In this document: in pieces, positions 1-64,000 of the stretch
Position numbering within the stretch: position 1 is the stretch's first letter
How the letters are laid out: every line of letters starts with the position of its first letter
The notes under the pieces: generated by a model
The model's database searches: none
Told to the model about the DNA's origin: nothing
What the model saw: the letters and a program-made list of their open reading frames with translations, nothing else
Translations under genes and position numbers: made by a program
NCBI RefSeq assembly: GCF_018408855.1
Contig: NZ_AP024327.1
Span: 62,001 to 126,000 of the forward strand
DNA: 64,000 nt
Direction of reading: 5' to 3'
Source of the DNA: Caballeronia sp. NK8
Lineage (GTDB): Bacteria > Pseudomonadota > Gammaproteobacteria > Burkholderiales > Burkholderiaceae

Positions 1-281
1 TCGAGCCTCTGCATCGCGCGAGGTTCGGTGATTCGACCAAACTTCTTCAGCGCCGGAATCACACGCGCACCGAACCTCCTGAAAGCCTCCTCGTTCGGGT
101 AAAGAATTCGTACCGTCTGTCCGATCAGCACGTCGCCGTCCGCGCGAAACATATTCCGGAATTGCAGGTTGCAGGCGGATATCGTGCGCTGACGCGTGAC
201 CATGAGGGCAACCGGGACGTCCTCGAAAACCTGCTGATAATCGATCGGCCCGATGCCGGGCGCAGTTGGTGTTGTCCGCAA
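1..281 (-). CDS. PAS-domain protein, likely transcriptional regulator (C-terminus outside window)
   Basis: Only the N-terminal 93 or so residues are present; the gene runs off the left edge. I place the start at a TTG (281) because a strong GAGGAGG Shine-Dalgarno sits 6-7 bases upstream; no ATG in this frame fits better. The visible part reads as a PAS sensor fold: residues around FEDVPVALMVT, then CNLQFRNMFR and a GQTVRILYPNEEAF segment, typical of small-molecule or redox-sensing PAS modules. Proteins with this opening often end in a LuxR-type helix-turn-helix, but that part is not visible, so DNA binding is an inference. It is divergent from the hydrolase gene at 399 and could control it. 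Confidence 0.6.
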   Translation of the reverse strand, partial: MRTTPTAPGIGPIDYQQVFEDVPVALMVTRQRTISACNLQFRNMFRADGDVLIGQTVRILYPNEEAFRRFGARVIPALKKFGRITEPRAMQRL

Positions 282-398
282 TGCGGCCTCCTCGCTGTAG
301 GGTGATTCCGTACGTAATCGATACGTATTGGTGTAAGTATCCTGCACTCGTAGACTCTTAAGTGCAATGACTTTCAACCTGTTGACTTGGAGGAAGAA

Positions 399-1019
399 AT
401 GGACGACTACAAGAATCGCTCGTATGGAGCCGTCGGGATTGGTATGAAGGGGAAGATCGGAATCGTCGTCGTGGATTATCAACTCGCGTTCACCGATCCG
501 AAATATCCGCTCGGCGGAGCGCCGCTCGTCATGCGCGGGCTTGAAAATACGGCGCGTCTGCTCAAGATCGCCCGGGCGCACAACGTACCTGTCGCGACCT
601 GTTTCACCGCCTATAAATGCGAGCGCGACATGCCGTACTGGAAGGTGGCCGCGGTTCGCGATCAGTTCAGACTGGACCATCCAAGTTCGGCTCTGGACCC
701 GCTGATTTACGACGAAAACTACGACGTCGTGGTCTGCAAGTCCGGGCCGTCGATATTCTTCCAGACGCCAGTCGTCCCGTATTTCATTAAGGAGGGCGTA
801 GAGACTATTATCGTCACTGGCTGCAACACGAGCGGATGTATCCGTGCATCCACCATCGACAGTTTCCAGTGGGGTTTCCGTACGGTCGTTCCTGAAGACT
901 GTGTCGGCGATATCGAAGAAGGACCGCACCGCGACAACCTGCGCGATGTGGCCCGGCGATACGCAGATGTGTCGAGCGCCGACGAAGTGATCGCGTATAT
1001 CAAGCAATCGACGAGCTAA
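399..1019 (+). CDS. isochorismatase-family cysteine hydrolase (N-carbamoylsarcosine amidohydrolase-like)
   Basis: A 206-residue cytoplasmic amidohydrolase of the isochorismatase fold. The Asp-Lys-Cys triad is visible: Asp26 in VVVDYQLAF, Lys114 in VVCKSGPS and a Cys in GCNTSGCIRAS, with Cys147 aligning to the nucleophile of N-carbamoylsarcosine amidase. The later segment DCVGDIEEGPH also fits that branch, which includes maleamate amidase. The true substrate is unknown but should be an amide or carbamoyl compound releasing ammonia. I chose ATG 399 over the in-frame TTG at 387 because a GGAGGAAG Shine-Dalgarno lies just upstream of the ATG. A transporter and a second hydrolase follow on the same strand, suggesting one catabolic unit. 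Confidence 0.85.
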   Translation: MDDYKNRSYGAVGIGMKGKIGIVVVDYQLAFTDPKYPLGGAPLVMRGLENTARLLKIARAHNVPVATCFTAYKCERDMPYWKVAAVRDQFRLDHPSSALDPLIYDENYDVVVCKSGPSIFFQTPVVPYFIKEGVETIIVTGCNTSGCIRASTIDSFQWGFRTVVPEDCVGDIEEGPHRDNLRDVARRYADVSSADEVIAYIKQSTS

Positions 1020-1047
1020 CCGCTTGCGTCGCTCCGCTTATCGACCT

Positions 1048-1085
1048 GATCGCGAACGCTGCGGAGTGACCGCGGCGTTCCGATC
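1048..1085. terminator. imperfect hairpin after the first hydrolase gene
   Basis: GATCGCGAACGC and GCGTTCCGATC pair with one bulged base around a GC-rich loop about 30 bases after the hydrolase stop codon. There is no T-tract, so intrinsic termination is uncertain; it may instead stabilise the transcript end. Confidence 0.35.
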
Positions 1086-1231
1086 GGGGAATGCGGAAGC
1101 AGTGAAGCGCATGGTTTCACCCTCTTGATCGGCTCGGCGTCGTGCTGCGCCGCACCCTACCCAAACCATGTCTACTTTCGTCGCGAGCGATCCGGTGGCG
1201 GCGCGCGGTCGACATACTCACGGAGGCTCCC

Positions 1232-2563
1232 ATGAATCAAGCCCGCGCCGTCGACGTACCCGAAAGGGACGAAGTCGAACTTGGTATGAAGAAGATTGCC
1301 ATTGCGAGCGTCATAGGCACGACGGTCGAATGGTACGACCTGTTCGTGTTCGCGACCGCATCAGCGCTCGTGTTCAATAAGGTTTTCTTTCCAGGCTTCG
1401 TCCCGCTCGTCGGCACCTTGCTCGCGTTCGGCACATTCGCCTCTGCGTATCTGGCACGTATTGCGGGCGCTGCATTGTTCGGCCATTTCGGCGATCGGCG
1501 GGGACGCAAGTCGATGTTGCTGGTGTCACTGATGATGATGGGACTCGCCACGTTTTGCATCGGGCTGTTGCCGGATTATGGGGCGATTGGTGTCTGGGCG
1601 CCGCTGATGCTGCTGACGCTTCGCGTCGTGCAGGGGCTTGCGCTTGGCGGAGAATGGGGCGGCGCGGTGCTGATGGCAGTGGAGCACGCGCCCGCGAATC
1701 GGCGTGGCCTTTATGGATCATGGGTGCAGATCGGTGTGCCTGCCGGCACGTTGATCGCCAATCTTGCTTTCCTGTTGAGCGACGCGCTGTTGCCCAGCGG
1801 AGCCATGGTCGCCTGGGGCTGGCGCATTCCTTTCCTGCTCAGCGCCTTGCTGGTCCTCGTCGGCCTTTACGTGCGCCTGAACACATCCGAAACGCCGTCG
1901 TTTCAGAGGACCAAAAACGCCGGCGAACAGGTAAAGGTGCCGTTGTTCGAATTGCTGGGGAAACACTGGAAACTGGTGCTCCTCGGAGGAGTCGCCACCA
2001 TGTCGACCGGCACGTCGTTCAATCTTATCGTCGCGTTCGGACTGACGTATGGAACACAGACACTCGGCTTTTCGCGCAGTGCGATGCTGACGATCGCGCT
2101 CATATCATGCGCGCTCTGCATCCTGATGTTGCCCGCATTCGGACGACTCTCCGATGTGATCGGCCGTAAGCCAGTGATCGTTGGCGGTATTGCGGCCGAG
2201 GCATTGCTGGCTTTTCCGCTCTTCTGGCTGCTCGACACCCACGAGTTCTCGTTTGCGCTTCTCGGTTACCTGCTGATGATGACTGCCTTTGCCGCGAACT
2301 ATGGACCGATTGCAACGTTTCTGGCCGAGCTGTTCGGCACCCGGATTCGCTATTCGGGGCTGTCGGTCAGTTACATGCTCTCCGGTCTGTTGGGCAGCGC
2401 GGTGACGCCCATTGTCACGACAGCGCTACTCTCGGCAACGGGGAAGGGCTCATCGATAGCCTGGTTCATGGTGGGATCCGCGGTCATTTCGGCTTCCGCG
2501 TTGCTGTTGCTGATAGAGACCCGCCGTCGAGATCTGACGACGGCGACCCTGCGTGGATGGTAG
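1232..2563 (+). CDS. MFS transporter, metabolite:H+ symporter (MHS) family
   Basis: A 443-residue inner-membrane protein with about 12 hydrophobic segments. The N-terminal motif VIGTTVEWYDLFVFATAS and the loop motif GHFGDRRGRKS (between helices 2 and 3) mark the MHS branch, which imports organic acids, betaines and similar small metabolites with protons. The repeated loop GRLSDVIGRKP begins the second half. ATG 1232 was chosen because GGAGG lies 6 bases upstream, rather than the longer in-frame extension to 1142. Placed between two cysteine hydrolases, it probably imports the compound they degrade; that substrate link is an inference. Confidence 0.88.
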   Translation: MNQARAVDVPERDEVELGMKKIAIASVIGTTVEWYDLFVFATASALVFNKVFFPGFVPLVGTLLAFGTFASAYLARIAGAALFGHFGDRRGRKSMLLVSLMMMGLATFCIGLLPDYGAIGVWAPLMLLTLRVVQGLALGGEWGGAVLMAVEHAPANRRGLYGSWVQIGVPAGTLIANLAFLLSDALLPSGAMVAWGWRIPFLLSALLVLVGLYVRLNTSETPSFQRTKNAGEQVKVPLFELLGKHWKLVLLGGVATMSTGTSFNLIVAFGLTYGTQTLGFSRSAMLTIALISCALCILMLPAFGRLSDVIGRKPVIVGGIAAEALLAFPLFWLLDTHEFSFALLGYLLMMTAFAANYGPIATFLAELFGTRIRYSGLSVSYMLSGLLGSAVTPIVTTALLSATGKGSSIAWFMVGSAVISASALLLLIETRRRDLTTATLRGW

Positions 2564-2636
2564 CTCGACTATGCGTCAGGGCGGCCGATACCTTTAGAAG
2601 TCAGTCGCGTTCGCCCCACTATGAAGCTTCGAAAAC

Positions 2637-2815
2637 CTTCAGGCCGCCGTTCAGCAACCCGGCGTCACGATCTACGTGACTTACGCAGGCGAACCTGGCG
2701 TTTGTTTCGATCGCGTGGCTTACGTCGATCATCATCTGCCGCTCGTAAGGGGGCAGATGCAGGGTATCTGCAGCGAAACACGGCAGAAGAAAGCTCTGAT
2801 GACCTTATCTGATCA
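2637..2815 (+). pseudogene. EthD-family protein remnant
   Basis: An in-frame stretch with no proper start (a TGA is immediately upstream of residue 1) reads as the N-terminal part of an EthD/ferredoxin-like monooxygenase-accessory protein: GVTIYVTYAGEPGVCFDRVAY followed by VDHHLPLVRGQ, matching the family pattern of an opening strand, a FD-x-x-Y segment and an H-x-PLV turn. Family similarity stops after about 45 residues and the reading frame drifts into unrelated sequence. EthD proteins are about 100 residues, so this is less than half a gene. Its neighbours are hydrolases and a transporter, where an EthD partner would be expected. Confidence 0.55.
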
Positions 2816-3064
2816 GACAATAACGGTAGTGTCAGGAGCAAAGTGGTCGACTAGACTTATGTTTCAACCGGCTACGCATCCGCAGCAAGCGTCCCAGCCG
2901 GCTGCACGCGGTCGCCCCGCGCGTGGAGTTGAGTCGGGCGCTTATTGTCGGCGATGTGAACTGATCGATTGCCTTTGGAGCGCTCTTGCCTGTTCGCGCT
3001 GGCGGCCCGGAGCACGTGAACGACTTCTTACGCTGCCCTTTATCTCTTGTGAAAAGGCCTTGTG
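2816..3064. other. intergenic stretch without recognisable gene
   Basis: Open frames exist here but none has a convincing Shine-Dalgarno, codon bias or family motif. The last 15 bases hold the ribosome binding site (AAAAGG) of the next hydrolase. I see no repeat or clear promoter. Confidence 0.5.
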
Positions 3065-3712
3065 ATGAATTTCGATCAAAGCGATACGGCGGTGGTCTTC
3101 ATCGACCCGCAGAACGATGTCCTGAGCCCGTCCGGGAAAAACTGGGGGGCGGTAGGTGCGAGCGTCACGGAGAACAAAACGGTTGAAAACATGCTGAGAA
3201 TATTTGCAGCGGCGAAATCAGCAGATTTCAATGTTTTCATATCGCCCCATTACTTCTTTCCGACCGATCGTGCGTGGAAGTTCAATGGTCCGCTGGAGGC
3301 GGACGAGTTTTCAACCGGTACGTTCTCACGCGAGGGCCCTTTGAACCTGCTGGGTTTTCAAGGATCCGGCGCGGACTGGCTTGAGGAATTCAAGCCCTAC
3401 ATCGATGATGGCCGCACCGTCATCGCGAGTCCCCACAAGGTTTTCGGGCCGCAGACCAACGACCTTGTACTGCAATTGCGCAAACGCTACGTGCGAAAGG
3501 TGATCCTCGGCGGCATGCTTGCCAACATGTGTGTCGAGGCTCATCTGCGGGATTTACTCGAACAGGGTTTCGAGGTCTATGTCGTAGCCGACGCGACCGC
3601 CGGACCTCGCCATCCCGTTTGGGGAGATGGCTATAAAGCCGCAATGATCAACTACGCATTTCTCGCGCACGCCGTGGTTTCCACTGACGAGGTCGTCGCG
3701 ACGATGGGTTGA
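3065..3712 (+). CDS. isochorismatase-family cysteine hydrolase
   Basis: A 215-residue cytoplasmic hydrolase of the isochorismatase fold, distant from the one at 399. The triad is Asp14 ([11 protein letters not shown]), Lys125 ([12 protein letters not shown]) and Cys156 ([12 protein letters not shown]), followed by the family's conserved [11 protein letters not shown] strand. It should cleave an amide or an enol-ether-like bond; the substrate is not predictable from sequence. ATG 3065 is preferred to the overlapping GTG at 3062, with AAAAGG upstream. It comes after the EthD remnant and before an alpha/beta hydrolase on the same strand, with less than 100 bases between genes, so all three may share a transcript. 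Confidence 0.85.
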
Positions 3713-3800
3713 GCTTTTGACTGTCGGCGTCCAGATCTTCGATCTCACAAGTCTTTTGGTTCCGAGTCGCGGGTCACCTATTAGCCCATGGAGCATCGTT

Positions 3801-4748
3801 ATGAACAGTGTCGCTTCGAGTGCTACATCTGCTGTCAACCTCTCAAAGACCGCCTTCCCTGTCACACATCACCGAACGGCGGAAATCGAAGGACTAAAGA
3901 TTTTTTACCGGGAGGCCGGGCCGCCGGACGCGCCTGTGGTTCTCCTATTGCATGGCTTTCCGACGTCGTCGCACATGTTCAGGCACCTGATTCCTGCGCT
4001 CGCCGACCGTTACCATGTGATTGCGCCGGATTATCCCGGCTATGGTCAAAGCGACATGCCGGATCACACGGAGTTTGCATACACGTTCGACCGATTCAGC
4101 GAACTGGTAGGCGGCCTTCTCGATCAACTCGGCGTTAGCCGCTACGCAATGTATGTCATGGACTACGGTGCGCCTGTCGGCTGGCGACTTGCACTGAAGC
4201 ATCCGGACCGCGTGACAGGCTTTATCGTCCAGAACGGGAATGCATACGACGAAGGCCTCAAGGCGTTCTGGGACCCTATCAAAACCTATTGGGCCGACGG
4301 CTCGGATGCAAGCCGAAAAGCGTTGCTGTCGCTACTCACTATCGAGACGACTATCTTTCAATATACCGACGGTGTATCCGATCGCAGCCGTATATCGCCG
4401 GACAACTGGGTCCACGATCAAGCATTGCTCGATCGCCCGGGCAACAATGATATCCAGCTCGACCTGTTCTATGACTATGGAACCAATCTGCCTCTATACC
4501 CGCGAGTGCAGGCGTACTTCCGGGAGTTCAAACCTCCGATGCTGATCGTGTGGGGCAAGAACGACTTCATCTTCCCGGCGGACGGTGCGTATCCGTACAA
4601 AAACGATCTGCCGGACGTCGAGACCCATTTGCTTGATACGGGTCATTTTGCGCTGGAGGACAAGGCAGATGAGATGGTGCCGCTGATACGTGATTTCCTT
4701 GCGCGAAACGTGGATTCGACATCTCGGTCTAGTAACACGGCAATATGA
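3801..4748 (+). CDS. alpha/beta hydrolase (epoxide hydrolase/haloalkane dehalogenase-like)
   Basis: A 315-residue alpha/beta-hydrolase-fold enzyme. The oxyanion motif [10 protein letters not shown] (about residue 51), a nucleophile elbow reading VMDYGAPVG with Asp121 at the catalytic site, Asp255 in WGKNDFIFP and His282 in DTGHFALED make a complete Asp-Asp-His triad. An Asp nucleophile points to the epoxide hydrolase/dehalogenase side of the family rather than to Ser esterases. ATG 3801 with GGAG upstream is preferred to the longer frame from 3717. It ends the plus-strand hydrolase series; the enzyme after it is on the other strand. Confidence 0.82.
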
Positions 4749-4854
4749 GTCTCAGTCAGGCTATCCACTTGTGGCTGCACCGGTCAGCTCCGCGGATTTC
4801 GTCGACGTACCGCATTTCGGCAGAGAAGCGGTCTTCTCGGCGCTGCAAGCTGAC

Positions 4855-5397
4855 CTACTTTGAATAGGTCGTGAACACGAAATCTGCGCTAGCTGGCAAT
4901 TTCGCGTGGCAAGCAAAGCAGCTATTGACAATCTTCAAACTCGGATTGGCCTTACCGTTCTCGAACTGCCCGTAACCCCATCCGCCCGTATTCGCGTAAC
5001 GCCTGGAGTCCTTTACCTCGATCTGAACATTGGTTGGCGCTCCAGCGACGAATGACTGTTCACGGCCGAAAATCGCGTTGTTCCGTTCTGACGATACATA
5101 TTCGTAGGCGAGCCGCACGATGATGGAACCGTCTGGAAAGGGCAACGTCCCTTCCTTGAGGGCTTTCATTGCGATGTCGTTTCCGAGAATGCCGCGGATA
5201 TCATTGTTGTTGCCCGCTTCATGCGCCACGCTGATGAATTGCCAATCGCGGTAGCCTGCGGGAAGGGTCACGCCGAACACCGGCGAGGCCCGTCCGTCTG
5301 ATGCCGACGACGTGCTTTCTTCTGCCGCGGTCGATAGAGAAATCGAACCGGAGAGCGACGTCGATATCAGTGCCAGCACGATAAGTTTGCGAGTCAT
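4855..5397 (-). CDS. cytochrome P460 family protein
   Basis: A 180-residue exported c-type haem protein. A signal peptide occupies roughly residues 1-25 (TRKLIVLALISTSLSGS core). The body matches the cytochrome P460 domain: PAGYRDWQFISVAHE near residues 46-60, a FPDGSIIVRLAYE strand and the haem attachment site Cys160-Phe-Ala-Cys163-His164 near the C-terminus. Classical P460 oxidises hydroxylamine and needs a Lys crosslink; many members of the family are of unknown function, and no nitrification genes are nearby, so hydroxylamine oxidation should not be assumed. The gene lies 139 bases downstream of a flavin oxidoreductase on the same strand. Confidence 0.85.
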   Translation of the reverse strand: MTRKLIVLALISTSLSGSISLSTAAEESTSSASDGRASPVFGVTLPAGYRDWQFISVAHEAGNNNDIRGILGNDIAMKALKEGTLPFPDGSIIVRLAYEYVSSERNNAIFGREQSFVAGAPTNVQIEVKDSRRYANTGGWGYGQFENGKANPSLKIVNSCFACHAKLPASADFVFTTYSK

Positions 5398-5536
5398 CTG
5401 AAGAGCCTCCGAATCGAATGCGCATCGCGCGAGCCTGATTTCAAGCTAGTTCTGCGACTTATCTTTGTCAAGGCTAGAGCGCGGCGCGCGGCAAGGCCCG
5501 CGCGTCGGCGGTTTGCACACCGAGCCCTTCGCACCA

Positions 5537-6898
5537 TCAATCGACCTTGCGCGGCGGCACCGTGGCGAGCAGGATGTTGAGGCCTTCGGATATTAACGGG
5601 TGTGAAATGATCGCGTCGCGCACCGCCGTGTAAGGCAGGTTGCCAAGCATGGCCATCTGCACCGCTGTGACGACATCGCCCGCGTTCGTGCCCAGCATCG
5701 TAAAGCCGAGAATGCGGTCTGAATGCGCGTCGATCAGGATCTTCATGAAGCCGCTTGTGGCGCCATTCGTGCGGGCGCGCGGTATCGCCGTCATCGGCAG
5801 TTTGGCGACGCGCACTGCGATACCCTGTGCTTTTGCTTCCGCTTCATTCAGGCCGATCCGGCCGAGTTCCGGCTCGATAAAGAGCGCGTACGGAACGACC
5901 CTTCCGGTTGTCGTCTTCGAGCCGCCGGCAAGTTGCGACTTCAGCACGCGATAGTCATCGAACGAAGCGTGCGTGAACATGGGTGTACCGGCCACTTCGC
6001 CGATCGCCCACGTGTTGTGTGCCGTGGTGGCGAGTCGCTCGTCCACCTTGATGAATCCGCGCGCATCGACCTCCACGCCGGCTGCATCGAGACCGAGCGT
6101 TTTGGTGACCGGTATGCGTCCGGCCGCGGCGAGTATGTGGCTGCCGGATACCTTGTCGCCGTTATCGAGCTCGATCTCCACGGCTTGCCCCGACGTGCCG
6201 GTCACCTTGAGCGGTCTCACGCCTACACGAACGTCGATGCCTTCTTCCTTCAGCGAGGCTTCGATCAGCGACGTGACGTCCTCGTCCTCCCGCATCGCAA
6301 CGCGCGGTGCTTCCTGAATCAGCGTAACCGGGGCGCCGAGCCGACGAAACGCCTGCGCCATTTCCAGGCCGATATAACCACCACCTATTACGATCAGATG
6401 CTCCGGTGTCGCATCGAGTTGCAGCGCTTCGACGTGCGTCAACGGTCCAGCCGCCCGCAAACCCGGGACATCCGGAATGGCAGCGGTCGTACCGGTGTTG
6501 ATGAACACATGTTCGCCTTCCAGCTGTCGCGCCGAACCATCGTTCATCTGGACATGAATGCGTCGTGGGCCAATGAAATGTCCCGTGCCCAACAGCAAAT
6601 CGAAACCCGAGTCGACGAAGGCTTTCATGTTGATATCGACCATGCCTTCGACGACTGCCCGTACGTTACGCCTGACCTGCGCCATGTCGGCTTTGGCCGT
6701 TTTGCTGACATGTGCTACCCGCGCCTGCTGGATCAGCGTCTTGGTCGGAATACATGCGACATTGATACACGAGCCGCCAATCATCCCGCGTTCGATCAGC
6801 GCAACCTGCCGACCCGCGTTGGCCAGTTCCATGGCAAGCGTCTTGCCGCCTTTTCCGCCACCGAGGAAAACATACTCATAGTGCTCGACGTTCGGCAT
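5537..6898 (-). CDS. FAD-dependent pyridine nucleotide-disulfide oxidoreductase (mercuric/dihydrolipoyl reductase-like)
   Basis: A 453-residue class I flavoprotein disulfide reductase. The FAD site is FLGGGKGGKTLAME (residues 11-24), the redox disulfide Cys44-x4-Cys49 sits in GGSCINVACIPTK, the NAD(P) site is VIGGGYIGLEMAQ, and a dimerisation domain carrying the HPLISEG segment ends the protein. This is the full family length. It lacks the N-terminal metal-binding domain and C-terminal Cys pair of mercuric reductases, and no lipoyl-enzyme genes are near, so a general thiol- or quinone-linked reductase role is more likely. It is transcribed towards the P460 gene and may be co-transcribed with it. 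Confidence 0.85.
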   Translation of the reverse strand: MPNVEHYEYVFLGGGKGGKTLAMELANAGRQVALIERGMIGGSCINVACIPTKTLIQQARVAHVSKTAKADMAQVRRNVRAVVEGMVDINMKAFVDSGFDLLLGTGHFIGPRRIHVQMNDGSARQLEGEHVFINTGTTAAIPDVPGLRAAGPLTHVEALQLDATPEHLIVIGGGYIGLEMAQAFRRLGAPVTLIQEAPRVAMREDEDVTSLIEASLKEEGIDVRVGVRPLKVTGTSGQAVEIELDNGDKVSGSHILAAAGRIPVTKTLGLDAAGVEVDARGFIKVDERLATTAHNTWAIGEVAGTPMFTHASFDDYRVLKSQLAGGSKTTTGRVVPYALFIEPELGRIGLNEAEAKAQGIAVRVAKLPMTAIPRARTNGATSGFMKILIDAHSDRILGFTMLGTNAGDVVTAVQMAMLGNLPYTAVRDAIISHPLISEGLNILLATVPPRKVD

Positions 6899-7182
6899 TT
6901 GAGCCTCCTGTGTGCTATCGACTGAGTTTGCAGCGTCGGCGCCCGCTGTGGCGACTGCGACGACCGCTGATGAATCAAGTCTAGCGGCGGCGAACTCGAA
7001 AGCACATGCTCGATCGGCTCACAAACAGGCTTGAGCGGCTCAACGCCTTCGTCTGGCAGGACTATGGACAGGGTGGGCGGATTGGCTCATTCGAAGTGGC
7101 ACGTGCATTGGAAGCGGCTAACGCAGCACAAGGCCGAAGAAAGCGAAACGTCGGGAGAGCAAATGCCCTCCTGACCCGAGCC
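6899..7182. other. intergenic region upstream of the disulfide oxidoreductase
   Basis: These 284 bases separate two minus-strand genes and should hold the oxidoreductase promoter. Overlapping open frames show no Shine-Dalgarno or motif. Nothing else was recognised. Confidence 0.4.
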
Positions 7183-7944
7183 TCAATCGGTGGTGCTCTT
7201 GAGAACGTCGACCGCCGCGGCGCACGCTCCACGCAACTGCTCGCGCATCAGCTCGTCAACTTGCGGCGAACGTGCGACGATTGCATCGCGGATCTTCTTC
7301 GCCATGTCGAACGATGCGCGCATCCGCCCGCCGCGCGCCATCGCGATGCGCCGAAGGCGTCGCACGGGACCGATCAGCGCGGCATGGTTCTCCTGCAAAG
7401 TGCGATTGTCGGCGATCGTCATGACGATCGCGTAGTACCGGTCGAGCGCGTCGACATAAGCGGCGGAGTCGTCGATGTCTACGCTCGCCTGCATCGCCGC
7501 GATCACGTCGTCGAGCTGCGCCGTACCCAATGGCGTGATCCGTTCAGACGCTAGCTGCACTGCCAGGCATTCGAGCGCCGCACGCACCGTGTAGATTTCC
7601 TCGACATCGCGTAAGGTCACCGTTCGCACGAATGCCCCGACGCGGGGCACGATATTCACCAGACCCTCTCGTTCGAGCTGTGCGAACGCTTCACGCATCG
7701 GCGTTCGGCTGACGTTCAGTTGTTTGGCGACCTGGACCTCGGACAGTCGGCTTCCAGGCCTCAACACACCTTCCACGATCGCCTCGCGCAACGAGGGAAT
7801 GACCACGCCATCGCTCAGCGAATCTCCAGAAGCGTCCACCGCACGCAGCCGCGCGTGATGGCGCTCCGCGATGCCTTCCAGCGTCGGCGTGACCGCAGCG
7901 GCATGGTTTGTCACGCGTTTGCGAACAGTTTTTGCAGCAGGCAT
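7183..7944 (-). CDS. GntR-family transcriptional regulator, FCD subfamily
   Basis: A 253-residue repressor type. After a 40-residue N-terminal extension the winged helix-turn-helix reads LREAIVEGVLRPGSRLSEVQ and LNVSRTPMREAFAQLEREGL, followed by the all-helical FCD effector domain (VEEIYTVRAALECLAVQLASE). FCD domains bind carboxylate metabolites, often through a metal. ATG 7944 is chosen because GAGGTG lies 5 bases upstream; a longer frame starts at 7992. It is divergent from the enoyl-CoA hydratase/transporter/aldehyde dehydrogenase operon, and a perfect palindrome lies between them, so it most likely represses that operon and itself until a pathway acid appears. Confidence 0.88.
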   Translation of the reverse strand: MPAAKTVRKRVTNHAAAVTPTLEGIAERHHARLRAVDASGDSLSDGVVIPSLREAIVEGVLRPGSRLSEVQVAKQLNVSRTPMREAFAQLEREGLVNIVPRVGAFVRTVTLRDVEEIYTVRAALECLAVQLASERITPLGTAQLDDVIAAMQASVDIDDSAAYVDALDRYYAIVMTIADNRTLQENHAALIGPVRRLRRIAMARGGRMRASFDMAKKIRDAIVARSPQVDELMREQLRGACAAAVDVLKSTTD

Positions 7945-7971
7945 TGACACCTCGGTGATTATTTGAATACG

Positions 7972-7981
7972 CTGTATACAG
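7972..7981. promoter_or_regulatory. palindrome CTGTATACAG, candidate operator of the adjacent GntR regulator
   Basis: A perfect 10-base palindrome in the 57-base gap between the GntR gene and the enoyl-CoA hydratase gene, flanked by further ATAC/GTAT half-sites. FCD-type regulators commonly bind short AT-centred palindromes of this kind next to their own gene. Confidence 0.5.
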
Positions 7982-8001
7982 ATTATACACACGGAGACGT
8001 C

Positions 8002-8733
8002 ATGGATCGAAATCTTCTGCCGGAGCCGGTTCTGATCGACAGGGCAGACGGCGTGCTGACCTTTACGCTGAATCGACCTGAGTGCGGCAACGAGATTTCG
8101 GCCTCCATGTTCGAGGCCATGTCCGCCGCGCTGCGCGCCGAAGCGCAGGACCCGATGGCGCGTGTGCTGCGAGTCCGCGCTGCGGGTGACGCGTTCTGCG
8201 TCGGTCGCGAGCGTGCGGGCGTGGATGCGGTGTCGATTCGCAGGGAAGTCGCGCGTCTCATCGAGATGAAGCGGCTCGTGCGCAACACCTCGCTCATCTC
8301 AATTGCGCAGGTGCAGGGCGATGCCATGGGTTTTGGTCTTGGCCTCGCGATGTTGTGCGATTTCACACTGGTCGCGTCGAACGCGACGCTTGCGTTTCCC
8401 GAGATGCGCAAAGGTCTCCCGCCCGCCGCGATCATGGCATACGCGGGGAACTACGCGTTGCCGAAGGCGCTGTTCCCGATGGTGCTGTTTGGCGACGCGA
8501 TCACACCCGACGAAGCCTTGCGCGCAGGACTCATCACGCGTATCTGCAACCTCGACGTGTTGCAAACGAACGCAGACGAACTGACGCACCGCATCCTCGC
8601 ACTTGATGAGACCGGCGCGCGTCAGTGCAAGGCGTTCTTTCAAGCCGCGCAGGAAAGCAGCGTCGAAGAGAACTTTCGCGCTGCAACCGACATGCTCACG
8701 GTCAGTTCGTTACGGCTGATGCAAGGTCGCTGA
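8002..8733 (+). CDS. enoyl-CoA hydratase/isomerase family protein
   Basis: A 243-residue crotonase-fold enzyme acting on acyl-CoA thioesters. The first oxyanion-hole segment is AFCVGRERAG (about residues 67-76) and the second is QGDAMGFGLGLAMLCDF, followed by ASNATLAFPEMRKGLPP with the expected second acidic residue. The exact reaction (hydration, isomerisation or lyase cleavage) cannot be read from the motifs. ATG 8002 has GGAG 7 bases upstream. It is the first gene of a plus-strand operon with an MFS transporter and an aldehyde dehydrogenase. A CoA-linked aromatic side-chain pathway, where a hydratase-lyase releases an aldehyde, would fit, but no CoA ligase is present here. Confidence 0.83.
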   Translation: MDRNLLPEPVLIDRADGVLTFTLNRPECGNEISASMFEAMSAALRAEAQDPMARVLRVRAAGDAFCVGRERAGVDAVSIRREVARLIEMKRLVRNTSLISIAQVQGDAMGFGLGLAMLCDFTLVASNATLAFPEMRKGLPPAAIMAYAGNYALPKALFPMVLFGDAITPDEALRAGLITRICNLDVLQTNADELTHRILALDETGARQCKAFFQAAQESSVEENFRAATDMLTVSSLRLMQGR

Positions 8734-8783
8734 GCCCTTACGATCAGACAACCCAAGCACGAGACGGCAAGGAGGAGACAACC

Positions 8784-10172
8784 ATGTACGTCAACGCAGG
8801 CCCGAGACTCGACCGTTTGCCGATGTCGCCGTTTCATCGCCGCATCATGTGGCTCATTGGCATAGGCATGTTTTTCGACGGCTTCGATATTTATGTGGCA
8901 TCGACAGTGCTCGGTGCAACACTGCAAACCGGCTTCTCGACACTTGCGCAGAACGCGGTGTTCGTGTCGCTGACCTTTCTCGGCATGATGCTCGGCTCGC
9001 TCGGCACGGGCTTTCTCGGTGACCGTTTCGGGCGGCGTTTCACGTACCAGGCGAATCTCGCGATCTTCGGTCTCGCGTCGCTCGGCGCGGCGCTCGCGCC
9101 AAATATGAGCGTGCTGATCGGATGCCGCTTCGTGATGGGCCTCGGACTTGGTGCGGAGAACGTCGTTGGCTATTCGACGTTGACGGAGTTCGTGCCGCCG
9201 ACCAAGCGCGGCAAGCTGCAAGGACTGATGGCCGTGTTCGTCGTGTCGGGCTTGCCTGTGGCGGGCCTGATCGGCCTGTTGCTGATTCCGTCGTTCGGCT
9301 GGCGCGCGATGTTCGTGGTCGGCGGACTGGGCGCGCTCGGCGTCTGGTATGCGCGCAAGTCTCTGCCCGAGTCGCCGCGCTGGCTCGAATCGGTTGGCCG
9401 CAACGATGAAGCCGAAGCGATCATGACGCGCATCGAAGCCGAAGTCACGCAAGCGCGCGGCGGCGAATCGCTGCCGCAGGCGATCGTCGCGAAAGCGCCG
9501 AACGCCGCGCCCATGTCATTCGGCTCGCTATTTTCTGGCGCCATGCTGTCGCGCATGATCGTCGGCTGCGTGACGCTCGTCGTCATCAATACGCTCTTGT
9601 ACGGTTTCGTCACGTGGTTGCCGACCTTCTTCGTGCATCAGGGCATGAGTATCGCGAAGTCGTTCGGCTTTGCCCTCGTGATGTCGCTCGGTGCGCCGAT
9701 CGGCAGCGGGATAGGGGCGTTGACCGCCGACGCATGGGGACGCAAACCGACCATCATCGGTGCCTCGTTCGCGGCCATCGTGTTTGGCGCGATCTATCCG
9801 TTCGTGTCCAGCACCGTGTTGCTGCCGGTCATCGGTCTTTTGCTCACCATTCCAATCTACGTGCTCGTCGCACTGCTGTTCGCCGTCTACGTGCCGGAGC
9901 TTTTTCCCACGCCGGTGCGGCTGCGCGCCTCGGGTATTTGCAACACGCTTGGGCGCGGAGCCACCATCGTCACGCCCTTCATCGTAGTGGCGCTGTTCGC
10001 GCAGCACGGCATCGTCGGCGTGCTCGCGTTGATGATCGGCCTGCTCGCGATCCAGATCGTGGTGGTTGCCTGGTTCGGTGTGGAGCCGACCGGCGAACGA
10101 CTCGAAGACCTGCAACCCGAAGCAGCGAAGACGCACGATGCGCGCCACGCGCACGCTTCGCCTTCGAAATAA
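8784..10172 (+). CDS. MFS transporter (sugar/aromatic acid:H+ symporter type)
   Basis: A 462-residue 12-helix permease. Helix 1 contains GMFFDGFDIYVASTVLG, the D-G-F-D signature of aromatic acid symporters, and the loop after helix 2 reads GFLGDRFGRRFTYQ; the second-half loop is ADAWGRKP and the PELFPTPVRLRASG segment is typical of the sugar/acid porter group. Start ATG 8784 has GGAGGAG upstream. It lies between the enoyl-CoA hydratase and aldehyde dehydrogenase genes with 50- and 20-base gaps, and so probably imports the compound they metabolise, most likely an organic or aromatic acid. Confidence 0.86.
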   Translation: MYVNAGPRLDRLPMSPFHRRIMWLIGIGMFFDGFDIYVASTVLGATLQTGFSTLAQNAVFVSLTFLGMMLGSLGTGFLGDRFGRRFTYQANLAIFGLASLGAALAPNMSVLIGCRFVMGLGLGAENVVGYSTLTEFVPPTKRGKLQGLMAVFVVSGLPVAGLIGLLLIPSFGWRAMFVVGGLGALGVWYARKSLPESPRWLESVGRNDEAEAIMTRIEAEVTQARGGESLPQAIVAKAPNAAPMSFGSLFSGAMLSRMIVGCVTLVVINTLLYGFVTWLPTFFVHQGMSIAKSFGFALVMSLGAPIGSGIGALTADAWGRKPTIIGASFAAIVFGAIYPFVSSTVLLPVIGLLLTIPIYVLVALLFAVYVPELFPTPVRLRASGICNTLGRGATIVTPFIVVALFAQHGIVGVLALMIGLLAIQIVVVAWFGVEPTGERLEDLQPEAAKTHDARHAHASPSK

Positions 10173-10192
10173 CCCTATTCAAAGGACCACGC

Positions 10193-11704
10193 ATGGACAC
10201 ATTGAACCCGGATCATCTCGACGCGCAGCTTTTCATCGACGGCGCGTGGACCGATGCCGAAAGCGGCCGTACGATGGACATCGTCAACCCGGCGACGGGC
10301 GCGGTGATCGGTGCGCTAGCAAGTGCCGCAGCAAGCGATGTAGACCGCGCGGTGCAAGCGGGCCATCGCGCCTTCGATGGTGGCGCATGGCGCGACATGG
10401 CGATCCAGCAGCGCGCACGCGTTCTCAACCGCTTTGCCGATCTGTTCGAAGCCGACCTCGAACAGTTCTACAGACTGGAAACGCTCAACAACGGCCGCCC
10501 GATAGCCGAGACGCGCGCGCAGATATCGCGCTTGCCGCAGTTCTATCGCTATTTCGCGGCGCTCGCGCTTACACGCCGAAGCGACGTGATTCCCATTGAA
10601 GGCCCGTATCTGTGCTACACGCAGCGCGTGCCGCTCGGCGTCGTCGCACTGATGACTTCATTCAATCATCCGCTGATGATTCTGTCGAAGAGTCTGGCTC
10701 CTGCGCTTGCGACGGGTAACAGCGTCGTGATCAAGGCGTCGGAGCAGACGCCTTTGACGACCGTGCGTCTGGTTCGCCTGCTCGATGAAGCGGGCGTGCC
10801 GAAGGGCGTCGTCAATGTGGTCAACGGGGAAGGGCGCGAGGCTGGCGCCGCACTCGCGAGTCATCCGATGATTCGCAAAGTGGTGTTCACGGGCGGCACG
10901 GAGGTGGGGCGTTCGATCGGTGAAGCGGCGGCACGAAATTTTGCGCTGACTACGCTCGAACTCGGCGGCAAGGGAGCGGTGATACTCTTCGATGACTTCG
11001 ACATGAAGCGCGCGGTGAACGGCGCGGCGTTCGCGGCGTTCATCGGTGCAGGACAGACTTGCGTGTGCGGTGCGCGCATTCTCGTGCAGAAGTCGATGTA
11101 TGCGGAGTTTCTCGAGCACTTCCGTACCAAAGCAGCGAACATTCGCGTCGGCGATCCGACCGACGCAAGTACGCAACTCGGACCTGTGATTTCCGATCGT
11201 TCGCGTCGGCGCATCCTTGCGATGCTGGAACGTGCGCAGCAATCGGGCGCAAAGCTGCTGACGGGCGGCGGCGTGCCGCAGGATCTGAAGGCTGGCTTCT
11301 TCATCGAGCCGACCGTGATGTATGACGTTCCGCCGGAATCGGAAATCGGCCAGGAGGAAGTGTTCGGGCCGGTCACCGTCGTGATGCCGTTCGAAGATGA
11401 AGCCGACGCCATTCGCATTGCCAACGCAACGCAGTTCGGCCTCGCCGCATCGGTTTGGACGCAGGACGTCGCGCGGGCGCATCGCGTGGCGTCGAAACTC
11501 GAGTTCGGCATGGTGTGGGTCAACGACCACCATCGACTCGACCCTGCTTCACCTTGGGGTGGCTTCAAGAATAGTGGCGTGGGGCGCGAGACGGGCATCG
11601 AGTCGTTCGATCAGTTCAGCGAGCCACGCGCCGTTACGGTCAACACGAGCGGCAAGACGGTGGACTGGTACGCCGACGACGGCGAACTGAAGCGGCTGAA
11701 CTGA
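10193..11704 (+). CDS. aldehyde dehydrogenase, NAD(P)-dependent
   Basis: A 503-residue enzyme of the aldehyde dehydrogenase superfamily, full length. The catalytic Cys290 lies in GAGQTCVCGARI, the general base Glu256 in TTLELGGKG, and the cofactor loop in VVFTGGTEVGRS; Asn158 of the oxyanion hole is in TSFNHP. It oxidises an aldehyde to a carboxylic acid in the cytoplasm. It is the last gene of the GntR-controlled operon, so its aldehyde is probably formed from the product of the hydratase/lyase upstream. Aromatic aldehydes such as vanillin-type compounds are plausible but not shown. Confidence 0.9.
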   Translation: MDTLNPDHLDAQLFIDGAWTDAESGRTMDIVNPATGAVIGALASAAASDVDRAVQAGHRAFDGGAWRDMAIQQRARVLNRFADLFEADLEQFYRLETLNNGRPIAETRAQISRLPQFYRYFAALALTRRSDVIPIEGPYLCYTQRVPLGVVALMTSFNHPLMILSKSLAPALATGNSVVIKASEQTPLTTVRLVRLLDEAGVPKGVVNVVNGEGREAGAALASHPMIRKVVFTGGTEVGRSIGEAAARNFALTTLELGGKGAVILFDDFDMKRAVNGAAFAAFIGAGQTCVCGARILVQKSMYAEFLEHFRTKAANIRVGDPTDASTQLGPVISDRSRRRILAMLERAQQSGAKLLTGGGVPQDLKAGFFIEPTVMYDVPPESEIGQEEVFGPVTVVMPFEDEADAIRIANATQFGLAASVWTQDVARAHRVASKLEFGMVWVNDHHRLDPASPWGGFKNSGVGRETGIESFDQFSEPRAVTVNTSGKTVDWYADDGELKRLN

Positions 11705-11898
11705 CCTTCAACGGGACTACCGATGCGCCGAGGATGTGGGCGCGCATCGGTGCTCGCCTCGCTGAACGCAGTCGTCCAGCTTCCCGCGCGCCGATACATG
11801 AGCACTGCAAGCCGGCCACCGAAGATGCGTTCGATACCTTGCGCGATGTGACAGGCTGTAATCGCGCGGCGCGGGGTATCGCGTGGATCGGCCCATCT

Positions 11899-12354
11899 TC
11901 ATCGCTTCAATTCGAAGATGCTGTCGATCTCAACCGGGATGCCCATCGGCAACGTGTGCACGCCGAGCGCGCTTCGAGCCGGAAGCTTGTCTTGCCCGAA
12001 CAACGTCAGCAAGAGGTCACTGGCGCCATTGGCTACTTGCGGGTGCTGGATGAACGACTGTTCGGCACGCACATAGACTGTCAGTCGACTGCATCTCTCG
12101 ACGTTGTCGAGCCCGCATGCCTGGTCGACGCAGGCCAGGATCATGAGCATCGTCAGACGTGCCGCGTGCTGCGCCTTTTCCAGAGATATATCCCCGCCGA
12201 CTATTCCAACGATTGGCTTGCCATCCTCGAAGGGCCCCAGACCGGAGACATAGAGTTGACTCCCCGAAATGGAGGCCGTTCGATAGGAGCCGAGCGGGTT
12301 GATGGGAGGCGGCAATTCGAGGCCCGCTTGTGCAAGGCGTTCAGATACGTTCAT
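11899..12354 (-). CDS. RidA/YjgF family protein
   Basis: A 151-residue member of the long RidA subgroup that begins MNVSERLAQAGLELPPPI. The core strands SYRTASISGSQLYVSGLGP and the terminal VEIDSIFEL segment are visible. RidA proteins hydrolyse reactive enamines/imines formed by pyridoxal-phosphate enzymes; this subgroup often travels with catabolic genes and may have a specialised deaminase role. The chosen ATG (12354) starts at the family's conserved N-terminus; the longer frame upstream has no family similarity. It is isolated between the aldehyde dehydrogenase and the IclR gene. Confidence 0.85.
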   Translation of the reverse strand: MNVSERLAQAGLELPPPINPLGSYRTASISGSQLYVSGLGPFEDGKPIVGIVGGDISLEKAQHAARLTMLMILACVDQACGLDNVERCSRLTVYVRAEQSFIQHPQVANGASDLLLTLFGQDKLPARSALGVHTLPMGIPVEIDSIFELKR

Positions 12355-12469
12355 GTTCGGCTCAGAATGATTTGAAGACCAAATAGAGTAGCTGAATAAA
12401 TTCTGTTTGATGCAGTGGGTTGGAAAGCCCGATATACGAAAGGAAATCGGGGCGATTGTCTTCCTGTCC

Positions 12470-13261
12470 TCAGGCAAAAGAAATATTGGTCCCCCCGATA
12501 GCACGCGCCGTCTCGACAACCTGCGGCCCGATCTCCGCTATCGCACGCTCCAGGGTCCAGCGGGTTGAAGGCGCGGAAACGTTGACCGCGCCCACTGGCT
12601 TGCCGTTGGGCGCGAGGATCGCCGCTGCGATGTTGATATCGCCGTTGTAGTACTCGCCGTTGGCCCACGCGAAGCCACGCCCGCGCGCTTCGGCCAGCAA
12701 CTCGTTCAGCCGCGCGAGATCGGTCACGGTCTCCGACGTATACGGCACGCGCTCACAGACTTCGAGCAGGCCGCGAGCGGTGGGATCGGGCAGACGCGAA
12801 AGGATGGCGCGGCCCGTTGCCGTGCAGTAAACCGGCAAGCGCATGCCGATCGGCATGTTGACGAACATCTCGCGGTGCGTCGGAAAGCGGGCGATATACA
12901 CGACATCGTGTCCATCCAGTTCAGCGACGATGCAGGTCTCGCCGCACGCGCGATTGAGCGCATGAACATAGGGATTGGCGCTCTTCACGAGTGCGCTCGT
13001 CTGCAGATAACGCAGACCGACTTCGAGTGAGCGCGGCGCGAGCGAGTACACCTTGGTCGTTTCATTCTTGTGCAGATAGCCGAGCGCGACGAGCGTGAAG
13101 GCGAAGCGCTGAGCGGCGCTCTTGGTCATGCCTGCGGCCTCCGCGAGATCGCCGAGCTTCATGGTCGGGCGGTCTTCGGTGAACGCGGTGAGCAATTGCA
13201 GGCCGCGCGCAAGCGAATTGATATAGAGGCGTGATTCTTCGCTTTGCGTCATGTCGTTCAT
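12470..13261 (-). CDS. IclR-family transcriptional regulator
   Basis: A 263-residue regulator. The N-terminal winged helix-turn-helix covers roughly residues 10-75 (INSLARGLQLLTAFTEDRP, then LAEAAGMTKSAAQRFAFTL), followed by the GAF-like IclR effector domain with GMRLPVYCTATGRAILS and PNGKPVGAVNVSAPS. ATG 13261 was chosen over a much longer overlapping frame that has no family similarity. It is the last gene on the minus strand of the amino-acid importer/ureohydrolase group, 50 bases after the ATPase gene, and probably senses a substrate or intermediate of that group. Confidence 0.88.
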   Translation of the reverse strand: MNDMTQSEESRLYINSLARGLQLLTAFTEDRPTMKLGDLAEAAGMTKSAAQRFAFTLVALGYLHKNETTKVYSLAPRSLEVGLRYLQTSALVKSANPYVHALNRACGETCIVAELDGHDVVYIARFPTHREMFVNMPIGMRLPVYCTATGRAILSRLPDPTARGLLEVCERVPYTSETVTDLARLNELLAEARGRGFAWANGEYYNGDINIAAAILAPNGKPVGAVNVSAPSTRWTLERAIAEIGPQVVETARAIGGTNISFA

Positions 13262-13311
13262 GAGATGTCCAGGTGAGTGCATTCGCGCGAAGGCACGCCG
13301 GCACGTGCGCC

Positions 13312-14046
13312 TCAGGCGAGGATCTGCCCGAGAAACTCGCGTGCCCGCGCCGACTGCGGCGCGCTGAAGAAGCGCCGCGGTTCGCAGCTTTCGACGATCT
13401 TGCCATGATCCATGAACACGATGCGATCGCCTACCTCGCGCGCGAAGCCCATTTCGTGCGTGACACATATCATCGTCATGCCGTCGCGCGCGAGCTGCAT
13501 CATCGTATCGAGCACTTCCTTCACCATCTCGGGATCGAGCGCCGAGGTCGGCTCGTCGAACAGCATGATGCGCGGCTGCATGCACAGGCTGCGCGCGATC
13601 GCGACACGCTGCTTCTGTCCGCCCGACAACTGTCCCGGATACTTGTTCACATGCGCACCGAGTTTCACGCGTTCAAGGTAATGCATCGCGAGGGCCTCGG
13701 CTTCCTTCGCGGGCATTTTTTTCACCAGCCTGAGCGCGGCGGTGCAATTGCCGAGCGCGCTCAGATGCGGAAACAGATTGAAATGCTGAAACACCATGCC
13801 GACGTTGGCGCGCACGCGGCGAATATTGGCTGCGCGGCCATCGAGCGCGATGCCGTTGACGACGATCTCGCCCTTCTGATGATCCTCCAGCGCGTTGACG
13901 AGGCGGATGGTCGTCGACTTGCCCGAGCCGGACGGGCCGCACAGAATGAGCCGTTCACCCGGTTGTACGTCGAGATCGATGTTGTCGAGCACCTGGAATT
14001 CGCCGTACCACTTGGAGACGGCGCGCATCGAAATGATCTGTTCCAT
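13312..14046 (-). CDS. polar amino-acid ABC transporter, ATP-binding protein
   Basis: A 244-residue ATPase of the HisP/GlnQ group. Walker A is GPSGSGKST, the signature is LSGGQKQR, Walker B is RIMLFDEPTSALDPE, and the switch His lies in VTHEMGFA. These residues power import by the permease encoded next to it. AGGAG lies upstream of ATG 14046. With the permease and solute-binding genes it makes a complete, tightly spaced importer (gaps under 35 bases). Only one permease gene is present, so the membrane part should be a homodimer. Confidence 0.92.
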   Translation of the reverse strand: MEQIISMRAVSKWYGEFQVLDNIDLDVQPGERLILCGPSGSGKSTTIRLVNALEDHQKGEIVVNGIALDGRAANIRRVRANVGMVFQHFNLFPHLSALGNCTAALRLVKKMPAKEAEALAMHYLERVKLGAHVNKYPGQLSGGQKQRVAIARSLCMQPRIMLFDEPTSALDPEMVKEVLDTMMQLARDGMTMICVTHEMGFAREVGDRIVFMDHGKIVESCEPRRFFSAPQSARAREFLGQILA

Positions 14047-14060
14047 GCACAGCGCTCCTG

Positions 14061-14753
14061 TCAGATCTTCGCGGCGGGATTGTGATCCGGCGCGCCGCTC
14101 CAGTAGCCGGGAATCGATAGCGACTTCTCTGCGCGACGGAACAGATACGACAGTGCACCGCACATCACGAAGTAGATCGCGCCGACGAGCGAATACACCA
14201 GCAGCGAACGGAACGTCGCGCCGGCGAGCATCTGTCCCGCGCGCATGAGTTCGTACACGCTGATGACCGCGACGAGCGACGTGTCCTTCACGAGCACGAG
14301 CGCATAGTTGCCGAGCGCGGGAAAAATCGTGCGTAGCGCCTGCGGCATGACGATCACGCGCATGCGCTGCGCGCGCGTCATGCCGAGCGCGCGCGATGCC
14401 TCGAATTGCCCGTTGTCCACCGACTGAATGCCGCCGCGAAACAGCTCCGCGAGATAGGCGCCGAAGTTGAGCACGAGTCCGAGCACGCCCGCGACGAAGC
14501 CGGGAATCACCACGCCCAGCTCGGGCAGGCCGTAGTAGAGAAAGAAAAGCTGCACGAGCAGCGGTGTGCCGCGAATGATTTCGATGTACGCCTTCGCAGC
14601 CGAGCGCACCGGCGCGACCGACGACATGCGGCAGAAGCACACCGCCAGCCCGAGCGCGACCGACAGCAGCGAGGACGCCGCGAACAGTGCGAAGGTCCAC
14701 CACGCGCCCTGCAACAGCGGCTCCAGATAGGTCTTGAGGATGTCGAGCGTCAT
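14061..14753 (-). CDS. polar amino-acid ABC transporter, permease
   Basis: A 230-residue inner-membrane permease of the HisMQ/GlnP family. The conserved segment EIIRGTPLLVQLFFLYYGLP and the ATPase-docking EAA loop FEASRALGMTRAQRMRVIVMPQ are both clear, with about five membrane helices. ATG 14753 is preferred to ATG 14768 because GGAG sits 6-7 bases before it. It lies between the solute-binding and ATPase genes. Confidence 0.92.
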   Translation of the reverse strand: MTLDILKTYLEPLLQGAWWTFALFAASSLLSVALGLAVCFCRMSSVAPVRSAAKAYIEIIRGTPLLVQLFFLYYGLPELGVVIPGFVAGVLGLVLNFGAYLAELFRGGIQSVDNGQFEASRALGMTRAQRMRVIVMPQALRTIFPALGNYALVLVKDTSLVAVISVYELMRAGQMLAGATFRSLLVYSLVGAIYFVMCGALSYLFRRAEKSLSIPGYWSGAPDHNPAAKI

Positions 14754-14786
14754 GGCGGGCTCCGTCATCGGGGTTCGGGTCGGACG

Positions 14787-15578
14787 TCAGTGACTTTCCA
14801 TGCTCGCCACGCCCCATTTGGCGAGGATCGTGTGCAGTTCGCCGTCCTGCTTCATTTTCGCGAGCGCATCGTTGACGGCGGCGAGCAGCGTCGGATTGTT
14901 CTTCTGCGTGCATGCGCCCACTTGCCACTGTTTCTGCGCGCGATACTCGGCGTCGAGCTTCACGCCCGGAATCGACTTCGCCTTGATCTGATACAGCACG
15001 CTCGGCGGATCGACCACGCCGAGATCGATGCGGCCCACGCGCACATCGGCCAGAAGCGAGAAGTAGTCCTGATACGTGGATACATCGGTGCCCGGCAGCG
15101 CCTTGATCATCTTGTACTGCACGCTGTCGACGAGCGTGCCGACCTTTGCGCCCTTGAAGTCCGTAAGCGAGCCGTAGTGCTTCCTGTCGCCATCGCGGAC
15201 GACGACGCCTTCGCCCCAGCCGTAGATCGGCGCGCTGAAATCGACCACCTGCGCGCGCTCCTCGGTGATGAAGAGCGGTGCGGCCATCACGTCGGCGCGG
15301 CCGGACGTGAGGGTCGGGATCAGGCCGTCGAACGGCACGTCGGTGAGCTTCACCGATACGCCGAGGCGCTTGCCGATCGCATCGGCGACATCGACCATGA
15401 TGCCTTTCATCGAGTTCGAAGCAGGATCGAGAAAGCCGTGCGGCGGACTCGACGCCGTCGTCACCACGTTCAGTGTCTTCGTCTGCATCACCTCGGCGAG
15501 CGTACGCGCACCCGCGGGCAATGCAATCAGGCTCGCGCAGGCCGCGGCGAGCAGAGGCAGCGATTTCAGACGTGTCAT
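14787..15578 (-). CDS. polar amino-acid ABC transporter, periplasmic solute-binding protein
   Basis: A 263-residue periplasmic receptor with a signal peptide of about 24 residues ending near PAGARTLAE. It carries the SBP_bac_3 pattern: LNVVTTASSPPHGFLD, then MVDVADAIGKRLGVSVKLTDV and IPTLTSGRADVMAAPLFITEER. That last stretch normally contacts the ligand's carboxylate. The alpha-amino acid-binding Arg/Asp pair is not obvious, so the ligand need not be a standard amino acid. It is 44 bases downstream of the ureohydrolase-like gene and probably co-transcribed with it. Confidence 0.9.
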   Translation of the reverse strand: MTRLKSLPLLAAACASLIALPAGARTLAEVMQTKTLNVVTTASSPPHGFLDPASNSMKGIMVDVADAIGKRLGVSVKLTDVPFDGLIPTLTSGRADVMAAPLFITEERAQVVDFSAPIYGWGEGVVVRDGDRKHYGSLTDFKGAKVGTLVDSVQYKMIKALPGTDVSTYQDYFSLLADVRVGRIDLGVVDPPSVLYQIKAKSIPGVKLDAEYRAQKQWQVGACTQKNNPTLLAAVNDALAKMKQDGELHTILAKWGVASMESH

Positions 15579-15622
15579 GGCGGGTCTCTTCGCAAGTAAT
15601 TGAACGATGATCCTGCGTGCGG

Positions 15623-16534
15623 CTAACGGGTTTGCGGCAGCGATTGCGCGGCGAGCGCGCAGCATTCCAGCATGACGGTCGCGGCCAGGAAGGCGGTGGC
15701 CTCGCCGACGTCCTGCGCGGGCGAGACCGTGTTCACGTCGAAGGAGACGAAATTCATGCCCGCGAACGCGCGCAACAGCGCGATCCCTTCCTTCGGATTC
15801 AGGCCGCCCCATTCCGGCGTGCAGACGCCCGGCGCGCACGACGGATCGAAGATGTCCATGTCGAAGCACAGATAAACGGGCCGCGCGCCGATGCGCTCGC
15901 GGATTCGCGCGATGCAGCCATCCCGGTCTGCTTCGAATTCGGAGAACGGCACGACGTTGTAGCCGAGCGAGCGCCCGAATCCGAGCACGCCGTCCATGAA
16001 GGTCGTGCCGCGCGCGCCCACATGAAAGCTGGCGTGCGTATCGAGCAAGCCTTCCTCGGACGCGCGCGTGAAGGTGGTGGCCGTGTTGAAACCGTCGAGA
16101 TCGTAGGTGTCGGTGTGCGCGTCGATATGCAACAGGACGAGATCCGGATGACGCCTCTTCACCGCGCGAAGTTGCGGCAGCGTCACCGCGCCGTCGCCGC
16201 CCATCGTGACCGGCGTCATGCCCGCGGCGAGCAGTTCGTCCATGGCTTGCTCGATCAGCGGATAACTGCGCGCGACATCGCCCGGATGACAGTCGACGTT
16301 CCCGGCATCGACAAGACGCAGCGCCTCGACCGGATTCGCGACGCGCCCTTGCGGATCGACGAAGAAAGGACGCAGCAGCCGGGACTGACGGCGGATCGCA
16401 TCCGGACCTTCGCGCGAGCCGACGCGAAACGGATGCGTACCGCAATCGAACGGCACGCCGAGCACGCATGCGCGCGATGCGCCTTTGGCTGCGTCGGTTT
16501 TCATCGGCACGCCCATGAATGTGGCGGATGACAT
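15623..16534 (-). CDS. ureohydrolase (agmatinase/arginase) family protein with an altered active site
   Basis: A 303-residue protein with the arginase/agmatinase fold and length. Two metal motifs are kept: DAHTD (Asp138, His140, Asp142) and FDMDIFDP (Asp225, Asp227). But the GGDHS motif reads GGDGAVTLP, so the first metal-ligand His is Gly115; the H-G segment that holds the proton-shuttle His in agmatinase reads NTATTF (Thr151); and the guanidinium-binding Glu of the VEVSP motif is Thr269 (DVNTVSPAQD). It should still bind at least one metal, but canonical guanidine hydrolysis looks unlikely. It is the first gene of the minus-strand importer group, divergent from the aminotransferase operon, so it probably acts on the imported substrate. 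Confidence 0.85.
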   Translation of the reverse strand: MSSATFMGVPMKTDAAKGASRACVLGVPFDCGTHPFRVGSREGPDAIRRQSRLLRPFFVDPQGRVANPVEALRLVDAGNVDCHPGDVARSYPLIEQAMDELLAAGMTPVTMGGDGAVTLPQLRAVKRRHPDLVLLHIDAHTDTYDLDGFNTATTFTRASEEGLLDTHASFHVGARGTTFMDGVLGFGRSLGYNVVPFSEFEADRDGCIARIRERIGARPVYLCFDMDIFDPSCAPGVCTPEWGGLNPKEGIALLRAFAGMNFVSFDVNTVSPAQDVGEATAFLAATVMLECCALAAQSLPQTR

Positions 16535-16705
16535 CGATCGCTCCTTTCGGTCCTGTGATCGAGATCATCATATTTCTGCATGTGTCATCACGCAAAGCGG
16601 GAAATAAAGATCGCTATGCGATACATGGACCATATCCCGGACCCTCGGAAAGGACTTTACAGCCGGAAATCGATCGAATAGCATCGAAGCGAACATACGT
16701 GTATC

Positions 16706-16715
16706 CAGTCTTACA
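16706..16715. promoter_or_regulatory. CAGTCTTACA motif upstream of the aminotransferase operon
   Basis: This 10-mer lies 56 bases before the aminotransferase start and overlaps a short dyad (TTACA-GT-TGTAA). The exact reverse complement occurs at 29544-29553 before the second GntR gene. It is a candidate operator for one or both of the paralogous GntR regulators of this island. Confidence 0.45.
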
Positions 16716-16770
16716 GTTGTAAATTGAGCCGATCACGCACCGCGTGCGTCCAACGACAACGAGGAAGAAC

Positions 16771-18144
16771 ATGGAGTCGAACGAAGCCAGTGCGCTGTCT
16801 CAGCGCGACGCGCAGTTCCTTCTGCACCCGTTCACGAACGCCGTGAAAAACGCGCAGGAGGGCGGCAAGGTCGTGATGCGCGGGGAAGGCATCTATGTCA
16901 TCGACGAACACGGGCAAAAGCACATCGAAGCGCTGTCGGGGCTGTGGTGCGTCGCGGTGGGCTTCAGCGAGCAGCGACTGATCGATGCAGCGACGCGGCA
17001 GTTGTCCGTGCTGCCGTTCTATCACGCGTTCGTGCAGCGCTCGCATCAGCCGCTGATCGATCTCGCCGAAAAGCTGATCGGCATGGCGCCCGTGCCGATG
17101 AGCAAGGTGTTCTTCACCAACTCGGGCTCGGAGGCGAACGACACCGCGATCAAGCTTCTCTGGTACTGGGCGAACGCGCTCGGCAAGCCGGAAAAGAAGA
17201 AGATCATCAGCCGCCAGCGTGCGTATCACGGCGTGACGATCGGCTCGGCGAGTCTCACCGGCATGCCGCACGTCCACGGCGGGTTCGATCTTCCGCTCGA
17301 CGGCTTCCTGCATCTGACCGCGCCGCATTTCTACCGCGAAGGCAAAGCGGGCGAAACCGAGGATGCGTTCTCCACGCGTCTCGCCGATGAACTCGACACG
17401 CTGATCCAGCGCGAAGGCGCCGACACCATCGCGGCGATGTTCGCGGAGCCGCTGATGGGCGCGGGGGGCGTGATCGCGCCGCCTTCGGGCTATTGGAAGA
17501 AGATGCAGGCCGTCTTGCGCAAGCACGACATTCCGCTGGTCGCGGACGAAGTCATCTGTGGATTCGGACGGCTGGGCTGCATGTTCGGCTCGGAGTACTA
17601 CGGCATGACGCCCGACATCATGATTCTCTCGAAGCAGTTGTCGTCGGCTTATCTGCCGATCTCCGCGCTGATGATCAACGAACGAATCTATCGCCCGGTC
17701 GCGCAGGAGAGCGAGCGCCGCATGACCTTCGGTCACGGCTTCACGGCAGGCGGACATCCGGTGGCGGCAGCGGTCGCGCTCGAGAATCTCGCGGTCATCG
17801 AGGAACGCGGACTCGTCGGGCGCGCGCGCGTGCTCGGCGAGCGCATGCACGCGCGGCTCGCCGAACTGGCGGCGCATCCGCTCGTCGGCGAGGTGCGCGG
17901 AGCCGGGCTGATCGGCGCGATCGAACTGGTGGCGTCGAAAGAGGACAAGAGCCCGCTGGAGATGCCGGGCAAGCTCGGCGCGCTCGCGTCCGAAGCGCTC
18001 GCGCGACGGCACGTCATCACGCGCAATATCGGCGATGCCATCGCGCTGTGTCCGCCGCTCATCATCAGCGAGAGCGAACTGGACGATCTGATGCAGCGCG
18101 TGAGCGCGGCGATCGACGACGTCGCGCGGCAAGTGAAACCATGA
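16771..18144 (+). CDS. class III aminotransferase (aspartate aminotransferase family, omega-type)
   Basis: A 457-residue pyridoxal-phosphate enzyme. The phosphate-binding segment FFTNSGSEANDTAIKLL, the ring-stacking segment in RQRAYHGVTIGSAS, the cofactor Asp in LVADEVICGFGRLG and the Schiff-base Lys288 in MILSKQLSSAYLP are all present. The family moves amino groups from terminal or omega amines to pyruvate or 2-oxoglutarate. ATG 16771 has a GAGGAAG site upstream. It leads a tight operon (RidA, GntR, gamma-glutamyltransferase) and is divergent from the ureohydrolase-like gene, so it is likely the deaminating step for whatever amine the island handles. Confidence 0.9.
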   Translation: MESNEASALSQRDAQFLLHPFTNAVKNAQEGGKVVMRGEGIYVIDEHGQKHIEALSGLWCVAVGFSEQRLIDAATRQLSVLPFYHAFVQRSHQPLIDLAEKLIGMAPVPMSKVFFTNSGSEANDTAIKLLWYWANALGKPEKKKIISRQRAYHGVTIGSASLTGMPHVHGGFDLPLDGFLHLTAPHFYREGKAGETEDAFSTRLADELDTLIQREGADTIAAMFAEPLMGAGGVIAPPSGYWKKMQAVLRKHDIPLVADEVICGFGRLGCMFGSEYYGMTPDIMILSKQLSSAYLPISALMINERIYRPVAQESERRMTFGHGFTAGGHPVAAAVALENLAVIEERGLVGRARVLGERMHARLAELAAHPLVGEVRGAGLIGAIELVASKEDKSPLEMPGKLGALASEALARRHVITRNIGDAIALCPPLIISESELDDLMQRVSAAIDDVARQVKP

Positions 18145-18155
18145 CAGGAAACAGC

Positions 18156-18662
18156 ATGCGCATTGAAACCCGCCTGCGGGAGATGGGCGTCGAACTGCCC
18201 CTGAAGGAAGTCGGGCCGTCGTACTACGGCACGAAGTACGGCAAGATGAAGCCGTACTATGAATACGGCCAGTTGCTGCTGCTTTCCGGGCAGACGGCCG
18301 GCATCGACGCGCAAGGCAATGCGCGCTTCCCCGGCCGCGTAGGCCGTTCGATTTCGGTGGACGATGCCCGTCAGGCCGCGCGTCAGACGGGCATCCACTG
18401 CGTCGCGGCGATCAAGAACGCAGTCGCCGATCTGGATCGGGTCGTCGGCTTCGCGCGCGTGCTGAACTTCGTCGCCTGCGATCCGGATTTCACCGAGCCG
18501 CATCTCGTCGCCAGCGCGATGACGGATTTTCTCGTCGATGTATTCGGCGAAGAGATCGCCGTTGCGCCGCGCGCGACCATCGGCGTGACGTCGCTCGCCG
18601 ACGACTATTGCTTCGAGACCTGGGTCACCGTCGAGGTGGCGCCGCCTGCCGGGAGGCCGTGA
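18156..18662 (+). CDS. RidA family protein
   Basis: A 168-residue protein of the long RidA group, a paralogue at family level of the one at 11899. It begins MRIETRLREMGVELPL; the core includes LLLLSGQTAGIDAQGN and VVGFARVLNFVACDPDF. RidA proteins drain reactive imines made by pyridoxal-phosphate enzymes, which matches its position directly after the aminotransferase. An in-frame ATG at 18141 overlaps the aminotransferase stop (ATGA), but the ATG at 18156 has AGGAAA in front of it and begins at the conserved N-terminus. Confidence 0.86.
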   Translation: MRIETRLREMGVELPLKEVGPSYYGTKYGKMKPYYEYGQLLLLSGQTAGIDAQGNARFPGRVGRSISVDDARQAARQTGIHCVAAIKNAVADLDRVVGFARVLNFVACDPDFTEPHLVASAMTDFLVDVFGEEIAVAPRATIGVTSLADDYCFETWVTVEVAPPAGRP

Positions 18663-19321
18663 TGTCCGACCTGCTCGTACCGAAGGGCATCTCGCTCTCG
18701 GCCGAAGACGAAGCGTACCGCTTCATCGAAAGCGCCATCCGTGCGGGGCGTTATCGCGCGGGCGAGCGGCTCGTCGCCGAGGAGATCGCCGCCGAAATCG
18801 GCACGAGCCGCATGCCGGTGCGCGAAGCGTTTCGCCGGCTGTCGGCGGAGGGCCTGTTGCGCATCCGGCCGAATCGCGGCGTCATCGTGCGCGCGCTCGA
18901 CGCCGATGAAATGCGCGAAGTGTTCGAGATTCGCGCCGTGCTCGAAGGGCTGGCGGCGCGCATGGCAGTGCCCAGGATCGATCGTCACAGCATCGCCAAT
19001 CTCGAACAGCTGCTCGACCGCATGGAAAACGCCAACGCGGACCACGCGCTCTGGGTCACGTATCACCGCGATTTTCACGAGTATCTGACCGGTCTCGCGG
19101 GCATGCCGCGCCTGATGCGCCAGTTGTCCGGGCTGCATTCCGCGATCGAACCGTACATGCGCATCTGGCTGGAACACGCCGACAAACCGATGACATCGCG
19201 CGAGGATCACGGCGGTCTCATCGAGGTGCTTCAAGGCGGCGATCCGAAACGCGTCGAAGACGCCGTGCGCGAGCACGTGCGCGCGACCATTCCGGCGCTC
19301 GTCGAATTCGTGACTTCGTAA
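18662..19321 (+). CDS. GntR-family regulator, FCD subfamily (island copy 1)
   Basis: A 219-residue regulator. DNA-binding part: IESAIRAGRYRAGERLVAEE and IGTSRMPVREAFRRLSAEGL; the FCD domain follows (EVFEIRAVLEGLAARMA, then the helix with HRDFHEYL that supplies a metal-ligand His). The ATG overlaps the RidA stop by one base, so the two are translationally coupled. It is strikingly similar over its whole length to the GntR gene at 28865, at the opposite end of the island. It probably autoregulates the aminotransferase operon. Confidence 0.9.
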   Translation: MSDLLVPKGISLSAEDEAYRFIESAIRAGRYRAGERLVAEEIAAEIGTSRMPVREAFRRLSAEGLLRIRPNRGVIVRALDADEMREVFEIRAVLEGLAARMAVPRIDRHSIANLEQLLDRMENANADHALWVTYHRDFHEYLTGLAGMPRLMRQLSGLHSAIEPYMRIWLEHADKPMTSREDHGGLIEVLQGGDPKRVEDAVREHVRATIPALVEFVTS

Positions 19322-19348
19322 TCGCATGGATGCCCGAGGATCAACGAG

Positions 19349-20944
19349 ATGAGAAATTTCGAAGCGCCGGGACGTTCCCTCGTCATGGCGAAAGACGGCA
19401 TGGCGGCGACCTCGCACCCGGCGGCGTCCTATGCGGCCATCCGCATTCTCGAAGCGGGTGGCAATGCGATGGACGCAGCGGTGGCGGCGTGCGCGGTGCA
19501 GTGCGTGGTCGAGCCGGGATCGACGGGAATCGGCGGCGACTGCTTCGCGCTGTATTCGAAGCGCGGCGCGGACGACATCATCGCGTTCAACGGTTCCGGA
19601 TGGGCGCCGCAGGCGGCGAGCGTGGAAGCGTTGCGCGCGCTCGGCGTGGCCGAGATCGCGCGTCAGTCGCCACATGCGGTCACGGTGCCGGGCGCGGTCG
19701 ATGCGTGGGCGACGCTCGTCGCGGATCACGGTTCGATGCCGCTCGGAAGGCTTCTGGCTTCGGCCGTCGCGCTCGCGCGGGATGGCTACGCGGTCGCGCC
19801 GCGCGCGGCGTCGGACTGGGCGAAGCAGCGCGACGTGCTCGCAAGCGATGCGGTGAGCCGCGCGCGCATGCTGACGGACGGCCAACCGCCCAACGCCGGC
19901 GCCCTGCACAGGCAGCCGGAACTGGCGCGGGCGCTCGAGATCATCGGCGAGCGAGGGCGCGATGCGTTCTATCGCGGACCGGTCGCGCGCGATATCGTCG
20001 AATGTCTGCGAGGTCATGGCGGCCTGCATACGCTGGACGATTTCGCGCGTTATCGCGGCGAATACGTGCAGCCGATCAAGGCGAGCTTTCGCGGGCATGA
20101 GATCCACGAATGTCCGCCCAACGGGCAGGGCGTCATCGCGCTCCTGATCCTGAAGATTCTCGAAGGCTATGCGGCGGACGGCGATCCGTTGAGCGCGCAG
20201 CGTCTGCATCGCGAGATCGAGGCGACGCGTCTCGCTTATTCGATTCGCGATGCCTCGCTCTGCGATCCGCGCGCGGGCGGCGAGATGAATGTCGATGAAC
20301 TGCTGTCGGACGCGCACGCCGCCGCGCTGCGCGCGAAGATCGATGCAACGGAAGCACGCCACGCGATGGCGCCATCGCCCGCGGCGGAGCACAAGGACAC
20401 GGTGTACATCTGCGTCGTCGACAAGGATCGCAATTGCGCGAGCTTCATCAACTCGCTGTTTCATCCGTTCGGCTCGGGCATCATGTCGCCGGAATTCGGC
20501 GTGATGCTGCACAACCGCGGCCAGAGCTTTTCGATGCAGCCGGGTCATCCGAACGCCATCGCGCCGCACATGCGCCCGATGCACACGATCATTCCCGGCA
20601 TGATCACGCGCGACGGCAAGGTGCAAACCGTGTTCGGCGTGATGGGCGGGCACTATCAGGCGATGGGCCACGCGCACTTCGTCTCGAAGGTGCTCGACTA
20701 CGGTCTCGACATGCAGACGGCGCTCGACTTGCCGCGCGTGTTTCCGGTGCCGGGAACGGCTCGCGTCGAAGCCGAAGGCACCTTGCCCGACGAGATCAGA
20801 CGCGCATTGACGGAACGCGGATTCGAGCTCGTGCCGCCGAGCTGGGCGATCGGCGGCGGTCAGGCGATTTCCATCGACTGGGAGAACGGCACGCTGACTG
20901 GCGCTTCGGATCATCGGAAAGACGGCTGCGCGCTCGGTCTCTGA
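19349..20944 (+). CDS. gamma-glutamyltransferase family protein
   Basis: A 531-residue Ntn-hydrolase of the gamma-glutamyltranspeptidase family. The large-subunit start SHPAASYAAIRILEAGGNAM is classic, and the autocleavage/nucleophile Thr351 lies in HKDTVYICVVD, followed by small-subunit motifs NSLFHPFGSGIMSPEFG and the glycine-rich VFGVMGGHYQAMGH. There is no evident signal peptide, which differs from periplasmic GGT and points to a cytoplasmic role in catabolism, hydrolysing a gamma-glutamyl amide or an analogous bond. It ends the aminotransferase operon and is convergent with the amidohydrolase gene, with only 19 bases between stops. Confidence 0.87.
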   Translation: MRNFEAPGRSLVMAKDGMAATSHPAASYAAIRILEAGGNAMDAAVAACAVQCVVEPGSTGIGGDCFALYSKRGADDIIAFNGSGWAPQAASVEALRALGVAEIARQSPHAVTVPGAVDAWATLVADHGSMPLGRLLASAVALARDGYAVAPRAASDWAKQRDVLASDAVSRARMLTDGQPPNAGALHRQPELARALEIIGERGRDAFYRGPVARDIVECLRGHGGLHTLDDFARYRGEYVQPIKASFRGHEIHECPPNGQGVIALLILKILEGYAADGDPLSAQRLHREIEATRLAYSIRDASLCDPRAGGEMNVDELLSDAHAAALRAKIDATEARHAMAPSPAAEHKDTVYICVVDKDRNCASFINSLFHPFGSGIMSPEFGVMLHNRGQSFSMQPGHPNAIAPHMRPMHTIIPGMITRDGKVQTVFGVMGGHYQAMGHAHFVSKVLDYGLDMQTALDLPRVFPVPGTARVEAEGTLPDEIRRALTERGFELVPPSWAIGGGQAISIDWENGTLTGASDHRKDGCALGL

Positions 20945-20963
20945 GCGCGCGCCACGTGATGCG

Positions 20964-21833
20964 CTACGTCGCGCGTTCGAAGCCGTAGACCTCGGCCGCG
21001 TTGTCGACCATGATGCGCGCCGCGGTTTGCGCGTTGCCGCACCATTGCATGAACAGGTCGATGAGATGACCGTCGTCGGGCGGCGCGGCGGGCTTGGTCG
21101 GATGCGGCCAGTTGGTTGCGAAGAGGCATCGCTCGGGCGCGGTATCGATCAGCTTTCTCGCCAGCACCGCGACGTCCGCGTAATCCGGCGCGCCTTCGAG
21201 CGAGGTCTCGTACACGCCCGATGTCTTGACCCACGTGTTGCCGCGATCGACGAGTTCGAGCAGCGTGCGAAAGCCCGCGTGGGTCGGCTCGACCGGCGCG
21301 AGGAACTTGCCGTTGTGATCGATGACGAGCCGGCACGGCAGCGCGCGGAGCACCGCTGCGTGATCGGCGAGCGATCGGCCATCGGTTTGCAGCTGGACGT
21401 GCCAGCCGAACCTGGCGACGCGCGCGGCGAGTCCGGGCAGGCAGTCCCACGGCAATGCGCCGCCGGACAGCATGAAGAAGCGCACGCCGCGCACGCCGAG
21501 CGCCGTGAGTCTTTCGAGTTCCGCATCCGGCACGTCCGGCGGGACCACGGCGACGCCGCGTCCGTTCTCGCCGAGCGCGGCCATGGCGGCGAGCGTCGGC
21601 GCATTGTCGAAGCCATATACCGAGGGTTGCACCACGACCGCGCGCGCGAGTCCCAGCTGCTTTTGCACCTGCAAATAGTTGTCGATGCTGCCATGCGGCA
21701 CGGGTGGAAACGCGGCGGCCGCGTCCGTCGGACGTTCGGACGGCGCGAAATACGCGTGCATGTGGCAATCTGTGGCGCCGGCGGGCGGCCTGGTTGCGGG
21801 CGCGGACGGGTGGCGGATATCGCGCATCGTCAT
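20964..21833 (-). CDS. amidohydrolase (TIM-barrel, 2-pyrone-4,6-dicarboxylate hydrolase-like)
   Basis: A 289-residue metal-dependent or metal-independent TIM-barrel hydrolase of the Amidohydro_2 family. Visible: His24-x-His26 in TDCHMHAYF, His173 in VIDHNGKF, and the strand-8 position in FATNWPHPT. LigI-type lactonases carry Asp at that last position; here it is Asn241. The ATG at 21833 overlaps the stop of the upstream dehydrogenase (ATGA), so translation is coupled. It is the last gene of the long minus-strand operon and may open a lactone or cleave an amide produced by the Rieske oxygenase steps. Confidence 0.84.
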   Translation of the reverse strand: MTMRDIRHPSAPATRPPAGATDCHMHAYFAPSERPTDAAAAFPPVPHGSIDNYLQVQKQLGLARAVVVQPSVYGFDNAPTLAAMAALGENGRGVAVVPPDVPDAELERLTALGVRGVRFFMLSGGALPWDCLPGLAARVARFGWHVQLQTDGRSLADHAAVLRALPCRLVIDHNGKFLAPVEPTHAGFRTLLELVDRGNTWVKTSGVYETSLEGAPDYADVAVLARKLIDTAPERCLFATNWPHPTKPAAPPDDGHLIDLFMQWCGNAQTAARIMVDNAAEVYGFERAT

Positions 21834-22834
21834 GCGTCGCTGTGCGCCAATCGCGCCGTACGATGCGCATCGCGCGAATTCACGGCCAGCGCCACGGGCC
21901 GGCCCGCGAGTAGATCGCGCACCTGACGCACCGTTTCGACCGCCTGATAATCCGACGCTTCCGGCGTGAGCCCGGCCACATGCGGCGTGGCGACGACATT
22001 CGGCAGACGCGCGATGGCGGGATTCGGCTGCTCGTCCTTGCCGCGTCCGACATCGAGCCCCGCGCCCGCGATGCGCCCGGACCTGAGCGCGGCTTCGAGC
22101 GCCGCTTCGTCGACCAGCACGCCGCGCGAAACGTTGATGAAGAACGCGTCGCGACGCATCTGCGCGAAAGCGCGCTCGTCGAACAGGTTGGTGGTCTCCG
22201 GCGTCGCATAGGCCGCGCAGACGACGAAATGCGCTTCGCTCAGCAGTTCGGACAGGCCCGTCTGAGTCACCGCGCCATGATGAATCTCGACATACGGATC
22301 GTTGACGAGCACGCGCATGCCGAACGCTATCGCCAGATCGACGATGCGCCGCCCGATCGCGCCGTAGCCCACCACGCCGATGGTGCTGCCGTAGAGCTGC
22401 CGGCCGAGCACCATCGGATGATCGGCGAGGCCGTCCTTGTAGCTCGACGCGCTCTCGCTGATCTTGCGCGCGAGATCGATCATCAGGCCGAGCGCGAGCT
22501 CGGACACGGCTTGCGCATAACCCGCGCTGCAACGCACGACGAGAATGCCGTTGCGCGAGGCCGCCGCGACGTCGACGTTGCGGATATCGACCGCGCAGCG
22601 CAGATACGCGGCGAGCTTCGGCAGACGATCGAAGACCTCCGCCGTGCCGGGCGCGAGCCGGTCGGAAATGACGATATCGCAGTCCTGCGCGGCTTCGACG
22701 AGCGCATCGCCGCGCAAGGGCTCGTCGGTGCCGTTCATCTTCACGTCGACGAATTCGCGCAGCCGCTCGACCGCGCGCGCGCTGTAGAAGTTGTCGAGCA
22801 GATCCCTGTTATGGGTGATGAGCACGCGTGTCAC
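21830..22834 (-). CDS. D-2-hydroxyacid dehydrogenase family NAD(P)-binding protein
   Basis: A 334-residue dehydrogenase. The Rossmann motif is GVVGYGAIGRRIVD and the catalytic set is Arg in NVSRGVLVDE, the acidic residue around GRGKDEQP, and His in ATPHVAGLTPEA. It should interconvert a 2-oxoacid and a D-2-hydroxyacid. GTG 22834 is the start: GGAGG lies 7 bases upstream, and the GTGA overlaps the Rieske gene's stop. It sits between the Rieske oxygenase and the amidohydrolase, with 4-base overlaps on both sides, showing a single translationally coupled unit. Confidence 0.88.
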   Translation of the reverse strand: MTRVLITHNRDLLDNFYSARAVERLREFVDVKMNGTDEPLRGDALVEAAQDCDIVISDRLAPGTAEVFDRLPKLAAYLRCAVDIRNVDVAAASRNGILVVRCSAGYAQAVSELALGLMIDLARKISESASSYKDGLADHPMVLGRQLYGSTIGVVGYGAIGRRIVDLAIAFGMRVLVNDPYVEIHHGAVTQTGLSELLSEAHFVVCAAYATPETTNLFDERAFAQMRRDAFFINVSRGVLVDEAALEAALRSGRIAGAGLDVGRGKDEQPNPAIARLPNVVATPHVAGLTPEASDYQAVETVRQVRDLLAGRPVALAVNSRDAHRTARLAHSDA

Positions 22835-23982
22835 GCCAAACCTCCAGACAGGTGTGCGGGCAGCCGCGCGGCGACCCAGCTGTTCATCGTGTGCACCACG
22901 TCGTCGCGCGACGACAGCACGCCCGGCTTGTACAGCACGGAACTCACACCGCGCTGCTGTCTTTCGAGAATGGCGACGTCCTCGCGCGCGACGGCTTCCC
23001 AGCGTTCGAAGTACGGACGCGCGCGCTCGTCGAAGTCCGGCATCTCCGTGTAGGCGCGCGGAAAACAGCCGCCCACGCTCAGCACCGAACGGTCCGCGGC
23101 GACGGGATGGACCGCGAGCCACCACATGCAGTCCTGCGCGAACACGAGCTGCGTGAGCGGTTCGATCAGCGTGAAGAACGTGCCTTTGCGCGCGATGTCG
23201 CTCAAGCCTTCGATCTGCGGAAAGGGTGGCGGGGCGCTCTTGTCGAGCACGGCGGTCGAGACGTCGGACTGCACCTGGATCGCGTGCCAGTTCGGGCCGC
23301 CGGGAAACGTGAGACTGATTTGCGCGCCGACCGTGCGCGCATGCACGAGGCCCGTGTGGTACGTCTCCATCGCGTTTTCGAGCAGCATCTTCCAGTTGCA
23401 CGCGGCGGGAAGATCGACACGAAACACGCAGCGCATCTCCTCCACGCGATGCGATGCGAACAGCTCGGGATACGTGCCGAGATGCGTCTCGAGATCGTCG
23501 GCGGCGTCGTCGAAGTTGAGAAAGAGGTTGCCTTTCCACTCGCGCATGCGCACCGGAATCAAGCCTTCGGCGGCCGGATCGAAACCCGGTACGTCCTGCG
23601 TGCCCGGCGCGCGCAGCAAGGTGCCGTCGAGCCGGTACGACCACGCATGATACGGGCACACGATGCTGCGCTTCGCACCGCAGCCTTCGAGCAGTTGCGC
23701 CCCGCGATGACGGCAGGTATTCGCGAACGCATGCAGTTCGCCGTTGTCGTCGCGCGTGAGCACGACGGGACCGCCCGCGGTGTCGATCGCGCGATAGCTG
23801 CCCGGCGTGCGCAGTTCGTCCGCGCGCCCGACGAAGAACCAGTGCCTGAGAAAAATATGCTCGCGCTCGGCATCGAACACTTCGCGCGAGGTATAGAAGC
23901 TGCCCGGCATGCTGCGCGCCTGGCCAAGCGATTTTCCCGACCAGATGAACGGCGCCGGGCGTTGCGTGATGTCGGAATGCAT
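22831..23982 (-). CDS. Rieske non-haem iron oxygenase, alpha subunit
   Basis: A 383-residue oxygenase. The [2Fe-2S] Rieske site is Cys90-x-His92 (CRHRG) and Cys109-x2-His112 (CPYHAW); the mononuclear iron site uses His209 and His214 in ENAMETYHTGLVH, with a C-terminal Asp in the EDVAILERQQRG helix. Such enzymes hydroxylate aromatics or demethylate/demethoxylate; the CPYHAW/ENAMETYH style is closer to the O- and N-demethylating and choline-type branch than to two-subunit aromatic dioxygenases. No beta subunit, ferredoxin or reductase gene is nearby, so electrons must come from an enzyme encoded elsewhere. Confidence 0.9.
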   Translation of the reverse strand: MHSDITQRPAPFIWSGKSLGQARSMPGSFYTSREVFDAEREHIFLRHWFFVGRADELRTPGSYRAIDTAGGPVVLTRDDNGELHAFANTCRHRGAQLLEGCGAKRSIVCPYHAWSYRLDGTLLRAPGTQDVPGFDPAAEGLIPVRMREWKGNLFLNFDDAADDLETHLGTYPELFASHRVEEMRCVFRVDLPAACNWKMLLENAMETYHTGLVHARTVGAQISLTFPGGPNWHAIQVQSDVSTAVLDKSAPPPFPQIEGLSDIARKGTFFTLIEPLTQLVFAQDCMWWLAVHPVAADRSVLSVGGCFPRAYTEMPDFDERARPYFERWEAVAREDVAILERQQRGVSSVLYKPGVLSSRDDVVHTMNSWVAARLPAHLSGGLA

Positions 23983-24006
23983 GGTGTTGTCCTTCGTGCG
24001 CGCGAT

Positions 24007-25146
24007 TTATTTCTGCTGGCCGGCGAGCGCGAACTTGCCGTCGTGCGCCGTGAAGAAATAGAGCGTGCCCTTGCGATCGCCGCTCTTTTCGAACGCGACC
24101 GGTCCTGTCACGCCGGTGACGTTTACGCTCGAGAGCGCCGCGTTGACCGAATCGCGCGTGACCGGGCCCTTGGCCTTCGCCGCCTTCACCGCGTTGCCGA
24201 TGGCAAGCCCCGCGTCGTAGCCGAGTGCCGCCCAGCTATCGGGCGCCTGACCGTATTTCGCCGTGAACGCCTTGACGAACGCGGCGCTTTGCGACGACGA
24301 ATGCGACGAAGCATCCGGATCGAACATGCCATAGAGCGTCATGCCGTCGACCGCGTTGTTGGACAGGCTGATGAGTTGCGGCGACAGCGAGCCGTCCGTG
24401 CCGAGAATCTTCGCGTCGATGCCGAGCGCCTTCGCCTGCGTGACGATCTGCGCGGCCTCCGTATAGAAGCCGCCGATGAAGAGGCCATCCGGATGCGCGG
24501 CCTTCACCTTGGTCAGGATCGTGCGGAAATCCTTGGTGCCGAGCACATAACCGCCTTCGCCGACGATCTTCCCGCCTGCCTCCTGATAGGCCGACTTGAA
24601 CGCGCCGTTCACGCCGAGACCGTAGTCGTCCTGCTGATAAAGCGTGTAGACGGTTTTGACATGCAGCTGATTGGCGGTGTACTGGCCCATCATCTTGCCC
24701 TGAATGGCATCGGTCAGGACCACGCGGCGAAACCACGGGCTCGCGTTGGAGAGCTGAGGGCTCGTGACCGCCGTGCCGATCGTCGGCATCTTGCACTTCT
24801 TGTAGAGCGGCACGGCGGCGAGCGCGATCGAGCTGAACGTATAGCCCACGACCGCCACGGTATTGTCGTCGCCGCAGAAGCGGTTTGCGGCGAGCACGCC
24901 ATCGTTCGGCTGGCCATGATCGTCGACGGTATCGACCTCGATCTTCGGGCCGCCTTGCGCGTTGATATCCGCAATGGCGAGATCGAATCCTTTCTTGCCG
25001 CTCACGCCGTAGGTGGCGAAGTCGCCGGTGAGCGTGCCGGTGAAGGCGACGTGAACCGCGTCGTCCGCCCAGGCCGGCGACGCGGCGAGCGCAAGCGCCA
25101 GCGTGGCGGGGCATAGTATGGGACACAGCTTGCGAAGAACGTTCAT
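24007..25146 (-). CDS. branched-chain amino-acid-type ABC transporter, periplasmic substrate-binding protein
   Basis: A 379-residue periplasmic receptor with a signal peptide ending near SPAWADDAVHV. It has the two-lobed LivJ/LivK pattern (AFTGTLTGDFATYGVSGKKG, then GVLAANRFCGDDNTVAVVGY with a Cys likely in the conserved disulfide). Members of this family bind amino acids, amides, urea or aromatic acids, so the ligand is not fixed. GGGGAAA precedes ATG 25146. It lies between the ATPase genes and the Rieske gene within one operon. Confidence 0.9.
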   Translation of the reverse strand: MNVLRKLCPILCPATLALALAASPAWADDAVHVAFTGTLTGDFATYGVSGKKGFDLAIADINAQGGPKIEVDTVDDHGQPNDGVLAANRFCGDDNTVAVVGYTFSSIALAAVPLYKKCKMPTIGTAVTSPQLSNASPWFRRVVLTDAIQGKMMGQYTANQLHVKTVYTLYQQDDYGLGVNGAFKSAYQEAGGKIVGEGGYVLGTKDFRTILTKVKAAHPDGLFIGGFYTEAAQIVTQAKALGIDAKILGTDGSLSPQLISLSNNAVDGMTLYGMFDPDASSHSSSQSAAFVKAFTAKYGQAPDSWAALGYDAGLAIGNAVKAAKAKGPVTRDSVNAALSSVNVTGVTGPVAFEKSGDRKGTLYFFTAHDGKFALAGQQK

Positions 25147-25185
25147 GATCGTTTCCCCTAGAGTGTGAATGATCGATGCATCACG

Positions 25186-25892
<707 letters not shown>

Positions 25893-25896
<4 letters not shown>

Positions 25897-26750
25897 GTGC
25901 GTTTGCCCAGATAGGCGGACTGCACGTCGTCGTGGGCAAGCACGGCCTGCGGTGTGCCCTCGATCAGCTTGCTGCCGAAATGAAGCACGGTGACGCGATC
26001 GGCGAGATTGCGGATCACGTCCATGTCGTGCTCGATGAGCAGAATCGCGACGCCTTGCGCGCGAATCTGCCGGATCAGTTCACTCAACTCCAGCTTCTCG
26101 CTGACGTTCATGCCCGCGAGCGGTTCGTCGAGCAGCAGCACGCGCGGTTGTGCGATGAGCGCGCGCGCCAGCTCCACGCGGCGCTGATGTCCGTACGACA
26201 ACGCGCTCGCCTGCTTGGTGGCGGCATGTGCGCCGAGTCCGACGAATTCGATCAGCCGATGCGCATCCGCGACGGCCGCCTTCTCCTGCTCACGCGCCTT
26301 CTTCGTGCGCAGCAGCGCCGCGAGCGCGCCTCCGTCGAAGCGGCTGTGCGCGCCGACGAGCACGGTTTCCAGCACGTTCATCGAACCGAACAGCCGTGTG
26401 TTCTGGAATGTGCGTCCGAGTCCGGCGCGCGCGAGCGTGTGCGAGCGCCAGTGCGGCGAACTCGCGCCGTTGATCCAGACCTGACCTGCGCTCGGCCGCA
26501 CGAAACCCGACAGCGCATTGACGACCGTGGTCTTGCCCGCGCCGTTCGGCCCGATGAGCGCGTGGATCTCGTGCTCCTGAACGTCGAGATCGAGTTGCTT
26601 CACGGCGGTCAGCCCACCGAACGTGACGGTCAGCCCCTGCGCGCGCAACGGCAGACCGACGCCGCCTTGCGTCGCGGCGCGCGTGGCACCGGCGTGAGCG
26701 TGCGCGGTGTCGATGTTCATGGCGAGGGATGGGCCTCTGGCGTTCGTCAT
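25893..26750 (-). CDS. branched-chain-type ABC transporter ATP-binding protein LivG-like
   Basis: A 285-residue ATPase: Walker A GPNGAGKTT, a LivG-type LSYGHQRRVELARAL signature, Walker B VLLLDEPLAGMN and the VIRNLADRVTVLHFGSKL end. It carries about 30 extra residues at the N-terminus, rich in Ala and His, before the first ATPase strand; ATG 26717 is an alternative start. ATG 26750 is kept because GGAGTG precedes it, leaving a 3-base gap to the permease stop. Confidence 0.92.
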
Positions 26751-26753
26751 GCG

Positions 26754-28757
26754 TCACTCCATCGTCAGGCGAAGACGCGCTTTCGCGGCGATGCCTTCGG
26801 GGCGAAACAGCATCAGCGCGACGAGCAGCACGCCGAGCAGCACGTAGCGGGACTCGGGATAAGCAGACACAAAAGGGATCTTCAGTGAGAGTTGCAGGAA
26901 GACGATCCAGATCGCCGCGCCGATGAACGGACCGACCAGCGTGCCGAGACCGCCCAGCACGATCAGCATCAGCACGAGAATGTTCTCGAAGAGCGTGAAG
27001 CTCGCCGGGCTCACGTACTGCTGCAGATGCGCGTAGAACACGCCCACCATGCCGCCGACGAAACCGCTGCACGCGTAGGCGAGCAGCTTGAAGCGCGTGC
27101 CCGCGACGCCCATCATTTCGGCGGCGTCCTCGTCCTCGCGCAACGCGACCCATGCGCGGCCGACATACGAGCGCGACAATCGCGCGACCCCGAACAGCAC
27201 GATGGCGCTCAGGCCGAGAGCGAAAAAGAACTGCGTGCGCGGCTCGTCGAAGCTCACGCCGAAGAACTGCGGGGAGGGAATGCCGCGCACGCCCATTGGC
27301 CCGTTGGTCACGGAGATCCAGTTGGTCGCGACGATGCGTACGATCTCGCCGAAGCCGAGTGTCATGATCGCGAGATAGTCGCCGCGCACGCGCAAGGTCG
27401 GATAGCCGAGTATCGCGCCGAGCAGCGCGGCGAGCAGTCCGCCCACGAGCAGGTTCGGATAGAAGAGCCACCAGATCGATGCAGTGTCGACGCCGAAGTG
27501 GTTCTGCATGACGCTGATGAAGATGAGCGACGAGAAATACGCGCCGATCCCGAAGAACGCGACAAAGCCGAGATCGAGCAGACCGGCCAGCCCGACGACG
27601 ATGTTCAGCCCGCTCGCGAGCATGCCGTAGACGAGCACCATCACGAGAATGCTCAGCCAGTAGTCGGAGCGAATGGCGAGACCGAGCGCGACCGCGACCG
27701 CCAGCGCGCCGATCGCGACGCGCTTCTCGCCGTAGCGTCCGAGCGCGGCGAACGCGCGATCGAGCGAGCCGAACGCTTGCGCCAGCGCCCGGCCGCGTTT
27801 CGCGTCGCGGCTCGACATCAGGCTCCCGCGCGCGCTCACGTTGAGATCCGCGCGGCCGAGCAGCCCTTGCGGGCGCACGAGAAGCAGCAGCACGAGCAGC
27901 GCGAAACTGAGTGCGTCCTGATACACGGAGCCATCGGGCAGATAGCCCGCGCACAGCGATTCCACGACGCCGAGAATCACGCCGCCGAGCGCCGCGCCCG
28001 GAATGCTGCCGATGCCACCGAGCACCGCCGCGGTCAGCGCTTTCAGTCCGGGCACGAAGCCCATCGTCGGGCTGACGAACTGAAACGACTGCGCGTAGAG
28101 AATGCCGGCGAACGCCGCGAGCGCGGAGCCGAGCACGAACGCGGCGCAGATGATGCGGTTCACGGGAATGCCGACCAGATACGCGGCCGTCGCATCCTGC
28201 GCGGCGGCGCGCATCGCGCGTCCGAGCGAGGTTGCGGAGACGAAGAACTGCACGCCGAGCATCGCGACGATTGCGCAGCCGAACACCGCGAGTTCCGATG
28301 GCGTCACCGTCAGATCGGCGCCCAGCGACAGCGACGGCAAACCTCCGACCGGCAGCGGCGGAAAGCGCAGGGATGTCGGTCCCCATACGGTCTGCGCGAC
28401 GCTCTGCAGCAGCACGGATATCGCGATCGATGTGATGAGCGGCGCGAGTCGCGGTGCATTGCGCAATGGCCGATACGCGACCACGTCGATCAGTGCGCCG
28501 AGTGCGGCGACACCGGCGATCGCGAGCGGGGCGGCGATATAGAAGCCGAGCGCGGGCATCGGCACCTGAATGCCGAAGAGCGCTATCTCTTTTGCCATCA
28601 GCGTCAGCGTGAGGAATCCGCCGAGCATGAACAGTTCGCCGAACGCGAAATTCACGAGCCTGACGACGCCATAGACCAGCGTATAGGCGACGGCGGCGAG
28701 CGCGTAGATCGAGCCGATCACCAGACCATTGAGCAGCAGTTGTTCCAAATACGCCAT
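26754..28757 (-). CDS. fused LivH-LivM branched-chain-type ABC permease
   Basis: A 667-residue membrane protein that joins two permeases usually encoded separately. Residues 1 to about 310 are LivH-like (LLLNGLVIGSIYALAAVAYT, GRAMRAAAQDATAAYLVGIP, FVPGLKALTAAVLGGIGSIP); a hydrophilic linker of about 40 residues follows (GSLMSSRDAKRGRALAQAFG); the rest is LivM-like (LNIVVGLAGLLDLGFVAFFG, FGEIVRIVATNWISVT, ILVLMLIVLGGLGTLVGPF). ATG 28757 has GGAGAAA upstream and the usual LivH start; ATG 28775 lacks a site. A single chain would fix the heterodimer ratio. It is the first gene of the long minus-strand operon. Confidence 0.92.
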   Translation of the reverse strand: MAYLEQLLLNGLVIGSIYALAAVAYTLVYGVVRLVNFAFGELFMLGGFLTLTLMAKEIALFGIQVPMPALGFYIAAPLAIAGVAALGALIDVVAYRPLRNAPRLAPLITSIAISVLLQSVAQTVWGPTSLRFPPLPVGGLPSLSLGADLTVTPSELAVFGCAIVAMLGVQFFVSATSLGRAMRAAAQDATAAYLVGIPVNRIICAAFVLGSALAAFAGILYAQSFQFVSPTMGFVPGLKALTAAVLGGIGSIPGAALGGVILGVVESLCAGYLPDGSVYQDALSFALLVLLLLVRPQGLLGRADLNVSARGSLMSSRDAKRGRALAQAFGSLDRAFAALGRYGEKRVAIGALAVAVALGLAIRSDYWLSILVMVLVYGMLASGLNIVVGLAGLLDLGFVAFFGIGAYFSSLIFISVMQNHFGVDTASIWWLFYPNLLVGGLLAALLGAILGYPTLRVRGDYLAIMTLGFGEIVRIVATNWISVTNGPMGVRGIPSPQFFGVSFDEPRTQFFFALGLSAIVLFGVARLSRSYVGRAWVALREDEDAAEMMGVAGTRFKLLAYACSGFVGGMVGVFYAHLQQYVSPASFTLFENILVLMLIVLGGLGTLVGPFIGAAIWIVFLQLSLKIPFVSAYPESRYVLLGVLLVALMLFRPEGIAAKARLRLTME

Positions 28758-28864
28758 GACGTTCGTTTTCTCCATGCGTCGGTGAGGCAGGGAAACGTGT
28801 TTGGATTACCGTAGCACTTCCAAAAAAAGAACAAAAAGCTATTTCGGATAACGAATCAATGTCT

Positions 28865-29515
28865 TTAGCGTACGAGTTCAACGAGTGGCCCGATCGTCGC
28901 GCGAACATGCTCTCGCACGATCTGCTCGACGGCTGCGCGGTCGCCGCTTTCGACCGCGGTCATGATCTCTTCATGAAACTGGCGAGACGTCATCGGCTTG
29001 TCTCCGTGTTCGAGCCAGATGCGCATGTATGGCTCGATAATCGAATGCAGGCTCGATATCTGCCGTTGCAGACGGGGCATGGCCGCGAGCTCGCTCAGAT
29101 ACTCGTGAAACTCGCGATGACGCGTGACCCATTCGGAGGCGTCGTCGCTGACGCTTTCCATGCGCTCCAGTAGATGACGCAGCGTTGCCATCTCCTTCTT
29201 CGTCATGCGCGTCGCCGCGATGCCGGCGGCAAGACCTTCCAGCACCGCGCGAGTTTCGAAAACCTCATGCATTTCAGCGGCGTCGAGCCCGCGCACGATC
29301 GCGCCGCGATTGGCGCGGATCAGCAATAGCCCCTCGGCGGCGAGTCGTCGGAATGCTTCGCGTACCGGCATGCGGCTCGTACCGACATCGCCGGCGATTT
29401 CCTCCGCGATGAGCCGCTGACCCGCGCGATATCGGCCGCTCCGGATGGCCTGCTCGATGTACCGATACGCTTCGTCTTCCGCCGACAGGCCGTGGACTCC
29501 ATGCCATTCCGCCAT
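28865..29515 (-). CDS. GntR-family regulator, FCD subfamily (island copy 2)
   Basis: A 216-residue regulator nearly matching the one at 18662: both share the run LSAEDEAYR, the recognition segment TSRMPVREAFRRL, the segment RAVLEGLAA and a C-terminal PYMRIWLEH-x-DKPMTSR segment. AGGAGG lies 6 bases before ATG 29515. It is upstream of the transporter/oxygenase operon on the same strand, with 107 bases between, and probably controls it. The motif at 29544-29553 is just upstream of this gene. Two related regulators at both ends suggest a duplication that split control of the island. Confidence 0.9.
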   Translation of the reverse strand: MAEWHGVHGLSAEDEAYRYIEQAIRSGRYRAGQRLIAEEIAGDVGTSRMPVREAFRRLAAEGLLLIRANRGAIVRGLDAAEMHEVFETRAVLEGLAAGIAATRMTKKEMATLRHLLERMESVSDDASEWVTRHREFHEYLSELAAMPRLQRQISSLHSIIEPYMRIWLEHGDKPMTSRQFHEEIMTAVESGDRAAVEQIVREHVRATIGPLVELVR

Positions 29516-29543
29516 GCAGCCTCCTGGATCAGGCCGTAATGAT

Positions 29544-29553
29544 TGTAAGACTG
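29544..29553. promoter_or_regulatory. TGTAAGACTG (reverse complement of CAGTCTTACA) upstream of GntR copy 2
   Basis: Exact reverse complement of the motif at 16706-16715, located 29 bases before the GntR start. Shared by the two divergent ends of the island, it is a candidate binding site for the paralogous GntR pair. Confidence 0.45.
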
Positions 29554-29764
29554 TATCCATGCATGAATGGATGAACCTTAGCTCAATCAAAAACGGATGT
29601 CACTATTGGGGTTTTTACTGGTGGCTTCGGTCCGCCTTTGTCAGCGGCTCGGGAGCCTCGACATGTTTCGGCGCGTGCGATGGCGCAAAGGCATCGGCCT
29701 TGGCGCTACAGTTGAGGCGCGACGCACGAACCGCCTGCGATCGCGCGGATGCGCTTTCTTTGTG

Positions 29765-30433
29765 CGCGGGCGCCCGAGGCGGTCCGTCTGAAGCGCGGAT
29801 GAGTCGCTGAAGCAGCATCTCGGCCATCCGCTTGCCAGCGCGATGCGTCTCCGCCGAGAACGTCGTAAGGGCGGGATGCACATATCTTCCGATCGGATGA
29901 TTGTCTCCGCCGATGACGCCGACATCACGTCCCGGCATCTTTCCGGTTTCCGCGATGCCGCGCAGCGCGCCCAGTGCGATGAATCGTGCGCAGCCGGCGC
30001 GTCCGACGACTTGATGATCGATATCGACGAACGGAAATGTGCCAGACGTCTCGCTGCGACCAAAGGCAACGAAGGGAATGTCGCGTTCGAGCAGGTAGGC
30101 GATACGCTCATCTTGGCGCCGCGTGCGGCCGAAAAGCAGCGCATCCACGCGCTGCCGCTCAATGAGACGCCTGAATACGTCGAGCTCCGTTTCGACGCTG
30201 CGCGCAGCCGCAACGATCACCTGATAGCCGGTGTTGTCCATCGTATCGTTCACGCCCATCAGCATGTCCAGAAAAAACGGATGGGCAAACGACGTCTGCG
30301 GCGGGGACACGACGAACGCGATCGTATCCGCCGATTGCCGTCGCAGACGGCGCGCGGCCGGGTCCGGCGAAAACCCATGCAGCTCCGCAGCGGCGAGCAC
30401 GCGCTTGCGCGTCTCGGTGCTGACGGACAACTT
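29765..30433 (-). pseudogene. LacI-family regulator, decayed
   Basis: The frame reads as a LacI regulator with pieces missing. The whole helix-turn-helix is absent: similarity begins at STETRKRVLAAAELHGFSPD, and a stop codon lies 14 codons upstream. The sugar-binding domain is clear (SADTIAFVVSPPQTSFAHPF, FRRLIERQRVDALLFGRTRR). A block of about 55 residues is missing in frame where GRAGCARFIALG runs straight into ALRGIAETGKMPGRDVGVIGG, and a shorter gap precedes RASDGPP. The ORF then continues into unrelated Ala/Ser/Arg-rich sequence to 29615. Such a protein could not bind DNA. It presumably once controlled the aldo/keto reductase region. Confidence 0.75.
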
Positions 30434-30631
30434 CAGCTTTGCTGCGAATTGCCAGTCTGGTGACTATTGCCCCCACCGCAACCCGGCCAGTGCTTGTCGA
30501 GTTGTCCCAGCCTCAACGGCAACGTGAGAACAAAGAGGCCGTAAAGTCCTAGTCTCAAGTTGGCGAGCGCCACCATCAATGCATCTGCGGCAGATCGTTT
30601 TCCCGACCGTGTCCTTCTCGAGTCGAAGCAA
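30434..30631. other. non-coding gap after the aldo/keto reductase gene
   Basis: About 200 bases with stop codons in all frames; it probably contains the vanished 5' end of the LacI gene. No hairpin with a T-tract was found. Confidence 0.4.
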
Positions 30632-31630
30632 TTAAGCTCCCTGCCAACCTACGCTTGATCGTCCTTCCCAGCCCTTCGTCTCGGCCAGGAATGCATCCAT
30701 CTCCTGCCAGAATTGATCGGAAAGGCTTTCAGAGAGACGGGCGAAGGACTCGTTGAATTCATCTGCGGTCTTTGCGCCGAAAACGATAGTGCTTACCGCC
30801 GAATGCCGCAGGGGAAAGAGCAGGGCAGCGGTAGCCAGGCAGACGTGATGGCGCTGGCAAATACGTTCCAGTCCTTCCGTTTGCAACAGGGCCGGCCGCG
30901 TCGCGGGCCGCATGTTATAGAAGGCGTCGGGACGCGAACCGGTCGCGAGAATGCCCGAGTTGAATGGCGACGCCGCGATCCAGGCAATGCCATTCTCGAC
31001 GCAGTGCTCCAGCAATGCAGTGCTGCCCGTGCGAAGCAACGAGTACTCTCCCGCCGGCATGACGACATCGACGCTGGCCAGTTCGGCGAAGTCCAGACAG
31101 GCCTGCCAGTCCATGCTGGCGACACCTATCGCGCCGACCACTTTCTCCTCCTTGAGTCGCTGCAAGGCGGGAAACGCACCTTCGACGGCGGTCATTAGTT
31201 CGTCGCGATACGCCGTTTGGGCAAAACCTGGATCGAGATCGTGAATAAAAACAGCATCGAGACGATCAACCTTGAGCCGCGACAGGCTGCGCTCGACCGA
31301 TCGGAGCGTCGCATCGTACGTGTAGTCCAGGTAGAAGTCGCTACCACCTGGCAAGGAGCTTGCACCAGGCTGGCTCAAGTACCTTCCGAGTTTGGTCGAT
31401 ACATACAACTCGTCTCGCGGATACTCAGCCAGCGCCGCGCCAAGCCGCTGCTCGCTTTCACCGCCAAGATAAGCCGCCGAGGTATCAAAATATCGAACGC
31501 CGCTCGCCCACGCGGCATGAATCATATCGAAGAACGCCTGCTCGCCCGCGGCGTTCGCGAGGCTGCCGGCTCCGACTCCCACGCGAGGAAACTGAACGGT
31601 TCCATTCGGCACTGCAATTCTCGCGTTCAT
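30632..31630 (-). CDS. aldo/keto reductase (D-threo-aldose/L-fucose dehydrogenase-like)
   Basis: A 332-residue (beta/alpha)8 NAD(P)-dependent oxidoreductase. The catalytic tetrad is visible: Asp49 and Tyr54 in RYFDTSAAYLGGESE, Lys80 in VSTKLGRYL and His130 in VFIHDLDP. The sequence style matches D-threo-aldose 1-dehydrogenase, L-fucose dehydrogenase and pyridoxal 4-dehydrogenase. It oxidises a sugar or aldehyde-like hemiacetal to a lactone. The nearby decayed LacI gene and the isomerase-like protein at 32537 also hint at sugar chemistry, but the hydroxyquinol genes in the same cluster do not, so its role is uncertain. Confidence 0.85.
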   Translation of the reverse strand: MNARIAVPNGTVQFPRVGVGAGSLANAAGEQAFFDMIHAAWASGVRYFDTSAAYLGGESEQRLGAALAEYPRDELYVSTKLGRYLSQPGASSLPGGSDFYLDYTYDATLRSVERSLSRLKVDRLDAVFIHDLDPGFAQTAYRDELMTAVEGAFPALQRLKEEKVVGAIGVASMDWQACLDFAELASVDVVMPAGEYSLLRTGSTALLEHCVENGIAWIAASPFNSGILATGSRPDAFYNMRPATRPALLQTEGLERICQRHHVCLATAALLFPLRHSAVSTIVFGAKTADEFNESFARLSESLSDQFWQEMDAFLAETKGWEGRSSVGWQGA

Positions 31631-31708
31631 TAACTTCGGTATCCTTTATAAAGTATTCAGATAATTGCAATCAATTTTGTGGCGACCACAAAACACCGGC
31701 CGCCGAGC

Positions 31709-32500
31709 CTACCTGGTATGTTCGTTCGCGGCGATGTAATCGCGGCGCACGCGTTCCGCGGAGGCCTTGAGAACGGCGACGGCCCGCGCGCCGACACGTT
31801 CCGAATATCGCACCGAGGGAATCGCGACGTTCAGCGATCCGAGCGGAAAGCCCGACGATGACAACACCGGCACGCCCACGCCGACGATGCCCTGCGTGTA
31901 TTCGTCCATCGAATAGGCGACCCCGGTCTGTCGGATGGTTTCGATCTGTGCGAGCAGCGCCTTCTTTGCTGTGATCGTCTTAGGCGTGATGGCTTGTAAC
32001 TTCACGGTCTTGATGTATTCGCTGCGCATCTGATCCGGAAGAAACGCGAGAATCACCTTTCCACCCGACACAGCATAGAGCGGCGCAAGATCGCCAAGTC
32101 GCAGATGCGACACCAACCGTTGCGGACTGGTCACCGTCGCAACGACTTCCACCTTGTCGCCCTTGAGCTGATTAAGCGCGCACGACTCCAGCGTCTGTTG
32201 TGTAATCTCTGCCAGCACCGGTTGCGCGCAGCTGACGAGCGAACGGCTATGGGTGGATTGCTGGGAAAGCCGGATCAGCGCTTCGCCGAGGCGATAACCC
32301 TTGGTGACAGGGACGAATTCGACAAAGCCACGAGCCGTAAGATTCTTGAGCAGCTTGGTCAGCGAACTCTTCGGTATGTCCAGCGCTTCAGCGATTTCCG
32401 CATGGGACATCTCGCGTCCCCATCGCGCGAGCAACTCGATCACGTCGAGCACGCGATCCGCCGACTTCACCACACCATTCGATTCGTCTTCCAACAGCAT
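31709..32500 (-). CDS. IclR-family transcriptional regulator
   Basis: A 263-residue regulator: helix-turn-helix in residues 10-70 (VKSADRVLDVIELLARWG, then LDIPKSSLTKLLKNLTARGF) and the effector domain (LAPLYAVSGGKVILAFLP, VGVPVLSSSGFPLGSLNVAI). AGGAG lies 6 bases before the ATG. IclR proteins often activate ring-cleavage genes in response to aromatic acids or their products; this one is 36 bases downstream of the isomerase-like gene in the hydroxyquinol cluster and likely regulates it. Confidence 0.88.
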   Translation of the reverse strand: MLLEDESNGVVKSADRVLDVIELLARWGREMSHAEIAEALDIPKSSLTKLLKNLTARGFVEFVPVTKGYRLGEALIRLSQQSTHSRSLVSCAQPVLAEITQQTLESCALNQLKGDKVEVVATVTSPQRLVSHLRLGDLAPLYAVSGGKVILAFLPDQMRSEYIKTVKLQAITPKTITAKKALLAQIETIRQTGVAYSMDEYTQGIVGVGVPVLSSSGFPLGSLNVAIPSVRYSERVGARAVAVLKASAERVRRDYIAANEHTR

Positions 32501-32536
32501 ATCCAGCTCCTGTTTACCTATGGAAACACCTTTGCG

Positions 32537-33346
32537 TCATGATACTGGACCAGCAAGGAACGTCCGCATGCGCGCATGGATGTGTCTCGCCTGTTCGTCG
32601 AACGGCAGGCCACGGAGCGCGAGCGTCGGCGCCTCGACCGCGAGTGGAAGATCGGACCGCAGTTTCGACAGCAGTTCGCGCAGCGGCAATTCACCATCCC
32701 CGGGCAGCAGCCGCGCCGTTCTCGCTTCTTTTCTCCGCGCTTCGAGAGACTGCGGTGCGGCGCTCGGTGCATCGCAAATCTGGATGTATTCGATCAGCGC
32801 CGGGTCGATCGCATCGATCTGCTCGCACGTCGCGCCCGAACGGAAGAATTGCAATGCGTCAATGAGTATCCGCGCGTTCGGCTGTCCGCTCGATCGGACG
32901 AGATCGAGCGCGTCTGCGGGCGTACTGATCGTGCAGTACGTGATCGCTTCGAGTCCGACCGAAAGGCCGAAACCGTCCGCCGCTTCGCAGAGACGGCCGA
33001 AGTTGTCTCGCAGGCGAGCGCGTTCGGTGTCGTTGCCGACGCAGAGCACGTGCCGCGCACCGAGCGTACGACCCGCTTCGAGTGCGGGCAGTAGTGACGC
33101 GACATCCGTCTGCGGACTCAGCCAGATGGCTTCGATGTCCAGGAGCCTGACACCGGTTGCGTCGAGTCGCGCGTGTAGCTCGCGGATGAGTGCGGGATTG
33201 TTCGCGACGTCCACGATCGCATCCGTAGCGGTAGGCGCGATCAGCCGCAAGCCGCAATACTCGAATCCCGCAGCGGCTGCCGCATCGACGAGTTGCAGCG
33301 GATGCGCGTCGAGGATGGTCAGATGATGCAGCGATAGTTCATGCAT
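32537..33346 (-). CDS. sugar phosphate isomerase/epimerase-like TIM-barrel protein
   Basis: A 269-residue member of the xylose-isomerase-like TIM-barrel superfamily (AP_endonuc_2). Typical strands are LVDAAAAAGFEYCGLRL, HVLCVGNDTERARL, VGLEAITYCTISTPADAL, and the metal-site region ARILIDALQFFRSG with EYIQICDAP. Acidic and His metal ligands are only partly in the expected places (Glu in GLEAI, Asp in LIDALQ, Asp in ICDAP). The length and context allow a dehydratase or isomerase role rather than sugar isomerisation. It is encoded between the IclR regulator and hydroxyquinol dioxygenase, all on the minus strand. Function unknown. Confidence 0.75.
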   Translation of the reverse strand: MHELSLHHLTILDAHPLQLVDAAAAAGFEYCGLRLIAPTATDAIVDVANNPALIRELHARLDATGVRLLDIEAIWLSPQTDVASLLPALEAGRTLGARHVLCVGNDTERARLRDNFGRLCEAADGFGLSVGLEAITYCTISTPADALDLVRSSGQPNARILIDALQFFRSGATCEQIDAIDPALIEYIQICDAPSAAPQSLEARRKEARTARLLPGDGELPLRELLSKLRSDLPLAVEAPTLALRGLPFDEQARHIHARMRTFLAGPVS

Positions 33347-33391
33347 GAGAACGCGTCCGTAACAGTAAAAATGGCTCAAGGCGCACAGCGA

Positions 33392-34258
33392 TCAGTTCTG
33401 CGGCGGAAGCACGAAATCATAGGCAAGCAGGGCGGTCGGAACATCGACGCGGTGACCGGCCGGACTCAGGCCCGGTGCGAGCGGCACCAGCGGCTCGATC
33501 AGTGCGTCCTTCACGCCGAACACGACGTCAGAATCCAGGTAGACGTCGCCGCTCACGAACACATGCGTAACGAGCGTCTGGAAGCCGGGAGCACTCACGC
33601 GAAAGTGCACGTGAGCCGGACGGTACGGATGCCGCCCCTGCGCATCGAGCATGCGGCCAACCGGGCCGTCGTTCGGAATCGGATAGGCCGCGGGCACGAT
33701 CGACCGATACCAGAATGAGCCATTCGAATCGGTCAGGAAGCGCGCGCGCATGTGCAACTCCGCCTTGCCCGCCGCCTTCTGCACGTCATAGAAGCCGTGG
33801 CTGTCCGCGTGCCACGTCTCGACCAGTGCGCCCGCGATCGGATCTCCGCGCAGATCGCGTACGGTGCCTTCCACCAGCAGAGGGTCTCCCGGCTCGCCAT
33901 CTGCGATCGAAGTACCCAGGGGCAGCGTATCCGCTTCTTCGACATAGAACGGACCGAGCACGGTGGTCTGCGTTGCGTCGCCCGGATAGCGATGATTGAT
34001 CGCGTCCACCAGCATCGATACACCGAGCGTGTCGGACAACAGAATGAACTCCTGCCGGGCGTCGGTGCACATCTGCCCAGTCTGCGTAAGAAAGCGAATC
34101 GCAGCGGCCCATTCGTCTTCGGTTGGCTCGATCTCCTTCACGAACGCGTGCAGATGACGAACCAGCGCGTCGCTGATCTGGTGCACGCGTTGGCTCTTGC
34201 TTCCCGCAAGACGCTCGATGACCGCTGCAGTGATGTTGTCTTCGTTGAAATTGCGCAT
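33392..34258 (-). CDS. hydroxyquinol 1,2-dioxygenase (intradiol ring-cleavage)
   Basis: A 288-residue Fe(III) enzyme that opens a trihydroxy- or dihydroxybenzene ring between the two adjacent hydroxyls. The four iron ligands align: Tyr157 (SHGFYDV), Tyr192 (VPAAYPIPNDGPVG), His216 and His218 (RPAHVHF). The N-terminal helical linker/dimer domain (about residues 10-95) is typical of catechol and hydroxyquinol dioxygenases. The hydroxyquinol assignment rests on the adjacent maleylacetate reductase, which uses the product of hydroxyquinol cleavage; chlorocatechol cleavage is an alternative, but no cycloisomerase is present. The two genes are 10 bases apart. Confidence 0.85.
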   Translation of the reverse strand: MRNFNEDNITAAVIERLAGSKSQRVHQISDALVRHLHAFVKEIEPTEDEWAAAIRFLTQTGQMCTDARQEFILLSDTLGVSMLVDAINHRYPGDATQTTVLGPFYVEEADTLPLGTSIADGEPGDPLLVEGTVRDLRGDPIAGALVETWHADSHGFYDVQKAAGKAELHMRARFLTDSNGSFWYRSIVPAAYPIPNDGPVGRMLDAQGRHPYRPAHVHFRVSAPGFQTLVTHVFVSGDVYLDSDVVFGVKDALIEPLVPLAPGLSPAGHRVDVPTALLAYDFVLPPQN

Positions 34259-34268
34259 CGCGTTTTCC

Positions 34269-35336
34269 TCACAGCGCATCGGGTTGTGGTGCTGCGCCGC
34301 GCCATGCCCGTTCCAGCATTGCCCTGATCGAGTCATGGTCCGGCGTGCGCGGATTCGCGTAGGTCTCTCGGAGCACCAGTTCGGCCGCACGCCCGATACC
34401 TTCGTGCGGCATGCCGATCTCGGCAAGGGACCTGGGAACATGCAGCCTGGTCCCGAGCGCGTGCAGTCCAGTCCAAGCGTCATCGGCGCCGAGCGCGCGT
34501 GCGATGCGGCGCATTGCGTGCGGTGCCGCGCCAGCCTGGTAGGCGACGACGTGCGCGAGCATGATCGCATGCGTGTCGGCGTGCGGCAGATCGAAAGTGC
34601 CGCCCAGCACGTGACACACCTTATGATGCAGCGCCATGCCGACGGAGCCGAGGCAGGTTCCGCACAACCACGCGCCGTATTGGGCGCGGCTGCGCGCGTC
34701 ACGACTGGCGGGATTGGCGAGAATCTCGGGCAGCGCGGCGGCGAGGGCTGCGATACCCTGTTCAGCCATGATCGATGTGACCGGATTGGCGTCTACGGCA
34801 TAGAGCGCTTCCACCGCGTGAGCCATCGCGTTCAGACCGCTCATCGCCGACAGGCGCGCGGGCAGCGTCAGGGTGAGGTCGACATCGTAGATCACGGCCT
34901 CCGGCAACACGTCGAGCGTACGACGCGTACGCTTCTCGCCGTCCTGCGTTTCGCCGATGATCGGTGTGACTTCAGACCCAGCGTACGTAGTGGGCAGCGC
35001 GATTTGCGGCAGGCCGGTGCGCAGTGCAAGCGCTTTCGCGAGGCCGATCGCCGAGCCGCCGCCGACAGCGATCAGGGAGTCGGCGCCAGTCCCCTGAGCG
35101 ACGGCGAGCGCACGCGATGTCACGTTCCACGGCGTGTGCATCGCGGCCTCGGAGAAGACGTGCGCGCGTGCCTCGGAGAACAATGACGCGATGGCGTCAG
35201 CCAAATCCTTCTGCTCCGGCGTGGAGATGATCAACGGACGCGTGCAGCCCAGTTGCCGGGCGAGTTCGGGCGTTTCCCGACGCCTGCCCGCGCCGAACAG
35301 CACGCGCGCCGGCAGCGCGCGGAATTCGAAGCGCAT
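34269..35336 (-). CDS. maleylacetate reductase
   Basis: A 355-residue iron-containing-alcohol-dehydrogenase-family enzyme reducing maleylacetate to 3-oxoadipate with NAD(P)H. It opens with MRFEFRALPARVLFGAGRR, has the nucleotide segment SLIAVGGGSAIGLAKALAL and the substrate/metal-site His residues in AMAHAVEALYA and GMALHHKVCHVLGG. ATG 35336 is preferred on the basis of GGAGG 11 bases upstream and family length; ATG 35354 overlaps the preceding stop by one base and remains possible. It is the second enzyme of the hydroxyquinol pathway, followed at once by the dioxygenase gene. Confidence 0.88.
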   Translation of the reverse strand: MRFEFRALPARVLFGAGRRRETPELARQLGCTRPLIISTPEQKDLADAIASLFSEARAHVFSEAAMHTPWNVTSRALAVAQGTGADSLIAVGGGSAIGLAKALALRTGLPQIALPTTYAGSEVTPIIGETQDGEKRTRRTLDVLPEAVIYDVDLTLTLPARLSAMSGLNAMAHAVEALYAVDANPVTSIMAEQGIAALAAALPEILANPASRDARSRAQYGAWLCGTCLGSVGMALHHKVCHVLGGTFDLPHADTHAIMLAHVVAYQAGAAPHAMRRIARALGADDAWTGLHALGTRLHVPRSLAEIGMPHEGIGRAAELVLRETYANPRTPDHDSIRAMLERAWRGAAPQPDAL

Positions 35337-35353
35337 CGGCGAGACGTCCTCCA

Positions 35354-35953
35354 TCACAGCGCCCCGTTTTGCAGATACTGACGGCCGCGCGCATAGAGCG
35401 CTTCGACCTCCGGGCCCGTCAGCGCCGGCATGTCGCGTTTGACCTTGTAGCCGATGCGGGTCTGCATATACGCGAGATGCCGGTAGCCGGCCGGAAACTC
35501 GCCCAGCAGCGCCGCATCGAGAACGGGACGGGCGTCCGGCTCGACCGGATCCAGACGATCCTTTTCGTAAATGGGCTGACGAAGCAACAGCAGCCATCGG
35601 TCTTCGACCTTCTCGAAGAAGTCGTAGAAGCGGCCAGTGCACACGACGTCGCATAACGTGCCTTCGACTTCTCCACGCTGCGAAATGGTCATCTTGGTCT
35701 GGGCGACGGCACGCGAGCCACTCACTTCGATCGACGTGCCGCCCAAAAAATGCAGGATGCTCACGCCATTCGCCCAACCGGCCTTCGTCACTTCGATGAA
35801 CTCGCGACCGCTACCCTGAAACCACGTCGCCATCATACGGCCGTCCGGATGCCAGAGCGTCGCGAAACGCTCCCAGTCTCCCGCATCTCGCCATACCGCC
35901 CAGTTTTCGATCGTCTCACGGATAGTCAATCGATCAATCATCGCCTGTTCCAT
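35354..35953 (-). CDS. NTF2-like (SnoaL-type) protein in the hydroxyquinol operon
   Basis: A 199-residue protein with the NTF2-like cone fold pattern: TIRETIENWAVWRDAGDWER, LWHPDGRMMATWFQGS, VTKMTIS-like central strands and FYDFFEKVEDRWLLLLRQP. SnoaL/NTF2 proteins of this type are isomerases, dehydratases, decarboxylases or small oxygenase subunits, so the fold alone does not give the reaction. GAGGACC precedes ATG 35953. It leads the minus-strand hydroxyquinol operon and is followed directly by maleylacetate reductase, which suggests a step just before ring cleavage. The 60 or so residues after the core (PAGYRHLAYMQTRIGYKVKR) are longer than usual. Confidence 0.75.
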   Translation of the reverse strand: MEQAMIDRLTIRETIENWAVWRDAGDWERFATLWHPDGRMMATWFQGSGREFIEVTKAGWANGVSILHFLGGTSIEVSGSRAVAQTKMTISQRGEVEGTLCDVVCTGRFYDFFEKVEDRWLLLLRQPIYEKDRLDPVEPDARPVLDAALLGEFPAGYRHLAYMQTRIGYKVKRDMPALTGPEVEALYARGRQYLQNGAL

Positions 35954-35969
35954 CTATCGGTCCTCGTCG

Positions 35970-36073
35970 TTCACAAATAGGAATGAGTTTCTATGTTGGT
36001 GCTCGGGACCATGCGCGGTCAAGCGGTTTTTTTCGCAAACCGGGACATTCCCTAGTTTGTTTCCCTATGTGAA
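35970..36073. promoter_or_regulatory. divergent promoter region with imperfect inverted repeats
   Basis: TTCACAAATAGGAA (35970-35983) and TTCCCTATGTGAA (36061-36073) form an imperfect inverted pair near each end of the 193-base gap between the hydroxyquinol operon and the SDR/transporter operon. TTCCCTA also occurs twice, at about 36048 and 36061. These are candidate sites for the IclR regulator at 31709. Confidence 0.35.
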
Positions 36074-36146
36074 TGAATGTCGCCAATACCGTTGACGAGC
36101 TCGATTCTCGTTTCTAGCATGGGAACTCAGTTATGGACAGGAACGG

Positions 36147-36908
36147 ATGAAAATGGAAATGCAACCGGTAAAGCAACGAAGATTCGAAACACGCACGGCC
36201 ATCGTGACGGGCGCCGCGCGTGGCATCGGGCGCGGCATCGCAGAGCGTCTTGCGGACGAAGGCTGCCGCGTCGCCTGTTGGGATATCGATTGTTCATCGC
36301 TCGAAACAGGCGGTCACTCGCCCGCGGCGCTCGTGCAGGCCGTCGATCTTGCCGACGCGCGTTCCGTCGAGACAGCGTTCGCCGCCACGCTCGCGTCGTT
36401 CGGTCATGTCGACATACTCGTGAACAACGCCGGCATCAATGGACCGGTCATTCCTATCGAGGACTACCCGGTCGACGCATGGAACCGCGTTCTCGCCGTC
36501 GATCTGAACAGCGTGTTCCACACCTGTCGCCTCGCGGTACCGCACATGCGCGAACGCGGGGCGGGACGCATCGTCAACGTGGCGTCGATCGTCGGCAAGG
36601 AAGGACATCCGAACATCTGCGCCTATGCCGCGGCGAAGGCGGGTGTCATCGGTCTGACGAAATCGATCGCGCGCGAGCTGGCTGGCACGGGCGTCACGGT
36701 CAACGGCATCGCGCCTGCGATCACCGAAACGGATCTTTTCCGGGAGATGACGGAGGAGCACATCGAGGCAAGCAAGGCACGCATTCCGATGGGGCGGTTT
36801 TTGACCGTTCCAGAGATCGCCGCCATGGTGGCGTGGATCGCGAGCGACGAATGCAGCTTCACGACCGGCTTCACCTTCGACCTGTCAGGCGGCCGTGCCA
36901 CGTATTGA
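36147..36908 (+). CDS. short-chain dehydrogenase/reductase
   Basis: A 253-residue classical SDR. Cofactor motif TGAARGIGRGIA near residue 21; NNAG segment VNNAGINGP; catalytic Ser in NVASIVGKEG and Tyr-x3-Lys in CAYAAAKAG. An Asp-containing strand end (CWDID) favours NAD over NADP. It oxidises a secondary alcohol or reduces a ketone; the substrate is unknown. Three in-frame ATG codons lie at 36147, 36153 and 36159; AGGAA is best spaced for the first. It is divergent from the NTF2-like gene and followed by a transporter gene, as part of the same cluster. Confidence 0.87.
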   Translation: MKMEMQPVKQRRFETRTAIVTGAARGIGRGIAERLADEGCRVACWDIDCSSLETGGHSPAALVQAVDLADARSVETAFAATLASFGHVDILVNNAGINGPVIPIEDYPVDAWNRVLAVDLNSVFHTCRLAVPHMRERGAGRIVNVASIVGKEGHPNICAYAAAKAGVIGLTKSIARELAGTGVTVNGIAPAITETDLFREMTEEHIEASKARIPMGRFLTVPEIAAMVAWIASDECSFTTGFTFDLSGGRATY

Positions 36909-36968
36909 GCGCGCAAAACTACGCGCGCTTTGTTCCCGACCACCTGAAAGACACATGCAGGAGACGAA

Positions 36969-38369
36969 ATGGCACTGACGCATCAGCAGAGCAGCAATCA
37001 GGCACGAACCGCCACCGCGAGCGCGTGGATCGGCTCGGCACTGGAGTACTACGACTACTTCATTTACGCGCAAGCCGCCGCGCTGGTTTTTCCGCAACTC
37101 TTTTTCCCCTCGGGAGACAGTCGCGTTGCGATCGCCGCATCGCTCGCAACGTATGGCGTCGGCTATCTCGCACGACCAGTCGGCGCACTTGTGCTCGGCC
37201 GTCGTGGCGATACACATGGACGCAAGAATCTGCTTCTCACCTGCATGTTCATGATGGGATTGTCGACGCTCGCGGTGGGTTTTCTGCCGACATTCGCGCA
37301 AGTGGGCTTCGCAGCGCCGATCCTGCTCGTGGCCTTGCGGCTCATCCAAGGCTTTGCGGTCGCCGGGGAGATCTCCGGTTCCAGTTCTCTCGTGCTGGAG
37401 CATGCGCCGCTCGGCCGTCGCGGCTACTTTGCCAGTTACGCGATGCAGGGCGTGACTGCCGGCCAGGTGTTCGCTGCGGCCATTTTCATGCCGCTCGCCT
37501 ACTATCTGCCCGAGAAGGAATTCCTGACATGGGGTTGGCGCGTACCGTTCCTGCTGAGTGTGCTCGTGCTCGTAGCCGGTTATGTAATTCGGCGGAAAGT
37601 GGCGGAGACGCCGGCTTTCGTCGATGAAGCGCAACATCGGCAGATTCCCGCGTCGCCCGTCAAGGAAGCTTTACGCGATGGCTGGCGAGATATCGTGCGC
37701 ATCGCCGCAATCGCATTGATTGCGATCATCCTCGCGGTGACTTCGATCTTCGGCGCGGCCTATGCGGTGCAGCCTGCTTACGGTATCGGTCTTTCGAAAG
37801 GCTTCTTTCTCTGGATTCCATTGCTCGCCAATCTGACCGCGATGTTCTTCATTCCCTTCGCAGGCAGTCTGTCCGATCGATGGGGACGCCGGCCGCTCAT
37901 CATATTCGGCGCGCTTGCATCGGGCCTGCTGTCTTATGGGTATCTCTATGCGATCAGTCTGCACAACGCCGTGCTGGCGATCGGCATCGCGATCGTAATG
38001 TGGGGCGTGGTGTATCAGTGCTTCAACGCGGTGTATCCGAGCTTCATGCCTGAACTGTTCCCGACGCGTATCCGGGTTACCGCCATGGCGATCGGCCAGA
38101 ACATCGGCACGGCTATCACCGCGATCCTGCCGGCGTTCATCGCAGCCGCCGTACCGCCGGGCACGCAACACATTCCGTTGATCGTCGGGACGATCACGCT
38201 GATCGTCTGCGGTGTCGGCGCACTGGGCGCATGGACGGCGCGCGAAACCTACCGGCTGCCCGTCAACGCGCTCGGCCAGCGAGATGCATCGCCGATCAGT
38301 CAGGAGGAGTACGACAGCCTGCGTGCGGACATCCGCAGGAAGAAAACTGCGTCCAATGTTCCCGTGTGA
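36969..38369 (+). CDS. MFS transporter, metabolite:H+ symporter (MHS) family
   Basis: A 466-residue 12-helix permease. WIGSALEYYDYFIYAQAAAL in helix 1 and GRRGDTHGRKNLLL after helix 2 define the MHS branch, as does the second-half loop SLSDRWGRRP. It is distinct from the MHS protein at 1232. GGAGAC lies upstream of the ATG. It follows the SDR by 60 bases and probably imports the aromatic acid or polyol consumed by the divergent hydroxyquinol operon. Confidence 0.88.
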   Translation: MALTHQQSSNQARTATASAWIGSALEYYDYFIYAQAAALVFPQLFFPSGDSRVAIAASLATYGVGYLARPVGALVLGRRGDTHGRKNLLLTCMFMMGLSTLAVGFLPTFAQVGFAAPILLVALRLIQGFAVAGEISGSSSLVLEHAPLGRRGYFASYAMQGVTAGQVFAAAIFMPLAYYLPEKEFLTWGWRVPFLLSVLVLVAGYVIRRKVAETPAFVDEAQHRQIPASPVKEALRDGWRDIVRIAAIALIAIILAVTSIFGAAYAVQPAYGIGLSKGFFLWIPLLANLTAMFFIPFAGSLSDRWGRRPLIIFGALASGLLSYGYLYAISLHNAVLAIGIAIVMWGVVYQCFNAVYPSFMPELFPTRIRVTAMAIGQNIGTAITAILPAFIAAAVPPGTQHIPLIVGTITLIVCGVGALGAWTARETYRLPVNALGQRDASPISQEEYDSLRADIRRKKTASNVPV

Positions 38370-38397
38370 GGGCGATCTGTGTGTACCGCGGTCCGCG

Positions 38398-38784
38398 TCA
38401 GTTGACGGGCGGCACCGCACCTTCGAGCAAGGTCTTGACGAGCCGCGCGCGACGCTTTTCGAGGTCTGCGATCTGACGTTCGATGGCTTCGAGCCTTATC
38501 CGCTGGACCTCGGTGATCTGGTCGCACGAGCGGGCGCCTTCGATCAGGAGCATGCAATCCGGAAAGCCGCGAATATCGTCGATGGTGAAACCGGTCGCGA
38601 TCATGCGCTGAATCTGCTTGACCTGCGTTACTGCCTTCTCGGGGAACATGCGATAGCCATTGCTCGCACGTACCGAGGCAAGCAGACCGTGTTCGTCGTA
38701 ATGCCGGAGCGATCGCACGCTCGCGCCGGTGAGTTGCGAGAGTTGTCCGATCGTCAGCAGTTCCTGTGAGGAGGTGTTTTTCAT
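38398..38784 (-). CDS. MerR-family transcriptional regulator
   Basis: A 128-residue regulator. The winged helix-turn-helix reads LLTIGQLSQLTGASVRSLRHYDEHGLLASVR, and a long dimerisation helix occupies residues 80-120 (ITEVQRIRLEAIERQIADLE). There is no C-terminal Cys metal site, although Cys77 and Cys87 flank the helix start; a small-molecule sensor is more likely than a metal one. It is divergent from the alpha/beta hydrolase gene at 38871, with a long-spacer promoter between, the usual arrangement for MerR activation. Confidence 0.87.
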   Translation of the reverse strand: MKNTSSQELLTIGQLSQLTGASVRSLRHYDEHGLLASVRASNGYRMFPEKAVTQVKQIQRMIATGFTIDDIRGFPDCMLLIEGARSCDQITEVQRIRLEAIERQIADLEKRRARLVKTLLEGAVPPVN

Positions 38785-38808
38785 GAAAAGCAGGCTAACA
38801 CGATTCGC

Positions 38809-38839
38809 TTGACTCTCACATCTGTGTAAGGGTTGAGAC
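38809..38839 (+). promoter_or_regulatory. MerR-type promoter with a 19-base spacer
   Basis: TTGACT (38809-38814) and a weak -10 (TGAGAC, 38834-38839) are 19 bases apart, and the spacer holds the outer dyad CTCA...TGAG plus an inner CACA-TC-TGTG. An overlong spacer with dyad is the hallmark of promoters that MerR proteins untwist; it faces the hydrolase at 38871. Confidence 0.5.
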
Positions 38840-38870
38840 TAGGCGCACTGACACTCTCTCAGGAAAGACA

Positions 38871-39779
38871 ATGAGCTTACGAACGTTCCTTCACTTTTTG
38901 ACTTCCGCGTTCTCTGCGGCGACGCTGTTCGCGTGCGCACCCGACACAATCGCGAGGCCGACCAGCTATACGGTTACATCGACGGATGGGGTGAAGCTGG
39001 CGGTTCAGGAAAGCGGCAATCCGAATGGCCCTCCCATCATTCTGGTGCATGGACTGCTCGGCAGCCGCGTGAACTGGGACGCGCAGGTGCAGTCTCACGA
39101 ATTGCGCCAATACCGGATCATTACGTACGATCTGCGCGGTCACGGTTTGTCGGATAAGCCATCTGGCGCGGAGCCGTATCATGACGGAAACCGTTGGGGG
39201 GACGACCTCGCAGCGGTGATACAGGGCTCACACGCGCGCAAGCCCGTCGTGGTCGGCTGGTCACTCGGCGGGGTGGTGATATCGAACTACCTCGCCAAGT
39301 ATGGCGATCGCGCGATCGCAGGCGCCGTGTATGTCGACGGCGTGGTCGAACTCGCCCCGGGTCAGATCGTCGATCATCCCGAGGTTTATCGGGACATGAA
39401 TTCGCCGGATCTGAAGACGCATCTCGACGGTGAGCGCACGTTCGTCGGCCTGTGTTTCAACCGTCGGCCTGACGCCGATACATTCGACCGGCTGCTCGCG
39501 AACGCCGCGATGGCATCTTGGGACATGCAAAAGGAAGTGCCGACGATGACGGTCTTCGCTGCGGAGGGGCTCGGCAAGGCCCGCGTACCGCTGCTCTTCA
39601 TCTACGGCGGTCATGACGCGCTGGTCGACACGCGTGCGACGCTGACTCGCGCGGCGGCGCTGAATCCACGCATCGTCAGCAAGGAGTACGCGGACTCGGG
39701 TCACGCGCCGTTCAGCGAGGAACCCGAGCGTTTCAATCGCGATCTGGCCGAGTTCGTCAGGTCGGTGTCGCAACATTGA
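38871..39779 (+). CDS. alpha/beta hydrolase with N-terminal export signal
   Basis: A 302-residue alpha/beta hydrolase. The first 23 residues look like a signal peptide ending in TLFAC, so it could be exported or lipid-anchored; the lipobox is not ideal (Phe at -2). The triad is Ser in VGWSLGGVV, Asp in IYGGHDALVD and His in SGHAPFSEEP; the oxyanion segment is VHGLLGSRVNW. Probable esterase, lipase-like or lactonase. AGGAAAG precedes the ATG. It is preceded by a MerR-type promoter and followed after 28 bases by another alpha/beta hydrolase, probably on the same transcript. Confidence 0.85.
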   Translation: MSLRTFLHFLTSAFSAATLFACAPDTIARPTSYTVTSTDGVKLAVQESGNPNGPPIILVHGLLGSRVNWDAQVQSHELRQYRIITYDLRGHGLSDKPSGAEPYHDGNRWGDDLAAVIQGSHARKPVVVGWSLGGVVISNYLAKYGDRAIAGAVYVDGVVELAPGQIVDHPEVYRDMNSPDLKTHLDGERTFVGLCFNRRPDADTFDRLLANAAMASWDMQKEVPTMTVFAAEGLGKARVPLLFIYGGHDALVDTRATLTRAAALNPRIVSKEYADSGHAPFSEEPERFNRDLAEFVRSVSQH

Positions 39780-39807
39780 AGTCACGTTTTACGAGAAGGT
39801 GACCACG

Positions 39808-40704
39808 GTGCATGAACTTGCGCAAGACTTCTTTCCGGGCTTCGCGAAGCTCGACGTCGAAGCGGGCGATGTCTCGTTTCGCGGCAGGATCGGCGGAAGC
39901 GGATCGCCGGTTTTGCTGTTGCACGGCTACCCGCAGACGCACGTTGCGTGGCGATTGATTGCGCCGACGCTCGCGAGGTCGCACACCGTCATCGTGCCGG
40001 ATCTGCCGGGATACGGCGACAGCCAGACGTGCAACGATCAGCCGCGATGGACCAAACGTCGCGTGGCCAGCGCGCTCGTCGAACTGATGGACCGGCTCGG
40101 GCACGAGCGCTTCGCAGTGGTCGGGCATGATCGGGGCGCCCGGGCCGGATACCGGCTTGCGCTCGACCATCCTCGACGCGTCGCCGCGTATGCCTCGCTG
40201 ACGGTGATACCGACGCTCGATGCATTCGCAGCCATTGACAAGACGTTCGCGTTGAACGCCTGGCACTGGTTCTTCATGGCGCAGCCGGGCGATCTCCCGG
40301 AGCGGATGCTTGCGGCTGATCCAGACGCTTATCTCGACGCTGCGCTGGCTAAGATGGCGGGCGGTCTCGAACGGATCGATCCTTTGGCACTTGCCGCCTA
40401 TCGAACCGCATTCAGGAATCCGCACGTGCGCCACGCCATGTGCGAAGACTATCGCGCCGCTGCTTCCGAGGACCTGGAGCACGATGCAAGCGATTCAGCC
40501 GCGGGCCGAAGACTCGGCTGTCCGGTCCTGGTACTGTGGAGCGAGAGCGAACAAAAGGCTAGAAGCATCCTGCCCGTTGACGTGTGGTCCCGATGGGCAA
40601 CGAACGTGACGGGCAAGGGATTGCCCGGTGGCCATCTGCTGCCTGAGGATGCCCCGAATGAGGTCTTGACGTCCCTTGAGGATTTTTTGGTCGGACAGGT
40701 TTAG
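39808..40704 (+). CDS. fluoroacetate dehalogenase-like alpha/beta hydrolase with altered triad
   Basis: A 298-residue protein (GTG start, GAGAAGG 8 bases upstream) closely patterned on fluoroacetate dehalogenase: HGYPQTHVAW, DLPGYGDS, and the nucleophile elbow GHDRGARAGYR with Asp108, Arg109 and Arg112. His153-Trp154 (AWHWFFMAQP) and Tyr215 match the halide pocket, and His276 matches the triad base. The triad acid, Asp128 in the Burkholderia FA1 enzyme, is Thr132 here (SLTVIPT versus LDI-x-PT). An Asp nucleophile with no partner acid should be slow, unless another acidic residue substitutes. It may be an altered or repurposed enzyme. The alignment is by eye. Confidence 0.8.
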   Translation: MHELAQDFFPGFAKLDVEAGDVSFRGRIGGSGSPVLLLHGYPQTHVAWRLIAPTLARSHTVIVPDLPGYGDSQTCNDQPRWTKRRVASALVELMDRLGHERFAVVGHDRGARAGYRLALDHPRRVAAYASLTVIPTLDAFAAIDKTFALNAWHWFFMAQPGDLPERMLAADPDAYLDAALAKMAGGLERIDPLALAAYRTAFRNPHVRHAMCEDYRAAASEDLEHDASDSAAGRRLGCPVLVLWSESEQKARSILPVDVWSRWATNVTGKGLPGGHLLPEDAPNEVLTSLEDFLVGQV

Positions 40705-41127
40705 CGTTGGCGTCCGTGAAGACATTGGCGATTCCGAGATCAGTGGGCAGCGACGTCCCGCAAGTACATCGACCTCGATGACTCGATCGATCAATATCGT
40801 GCCGCGGGCAATCTGTAAAACGAATGACTTCTTTGGCTCCAAGAGCGTGAATGAGGAGGCTGGTCAATGAATGGCCGCGATTTGTCGACTACTGAAGTTC
40901 GCACTGCGCATAGACGGCGCTCGAGCAGCGATTCCGCGACGCGCTCGCCTTGTGCCGTGGAACAAATGGAGTCTGACCGACCAGAAGCCTCTGTTGAGGC
41001 TTATGGAAATCTGGGTGATTCGGAGACACAACGATCGGTCCAGTTCGAAAGTCAACGCTTCCCAATTGAGTCGACGCCTGGAGTCGAGCTCTTGTAAAGC
41101 ACTCGCACCCGCCTCCCCGACGTCCCT
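40705..41127. other. 423-base intergenic stretch with coding-like scraps
   Basis: No intact gene was recognised. Several short pieces look protein-like but lie in different frames, for example KYIDLDDSIDQYRAAGNL (stop at about 40816) and RRLVNEWPRFVDY (stop at about 40909). A strong GAGGAGG stands before ATG 40867, but that 76-residue frame is Ser/Arg-rich and matches nothing I know. It may be a decayed gene or a small unknown peptide. Confidence 0.35.
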
Positions 41128-42606
41128 TCACGATGCAGTCAGCTCAAAGACGTGATAGCCCCAAGGCGGGAGATCCAGGTAGAGGCCGCGCGAGACGATG
41201 TCATTACCGTCGCGATCAAAACTCGCTGGCCCCATCATGTCCGTCAACCGCACCGTGCTGCCGGTCACGTCGGCAAACGGGATTCGCACATAACATTGAC
41301 TCTGGTTTCCCGCGTAGTTGACGACAACGAGCCGCCGTTCGCCATCGTCCCGCTGCCAGACCCACGCGATGAAACAATCCGAGGTCCAGTTGCCCTCCCA
41401 CGCCGGCACGATTTCCACAATGCTCCACCTACCGTCTCGGAAGATCGGCTGCCGCAGCACCGTCATCAAGGTCTCATAGAACCCTTGCAAGCTTGCGTCG
41501 ACAGGCTCCTGTGGCGCCCGCGCCAGATGCGGCGAAATCTGTTTCCTGCAGCCCTCGAACTGACCCTGGTGAAAGAAGCGCAAGCCAGGCGAAAGAAATG
41601 TGATGATGGCGCCAGCTTCATGTTCATCGGGTTCGAAGGTCGCCGCGGCCCGGGCCTCGTCGTGGTTTTCCAGGAAGCGCGCCAGCTTCTCCTGGTAATC
41701 GAGTCCGGCATGCAGGTGCTCGCGCACCGGCCGTGCGTTCACATCGCGCAAGCGGTCGTACATCTGCTTGTCGTAGGCGTAATCGAAGCCCTGTTGGAGC
41801 ATCGTCCATTCGAGATCCCAATACACTTCTGCCATGAACCGGAACTGCGGATGCTCACGTCGCACGGCCTCGATCGCCTTCGGCCAGAACGGTTCGGCGC
41901 GGATGCCCCAGGTTTGTTTGAACACGTCGGGCAAGACCAGCATGGCCATATCGCAGCGTACGCCGTCACATTGAGCGGCGATTCTTTTCAGTTCACCGAT
42001 CATCGTCTGCTGCAACTCTGGATTGCCGTAGTCGAGCTGCAGCGTGTCCGGCCATCCGTCGAAATAAGGATCCCGGCCGTAGGCGAGTATCAGCGGCCCG
42101 TTCCTTGTCTGCACGCGGCAATAGTTCGACGGTGAGCGAGCCAGGTCCGACTCGTCGCCGTGCACGAAGTAGTCCGAATGCGTGTCGATCCAGTCGTGAT
42201 CCGGCGCCATGTGATTGGGCACGAAGTCGAGCATCAGCTTCAATCCGCGTTGCTGCAATCGCTGCCGCAAGCGGGCGAGCGCCTCGGCGCCGCCCAGATC
42301 GCGATGAACCGTGTAGCTCCGGATAGCAAACCCGGAGCCGGCGACGTCGTCGTCCGTGAGATCCGGCAGCGTATCGGCGAATTCGCGGCGCCAGCCGGCA
42401 TGAGCGCGAGAAATTGCCTGGGCCGCCGGTCCGGTCTGCCAGACGCTCAGCAACCAGACCCAGTCGAAGCCGAGTGCGGCGAGGCGATCCAGTTCGGCAT
42501 CTGGAATATCGTCGAGTGTCGCGCGCCCGCCTGACGCGCGAGACAACTCAGTCAGCCAGACGCGAGTGTTGATCTGGTACAGCGCCGGGTAGCGTAGGCT
42601 GGACAT
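41128..42606 (-). CDS. alpha-amylase family (GH13) glycoside hydrolase
   Basis: A 492-residue GH13 enzyme with the four conserved regions: DFVPNH (about 127-132), GVRCDMAML with nucleophile Asp219, MAEVYWD with acid/base Glu260, and FLENHDEAR with His315-Asp316. GHLGG-style loops of classical amylases are absent and the C-terminal domain is short. It acts on alpha-glucosidic bonds, by hydrolysis or transfer; the exact specificity is unclear. GAGGAGC precedes ATG 42606. It is 10 bases downstream of the large GH63-like gene and surely co-transcribed with it. No signal peptide, so it is cytoplasmic. Confidence 0.88.
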   Translation of the reverse strand: MSSLRYPALYQINTRVWLTELSRASGGRATLDDIPDAELDRLAALGFDWVWLLSVWQTGPAAQAISRAHAGWRREFADTLPDLTDDDVAGSGFAIRSYTVHRDLGGAEALARLRQRLQQRGLKLMLDFVPNHMAPDHDWIDTHSDYFVHGDESDLARSPSNYCRVQTRNGPLILAYGRDPYFDGWPDTLQLDYGNPELQQTMIGELKRIAAQCDGVRCDMAMLVLPDVFKQTWGIRAEPFWPKAIEAVRREHPQFRFMAEVYWDLEWTMLQQGFDYAYDKQMYDRLRDVNARPVREHLHAGLDYQEKLARFLENHDEARAAATFEPDEHEAGAIITFLSPGLRFFHQGQFEGCRKQISPHLARAPQEPVDASLQGFYETLMTVLRQPIFRDGRWSIVEIVPAWEGNWTSDCFIAWVWQRDDGERRLVVVNYAGNQSQCYVRIPFADVTGSTVRLTDMMGPASFDRDGNDIVSRGLYLDLPPWGYHVFELTAS

Positions 42607-42616
42607 GCTGCGCTCC

Positions 42617-45355
42617 TCATACCTTGCCGGTGTCCTCTCCGCTCACCTGCTCCCTGACGAGGTGGGACACCACGCGCCCGCGATCCGTTTCCAGCATGGT
42701 TTTGGCGTCGACGCGCCCGAACAGGTCGAGCAGCGCAGCGACCAGGCCGGTCCAGCCGGTCTGGTGACTGGCCCCGAGGCCAGCACCGTTGTCGCCGTGG
42801 AAGTACTCGTAAAACAGGATCAGGTCGCGCCAGTGCGGATCGCTCTGGAATTTTTCCGTTCCTCCGTAAACCGGCCGTTTGCCCTGGGCGTCGCGCAGGA
42901 ACGTGCCGGTCAGGCGACGCTCGATTTCCTTCGCCACTTCGAAGAGCGTCATGTGTTGCCCGGAGCCGGTCGGGCATTCGACCTTGAAGTCGTCGCCAAA
43001 GAAGCTATACAGGTTCGCCAGCGCGCGGACGATCAGCAAGTTGACCGGCATCCACACCGGTCCGCGCCAGTTCGAGTTGCCGCCGAACATGCCCGTGTTC
43101 GATTCGGCCGGCAAGTACTGCACCTTGTATTCCTGTCCGGCGACGTGAATCACATACGGGTGCTCCAGGTGATACAGCGAGAGCGAACGGATGCCGTGGG
43201 GCCCCAGGAACTCCTTCTCGTCGAGCATGTAGCCGAGCACCCGTTCGAGCTTGCGCTTGTTCAGGATCGAGAGAAGCCTGCGCTCCCTGTAGCCGATGAA
43301 ACCGCTATCGGTCGGGGCAACCTGCGCGATCAATTCGGGGTAGCGTTTGCGAAACTGCGCGATCATCTCCAGCAGCTTCGGATAGCGCGTGACGGACTGC
43401 GATTCGAACACCGTCGACGCGCACAGCGGCAGCAGCCCCACCAGCGACCTTATCTTCAGGCGCGTCGTCCGACCGTCGGGGAGCCGCAGCAGATCATAGA
43501 AAAAGCCATCTTCCTCGTCCCACATCTCGTCGTCGTGTTCCCCGCGTCGGTCCATCGCGTAGGCGATCCACATGAAATGCTGAACGAACTTGAAGGCGAC
43601 CTCCTCGTAGAGCGGGTCGTATTCGGTCAGAATCACGGCCATCTCCAGCATGGCCTGGCAGTAGAACGCCATCCATGCGGTCCCGTCCGCCTGCTCGAGC
43701 GATCCCCCGGTCGGGAGTTGGGCGCTGCGGTCGAAAACACCGATGTTGTCGAGACCGAGAAAGCCGCCGGCGAACACATTGCGGCCCGACGGATCCTTGC
43801 GATTCACCCACCAGTTGAAATTGAGCATCAGCCCCTGAAACGAGCGTTCCAGGAAACGCGGGTCGGCCCGTCCCAGTTCTCTCTCGTACTTGTACAGCCA
43901 GAGCGTGGCGGCGGCATGCACCGGCGGATTCACGTCGCTGAAGTTCCATTCGTAGGCTGGAATCTGGCCGCTCGGGTGTACGTAGAGGCTGCGCAGCATC
44001 AGCAGCAGTTGCTCCTTCGCAAAATCGAAATCGACCTGCGCCAGGGCAATCGTATGGAAGGCCAGGTCCCAGGCCGCATACCACGGATACTCCCACTTGT
44101 CCGGCATGGAGATCACGTCGGCGTTCAGCATGTGGAACCACTCCGTGTTGCGCACGTCGCGCCGTGCGGAGTCGAGCAACGGGTGGCTCCCGTGTTCGCG
44201 CAGCCAGAGTTCGAGATCGAAGTAGTAGTATTGCTTGCCCCATAACATGCCCGACAACGCCTGGCGATGCACCCGACGCTGATCTTCGGTCAGCGATTTG
44301 GGCGTGATGCGCTCGTAGAACTCGTTCGCATCGGCGAGGCGGCTATCGAAGATCTGATCGAAGCCGCCGAAGGCGTCGTCGAGTCTGGATGACGCGAGTC
44401 GCAAGCGGATGGTCGCGCTGCCGCCGGCGGGTATGTCGCTGGTGTAATGGGCCGCGGCCTTGGTTCCCGTCCTGACTGGGTTCACGGCGTCGCGCTGTCC
44501 TGAGATGACGTAGGCGTGGAATGCGTCCTTGACGAACGGCGACGCGTTGGGCTGACCCCACAGGCGCTGCGTATTGCTTTCGTTTTCGGTGAAGAGCGTC
44601 TCCGGCGCGCCATCGCAATGGAGCCAATATTCGCCCAGCTCATGATGCATGGCCCGAATGGCGCCAGCACCCGCGTCGTGCAGGGACGGCTTGCGATTGT
44701 CCTCGCCCCAGGCCCATGTGTTGCGGAACCAGAGCGTCGGCAGGACCCGAAGCCGTGCCGCCTCCGGTCCGCGGTTGTGCACGGAAATCCGCACGAGAAT
44801 GTCTTCCGGAGCGGCCTTCGCGTATTCCACGAACACGTCGAAATAACGGTCATCGTCGAAGATGCCGGTGTCGAGCAGTTCGTATTCCATCTCCTCCCGC
44901 GATCTTTTGCGGTTGGTCTCGATCAGATCCCGGTACGGATATTCCCTCTGAGGATATTTATAGAGGTACTTCATGTACGAGTGCGTGGGCGTGCTGTCGA
45001 TGTAGAAGTAATACTCCTTCACGTCCTCACCATGATTGCCCTCGCTATTGGTGAGGCCGAACAGGCGCTCCTTCAATATCGCATCGTGCTCGTTCCATAG
45101 CGCGAGCGCAAAGCAGAGGCGCTGCTGGTCGTCACACAGTCCGCCGAGGCCGTCCTCGCCCCACCTGTAGGTGCGCGAACGCGAATGATCATGGGTGAAG
45201 TAATTCCAGGCGTCGCCGTTGTCACTGTAGTCTTCACGCACCGTGCCCCACTGCCTCTCGCTAAGGTAGGGCCCCCATTTCTTCCACGGTACTTGTGCCT
45301 CACGCGAGTCGTTCAGGCGCTTTTGTTCCACCACATCGACGATTACCGGGTTCAT
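42617..45355 (-). CDS. GH63/MGH1-like glucosidase
   Basis: A 912-residue cytoplasmic enzyme with an (alpha/alpha)6-barrel catalytic region of the GH63 type. Recognisable landmarks: [21 protein letters not shown] near the N-terminus, [20 protein letters not shown] (general acid region with Asp in WDLAFH), [16 protein letters not shown], and the C-terminal [16 protein letters not shown] and [20 protein letters not shown]. Bacterial relatives cleave glucosylglycerate, mannosylglycerate or other alpha-glucosides. GGAGAA precedes the ATG. It is the first gene of a two-gene unit with the GH13 enzyme, which suggests degradation of one alpha-glucan or glucoside inside the cell. Confidence 0.85.
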
Positions 45356-45476
45356 GCTGGTTCTCCGTCACGGCTGAATAAACTCGGCTTGACGCAACGC
45401 GTGAGAGCCGGCGAGTGCTGCGTCGGCGATCAGCATGGTCGATCCCTACAAGTGTAGTTTGTGCGTGTCGGGGAAT

Positions 45477-45505
45477 GCGAGTTTCGGTCGGGCTCCGAAA
45501 CTCGC
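45477..45505. terminator. perfect 11-base-pair hairpin between divergent-side operons
   Basis: GCGAGTTTCGG (45477-45487) and CCGAAACTCGC (45495-45505) pair perfectly around a 7-base loop. It lies downstream of the monooxygenase stop (45617, minus strand) and upstream of the glucosidase. No T-tract follows on either strand. A terminator or mRNA-stabilising structure is likely. Confidence 0.45.
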
Positions 45506-45616
45506 ACCGCGGCGGCTACGATTGCACGGCGCCACAGTCACGGCGACCACGGCAGGCATGCAACGACCCTCGAGGAGTTGGAATAGCTGTCCAGGCGTCA
45601 GCGCGAGGAGCGCAGT

Positions 45617-46834
45617 TCAAAGCCAGGTGCCGCCCTGGCGTTCGGTCGGCTCTTGTTCAAGAGCGTCGAAATCGTGAATCCAGTCCAGATGATGCAGCAG
45701 GCTGTCGCGCGCGCGAAGGCGGGCGTTGCGCGCCGTCGCCTCGGCTCCGTCCGGCAGATGCAACACGTCAGCCGTCGATATTGACGCGTATTGCACCTTG
45801 CGCGTGCGGCCACGGCGCAAGCGCTCGTAGGCCTCCTGCGCCTCACGCCAGCGGCCCGGGCCCGCCTTGGCCAGTTGCGCGGCCAGCACGACGGCATCTT
45901 CGATCGACTGATTGGCGCCTTGGCCGTGGTGTGGCACGAGCGCATGCGCGGCATCGCCGATGAGCGTTACGCGGCCCTTGCTCCAGCGCCCGAGCGGCGG
46001 ACGATGGAACAGACCCCAGCGCTGGCTGATGGGCACCGCTGTGATCATCTGCACCACGGCGGGATGCCAGCCCTTGAACAGGCGCAACTGCTCACCCTCG
46101 CTCGCCGACGTGACCCACTCGCGCGATGACCACGGTGACGGATGGCGCTCGACAAGCAGAAAGTTCTGGTCGCCGTTGTCGCCGATCGGATAGTGAAGCA
46201 GATGTCCCTGCGGACCGACCCAGAACTGAATGGCCTCGGGATCGGGCAGGAGATCCATGCCGCCGGCCGGCACCACGCCACGAAAACCCGAGCAGCCCGA
46301 ATACAGGGCGTCGTCGTAACCGAGCATCCAGCGGCGCGTGATCGAGCGTGCACCGTCCGCGCCGATCACCAGGTCGGCGTCGATCTGCCGTCCATTGGCG
46401 AAACTCAGACACACACGATCCGGATGCTGCACGAGATCGGTCAGTCGATGGCTGAGATTGATGCGTTCGATGCCGACGGCTCGCGACAGCACGGCCTGCA
46501 GATCCGCGCGATGCACGCCCCAATACGAACCGCCGAACTGCTGGCGATAGCTCGGTTCGCCACGATGCTGTCCGATCACTTCGCCGCTGCGCCCGTCCCG
46601 ATAGATCAGCGCGGGTATTTCAGCGCATACCGCATCGAACGCTGCACGCAGTCCCATCCGCTCATAAAACCGCGTCGCATTCGCCGACAGCGCGACGGCC
46701 GCTCCGACCTCGCGAAGCTCGTCGGTCTGCTCGTACAACTGCGCGTCGATACCATATTCCCGCAATGCGAGCGCGAGGGTCAGGCCGCCGATGCCAGCAC
46801 CGACGATTGCGATCTTCAGATCCAGCTGTTCCAT
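45617..46834 (-). CDS. FAD-dependent monooxygenase (salicylate/3-hydroxybenzoate hydroxylase-like)
   Basis: A 405-residue flavoprotein hydroxylase. FAD site IVGAGIGGLTLALAL at residues 9-23, the FAD/NADPH DG motif DLVIGADGARS, and the GD motif TLIGDAAHALVPHHGQGANQ followed by QSIEDAVVLA. It inserts oxygen into a phenolic acid ring using NADPH and O2. ATG 46834 has GGAGAC upstream. It is divergent from a LysR regulator, the standard arrangement for an inducible aromatic hydroxylase, and could produce a dihydroxy- or trihydroxybenzene feeding the hydroxyquinol genes 12 kb away; that link is only a hypothesis. Confidence 0.88.
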   Translation of the reverse strand: MEQLDLKIAIVGAGIGGLTLALALREYGIDAQLYEQTDELREVGAAVALSANATRFYERMGLRAAFDAVCAEIPALIYRDGRSGEVIGQHRGEPSYRQQFGGSYWGVHRADLQAVLSRAVGIERINLSHRLTDLVQHPDRVCLSFANGRQIDADLVIGADGARSITRRWMLGYDDALYSGCSGFRGVVPAGGMDLLPDPEAIQFWVGPQGHLLHYPIGDNGDQNFLLVERHPSPWSSREWVTSASEGEQLRLFKGWHPAVVQMITAVPISQRWGLFHRPPLGRWSKGRVTLIGDAAHALVPHHGQGANQSIEDAVVLAAQLAKAGPGRWREAQEAYERLRRGRTRKVQYASISTADVLHLPDGAEATARNARLRARDSLLHHLDWIHDFDALEQEPTERQGGTWL

Positions 46835-47004
46835 GGGGTGTCTCCGATATTCAGATTGTGTCGTTGGCCGGCGCGGCATGCGTCCTCTAATGAAATGGGA
46901 TGTGTGCGCCTTGTCCGAATTCTCGTCACTGCCCGTCCATTCCACAATAAAATGAGGGAAATCTGCTTCATCACTGGAATCAATGATGGCGAGGGGCCGA
47001 AATC

Positions 47005-47940
47005 ATGGAACTGAGTGAAGTTGATCTCAATCTGCTGCTGCTTTTCCAACGGTTAATGCAGGAGCGGCGCGTGGCGACGGTGGCCGAGCAGATGAACATG
47101 AGCCAGCCCGGCGTCAGCAACGCGCTGGCCAAACTGCGTCGTCTGCTCGGTGATCCACTGTTTGTGCGTGCGCCGGGGGGCGTGGTGCCCACGCCATTCG
47201 CGATCCGTCTGGCAGAGCCCGTTTCTCATGCGCTCTCGACGCTGCATGCCGCACTCAATCCCCAGACGGGTTTCGATGCGCTGCGTGTCACGCGCAAGGT
47301 AACGATCGGGATGACGGATATAGGTGAAGTTGTGTTTCTGCCCGCGTTGGTCGAGCGACTGTCGCGCGAGGCGCCAGGCATCGCGCTTAATACCGTTCGC
47401 GACACGAGCGTTAATCTGGGCAACGAGATGGCCGAGGGCCGGGTCGATCTTGCAATCGGCCTGCTGCCACAACTCAAAGGCGGCTTCTATCAGCGCCGCC
47501 TGTTCGATCAGCGGTATGTCTGTCTGTTCAGACGCGGCCATGCGCTCGAAGACGCGCCGCTCACGCTCGCTGCCTGGCGAAAAGCCGAGCATCTGGTGGT
47601 GGTCTCCGCCGGTACTGGACACGGTCAGGTCGACGATTGGCTGAAACGGCGAGGCGTGCAGCGCCGCGTTCGATTGACGGTGCCGCACTTCATGAGCGTC
47701 GGCTACATTCTGCAACGCACCGATCTGATTGCCACGGTGCCGGAACGATTGGCCCTGCAACTGGCAGCGCCGTTCTCATTGAGCCTGCGCGCATTGCCCT
47801 CGACGTTGCCCGAGGCTCCGATCCATTTGCTCTGGCATGCGCGAGTTCATCAAGACGAGGGCAATCGATGGCTGCGCAACGTGGTGATCGACCTGTTCGC
47901 GGACTCGGAGACGCCAGCGCGGAGAACGAAGTCCGTGTAA
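47005..47940 (+). CDS. LysR-family regulator (NahR/NodD-like branch)
   Basis: A 311-residue LysR protein. The helix-turn-helix (MELSEVDLNLLLLFQRLMQE, then MNMSQPGVSNALAKLRRLLG) has the DLNLL-x-F start and SQPAVS-like helix of the NahR/NodD/PcpR branch, which responds to phenolic or flavonoid inducers. The effector domain carries IGMTDIGEVVFLP and VPHFMSVGYIL. It is divergent from the monooxygenase gene with a 170-base intergenic region, where it should bind and activate the hydroxylase when an aromatic acid is present. Confidence 0.9.
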   Translation: MELSEVDLNLLLLFQRLMQERRVATVAEQMNMSQPGVSNALAKLRRLLGDPLFVRAPGGVVPTPFAIRLAEPVSHALSTLHAALNPQTGFDALRVTRKVTIGMTDIGEVVFLPALVERLSREAPGIALNTVRDTSVNLGNEMAEGRVDLAIGLLPQLKGGFYQRRLFDQRYVCLFRRGHALEDAPLTLAAWRKAEHLVVVSAGTGHGQVDDWLKRRGVQRRVRLTVPHFMSVGYILQRTDLIATVPERLALQLAAPFSLSLRALPSTLPEAPIHLLWHARVHQDEGNRWLRNVVIDLFADSETPARRTKSV

Positions 47941-48216
47941 TCAGGTTTGTGGTTCGATCGAGACATCAGGTCCAGCGACCTGATCGAGGCACGTCTCTGT
48001 GTCCCTTCTCGTCTATTGTGCAGACAATACAAATGTCCCGACGCTTCAATACCAGCCGGAGTTCGCTGGTCGCCAAGGCAATTTCCAGACTAAAACGGCC
48101 TGAAAACTGCGAGGGGGTAGTCGCCCCAGGCACTCGCGCTTTGCAACATCGATAAGGCTGAGGTCGTCGAAAGGGCGCTACTTGTATGAATCCGGCAAGA
48201 TGACGAGGAGCAGAAA
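47941..48216. other. intergenic region with a hairpin
   Basis: Between the LysR gene and the RlpA-like gene. It contains the perfect stem ATCAGGT/ACCTGAT (47965-47971 and 47978-47984) 25 bases after the LysR stop, probably a transcript end. A promoter for the RlpA-like gene should lie in the second half; GAGGAG precedes its ATG. No gene was recognised. Confidence 0.45.
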
Positions 48217-48699
48217 ATGAACGCTGGTCGAATCGGTCCGTGCTTAGTTCTGATTCCGCTTCTGACGTGCTGCATGAGCACAGCGCTCCGTGCGGAAGAA
48301 AAGATTGCTCCGAGCCAGGCCGAGCATCGAGCGGCAAGCGGCGCGCATCTGGACCACTCAGGTCGAGCCAGAAAGGGCGAAGCTTCGTATTACAGCCGCA
48401 AGTTCTACAAGAAGAAGATGGCCGATGGCTCGCGAATGAACCCGCAGTCCAACGTGGCAGCGAGCAAGACGCTTCCGCTTGGCACCAAGGCTCGCGTAAC
48501 GAACCTGGAGAATGGCAGCAGCGATGTCGTCGAGATCAAGGATCGCGGTCCGTACGCGAAAGATCGCATCGTCGATGTGTCGCCGCAGACCGCGGATAAG
48601 CTCGGTCTCAAGAAAGATGGCACGGCTCCGGTTGAAGTAAAACCGCTCGAGGTTCCGCAAGCCGACGGATCCGTCAAGCGCACTTCAGATGTGAAGTGA
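48217..48699 (+). CDS. RlpA-like double-psi beta-barrel protein, exported
   Basis: A 160-residue protein with a signal peptide of about 26 residues. The double-psi beta-barrel of RlpA follows: GEASYYSRKFYKKKMADGSR, AASKTLPLGTKARVTNL, VVEIKDRGPYAKDRIVDVS. Asp109 (KDRGPY) of the lytic-transglycosylase site is present, but the usual His before TLPFGT is Ser83 here. There is no SPOR domain. It may bind or trim peptidoglycan, yet loss of the His argues against full transglycosylase activity. GAGGAG lies upstream of the ATG. Confidence 0.85.
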   Translation: MNAGRIGPCLVLIPLLTCCMSTALRAEEKIAPSQAEHRAASGAHLDHSGRARKGEASYYSRKFYKKKMADGSRMNPQSNVAASKTLPLGTKARVTNLENGSSDVVEIKDRGPYAKDRIVDVSPQTADKLGLKKDGTAPVEVKPLEVPQADGSVKRTSDVK

Positions 48700-48856
48700 G
48701 CGCGAGTTCTCGAGGAGCCCGCGTCCTATACGCATCGCGCTTTGCGGGCCGGTGGGCGCCGCAAATCGCAGCTTACCTGCGCTCTTGCGGCTGGAAAAGC
48801 GACAGGCCTGTACGTCGGTTGGGCTATCATGCCTTTCCTCTCTGAAGTAGCTCCCT

Positions 48857-50524
48857 ATGATTTCCGTCCGTAATGTCACGCTGCGTCGCGGCGTCAATGT
48901 CGTGCTCGACCGCGCGTCCGTCACCTTCACCCCCGGCGAAAAGATTGGCCTGGTTGGCCGCAATGGGGCCGGCAAGTCATCCTTCTTCGGTCTTCTCAAC
49001 GGCACGCTGCACGAGGACGGAGGCGAGTTCTCGATTCCAGCTGCGTGGAAGATGGGCCAGGTTGCACAGGAGATGCCGGAGACCGAGCAGAGCGCGACCG
49101 ACTTCGTTGTCGAGGGTGACACCGTGCTGCTGGCCGCGCAGGCCGAAGTAGCAGCCGCCGAGGCCAGTGACGATGGCATGCGCATGGCGCACGCCTACAT
49201 GGACCTACACGACGCTGGGGCGCACGATGCTCCGGCACGCGCCCAGGCGCTGATCCTGGGCCTTGGTTTCAGTGATGCGCAGCTTAGCCAGCCGGTCAAC
49301 AGTTTCTCCGGTGGCTGGCGCATGCGACTGCAACTGGCGCGCGCGCTCATGTGCCCGTCCGACTTGCTGCTGCTCGACGAACCGACCAATCACCTTGACC
49401 TCGACGCGCTGGTCTGGCTGGAAGCGTGGCTCAAGCGCTATCAGGGAACCTTGGTCGTGATCAGCCACGATCGCGAATTCCTTGATGCGGTGACGCAGGT
49501 CACGGTGCACGTCGACAACGCCAAGCTCGTGCGCTATGGCGGCAATTACAGCAAGTTCGAAGACATGCGCGCCGAGCAGCTCGTGTTGCAGCAGGCGGCG
49601 ATGGCCAAACAGGTGGAAAAAATCGCCCATCTGCAAAAATTCATTGACCGTTTCAAGGCGAAGGCCTCGAAGGCGAAGCAGGCGCAGAGCCGGGTCAAGG
49701 CGCTCGAACGCATGGAAAAGATCGCACCCGTGCTTGCCGACGCAGAGTTCAGCTTCGAGTTCAAGGAACCGCTCAACGTCCCGAACCCGCTCTTATCGAT
49801 GCTGGATGCGACCTTCGGCTATCCGGCGCCGGCCGACGCACAGCCGGGCACGCCGCCGACGGTCATCGTGCGGGGTATCAACCGATCCGTGCTCGCCGGG
49901 CAGCGCATTGGCATTCTCGGTGCCAACGGCCAGGGCAAGTCCACGCTGGTGAAGACGGTGGCGCACGAGCTGGCGCCGATTGCCGGCGAAATCAGCGAAG
50001 GCAAAGGCCTTAACATCGGCTACTTCGCACAGCAGGAACTCGACGTGTTGCGTCCACTGGACACGCCGATGGAACACATGATCCGCCTTGCCAAGGACAC
50101 GCCGGCGCACATGCGTGCGCCCGGCCAGAGTGGCACCGAACAATCGCTTCGCACTTTTCTCGGCAGCTTCAACTTCAGTGGCGACATGGTCCATCAGGCG
50201 GTCGGCACCATGAGCGGCGGCGAAAAGGCGCGGCTCGTGTTGTGCATGATCGTGTGGCAGCGTCCGAACCTGCTGCTGCTCGACGAGCCTACGAACCATC
50301 TCGACCTGGCCACACGCGAAGCGCTCGGCATGGCACTCAACGAATTCGAAGGCACAGTGATGCTGGTCAGTCACGACCGGTCCCTGCTGCGCGCAGTGTG
50401 TGACGAGTTCTGGCTCGTCACCAAGGGTGGGGTCGAGCCCTTCGACGGTGATCTGGACGATTACCAGCAGTTCCTGCGCGACGAAGCCCGCCGCCTGCGT
50501 GAGCAGGCTGCGGGGGAACAGTAG
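48857..50524 (+). CDS. ABC-F family ATPase (YheS-like)
   Basis: A 555-residue soluble protein with two ATP-binding cassettes and no membrane segment. Cassette 1: GRNGAGKSS, SFSGGWRMRLQLARAL, LLLLDEPTNHLDLDALVW. Then the inter-domain linker with the arm-like KFIDRFKAKASKAKQAQSRV. Cassette 2: GANGQGKST, TMSGGEKARLVL, LLLLDEPTNHLD. ABC-F proteins act on ribosomes to rescue or tune translation rather than transporting. It is a little shorter than E. coli YheS, lacking most of the charged C-terminal extension. It seems to be a housekeeping gene. Confidence 0.93.
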   Translation: MISVRNVTLRRGVNVVLDRASVTFTPGEKIGLVGRNGAGKSSFFGLLNGTLHEDGGEFSIPAAWKMGQVAQEMPETEQSATDFVVEGDTVLLAAQAEVAAAEASDDGMRMAHAYMDLHDAGAHDAPARAQALILGLGFSDAQLSQPVNSFSGGWRMRLQLARALMCPSDLLLLDEPTNHLDLDALVWLEAWLKRYQGTLVVISHDREFLDAVTQVTVHVDNAKLVRYGGNYSKFEDMRAEQLVLQQAAMAKQVEKIAHLQKFIDRFKAKASKAKQAQSRVKALERMEKIAPVLADAEFSFEFKEPLNVPNPLLSMLDATFGYPAPADAQPGTPPTVIVRGINRSVLAGQRIGILGANGQGKSTLVKTVAHELAPIAGEISEGKGLNIGYFAQQELDVLRPLDTPMEHMIRLAKDTPAHMRAPGQSGTEQSLRTFLGSFNFSGDMVHQAVGTMSGGEKARLVLCMIVWQRPNLLLLDEPTNHLDLATREALGMALNEFEGTVMLVSHDRSLLRAVCDEFWLVTKGGVEPFDGDLDDYQQFLRDEARRLREQAAGEQ

Positions 50525-50569
50525 GTCATCATCTGAGTTGCGCTCCGGCAGTTCGACTTTGAGAGCGGT

Positions 50570-50700
50570 CATGATCAACGCCACGGCGAAGTGACGGCAG
50601 CGGGTCGAGGGCGCGACGATGGAACTCGGCGGCCATGCGCCGGTTATCGTCGCGGAAGACGCGGATGTCGAACTCGCGGTGAACCCGCTTATCGCAAAGT
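50570..50700 (+). pseudogene. aldehyde dehydrogenase fragment
   Basis: About 23 codons from ATG 50619 read [20 protein letters not shown], the strongly conserved catalytic-Glu segment of aldehyde dehydrogenases of the succinate-semialdehyde type. The piece has no upstream body in frame (a TGA lies about 28 bases before it) and ends within 16 codons. It is a scrap of a deleted gene. Confidence 0.6.
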
Positions 50701-50814
50701 CATGCTGCGCTCTTATCGAATAGATTGGCTGACGAGCCTCGAATCGGAGAAACCGACTGAGGCGATGATTGCGTTCGAGGAATGGTCGACGCGAAATCCC
50801 GGGCAGAGTGAACG
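50701..50814. other. non-coding remainder before the phytanoyl-CoA dioxygenase-like gene
   Basis: One frame has plausible composition ([19 protein letters not shown], ending at 50818) but no start site; it could be more of a decayed gene. It is convergent with the next gene. No repeat or hairpin was noted. Confidence 0.3.
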
Positions 50815-51699
50815 CTAACGCGAGATTTCTCCGCGGTATAACTCCGGATGCTCGTTCTCGAAACGAGCGCTGCGACGCTCATAAGTCGTCGAGCGCCAGT
50901 CATACTTCTCCGCCGTTGCATCGTTTAAATCAGAGAAGCGGAAAATCTGCACGGAACGCCCGAAGTCCGCCGACGTGTTCGGTATCGATCGATGGCACAG
51001 CAAGCTGTCGAACAGCGAAACGTCGCCAACATCCCACATATATTGCTTACGCGGAAAGTCCTTCATCAACTGCTCGCCATCGACCACCCGGAATGAACCG
51101 TTCTCGTTGCGTTCGTTGTGCAGCACCCCGAGTCGGTGCGATCCGGGCCAGTACTCCAGCCCACCGACATTAGGAAATGGCTTGGAAAGCCCGATGTAAA
51201 GGGTGGTTTGCCGTGGCGATTGCATCAGATATTGGTAATCCTGATGAATCGGTAAATTGTAGCGATGAAACTCTTCGCCCGGCATGAAGAAGTGCAAGGT
51301 GTCGCCGGCCTGCGGCGTCGCCAGGACCGCCTCTTCGCCATATACGCGTTCGAGCAGCTTCGTGACGAATTCCGCAAACTTCAGGCGATTTCCCGCGACG
51401 AATTTGTTCTGTTGCGTGCCCATATCCGCGACGATCCTTCCGTCGAGCGGTGCGAATCCCTTCAAGCGCGCAAGGAGCACGCCGATGTCTTCGTCGGCTT
51501 CGACTGATTGATCGTATCTCGCGAAAATACGCGTGAAGAGAAAGCGGATTGCGCCAAGATAGCGTTGGAAGTCGGCGTCGCCAGCCAGCAAGCCCGGCAT
51601 GACGACGATACCGTGTTGCGCGTAGCATTCCCCGAGTTCGTCGAGGTTACTGGCGATGTCAGCCGGTTTGAGTCCCGGGAATTCCCATGGTTGCCGCAT
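50815..51699 (-). CDS. phytanoyl-CoA dioxygenase (PhyH)-like Fe(II)/2-oxoglutarate enzyme
   Basis: A 294-residue protein with the double-stranded beta-helix features of PhyH-type dioxygenases. The iron facial triad is His-x-Asp in LPIHQDYQYLMQSP and a later His in DSLLCHRSIPNTS; the GGLEYWPGSHRLGVL segment between them is the family's signature, and Arg in GRSVQIFRFSD can bind 2-oxoglutarate. It oxidises an unknown small molecule. ATG 51699 is chosen over GTG 51714. Relatives occur in natural-product and osmolyte pathways, so the local context (ABC-F protein, sensor kinase) gives little help. Confidence 0.82.
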   Translation of the reverse strand: MRQPWEFPGLKPADIASNLDELGECYAQHGIVVMPGLLAGDADFQRYLGAIRFLFTRIFARYDQSVEADEDIGVLLARLKGFAPLDGRIVADMGTQQNKFVAGNRLKFAEFVTKLLERVYGEEAVLATPQAGDTLHFFMPGEEFHRYNLPIHQDYQYLMQSPRQTTLYIGLSKPFPNVGGLEYWPGSHRLGVLHNERNENGSFRVVDGEQLMKDFPRKQYMWDVGDVSLFDSLLCHRSIPNTSADFGRSVQIFRFSDLNDATAEKYDWRSTTYERRSARFENEHPELYRGEISR

Positions 51700-51986
51700 A
51701 GATTTCACTCTCACGAAATGAATGACGTGAGTATGGGCCTCCGTCCGGGGTGGCGATCCATCAAACAGACGTGGTTTTTCCGCTTAAATCGAAACTGACG
51801 GTGCCTGACACCTTAATTGGAGCAGATCCCCATGATCGGCTCCCTGGCGTTCAAGTCAGACCTCGACAGCCGATAAGGGCATATAGAACAAGCGGAGGTG
51901 AGCCGAGCACGTATATCATTGCGATTGGCCGCAACGCCTGCTCCGCGCGCAGCACCGATATGCCTCCAAACAAGCACCGTTCGAAA
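51700..51986. other. intergenic region before the hybrid kinase
   Basis: Divergent promoter region for the PhyH-like and kinase genes. The kinase frame is open from 51750, but the first part (up to about 51960) is low in family similarity. No clear operator was seen. Confidence 0.35.
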
Positions 51987-54311
51987 ATGGAAGACATTAG
52001 AAACGATTCCGCGCAAACACACGCGCCCTCCGGGATTGCAACAATGCCCTTCCTCGTGTGGGGAAGCCATATCGGTCAGCTTTTCGACTCGGCTACCGAC
52101 CTGCGCGATATGCTCGTGCCTTATTTTCGTGCAGGCCTCTTGAACAACGAGCGCTGCCTCTGGGTCACGGACGGTACCTTCGGCGTCGAAGACGCCCGCG
52201 CCGCATTGCGTGAAGCCGTGCCCGACCTCGACGACCGCGAGCGGAGAGGGCAGATCGAGATCTCGGACAGCAGCGCCTTTTATGATCCGGCGCAGCCGCT
52301 ACGTCCACGCAGCCTGGTGGAAGGACTCGTACATCGCGAGCGCGAGGCGCTCGCTGCGGGCTACCGTGGCGTGCGGACGAATGGCAATTGCGCATGGGTT
52401 AAAAGCGCTCAGTGGAATAGCTTCCTCGAGTACGAAACGGGCGTACAGGAAGCCGTTCAGGGCCGGCGCCTCATTTGCATGTGCAGCTATCGGCACGATC
52501 TTATCGATGAACCACAAGTGAACGACGTGGTTCAACGGCATCATCTTCTGCTCCAGAGCCCATTCGCACGCCCGTCAACCGCAGACCGCCCGGTGGGCCA
52601 ACCGATTGACATGACAGATGGCGATCCCGATCCCGCCAAGCTGATCGCTCTGTTAAACGAGGATCTGGCCGCCAGCAGGGCGCTCCATGACCTGTCGCTC
52701 CATATGCTCGTCGAACAGGAGCCTTCGGCTCTGTATGGGCGCATTGTCGAGGCGGCGAGACAGTTGCTTGGATCGGATTTCGCCAGCCTGCAGATGCTTT
52801 CGGGCGGCACAGGCGAAATGCTGCAGCTCGAACTGATCGCCCACTGCGGTTTTACGCTGACGGCGGCGACGCACTGGCGCAAGGTGTTTATCGACTCAAC
52901 TACGAGTTGCGGCGTCGCGTTGGCGACAGGCAAGCGTGTCATCATCGATGACGTCGAGACGTGCGACCTTCTGGTCGATACAACGGATCTGCTGGTCTTT
53001 CGCGAAACCGGGATTCGCGCGATGCAGACCACACCCTTGCGTGCTCGCGACGGAGTGCTGATCGGCATGTTGTCGACGCACTGGGGCCATGCATATGAAC
53101 CAAACGTTCGCCAGCTTCAGCTGCTGGATATCCTGGCGCGTGAGGCGGCCGGCCTCATCGCCCGTATGCGTGACGAAGCGCGTTTGCGGGAAAGCGAAGC
53201 CCGATTGCAGCATATGGATCAGATGAAAGAACAGTTTCTCGCGACGCTCGCGCATGAACTGCGGAATCCGCTGGCTCCGATCCGTAATGGGCTTCAAGTC
53301 TTGCGTCAGAACCAGACCTCAGCGGGCGCCGGCGCGGTCTTCGATATGCTCGATCGCCAGATCGAGCATATGGTGCGGCTGGTGGATGACCTGATGGAAG
53401 TCGCCCGCATCAACACGGGTACGATCCAGTTGCGTCGACAACCAATCGATGTGGCAACAGTGCTCGAGGCCGCGATCGAGCTAAGTCGTACTGCTGTCGA
53501 GAGCGCGGGACATGCGCTGAAAGTCGATCTGCCGACCGACGCACTTACTGTCGACGGCGACGAGGTCCGGCTTGCTCAGGTCTTCTCTAACCTGGTCAAC
53601 AATGCAGCCAAGTACACGCCGGCTGGCGGACGAATCGACATTACGATAGCGCGCACAGGCAGCTGCGCCGAGATCAGGATCTCGGATACAGGGGCTGGAT
53701 TCTCGCCCGAAGAGCAATCGTTATTGTTCGTGCCGTTTTCCCGGCTGCAGCCGGCGACTTATCGAGATGGCCTCGGCGTGGGACTGGCGCTCGCGAAAAA
53801 GCTGGTCGAGTTGCACGGCGGATCGATCTGTGCGAACAGCGATGGCCGCGACAAAGGAAGCTGCTTTACCGTTTCGCTGCCCGTTCACGAAGCAGCACGC
53901 CGGCACCCGCCTGCTGGCCGCGACGCCGGACTGGAGGGCTTTGCAGGACTCAGAGTGGCAGTCGTGGATGACAACCACGACGCGGCCGACAGTCTCGGTG
54001 AGCTTCTTCGTGTGATCGGCTGCGACGCTGCGGTCTACTACGACGGCGCCGGTGCACTGGACGCCCTTGAGAAGTCCACGCCCGCAGTCGCCTTCATTGA
54101 CCTCGGCATGCCTGGTATGGATGGGTACGAACTGGCACGACGATTCCGCGCACGAGTCGCTTCCGACAACGTCCAACTAGTCGCGCTGACCGGGTGGGGG
54201 CAACCGGAAGATCGGGCTCGAAGCGCGCAAGCGGGATTTGACTTACACCTGACCAAACCAATCAGCATGTCGCGCCTCAACGAGGTGTTGCGAGGCAGTA
54301 GCGCCATGTGA
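51987..54311 (+). CDS. MEDS-domain hybrid sensor histidine kinase
   Basis: A 774-residue soluble sensor. Order: an N-terminal MEDS/DcmR-type domain (FLVWGSHIGQLFDSATDLRD to about residue 200, ending near CMCSYRHDLID), a GAF domain (about 230-390), HisKA with His423 in FLATLAHELRNPLAPIRNG, HATPase_c (VFSNLVNNAAKYTPAGG, then DGLGVGLALAKKLVELHGG), and a C-terminal receiver with Asp705 in FIDLGMPGMDG, Thr in LTGWG and Lys in LTKPIS. No transmembrane segment, so it senses a cytosolic or diffusible signal. MEDS domains occur in bacteria that use one-carbon and halogenated compounds. The start is uncertain (ATG 51960 also possible). No output regulator gene is adjacent. Confidence 0.88.
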   Translation: MEDIRNDSAQTHAPSGIATMPFLVWGSHIGQLFDSATDLRDMLVPYFRAGLLNNERCLWVTDGTFGVEDARAALREAVPDLDDRERRGQIEISDSSAFYDPAQPLRPRSLVEGLVHREREALAAGYRGVRTNGNCAWVKSAQWNSFLEYETGVQEAVQGRRLICMCSYRHDLIDEPQVNDVVQRHHLLLQSPFARPSTADRPVGQPIDMTDGDPDPAKLIALLNEDLAASRALHDLSLHMLVEQEPSALYGRIVEAARQLLGSDFASLQMLSGGTGEMLQLELIAHCGFTLTAATHWRKVFIDSTTSCGVALATGKRVIIDDVETCDLLVDTTDLLVFRETGIRAMQTTPLRARDGVLIGMLSTHWGHAYEPNVRQLQLLDILAREAAGLIARMRDEARLRESEARLQHMDQMKEQFLATLAHELRNPLAPIRNGLQVLRQNQTSAGAGAVFDMLDRQIEHMVRLVDDLMEVARINTGTIQLRRQPIDVATVLEAAIELSRTAVESAGHALKVDLPTDALTVDGDEVRLAQVFSNLVNNAAKYTPAGGRIDITIARTGSCAEIRISDTGAGFSPEEQSLLFVPFSRLQPATYRDGLGVGLALAKKLVELHGGSICANSDGRDKGSCFTVSLPVHEAARRHPPAGRDAGLEGFAGLRVAVVDDNHDAADSLGELLRVIGCDAAVYYDGAGALDALEKSTPAVAFIDLGMPGMDGYELARRFRARVASDNVQLVALTGWGQPEDRARSAQAGFDLHLTKPISMSRLNEVLRGSSAM

Positions 54312-54604
54312 AAAGCGCGGCGCGAACATTGCCCGGCCCTTGAAGGGCGGTGACAATATGCGCCTGGTTCTGCTGTGCGCAAGCATCGAGATACGGAACC
54401 AGTTTCGCCCTTGTCTGGCAGGACACGCGCACGACCGACCTGTTGAGCGAGTTCAAGCAGGCGGGTGCCGGCCAGCGGCCAGTCTTTGCCCGGAATGATC
54501 CACTCAATATCTTCGGCGGACAACTCCAGCAGACCTTGCTCAACGCCGCGGCCCAATGCAGCTAAAAAATCCTTAACAGTCTGGACATTCTCTTCGATGC
54601 TCAT
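54312..54604 (-). pseudogene. SnoaL-like (NTF2 fold) gene, broken
   Basis: A good start (ATG 54604 with GGAGAG upstream) leads into a typical SnoaL opening: SIEENVQTVKDFLAALGRG, SAEDIEWIIPGKDWPLAGT. After about 48 codons the sequence no longer follows the family; the rest continues in other frames, where KLVPYLDACAQQNQAHIVTA may be the displaced C-terminal part. So an internal deletion with a frameshift is the simplest reading. It is the last member of a minus-strand group with a reductase and an SDR. Confidence 0.55.
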
Positions 54605-54690
54605 CTCGGTCTCTCCAATTCCGTTACCTCAGAAGGTGTCGATCTGTTCATGCATTGCGGAACCGCCAGTGAAGCCGCGGTGTCGGTGAT

Positions 54691-55311
54691 TCAGCCAATT
54701 TTCACGTTCATGGCCAAGTCCCAGGTGCCGGCGCCATTCTTGGCCAAGCCGATCATCATCAGGCCGAGCGCCTCAAGCGCATGAGCCATTTGCAGACCGC
54801 CGACATCGAACGGACGAAGTCCGAGACTCTCGACGAAGGCCGAAACGCGCGCCTTCGCCTGCGCATCGTCTGCAGCGATGAACGCGTCGAGGCAGCCGCC
54901 CCGAGCAAGGACGTGGCCAAAGACGGTGTTGAACGCCTTCACGACATGCGCGCCGGAGGGGAGGCTGCTGGCGGTCTCCCGCGCGCCGGAACTGCCGTGA
55001 GGCGTGACGAGGCCCGAGAGATCGGGAGCAACGGGGTTGGTGATATCGACTATCACCTTGCCATCGAGTGTGTTTCCAAAGTCGGCGACCACCGCCGACA
55101 AGCCGGAATACGGCACGGCTAGAATGACGATGTCGCCCGCTGGCGGGGCACCATACGTCCCGGTGGTCACTTTGTCTGTGAGCTTGTCGGCCAGCGCCCG
55201 CGCCTTGGCGGGGTCGCGACTGACCACTTCGACGTTGTGTCCCGCCCTGTCGGCACGGCCGGCGATCGCTGCGGCCATGCTTCCTGACCCGATGATGCTG
55301 ATAATGCTCAT
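54691..55311 (-). CDS. F420-dependent NADP oxidoreductase-like protein
   Basis: A 206-residue Rossmann protein: SIISIIGSGSMAAAIAGRAD at the N-terminus, VILAVPYSGLSAVV and the conserved VDITNPVAPDL and HVVKAFNTVFG segments of the NADP oxidoreductase/F420 family. Burkholderiales do not make F420 in general, so NADP(H)-linked oxidoreduction of another substrate is more likely. GAGGAA lies 8 bases upstream of the ATG. The SDR gene lies 200 bases upstream on the same strand. Confidence 0.86.
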   Translation of the reverse strand: MSIISIIGSGSMAAAIAGRADRAGHNVEVVSRDPAKARALADKLTDKVTTGTYGAPPAGDIVILAVPYSGLSAVVADFGNTLDGKVIVDITNPVAPDLSGLVTPHGSSGARETASSLPSGAHVVKAFNTVFGHVLARGGCLDAFIAADDAQAKARVSAFVESLGLRPFDVGGLQMAHALEALGLMMIGLAKNGAGTWDLAMNVKIG

Positions 55312-55511
55312 GGCAAGTTTCCTCATAAGTTTCAGTGTTGTTGATGGCTGGTAAACAAGGTCAACCCCTGGGTGGCCCATCAGCGTCGCGCAATGAGAAC
55401 ATCTACGAGTTCCAGGGACGAGCGGGGCCTATCCCTCAAACGATCTGCCCGCAGATTCACCGCCAATGCGCCGCTCCGGATAAACGCGTAGAGCGCCGCG
55501 GACATGGCGCG

Positions 55512-56246
55512 TCAGAGTTGCGCAAGACCGCCGTCAACGGCGACTTCGCTGGCCGTCATGAAGCTGCTGTCCGGCGATGCGAGAAAGGCGGCCACCGCCC
55601 CGATCTCCGCCGGATCGGCCATGCGCCGGAGCGGAGTCATCGAGGCGAAGAGCTTCTGGCCTTCCTCGCCTAGCGCTTCCTTGGCCAGTTCGGTCGCCGT
55701 TGCTCCCGGCGACAGCACGTTCACCCGGATGCCGGTGCCTTTCAAATCCTCCGCCCAGGTCCGCGCGAGGTTACGGACCGCCGCCTTGCTCGCGCTGTAT
55801 GCGCTCATCGCCGGGGCGCCTGTGGTGCCGGCGCTCGATCCGGTCAGGATGATCGAGCCGCCCTCGCTCATCAGCGGTAACGCTTTCTGGACCGTAAAGA
55901 TCGTTCCCTTCACATTGGTGTCGAAGGTTTCGTCGATGTGCTCGGCGGTGATCTTGCCGAGCGGAAGTGAGCTTCCTGCCCCGGCATTGGCGAATACGAT
56001 GTCAAGTGCTCGCCGCTCGGCCTTCACCGCCGCGTAGAGTCGGTCGAGGTCGGCCTGATCGGAGACCGAACCCTTCACCGCGCGGGCGTTGGGCCCGAGG
56101 TCGGCCAGAGCGGCGTCGAGCGCTTCCTGCCTGCGGCCGAAGATGAATACGAAGGCCCCTTCTTCGATAAAGCGCTTCGCTGCGGCGCGGCCGATGCCAG
56201 TAGCGCCACCGGTGATTACAGCGGTCTTTCCATCCAGTCTGTTCAT
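55512..56246 (-). CDS. short-chain dehydrogenase/reductase
   Basis: A 244-residue classical SDR: ITGGATGIGRAAAKRF at residues 11-26, ANAGAGSSLPLG, catalytic Ser in ILTGSSAGTTG and Tyr-x3-Lys in SAYSASKAAV. The Arg-containing strand end FIFGRRQEAL favours NADP. The substrate is unknown. ATG 56246 is used; a TTG-type longer frame begins at 56267. It is divergent from the LysR gene at 56353, which probably regulates it and the F420-type reductase. Confidence 0.88.
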   Translation of the reverse strand: MNRLDGKTAVITGGATGIGRAAAKRFIEEGAFVFIFGRRQEALDAALADLGPNARAVKGSVSDQADLDRLYAAVKAERRALDIVFANAGAGSSLPLGKITAEHIDETFDTNVKGTIFTVQKALPLMSEGGSIILTGSSAGTTGAPAMSAYSASKAAVRNLARTWAEDLKGTGIRVNVLSPGATATELAKEALGEEGQKLFASMTPLRRMADPAEIGAVAAFLASPDSSFMTASEVAVDGGLAQL

Positions 56247-56324
56247 GACATGCATCCTTCGAAACAAAAGTGACAGTCACGATTCTGGACCGCTTGCGTC
56301 ATGAGGCCAATTGACTAAATATCT

Positions 56325-56335
56325 ATGGATACCAT
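56325..56335. promoter_or_regulatory. ATGG-ATA-CCAT dyad, candidate LysR site
   Basis: A short perfect dyad 18 bases before the LysR start, in the 106-base gap shared with the SDR gene. The position suits a LysR autoregulatory site; the sequence does not by itself prove it. Confidence 0.35.
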
Positions 56336-56352
56336 CTACTTTTTTGATACGT

Positions 56353-57300
56353 ATGCTCGATAACGTGACCATCAATCAACTTCGGGCTTTCGTTGCTGTC
56401 TGTGACGCAGGAAGCTTTTCCGGGGCGGCGCGCGAGCTGAGGCGTGCACAGTCGGCGATCAGTCACGCGATCGCCGCGCTCGAGAGTGCCTTCGATGTAG
56501 CGCTGTTCGAGCGCAATACTCGCAAGGCAACACTTACGGCAGCGGGCCGCAGCCTCCTGCCTGATGCTCGCGGTGTGATTTCACGCACCGAGGAAATGAA
56601 GATGCGCGCAGCTTCGATCGCTGAAGCGGGTGTCCCGCAAGTCTCGATTGCTGTGGATACCTATTTTCCGCGTGTGCACCTGATCGAATGCCTGCGCATC
56701 CTGCAGGCGGACTTTCCGACAGTTGCGATCAATCTGCGCATGACGACGATGCAGGGCGGCGAGCGCTTGATTCTCGATGGCACCTGTGGATTGGCTGTGA
56801 CGATCGCGGACGTGCCCGAACTCGACCCCAGTGCGATCGAGAGGCTGCACCTATGCGAAGCGCGGATGGTGACCGTCTGTGCGCCATCGCATCCGCTGGC
56901 GGCGATCGCGGGACCGATTTCGCGAGAGGATTTTGGCCGGCACATCCAGCTTGTCGTAACCGACAATCAGCCCGACGCAGAGAAGACACAGCAGGGGGTC
57001 GCAAGCGGACGCCAGTGGCTGGTGAACGACCTCGGCGCGAAGCACGATCTGCTGAGGGGGGGCTTGTGCTGGGGGCACATGCCGCATCATCTGGTCGCGG
57101 ACGACCTCGTGCACGGAATGCTCGTTGAACTGCAACGGCGTGCCTGGCACATGCGTCCACTTACGTTCATGATCTCGCAGCGGCGGGGGTACTCGTTTTC
57201 CGCATGCGACACGCAACTGGTCGCGCTCCTTGGCAATCGTCAGCGCTTGCCAAAGGATGCAAGCCGGCGCTCCGTATCACGCAAAGGCAAGAAGGCTTGA
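56353..57300 (+). CDS. LysR-family transcriptional regulator
   Basis: A 315-residue regulator: helix-turn-helix TINQLRAFVAVCDAGSFSGAARELRRAQSAISHAI, then the effector-binding domain (PQVSIAVDTYFPRVHLIECL, PELDPSAIERLHLCEARMVTV). ATG 56353 begins at the family's usual N-terminus; a TTG at 56311 would add 14 residues. It is divergent from the SDR gene. The last 30 residues are basic (ASRRSVSRKGKK). The inducer is unknown. Confidence 0.88.
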   Translation: MLDNVTINQLRAFVAVCDAGSFSGAARELRRAQSAISHAIAALESAFDVALFERNTRKATLTAAGRSLLPDARGVISRTEEMKMRAASIAEAGVPQVSIAVDTYFPRVHLIECLRILQADFPTVAINLRMTTMQGGERLILDGTCGLAVTIADVPELDPSAIERLHLCEARMVTVCAPSHPLAAIAGPISREDFGRHIQLVVTDNQPDAEKTQQGVASGRQWLVNDLGAKHDLLRGGLCWGHMPHHLVADDLVHGMLVELQRRAWHMRPLTFMISQRRGYSFSACDTQLVALLGNRQRLPKDASRRSVSRKGKKA

Positions 57301-57440
57301 ACGCGCTCTTTCTGTATCGGCGTGCGGCAGCCGAATGAGTATCGATGACCGGCATCGGAAGCAAATTCGCTTGAGCACCGGAATTCGGTCTTGGACCGGG
57401 TCCAGAGCGACCAGGCGGGAGCAAAGGAAAGGGAGGCAGG

Positions 57441-58391
57441 ATGCTCGACTTGAAGCTATTGAAGACGTTCGTGGTAGCGGGCGATCTGTTGCATTTTGGC
57501 CGTACCGCCGAGGCACTTCACTCGACGCAGCCCGGTGTGACGCAACACATTGCCCGGCTCGAAGAGCAACTAGGCGTCCAGTTACTTCGGCGCAGTAAGC
57601 GCGCCGTATCGCTCACCGAAGCGGGAAAGACACTACTTCGGCAGGCATCGCAAATGCTCGCGCTAGCGGATCGCATGCATGCCGATGCGCGCGCGATGGG
57701 CGATGGTTTGGACGGCCACCTGCTGATTGGACTTTCATCTGCGATCATTCATAGTACCGTGCCTGCGGATATCAGGGCCTTTCGCCACGCTCATCCGCTG
57801 ATTCGAATATCCCCGACCGTCGAGAGTGCGGACCGTTTGTATGAGTTGCTCGATGCGTCGCTCGTCGACGTTCTCGTCACCACACTACCCAAGCGCGACG
57901 ATCAACTCCACAACGTAAAACTCCAATCGCGCATCGAGATGGGAGTTGCATTGCCAAGCGATCATCCGCTCGCGAAAGAGCCGATGCTGTCGATCGGCGA
58001 TCTTGCCGGTGAACCCTTCTACACGGTGCCGCGCGACCGTCATCCCGAGGTGTACGACAGTCTCACTGCCATCATCAGGCGGCGCGGCCGGCCGGCTCGC
58101 ATCGTGGGTCATGAGATTTCTTTCACTAATCTGCTCGCGCGAGTAGCGCTTGGCGACGGCGTAGCACTCGTGCCTAGCGCCTACGCGGGCATCGCGACAC
58201 CCGGCGTGAATGTCGTGCCGATCAGTGACGCATCATTGTCGACGCTTCAAACGTATCTGGTTTATCGGCGTGACCGTGGCGAGGTCGCCGTCGAACATTT
58301 TATTCGAGTGATGAGAGAGCGAAACGGTGCGTCAGGACTACGTCAAACGCGCGTCGTTAATAAGCGTTCGTTATCAAAGGCGACGAAATAA
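57441..58391 (+). CDS. LysR-family transcriptional regulator
   Basis: A 316-residue regulator: helix-turn-helix DLKLLKTFVVAGDLLHFGRTAEALHSTQPGVTQHIARL and a BenM/CbnR-like effector domain (GHLLIGLSSAIIHSTVPADI, GDGVALVPSAYAGIATPGVN). GGGAGG lies upstream of the ATG. It is followed by the histidine ammonia-lyase gene in the same direction after 154 bases, so it probably regulates that gene, perhaps with a histidine- or urocanate-type signal. Confidence 0.89.
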   Translation: MLDLKLLKTFVVAGDLLHFGRTAEALHSTQPGVTQHIARLEEQLGVQLLRRSKRAVSLTEAGKTLLRQASQMLALADRMHADARAMGDGLDGHLLIGLSSAIIHSTVPADIRAFRHAHPLIRISPTVESADRLYELLDASLVDVLVTTLPKRDDQLHNVKLQSRIEMGVALPSDHPLAKEPMLSIGDLAGEPFYTVPRDRHPEVYDSLTAIIRRRGRPARIVGHEISFTNLLARVALGDGVALVPSAYAGIATPGVNVVPISDASLSTLQTYLVYRRDRGEVAVEHFIRVMRERNGASGLRQTRVVNKRSLSKATK

Positions 58392-58545
58392 TAATTGGCG
58401 CGGTAATGCAGAAACATTCATCATCTCAAAGATTTCGCTGAAAGGGCGTTGCCTTCGTCATGAAGCAGGCGCGAACATCACAATGTTGCGCACACAGGCT
58501 CACCGACGTTGAAGTGATTCCCGCCGCCAAAGAACAGGAGGTCGA

Positions 58546-60078
58546 ATGAATATCGATATCGTGCCAGGCGCGAACACGCTTGCGGACTGGTACGCCGTTT
58601 ACGCTCAAGGCGCAACCGCGTTACTGGGTGATGCGGCCCGCATCAACGTCATGCGCTCGGCGGCGATGGTTGACGAAATGATTGCGAAGGGCGACCCCGT
58701 GTATGGGGTGAATACCGGTTTCGGCAATCTGTCGAATCGACGGATTGATGCAGCCGACCTGCATACGTTGCAGGAGAATCTCGTTCTTTCGCATACGGTC
58801 GGCGTGGGCGATCCACTGCCGGAGGGTGTCGTGCGCCTCGTTATCGCGCTCAAGCTGGCGGCGCTGTCGTTGGGTGCATCCGGTGTGCGCGGCGAAGTCG
58901 TCGGGTTGCTCGAACAGATGCTGGTGCGAGGTGTGTTGCCGATGATACCGGGGCAGGGTTCGGTCGGTGCATCCGGAGATCTTGCGCCGCTGGCCCATCT
59001 CTCGGCGGTGATGATCGGCCGGGGCCGCGCGACATTCAACGGCGAGCTGCTGAGCGGCGCGGACGCATTGTCGCGCGCTGGACTGAATCCTGTCCGATTC
59101 GGTCCGAAGGAAGGACTCGCGATGCTGAATGGCACGCAAGTATCCACGGCCTTGTGCCTCGCTGGAATGTTCGAAATCTGGCGCGTTGTGCAATCGTCAC
59201 TGGCCGTTGCAGCGCTGACCTTCGAGGGCGCGCTTGGGTCGACCGCGCCTCTCGATCCGCGCATTCACGCGCTCAAGCCGCATCGCGGGCAGGTCGAGGT
59301 CGCCGCTGCTTTGCGCAATTTGCTCAAGGAAAGTGAGTTCCGCGAGTTGCAACGCATTAAGGGACGCTTGCAGGATCCCTACAGCTTGCGCTGCATTCCT
59401 CAGGTGATGGGCGCATGCCATGAAGTGTTTCGCTTCGCCTGTGCGATGCTTGAAACCGAGGCGCGCAGCGCGTCGGACAACCCGCTGATCCTCGTCGATA
59501 ACGGTGACGTCATCTCTGGCGGCAACTTTCATGCGGAACCCGTCGCGTTCGTCGCCGATGCGCTTGCAAACGTCGCGGCCGAGACCGGCGGCATGGCCGA
59601 GCGGCGTATCGCATTCCTGCTCGATGGATCGATGAGTGGTTTGCCGCCATTTCTGACGGGCACCAGCGGACTGACGTCTGGTTTCATGAGCCTGCAGATC
59701 ACGGCGGCTGCGCTCGTAGCGGAAAACCGTCAACGTTCGCATCCCGCGTCGGTCGAGAGCGTTCCGACGGTGGGCAATCAGGAAGATCATGTATCGATGG
59801 CTACGCACGGTGCGCGCCGTCTTCTGGATATGGCGCGCAACGCGAATTCGATCGTCGCAATCGAGCTTCTCGCCGCAACGGAAGCGATGGATTGTCACGG
59901 TGCGTTGCGCTCGTGCGCGACGCTCGAATTGCTTCGTTCCGCCGTGCGCGAGCGCGTGCCCTCGATGGCCACGGACTGGGAGTTCTCTAGCGCGCTGGAC
60001 CATGCACAGTCGCTTGTGAGCAGCGGCGAACTCGCGAGGCTCGCTGGATTGGATCTCGTACCACGTTTCGAAACATGA
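58546..60078 (+). CDS. hutH: histidine ammonia-lyase (aromatic amino acid lyase family)
   Basis: A 510-residue lyase that removes ammonia from histidine to give urocanate. The self-made MIO cofactor comes from Ala142-Ser143-Gly144 in GSVGASGDLAPLAHL. Tyr53 (GVNTGFG) and His83 (LVLSHTVGVG) match the histidine-specific enzyme, as do SDNPLI, GDVISGGNFHAEPVA and NQEDHVSM with its Glu. Full family length. GGAGG is 5-6 bases before the ATG. The rest of the hut pathway (urocanase and so on) is not here, so this may be a second copy or act on a related amino acid. Confidence 0.88.
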   Translation: MNIDIVPGANTLADWYAVYAQGATALLGDAARINVMRSAAMVDEMIAKGDPVYGVNTGFGNLSNRRIDAADLHTLQENLVLSHTVGVGDPLPEGVVRLVIALKLAALSLGASGVRGEVVGLLEQMLVRGVLPMIPGQGSVGASGDLAPLAHLSAVMIGRGRATFNGELLSGADALSRAGLNPVRFGPKEGLAMLNGTQVSTALCLAGMFEIWRVVQSSLAVAALTFEGALGSTAPLDPRIHALKPHRGQVEVAAALRNLLKESEFRELQRIKGRLQDPYSLRCIPQVMGACHEVFRFACAMLETEARSASDNPLILVDNGDVISGGNFHAEPVAFVADALANVAAETGGMAERRIAFLLDGSMSGLPPFLTGTSGLTSGFMSLQITAAALVAENRQRSHPASVESVPTVGNQEDHVSMATHGARRLLDMARNANSIVAIELLAATEAMDCHGALRSCATLELLRSAVRERVPSMATDWEFSSALDHAQSLVSSGELARLAGLDLVPRFET

Positions 60079-60166
60079 ACGTGTCCAAGAGATGGGGCGT
60101 CGCTTGTGCGATTTGTGTCACTGCGATCGAGGCGGTGCATGCTGTCTATGGGATTGGGCAAGGTTC

Positions 60167-60706
60167 ATGCTAACCCCCGACTATCTTTCCAAACTAAAAC
60201 TCGTTCCGGAGAGCGAACGCTTCGCTCGGTTACCCGAACGGGTCGGCAATTCGATTGCTGATCTGGACGTCGTTGTGTTCAACGTGCCCGACGATGCATC
60301 GGATACCGATGCATGCATGGCTCGTTACGATATTCCGGTTGAAGACAATGCCAACACCATCATCGTGCGATTCAAGAAGAATGGCGCTGAGCACCTTGCG
60401 GCGATAGTTGCGCTCGCGGACAAACGAATCGACGTCAATGGCGCTGCCCGGAGAGCGCTAGAGGCAAGCCGCATATCGTTCGCTTCCCGCGACGACGCTG
60501 TCAACGCTTCTGGAATGGAATACGGTGGTATCACGGCGTTTGGTCTGCCTGTCGGCTGGCGAATACTGGTGGATGCGGCTGTGCTGGAGCGGAAGATGAT
60601 TGTCATGGGCGCTGGAATACGAGAGGCGAAGCTTCTCTTGCCACCTTCAGCGTTGTTGAGTCTCTCAGGTGTTAGCGTGGTCTCACTGGCCAAGCCGAAT
60701 TCGTAA
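60167..60706 (+). CDS. YbaK/ProX-family aminoacyl-tRNA deacylase-like protein
   Basis: A 179-residue protein with the YbaK editing fold: NTIIVRFKKNGAEHLAAIVA, then the conserved GGITAFGLPVGWRILVDAAVLE segment and VMGAGIREAKLLLPPSALL end. Such proteins free tRNAs charged with the wrong amino acid. ATG 60167 has AAGG upstream; the longer frame from 60092 is Cys-rich and has no family match. It is 88 bases after hutH; its function near a histidine lyase is unclear. Confidence 0.82.
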   Translation: MLTPDYLSKLKLVPESERFARLPERVGNSIADLDVVVFNVPDDASDTDACMARYDIPVEDNANTIIVRFKKNGAEHLAAIVALADKRIDVNGAARRALEASRISFASRDDAVNASGMEYGGITAFGLPVGWRILVDAAVLERKMIVMGAGIREAKLLLPPSALLSLSGVSVVSLAKPNS

Positions 60707-60908
60707 GATGATGACGATGTGAGCGTGTCGGACATTTCTCGGCACTGGAGCAACCGGAACCGCTCGCGGCAATGGCAGCAATCCGCTACGGGGCCGCCTT
60801 TGAGCGCGACCAGCGCCAACGTCCGCAAAGGCCGACGAGCCGACCACTCCGCGCGTGAAAACGCCTTTCGCCAAACCTGACGCTTTGCCGCCCGCCCTAA
60901 CGCTCCGC
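60707..60908. other. convergent intergenic region with hairpin
   Basis: Between the YbaK-like gene and the alkene reductase gene, both ending here. CCGCCTTTG (about 60794) and CAAAGGCCG (about 60826) pair with one mismatch and could end both transcripts. No T-tract was seen. Confidence 0.35.
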
Positions 60909-61979
60909 TCACGCAGCAACCTCCCCCAGCAACGGATAATCGTTATACCCAGCCTCGTCGTCCCGATAAATCGTTTCCACATCGACCTCGTTGAGCCGTG
61001 CGCCGCGTCTGAAGCGCTCGACCAGGTCCGGATTCGCCACGAAGGGACGACCGAACGCCGCAGCATCTCCCTCCCCGCGTGCGATGGCACGTTCGGCACT
61101 TTCCTTCGTCAGCCCCTCGTTGAGAATGAACGCACCCTTGAAGATGCGCCGCACTGCACGCCCAATGCGCTCATCCCCGCGCTCAATCGATTCGCGAGCA
61201 AAAATAAAAGCAATGTGACGCTTATCGAGCTGCTCTGCCACATAGGCAAACAGTGCGCGGGGATTGGAATCATGCATCGAATATGAACTCGACATCAAGT
61301 TCAGATGCACGCCGATGCGATCGGCGGGCCAGACGGTCAGCAGCGCATCGACCGCCTCCAGCAGAAAGCGTGCGCGGTTCTCGATCGATCCGCCGTAGCG
61401 ATCCGTTCTCTGGTTCGATCCGTCATGAAGAAACTGATCGAAAAGATAGCCGTTCGCCGCATGCAGTTCGACGCCATCGAAGCCGGACCGTTTCGCGTTT
61501 TCAGCGCCGCGGCGAAAATCCTCGACGATGCCGGGAATTTCCTCAGTCAGAAGCGCGCGCGGAACGGCGTAGGGACGCATGGGCCGAACGCGATTGACAT
61601 GACCTTGCGGTGCGATTGCGCTCGGCGCAACCGGTGGCTGTCCGTCATGGTAGACCGGGTCCGACACTCGACCGACATGCCAGAGTTGCGACACGATCAA
61701 GCCGCCCACATCGTGAACGGCGGAAACGAGTTTTGTCCATCCTTCAACCTGCTTCTCGCTCCAGATGCCCGGCGTGTTCGGATATCCGACGCCCTGCGGC
61801 GTCACCGACGTCGCTTCGCTAATGATCAGACCGGCCGTTGCGCGCAGTGCGTAGTGATGTGCATTGAGCGGGCCCGGAGCACGTTCATCGAAGGCACGCA
61901 TGCGCGTGAGCGGCGCCATGACGATACGGTTTCGTAACCTGAGCGCGCCGATCTGGACGGGGTCAAAGAGTGTCGGCAT
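60909..61979 (-). CDS. old yellow enzyme family alkene reductase (NemA-like)
   Basis: A 356-residue FMN-dependent reductase that reduces activated C=C bonds, nitroesters or quinones with NADPH. N-terminal LFDPVQIGALRLRNRIVMAPLTRMRA, then SQLWHVGRVSD and the signature VELHAANGYLFDQFLHDGSNQRTDRYGGS spread over residues 173-205 with the catalytic Asn/His region. The family length is complete. It is divergent from the Rrf2 gene, and a perfect palindrome lies 23 bases upstream of its start, so it is probably induced by electrophiles or nitrosative stress through that regulator. Confidence 0.9.
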   Translation of the reverse strand: MPTLFDPVQIGALRLRNRIVMAPLTRMRAFDERAPGPLNAHHYALRATAGLIISEATSVTPQGVGYPNTPGIWSEKQVEGWTKLVSAVHDVGGLIVSQLWHVGRVSDPVYHDGQPPVAPSAIAPQGHVNRVRPMRPYAVPRALLTEEIPGIVEDFRRGAENAKRSGFDGVELHAANGYLFDQFLHDGSNQRTDRYGGSIENRARFLLEAVDALLTVWPADRIGVHLNLMSSSYSMHDSNPRALFAYVAEQLDKRHIAFIFARESIERGDERIGRAVRRIFKGAFILNEGLTKESAERAIARGEGDAAAFGRPFVANPDLVERFRRGARLNEVDVETIYRDDEAGYNDYPLLGEVAA

Positions 61980-62001
61980 CTGAAAATCCTCGCTGGTACT
62001 T

Positions 62002-62024
62002 GATGTAACAAGATTAGTTACATC
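62002..62024. promoter_or_regulatory. perfect palindromic operator upstream of the alkene reductase
   Basis: GATGTAAC and GTTACATC are perfect inverted arms with a 7-base AT-rich spacer. The same pattern lies at 62131-62157 before the Rrf2 gene, so it is a candidate site for that repressor. Confidence 0.65.
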
Positions 62025-62120
62025 GTAGCCATCTCTCGGCTCACGAACAATGTCGAGGCTGGAATGCTCTATTGTCGAAAAGCATTGTGCAAACAGCCAG
62101 CGTCACACCGATAAGCCCGT

Positions 62121-62157
62121 TTGACGCTTTCAGATGTAACCAATATAGTTATATCTG
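62121..62157 (+). promoter_or_regulatory. Rrf2 promoter overlapped by the same operator
   Basis: TTGACG (62121-62126), a 17-base spacer and TATAGT (62144-62149) make a good sigma-70 promoter. The arms CAGATGTAAC and GTTATATCTG (9 of 10 pairs, 7-base spacer) cover its -10 region, a layout expected for autorepression. Confidence 0.65.
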
Positions 62158-62177
62158 AAGACGAAGATCATGACGAT

Positions 62178-62612
62178 ATGAGCGCAAATAGCCGCCTGAC
62201 GATCGCAACACACATTCTCACCTGGATGGCGCTCGTCGCGCGCAGGGAAACCGATCCGGTCACGTCCGACCGCATCGCGGCGAGCGTGAACACCAATCCA
62301 GTGGTGATTCGCCGCATGCTCGGTTATCTGGCGAGGGCGGGTCTGGTCGAGAGCTATCGAGGCGTGAACGCGGGGTGGCGCCTCGCCAGACGGGCCGACG
62401 AGATTACCTTGCTCGATGTGTTCGATGCACTCGAAGAGGGCGCGCAGTTCGCGCTTCATGCTTCGAAACCCAGTCAACGATGTCCGGTGGGAAAGGGCAT
62501 CGGTTCGCCGCTGAGCCGTGTGTATGACTCCATCGACCATGGCATGCGTACGACACTGGCCAGAAAAACAATCAAGGCGATTCTGACCGAGACGCTCGCA
62601 TCCAAGCGATAA
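62178..62612 (+). CDS. Rrf2-family transcriptional regulator
   Basis: A 144-residue winged-helix regulator: LTIATHILTWMALVARRE, TNPVVIRRMLGYLARAGLVES, then LLDVFDALEEGAQF. It lacks the three Cys residues that hold an Fe-S cluster in IscR/NsrR; only one Cys (QRCPVG) is present, so it resembles the YwnA/HypR type that senses reactive electrophiles through one Cys. That would match the adjacent alkene reductase. The ATG at 62178 is used; upstream in-frame sequence is the promoter. Confidence 0.85.
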   Translation: MSANSRLTIATHILTWMALVARRETDPVTSDRIAASVNTNPVVIRRMLGYLARAGLVESYRGVNAGWRLARRADEITLLDVFDALEEGAQFALHASKPSQRCPVGKGIGSPLSRVYDSIDHGMRTTLARKTIKAILTETLASKR

Positions 62613-62734
62613 CCCGCGCGGCCGGTAGATAACTTCACTCAAAAGCCGCTCAACTATGTAACACTACTGTCATACATCAGTTTTCAACCGCCTGACGTCA
62701 GCGTCACGTCCTGTTGTGAGGAAATCGATCTGCC

Positions 62735-64000
62735 GTGCTGGTTCTTCTCAATCTGCTCTCCGGCGTCGCCCTTCTCGTGTGGGGCTCGCATATCGTCCGT
62801 ACTGGCATTCTCCGGGTGCTCGGAGCCGATCTCCGCGCGATTCTCGGGCGTAGCACCCGAAGCAGAATGCGCGCGTTTCTCGCGGGCATCGGCGTAACCA
62901 GCCTCGTACAGAGCAGCAATGCCACAGCCGTCATCATCACGTCGTTCGCCGCGCAAGGGCTCGTTCCGCTGACGGCCGGACTGACCGTCATGCTCGGCGC
63001 GGATGTCGGCACCGCGCTCATGGCGCGCGTGCTCACGCTCGATCTGTCGTGGCTTTCGCCGATTCTCATCCTCGTCGGCGTGCCCTTGTTCCTCACGCGC
63101 AAGCAGACCCGGGCCGGACAGATCGGGCGCACGATCATCGGGCTCGGACTGATTCTTCTCGCGCTTCATCTGATCGTCGAGGCAGCGCAGCCGATGACGC
63201 AGGGCGCCGGCGTGCGCGTGATGTTCGGCGCCCTCACCGGCGACACGATGCTCGATGCGCTCGTGGGCGCTGGTTTCGCGATGCTCTCGTACTCGAGTCT
63301 CGCCGCCGTCCTGCTGACGGCGACACTGGCCCAGTCAGGGGTGATCTCGCTTAAGGTCGCGCTGTGTCTGGTCGTCGGCGCGAATCTCGGCAGCGGACTG
63401 CTGGCCCTGCTCAACGCCTTGCCGCAGAACGCGGCGGCGCGGCGTCTTTCCGCAGGCAGCTTTGCGTTCAAACTGGCGGGCGCGATCCTCATCTTGCCGT
63501 TCGCATCGCTGCTCGCGCGCGGCCTTTCGGTCGTGATATCGAATCCGCGCGAAGCGGTGGTCGGATTTCACGTGATCTACAACGTCGTGCGCTGCTGCGC
63601 CTGCGTCACGCTGGTCGATCGCGTCGCCGCGATCAGCCGACGCCTGCTGCCCGATCGCGCAGTCGCGACAGGCGAGTTGCGTCCGCTTTACCTCGATCCT
63701 GCCGGGCTTGCGACGCCGAGCCTCGCGCTCGCGAACGCGTCGCGGGAAGTGCTGCGCATCGGCGACATCGTGCGCGTCATGCTCGACAACGTGTCGAATC
63801 TCTTCAGAAGCAATGATCTCGCCGTCGCGCGCGAAACGATGCGGATGGACGACGACGTCGACCAGCTCTATGCGGAAGTGAAAAGCTATCTGACACTGAT
63901 CTCTCGCGAGCAACTCGACCAGGCGGAAAGCCGCCGCTGGACCGACGTCATTTCGCTGACGATCAATCTCGAACACGCCGGAGACATCATCGAACGAATC
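62735..64000 (+). CDS. Na/Pi cotransporter family protein (C-terminus outside window)
   Basis: An open frame from GTG 62735 (GAGGAAA about 10 bases upstream) continues past the right edge, so at least 422 residues are visible. Two inverted membrane repeats show the NptA/YjbB pattern: SLVQSSNATAVIITSF with GADVGTAL in the first, LSYSSLAAVLLTATLA with GANLGSGL in the second; the QSS motif of the first repeat is kept while the second is YSS. From about residue 320 it becomes a soluble PhoU-like helical domain (SREVLRIGDIVRVMLDNVSN). It probably moves phosphate with sodium across the inner membrane. The start is somewhat uncertain. Confidence 0.85.
   Translation, partial: MLVLLNLLSGVALLVWGSHIVRTGILRVLGADLRAILGRSTRSRMRAFLAGIGVTSLVQSSNATAVIITSFAAQGLVPLTAGLTVMLGADVGTALMARVLTLDLSWLSPILILVGVPLFLTRKQTRAGQIGRTIIGLGLILLALHLIVEAAQPMTQGAGVRVMFGALTGDTMLDALVGAGFAMLSYSSLAAVLLTATLAQSGVISLKVALCLVVGANLGSGLLALLNALPQNAAARRLSAGSFAFKLAGAILILPFASLLARGLSVVISNPREAVVGFHVIYNVVRCCACVTLVDRVAAISRRLLPDRAVATGELRPLYLDPAGLATPSLALANASREVLRIGDIVRVMLDNVSNLFRSNDLAVARETMRMDDDVDQLYAEVKSYLTLISREQLDQAESRRWTDVISLTINLEHAGDIIERI

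Follow-up and report, generated by a model that had tools for sequence, protein, structure and literature searches.

The window, a stretch of 64,000 nucleotides of DNA from Caballeronia sp. NK8, carries a gene for a ureohydrolase-like protein (ATG start, 303 codons plus stop) together with genes for an importer, two regulators and a number of putative catabolic enzymes. The genes at and around this locus, as delimited by codon-scored gene calls, are listed below; 'DG' is our name for the subfamily of the ureohydrolase-like protein and is taken from its GGDG motif.

11899..12354, minus strand: RidA-like protein downstream of the operon, which clusters with the gene at 18141 (a weak assignment); the longer reading frame here gave no NCBIfam match and, in the loci comparison, no match at 1e-15
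12470..13261, minus strand: IclR-type regulator (gene call, family named by eye), also near the gene in betaproteobacterial relatives
13312..14046, minus strand: ABC ATPase of the same importer (gene call, family named by eye)
14061..14768, minus strand: polar amino-acid type ABC permease (NCBIfam profile match)
14787..15578, minus strand: polar amino-acid type ABC substrate-binding protein (gene call; PDB relatives mainly amino-acid binding proteins, AncQR the best)
15623..16534, minus strand: DG-type ureohydrolase-like protein, 303 amino acids, with the motifs GGDG, NTATTF, FDMD and DVNTVSP
16771..18144, plus strand: class III aminotransferase, divergent (NF004767, 712.9 bits)
18141..18662, plus strand: RidA/YjgF-like protein (PF14588, 28.5 bits, below the cut-off of 35)
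18659..19321, plus strand: GntR-type regulator (NCBIfam profile match)
19349..20944, plus strand: gamma-glutamyltransferase-like protein (TIGR00066, 339.8 bits, below the cut-off of 357.85)
20964..21833, minus strand: PF04909 amidohydrolase/lactonase-like protein, whose relatives adjoin the clade gene in L054, L056, L076, L170 and L191
21830..22834, minus strand: D-2-hydroxyacid dehydrogenase (family searches and loci comparison)
22831..23982, minus strand: Rieske oxygenase, GbcA-like (157.7 bits, cut-off 670), whose relatives adjoin the clade gene in L037, L054, L076 and L191
24007..25146, minus strand: branched-chain type ABC binding protein (livK-like), whose relatives adjoin the clade gene in L054, L076 and L191

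The ureohydrolase-like gene is the first of five same-strand genes spaced 14-50 bases apart and is followed, in order, by those for the binding protein, the permease, the ATPase and the IclR-type regulator, which bears out the preliminary description of it as the head of an importer operon. The relatives of the binding protein are mainly amino-acid binders and name no single ligand for the importer. As for control by a riboswitch, neither the window nor seven of the fetched loci gave any Rfam family above threshold. An open reading frame of 304 amino acids at 15617-16531 on the plus strand lies antisense to the ureohydrolase-like gene, as is usual in GC-rich DNA. In the region 18141-25900, the RidA-like, PF04909, 2-hydroxyacid dehydrogenase, Rieske and branched-chain importer genes recur in the distant loci L054, L076 and L191; relatives of the RidA/YjgF-like gene at 18141..18662 adjoin the DG gene in L054, L062, L076 and L191, and the gamma-glutamyltransferase gene also recurs beside it in L076 and L191. 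Because the flanking genes recur in this way around the clade gene in L054, L076 and L191, the part of the window between roughly 11.9 and 26 kb may represent one catabolic island.

The sole Pfam family found in the window protein is PF00491, the arginase family, which it matches over nearly its full length (residues 22-291, 243.7 bits against a cut-off of 22); four more PF00491 genes lie elsewhere in the Caballeronia sp. NK8 genome. An AlphaFold model computed from an alignment of 37 rows has the ureohydrolase fold, with a mean pLDDT of 88.6 and a pTM of 0.91, and its best fold match in the PDB is guanidinopropionase 3niq (E 4.7e-27, TMq 0.89, 39% identity), so the fold is intact. Model confidence is lower at residues 31-40, 231-240 and 271-280, which include active-site loops (block means of 65, 58 and 64, respectively).

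It is in the active site that the protein departs from its family. Gly115 occupies the position of the metal-A histidine, Thr151 that of the shuttle histidine and Thr269 that of the guanidinium-binding glutamate, and the five other metal residues, Asp138, His140, Asp142, Asp225 and Asp227, are kept; this reading of the eight positions stands exactly as first described, to which we add the strand, which was not then given. The window protein thus has neither the full set of six metal residues (two His and four Asp) nor the shuttle histidine nor the guanidinium glutamate by which a canonical binuclear ureohydrolase is defined, and these replacements, together with a score under the cut-off of the NCBIfam agmatinase family TIGR01230 (167.6 against 174.3 bits), rule out an identity as a canonical agmatinase.

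The same residues are found throughout the relatives of the window protein. Among the best 120 of 3841 homologues, Gly115, Asn268, His171 and the five other metal residues occur in all 120, Thr269 and Cys223 each occur in 119 (one protein has Pro at 269), and position 151 is T in 114, N in three, A in two and S in one, but never His. A profile search of whole genomes, in which no motif was used, yielded 24 distinct proteins, every one of which has Gly115, Asn268, Thr269 and the five metal residues, with His171 and Cys223 each in 23. A homologue that kept Glu269 or His115, and so pointed to a local error in the window, was found neither in the best 120 of 3841 nor in these 24. Cys238 was considered as a further defining residue, being present in 119 of the best 120 of 3841 homologues, but was dropped as only 9 of the 24 profile-found proteins have it.

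A further set of 104 distinct DG proteins, drawn from 107 loci, leans towards certain residues, as 79 were fetched via DNA patterns for FDVNTVSP and YLCFDMD and GGDG was required of all, such that the 120 and the 24 are the unbiased sets for Asn268, Thr269, Met226 and Gly115. In this set five of the six metal residues, including Asp142, are kept in 104/104, as are Met226 and Val237; Gly is found at position 238 in none; position 151 reads T in 64, P in 11, V in 10, S in eight, N in six and A in five, with no His; and Tyr144 (100), Ala152 (95), Trp242 (95), His34 (94), Asn150 (92) and Cys31 (91) are widespread. No family reading frame above 300 bits that lacked GGDG was found in the 107 loci. 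By comparison, 61 canonical proteins have Glu at 269 and Gln at 171 without exception, Val (60) or Met (1) at 268, His at 115 in 60, His at 151 in 59 and Gly at 238 in 59, where the absence of Gly115 is no evidence since this set was chosen as lacking GGDG. The clade-wide changes therefore extend beyond the three first noted to Asn268, Val237, Met226, Cys223, His171 and the loss of Gly at 238, and, relative to the canonical proteins, two histidines have been gained and two lost. Of the 23 DG-specific positions, 12 are no more than two residues away from one of ten active-site positions named by us, against 2.9 expected, which is weak taken alone, as conserved positions cluster there in any family; two of the ten, 144 and 239, were placed by arginase numbering, which we take to apply here. 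One record, P0074, which has no contig, combines an N-terminal half unlike the window protein with an almost identical C-terminal half and is probably chimeric; it was included in the search profile, the structure alignment and the 120 homologues and excluded from the 104 and from the tree.

In a tree built without the signature columns (a quick search with SH-aLRT support and no bootstrap), 41 DG proteins are split from 18 canonical proteins by a branch with an SH-aLRT of 100, such that the three changes do belong to one clade, a point that the preliminary description had left to phylogeny. Bit scores also leave a clean gap within the searched sets, the weakest DG protein scoring 338.7 and the strongest canonical one 279.9. 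The ratio dN/dS between the window gene and its relatives is 0.186 for L006, 0.139 for L007, 0.085 for L008 and 0.111 for L009 (the last over 204 codons only), and that between L007 and L008 is 0.122. Values of 0.085-0.186 agree with the earlier view that the protein is not decayed and, with the residues common to the homologues, rule out a sequencing error or a pseudogene. The DG clade has a single origin, is under selection and represents an arginase-family variant whose active site has been rebuilt.

Its distribution is patchy. A scan of a species-level genome collection gave 182 stretches with an encoded relative, from which 80 loci were kept; scores above 340 bits were obtained in 2 of 398 Pseudomonadota whole genomes, DG proteins occur in 24 of 385 alphaproteobacterial genomes and, out of 120 sampled genomes of the window's own family, only that of the window has one, the runner-up scoring 273.5 bits. 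Such a pattern fits an accessory catabolic trait. A keyword search of the literature found no earlier description of the clade, and the names that sources give, where they give one, to the best 120 of 3841 homologues are nearly always agmatinase or arginase family protein, the exceptions being guanidinobutyrase and proclavaminate amidinohydrolase, once each.

The neighbourhoods of the relatives were compared in 93 parsed loci, that is, 106 less 13 in which the gene caller found no family gene. An importer gene lies in the strand run of the DG gene (same strand, gaps under 250 bases) in 57 of the 93, and some loci have no importer nearby. Transporter genes of the window type follow the DG gene in Paraburkholderia, Cupriavidus, Achromobacter and Bordetella, and the IclR gene is downstream in Paraburkholderia, Cupriavidus and Caballeronia and upstream in Achromobacter and Bordetella. 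Elsewhere the importer is of the polar amino-acid type, accompanied by an M20 gene (Reyranella-like loci), of the polyamine/opine type (Roseovarius, Paracoccus and others) or of the branched-chain type (Marivibrio, L076, L191). A thiamine diphosphate (TPP) enzyme of the NF005760 type is in the strand run in 26 of the 93 parsed loci, of which 21 are from Achromobacter or Bordetella and the others are L039, L042, L053, L179 and L183; an M20 gene is present in 11 of the 93, and a 2-hydroxyacid dehydrogenase and a PF04909 gene together in five. Three further observations may be recorded here. The TPP enzyme, represented by L022:7271-8827 (NF005760, 'acetolactate synthase large subunit'), recurs in beta- and alphaproteobacteria with different importers. 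Locus L188 holds a canonical ureohydrolase gene (L188:640-1620, with GGDH, HGN and VEVAP) on the upstream side of the DG gene and 7.8 kb from it, with a divergent gene and the importer genes lying between. In L038, from a Kiloniellaceae genome bin, genes that on inspection by eye resemble an integrase followed by Cas9, Cas1 and Cas2 are situated downstream of the DG gene (L038:11576-17434).

The partner genes (TPP enzyme, M20, PF04909, Rieske and gamma-glutamyltransferase) are too mixed for one substrate to be named from them. They can be read as pointing to some other C-N chemistry on the same scaffold, with the protein acting as a cyclic amide, imine, formyl or acyl-amide hydrolase, or as a lyase, in the catabolism of N-methylated or opine-like compounds: RidA-like, M20, M28, PF04909, GbcA-like Rieske and 2-hydroxyacid dehydrogenase genes are neighbours across lineages, and the binding protein of L188 is related to binders of GABA, polyamines and opines. 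There is also a precedent in the histone deacetylases and acetylpolyamine amidohydrolases (PF00850), which have an arginase-like fold and, with one metal, cut the neutral C(=O)-N bond of acyl amides, although these enzymes form a different family and the window protein matched PF00491 only. We consider this reading unlikely, however, as the partners vary by lineage and the only link to have been tested statistically is that to a deiminase.

Deiminases convert a guanidino group to a ureido group. A gene resembling those of DDAH and arginine deiminase (DDAH/ADI-like) is located upstream of the DG gene within importer operons: in L188 it is the immediate neighbour, and in L187 and L193 a single gene intervenes. 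In L049 such a gene is found close by on the opposite strand, separated by one called gene, and in L066 the DG gene has an agmatine-deiminase-like gene 17 bases upstream of it. Their family matches and the presence of the Cys and His motifs (GGGGIHC; HIDG or GHVDG) suggest intact enzymes. In 88 of the 93 parsed loci, searches to a distance of some four genes gave no match to either deiminase probe. The copies at L188:8408-9418, L187:7235-8245 and L193:7264-8271, all in operons with opine/polyamine-type importers, represent a DDAH/ADI-like subfamily that has no name, and that of L188 scores far under the NCBIfam cut-offs.

At the level of whole genomes, the deiminase and DG scans each covered 385 alphaproteobacterial genomes and were taken as one set, since class, number and handles agree; with cut-offs of E up to 1e-60 for the deiminase subfamily and up to 1e-90 for the DG clade, the DDAH/ADI-like deiminase is present in 12, DG in 24 and both in 10, where 0.75 would be expected. 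A naive hypergeometric calculation gives 7e-12 and a count by genus (7/9 against 18/277) gives 5e-8, for a test devised after the operons had been seen and on related genomes that are not independent. Of the ten co-occurring deiminase genes, the G649 copy has two stop codons and the G612 copy is cut by a contig end. Agmatine deiminase, used as a yardstick, occurs in 78 of the 385 genomes and is itself enriched where the DDAH/ADI-like deiminase is present (6/12, 2.4 expected, p 0.019), so that a shared way of life may explain part of the link, though hardly a 13-fold excess. As a general partner of DG, agmatine deiminase was rejected: it is found in 9 of the 24 DG genomes against 4.9 expected (p 0.034), and a general agmatine route is not supported. 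Co-occurrence is a sign of the same pathway or the same diet and gives neither the order of steps nor the substrate.

Taken together, we judge that the DG protein is probably a working enzyme and that its substrate is probably a new one. It may well be, at about even confidence, an active hydrolase that works at the tight metal site on a non-guanidinium substrate, most plausibly a ureido compound. One tightly held divalent metal, perhaps with a weaker second held on three aspartates, would activate a water molecule for attack on a neutral, planar C-N group. The compound bearing this group would be an imported one that resembles an amino acid or a polyamine, and Asn268 and Thr269 would stand in for the charged clamp of the guanidinium. 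A ureido (N-carbamoyl) group, split to an amine, CO2 and NH3, would be the most plausible target; we favour it because a ureido group is what the deiminase makes and it needs no glutamate clamp. In the alphaproteobacteria the co-occurring deiminase would make this group, and in the window's organism the linked importer would bring the ureido compound into the cell. For the window, the ureido idea is an extrapolation across the family only, since neither the DDAH/ADI-like nor the agmatine deiminase gave a hit in the window's genome (two first-look candidates each). As to the metal, Asp142, a residue that in arginases binds metal A, is invariant; this speaks against a site strictly for one metal and suggests that a second, differently held metal is possible. 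Bolder, and offered tentatively, is the proposal that DG proteins are the first ureidohydrolases on the PF00491 scaffold. With an Asn-Thr pocket in place of the guanidinium clamp and with the tight metal alone, they would break down ureido compounds, whether imported as nutrients or produced by a deiminase that co-evolves with them, to amine, CO2 and NH3.

Whatever the substrate, the agmatinase and arginase-type activities implied by the source names are unlikely for DG proteins because the guanidinium glutamate is missing. As a natural experiment, the clade combines the replacement of all three residues that are critical in agmatinase with continued selection on the protein, and it would test the arginase scaffold on one metal and a neutral substrate. 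It also brings together a deiminase that has no name, several importers and a TPP enzyme in a single, as yet unexplored route of nitrogen scavenging.

The known enzymes closest to DG are the guanidinopropionase and guanidinobutyrase of P. aeruginosa (3nip, 3nio), which share its family, fold and length, are its best sequence, profile and fold matches, and carry the equivalents of Asp138, His140, Asp142, Asp225 and Asp227; in contrast to the GGDG, the lack of His at 151 and the NTVSP of DG, they have GGDH, the shuttle histidine and VEVSP. This closeness is one argument for a guanidino or amidine hydrolase that is active with its site rearranged. In such an enzyme gained residues, for instance His171 or His34, would bind metal or transfer protons in place of the lost ones, and the leaving product would be urea or an amide, as for an ordinary ureohydrolase. 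Two histidines were indeed gained while two were lost, L188 has a canonical ureohydrolase gene in the same stretch and, in the part of PMC11271267 available, the metformin hydrolase MetCa/MfmA (8snf, 8ryi) is active with Asn199 in place of the shuttle histidine and with an unusual, essential Ser289, which by spacing would fall at DG position 238. Unlike DG, however, MetCa keeps the metal-A histidine and Glu320 and needs Ni2+ and a pseudoenzyme partner, MetCb (same part of PMC11271267), whereas the guanidinium-binding glutamate is missing in all of the best 120 of 3841 homologues. His34, moreover, is Asn in 8 of the 104 distinct DG proteins; retention of guanidino chemistry is, in our view, improbable.

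Still less probable, to the point of being a slim chance, is that DG is a metal-free or non-catalytic partner or sensor akin to MetCb or to the Trypanosoma brucei arginase-like protein (4rhm group), which reportedly has an arginase fold with metal ligands missing. Such pseudoenzymes do occur in the arginase family and, like DG, MetCb has metal ligands missing; but, within the text of PMC11271267 at our disposal, MetCb lost five of six and its clade three to five, where DG has lost one and keeps the other five in 104/104. Nor was an adjacent catalytic partner found in the loci compared. A second family reading frame, as in a MetCa/MetCb-like pair, is absent from 106 of 107 loci, some of which are only a few kb long, and the sole instance, in L188, is 7.8 kb from the DG gene, so that a role as a MetCb-like partner protein was rejected.

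The preferred reading, an active hydrolase at the tight metal site, is best set beside the agmatinase SpeB of E. coli, residues 126, 149, 151, 153, 163, 230, 232 and 274 of which correspond to DG 115, 138, 140, 142, 151, 225, 227 and 269 when counted along a phmmer alignment to 7lol. According to the accessible portion of PMC8125230, the weak Mn of that enzyme is bound by His126 and the tight Mn by His151, the minimum is one Mn per site, almost half of the activity is left when the weak Mn is removed, and Asp153 orients the attacking hydroxide; the H163F mutant has 3-5% of the activity and E274A 1-2%, the latter with a defect in guanidine binding. DG replaces His126 of the weak metal, His163 and Glu274 and keeps the residues of the tight metal site and the equivalent of Asp153, and the new substrate and the one-metal chemistry first suggested for the window protein would, by analogy, fit this portion of the E. 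coli work.
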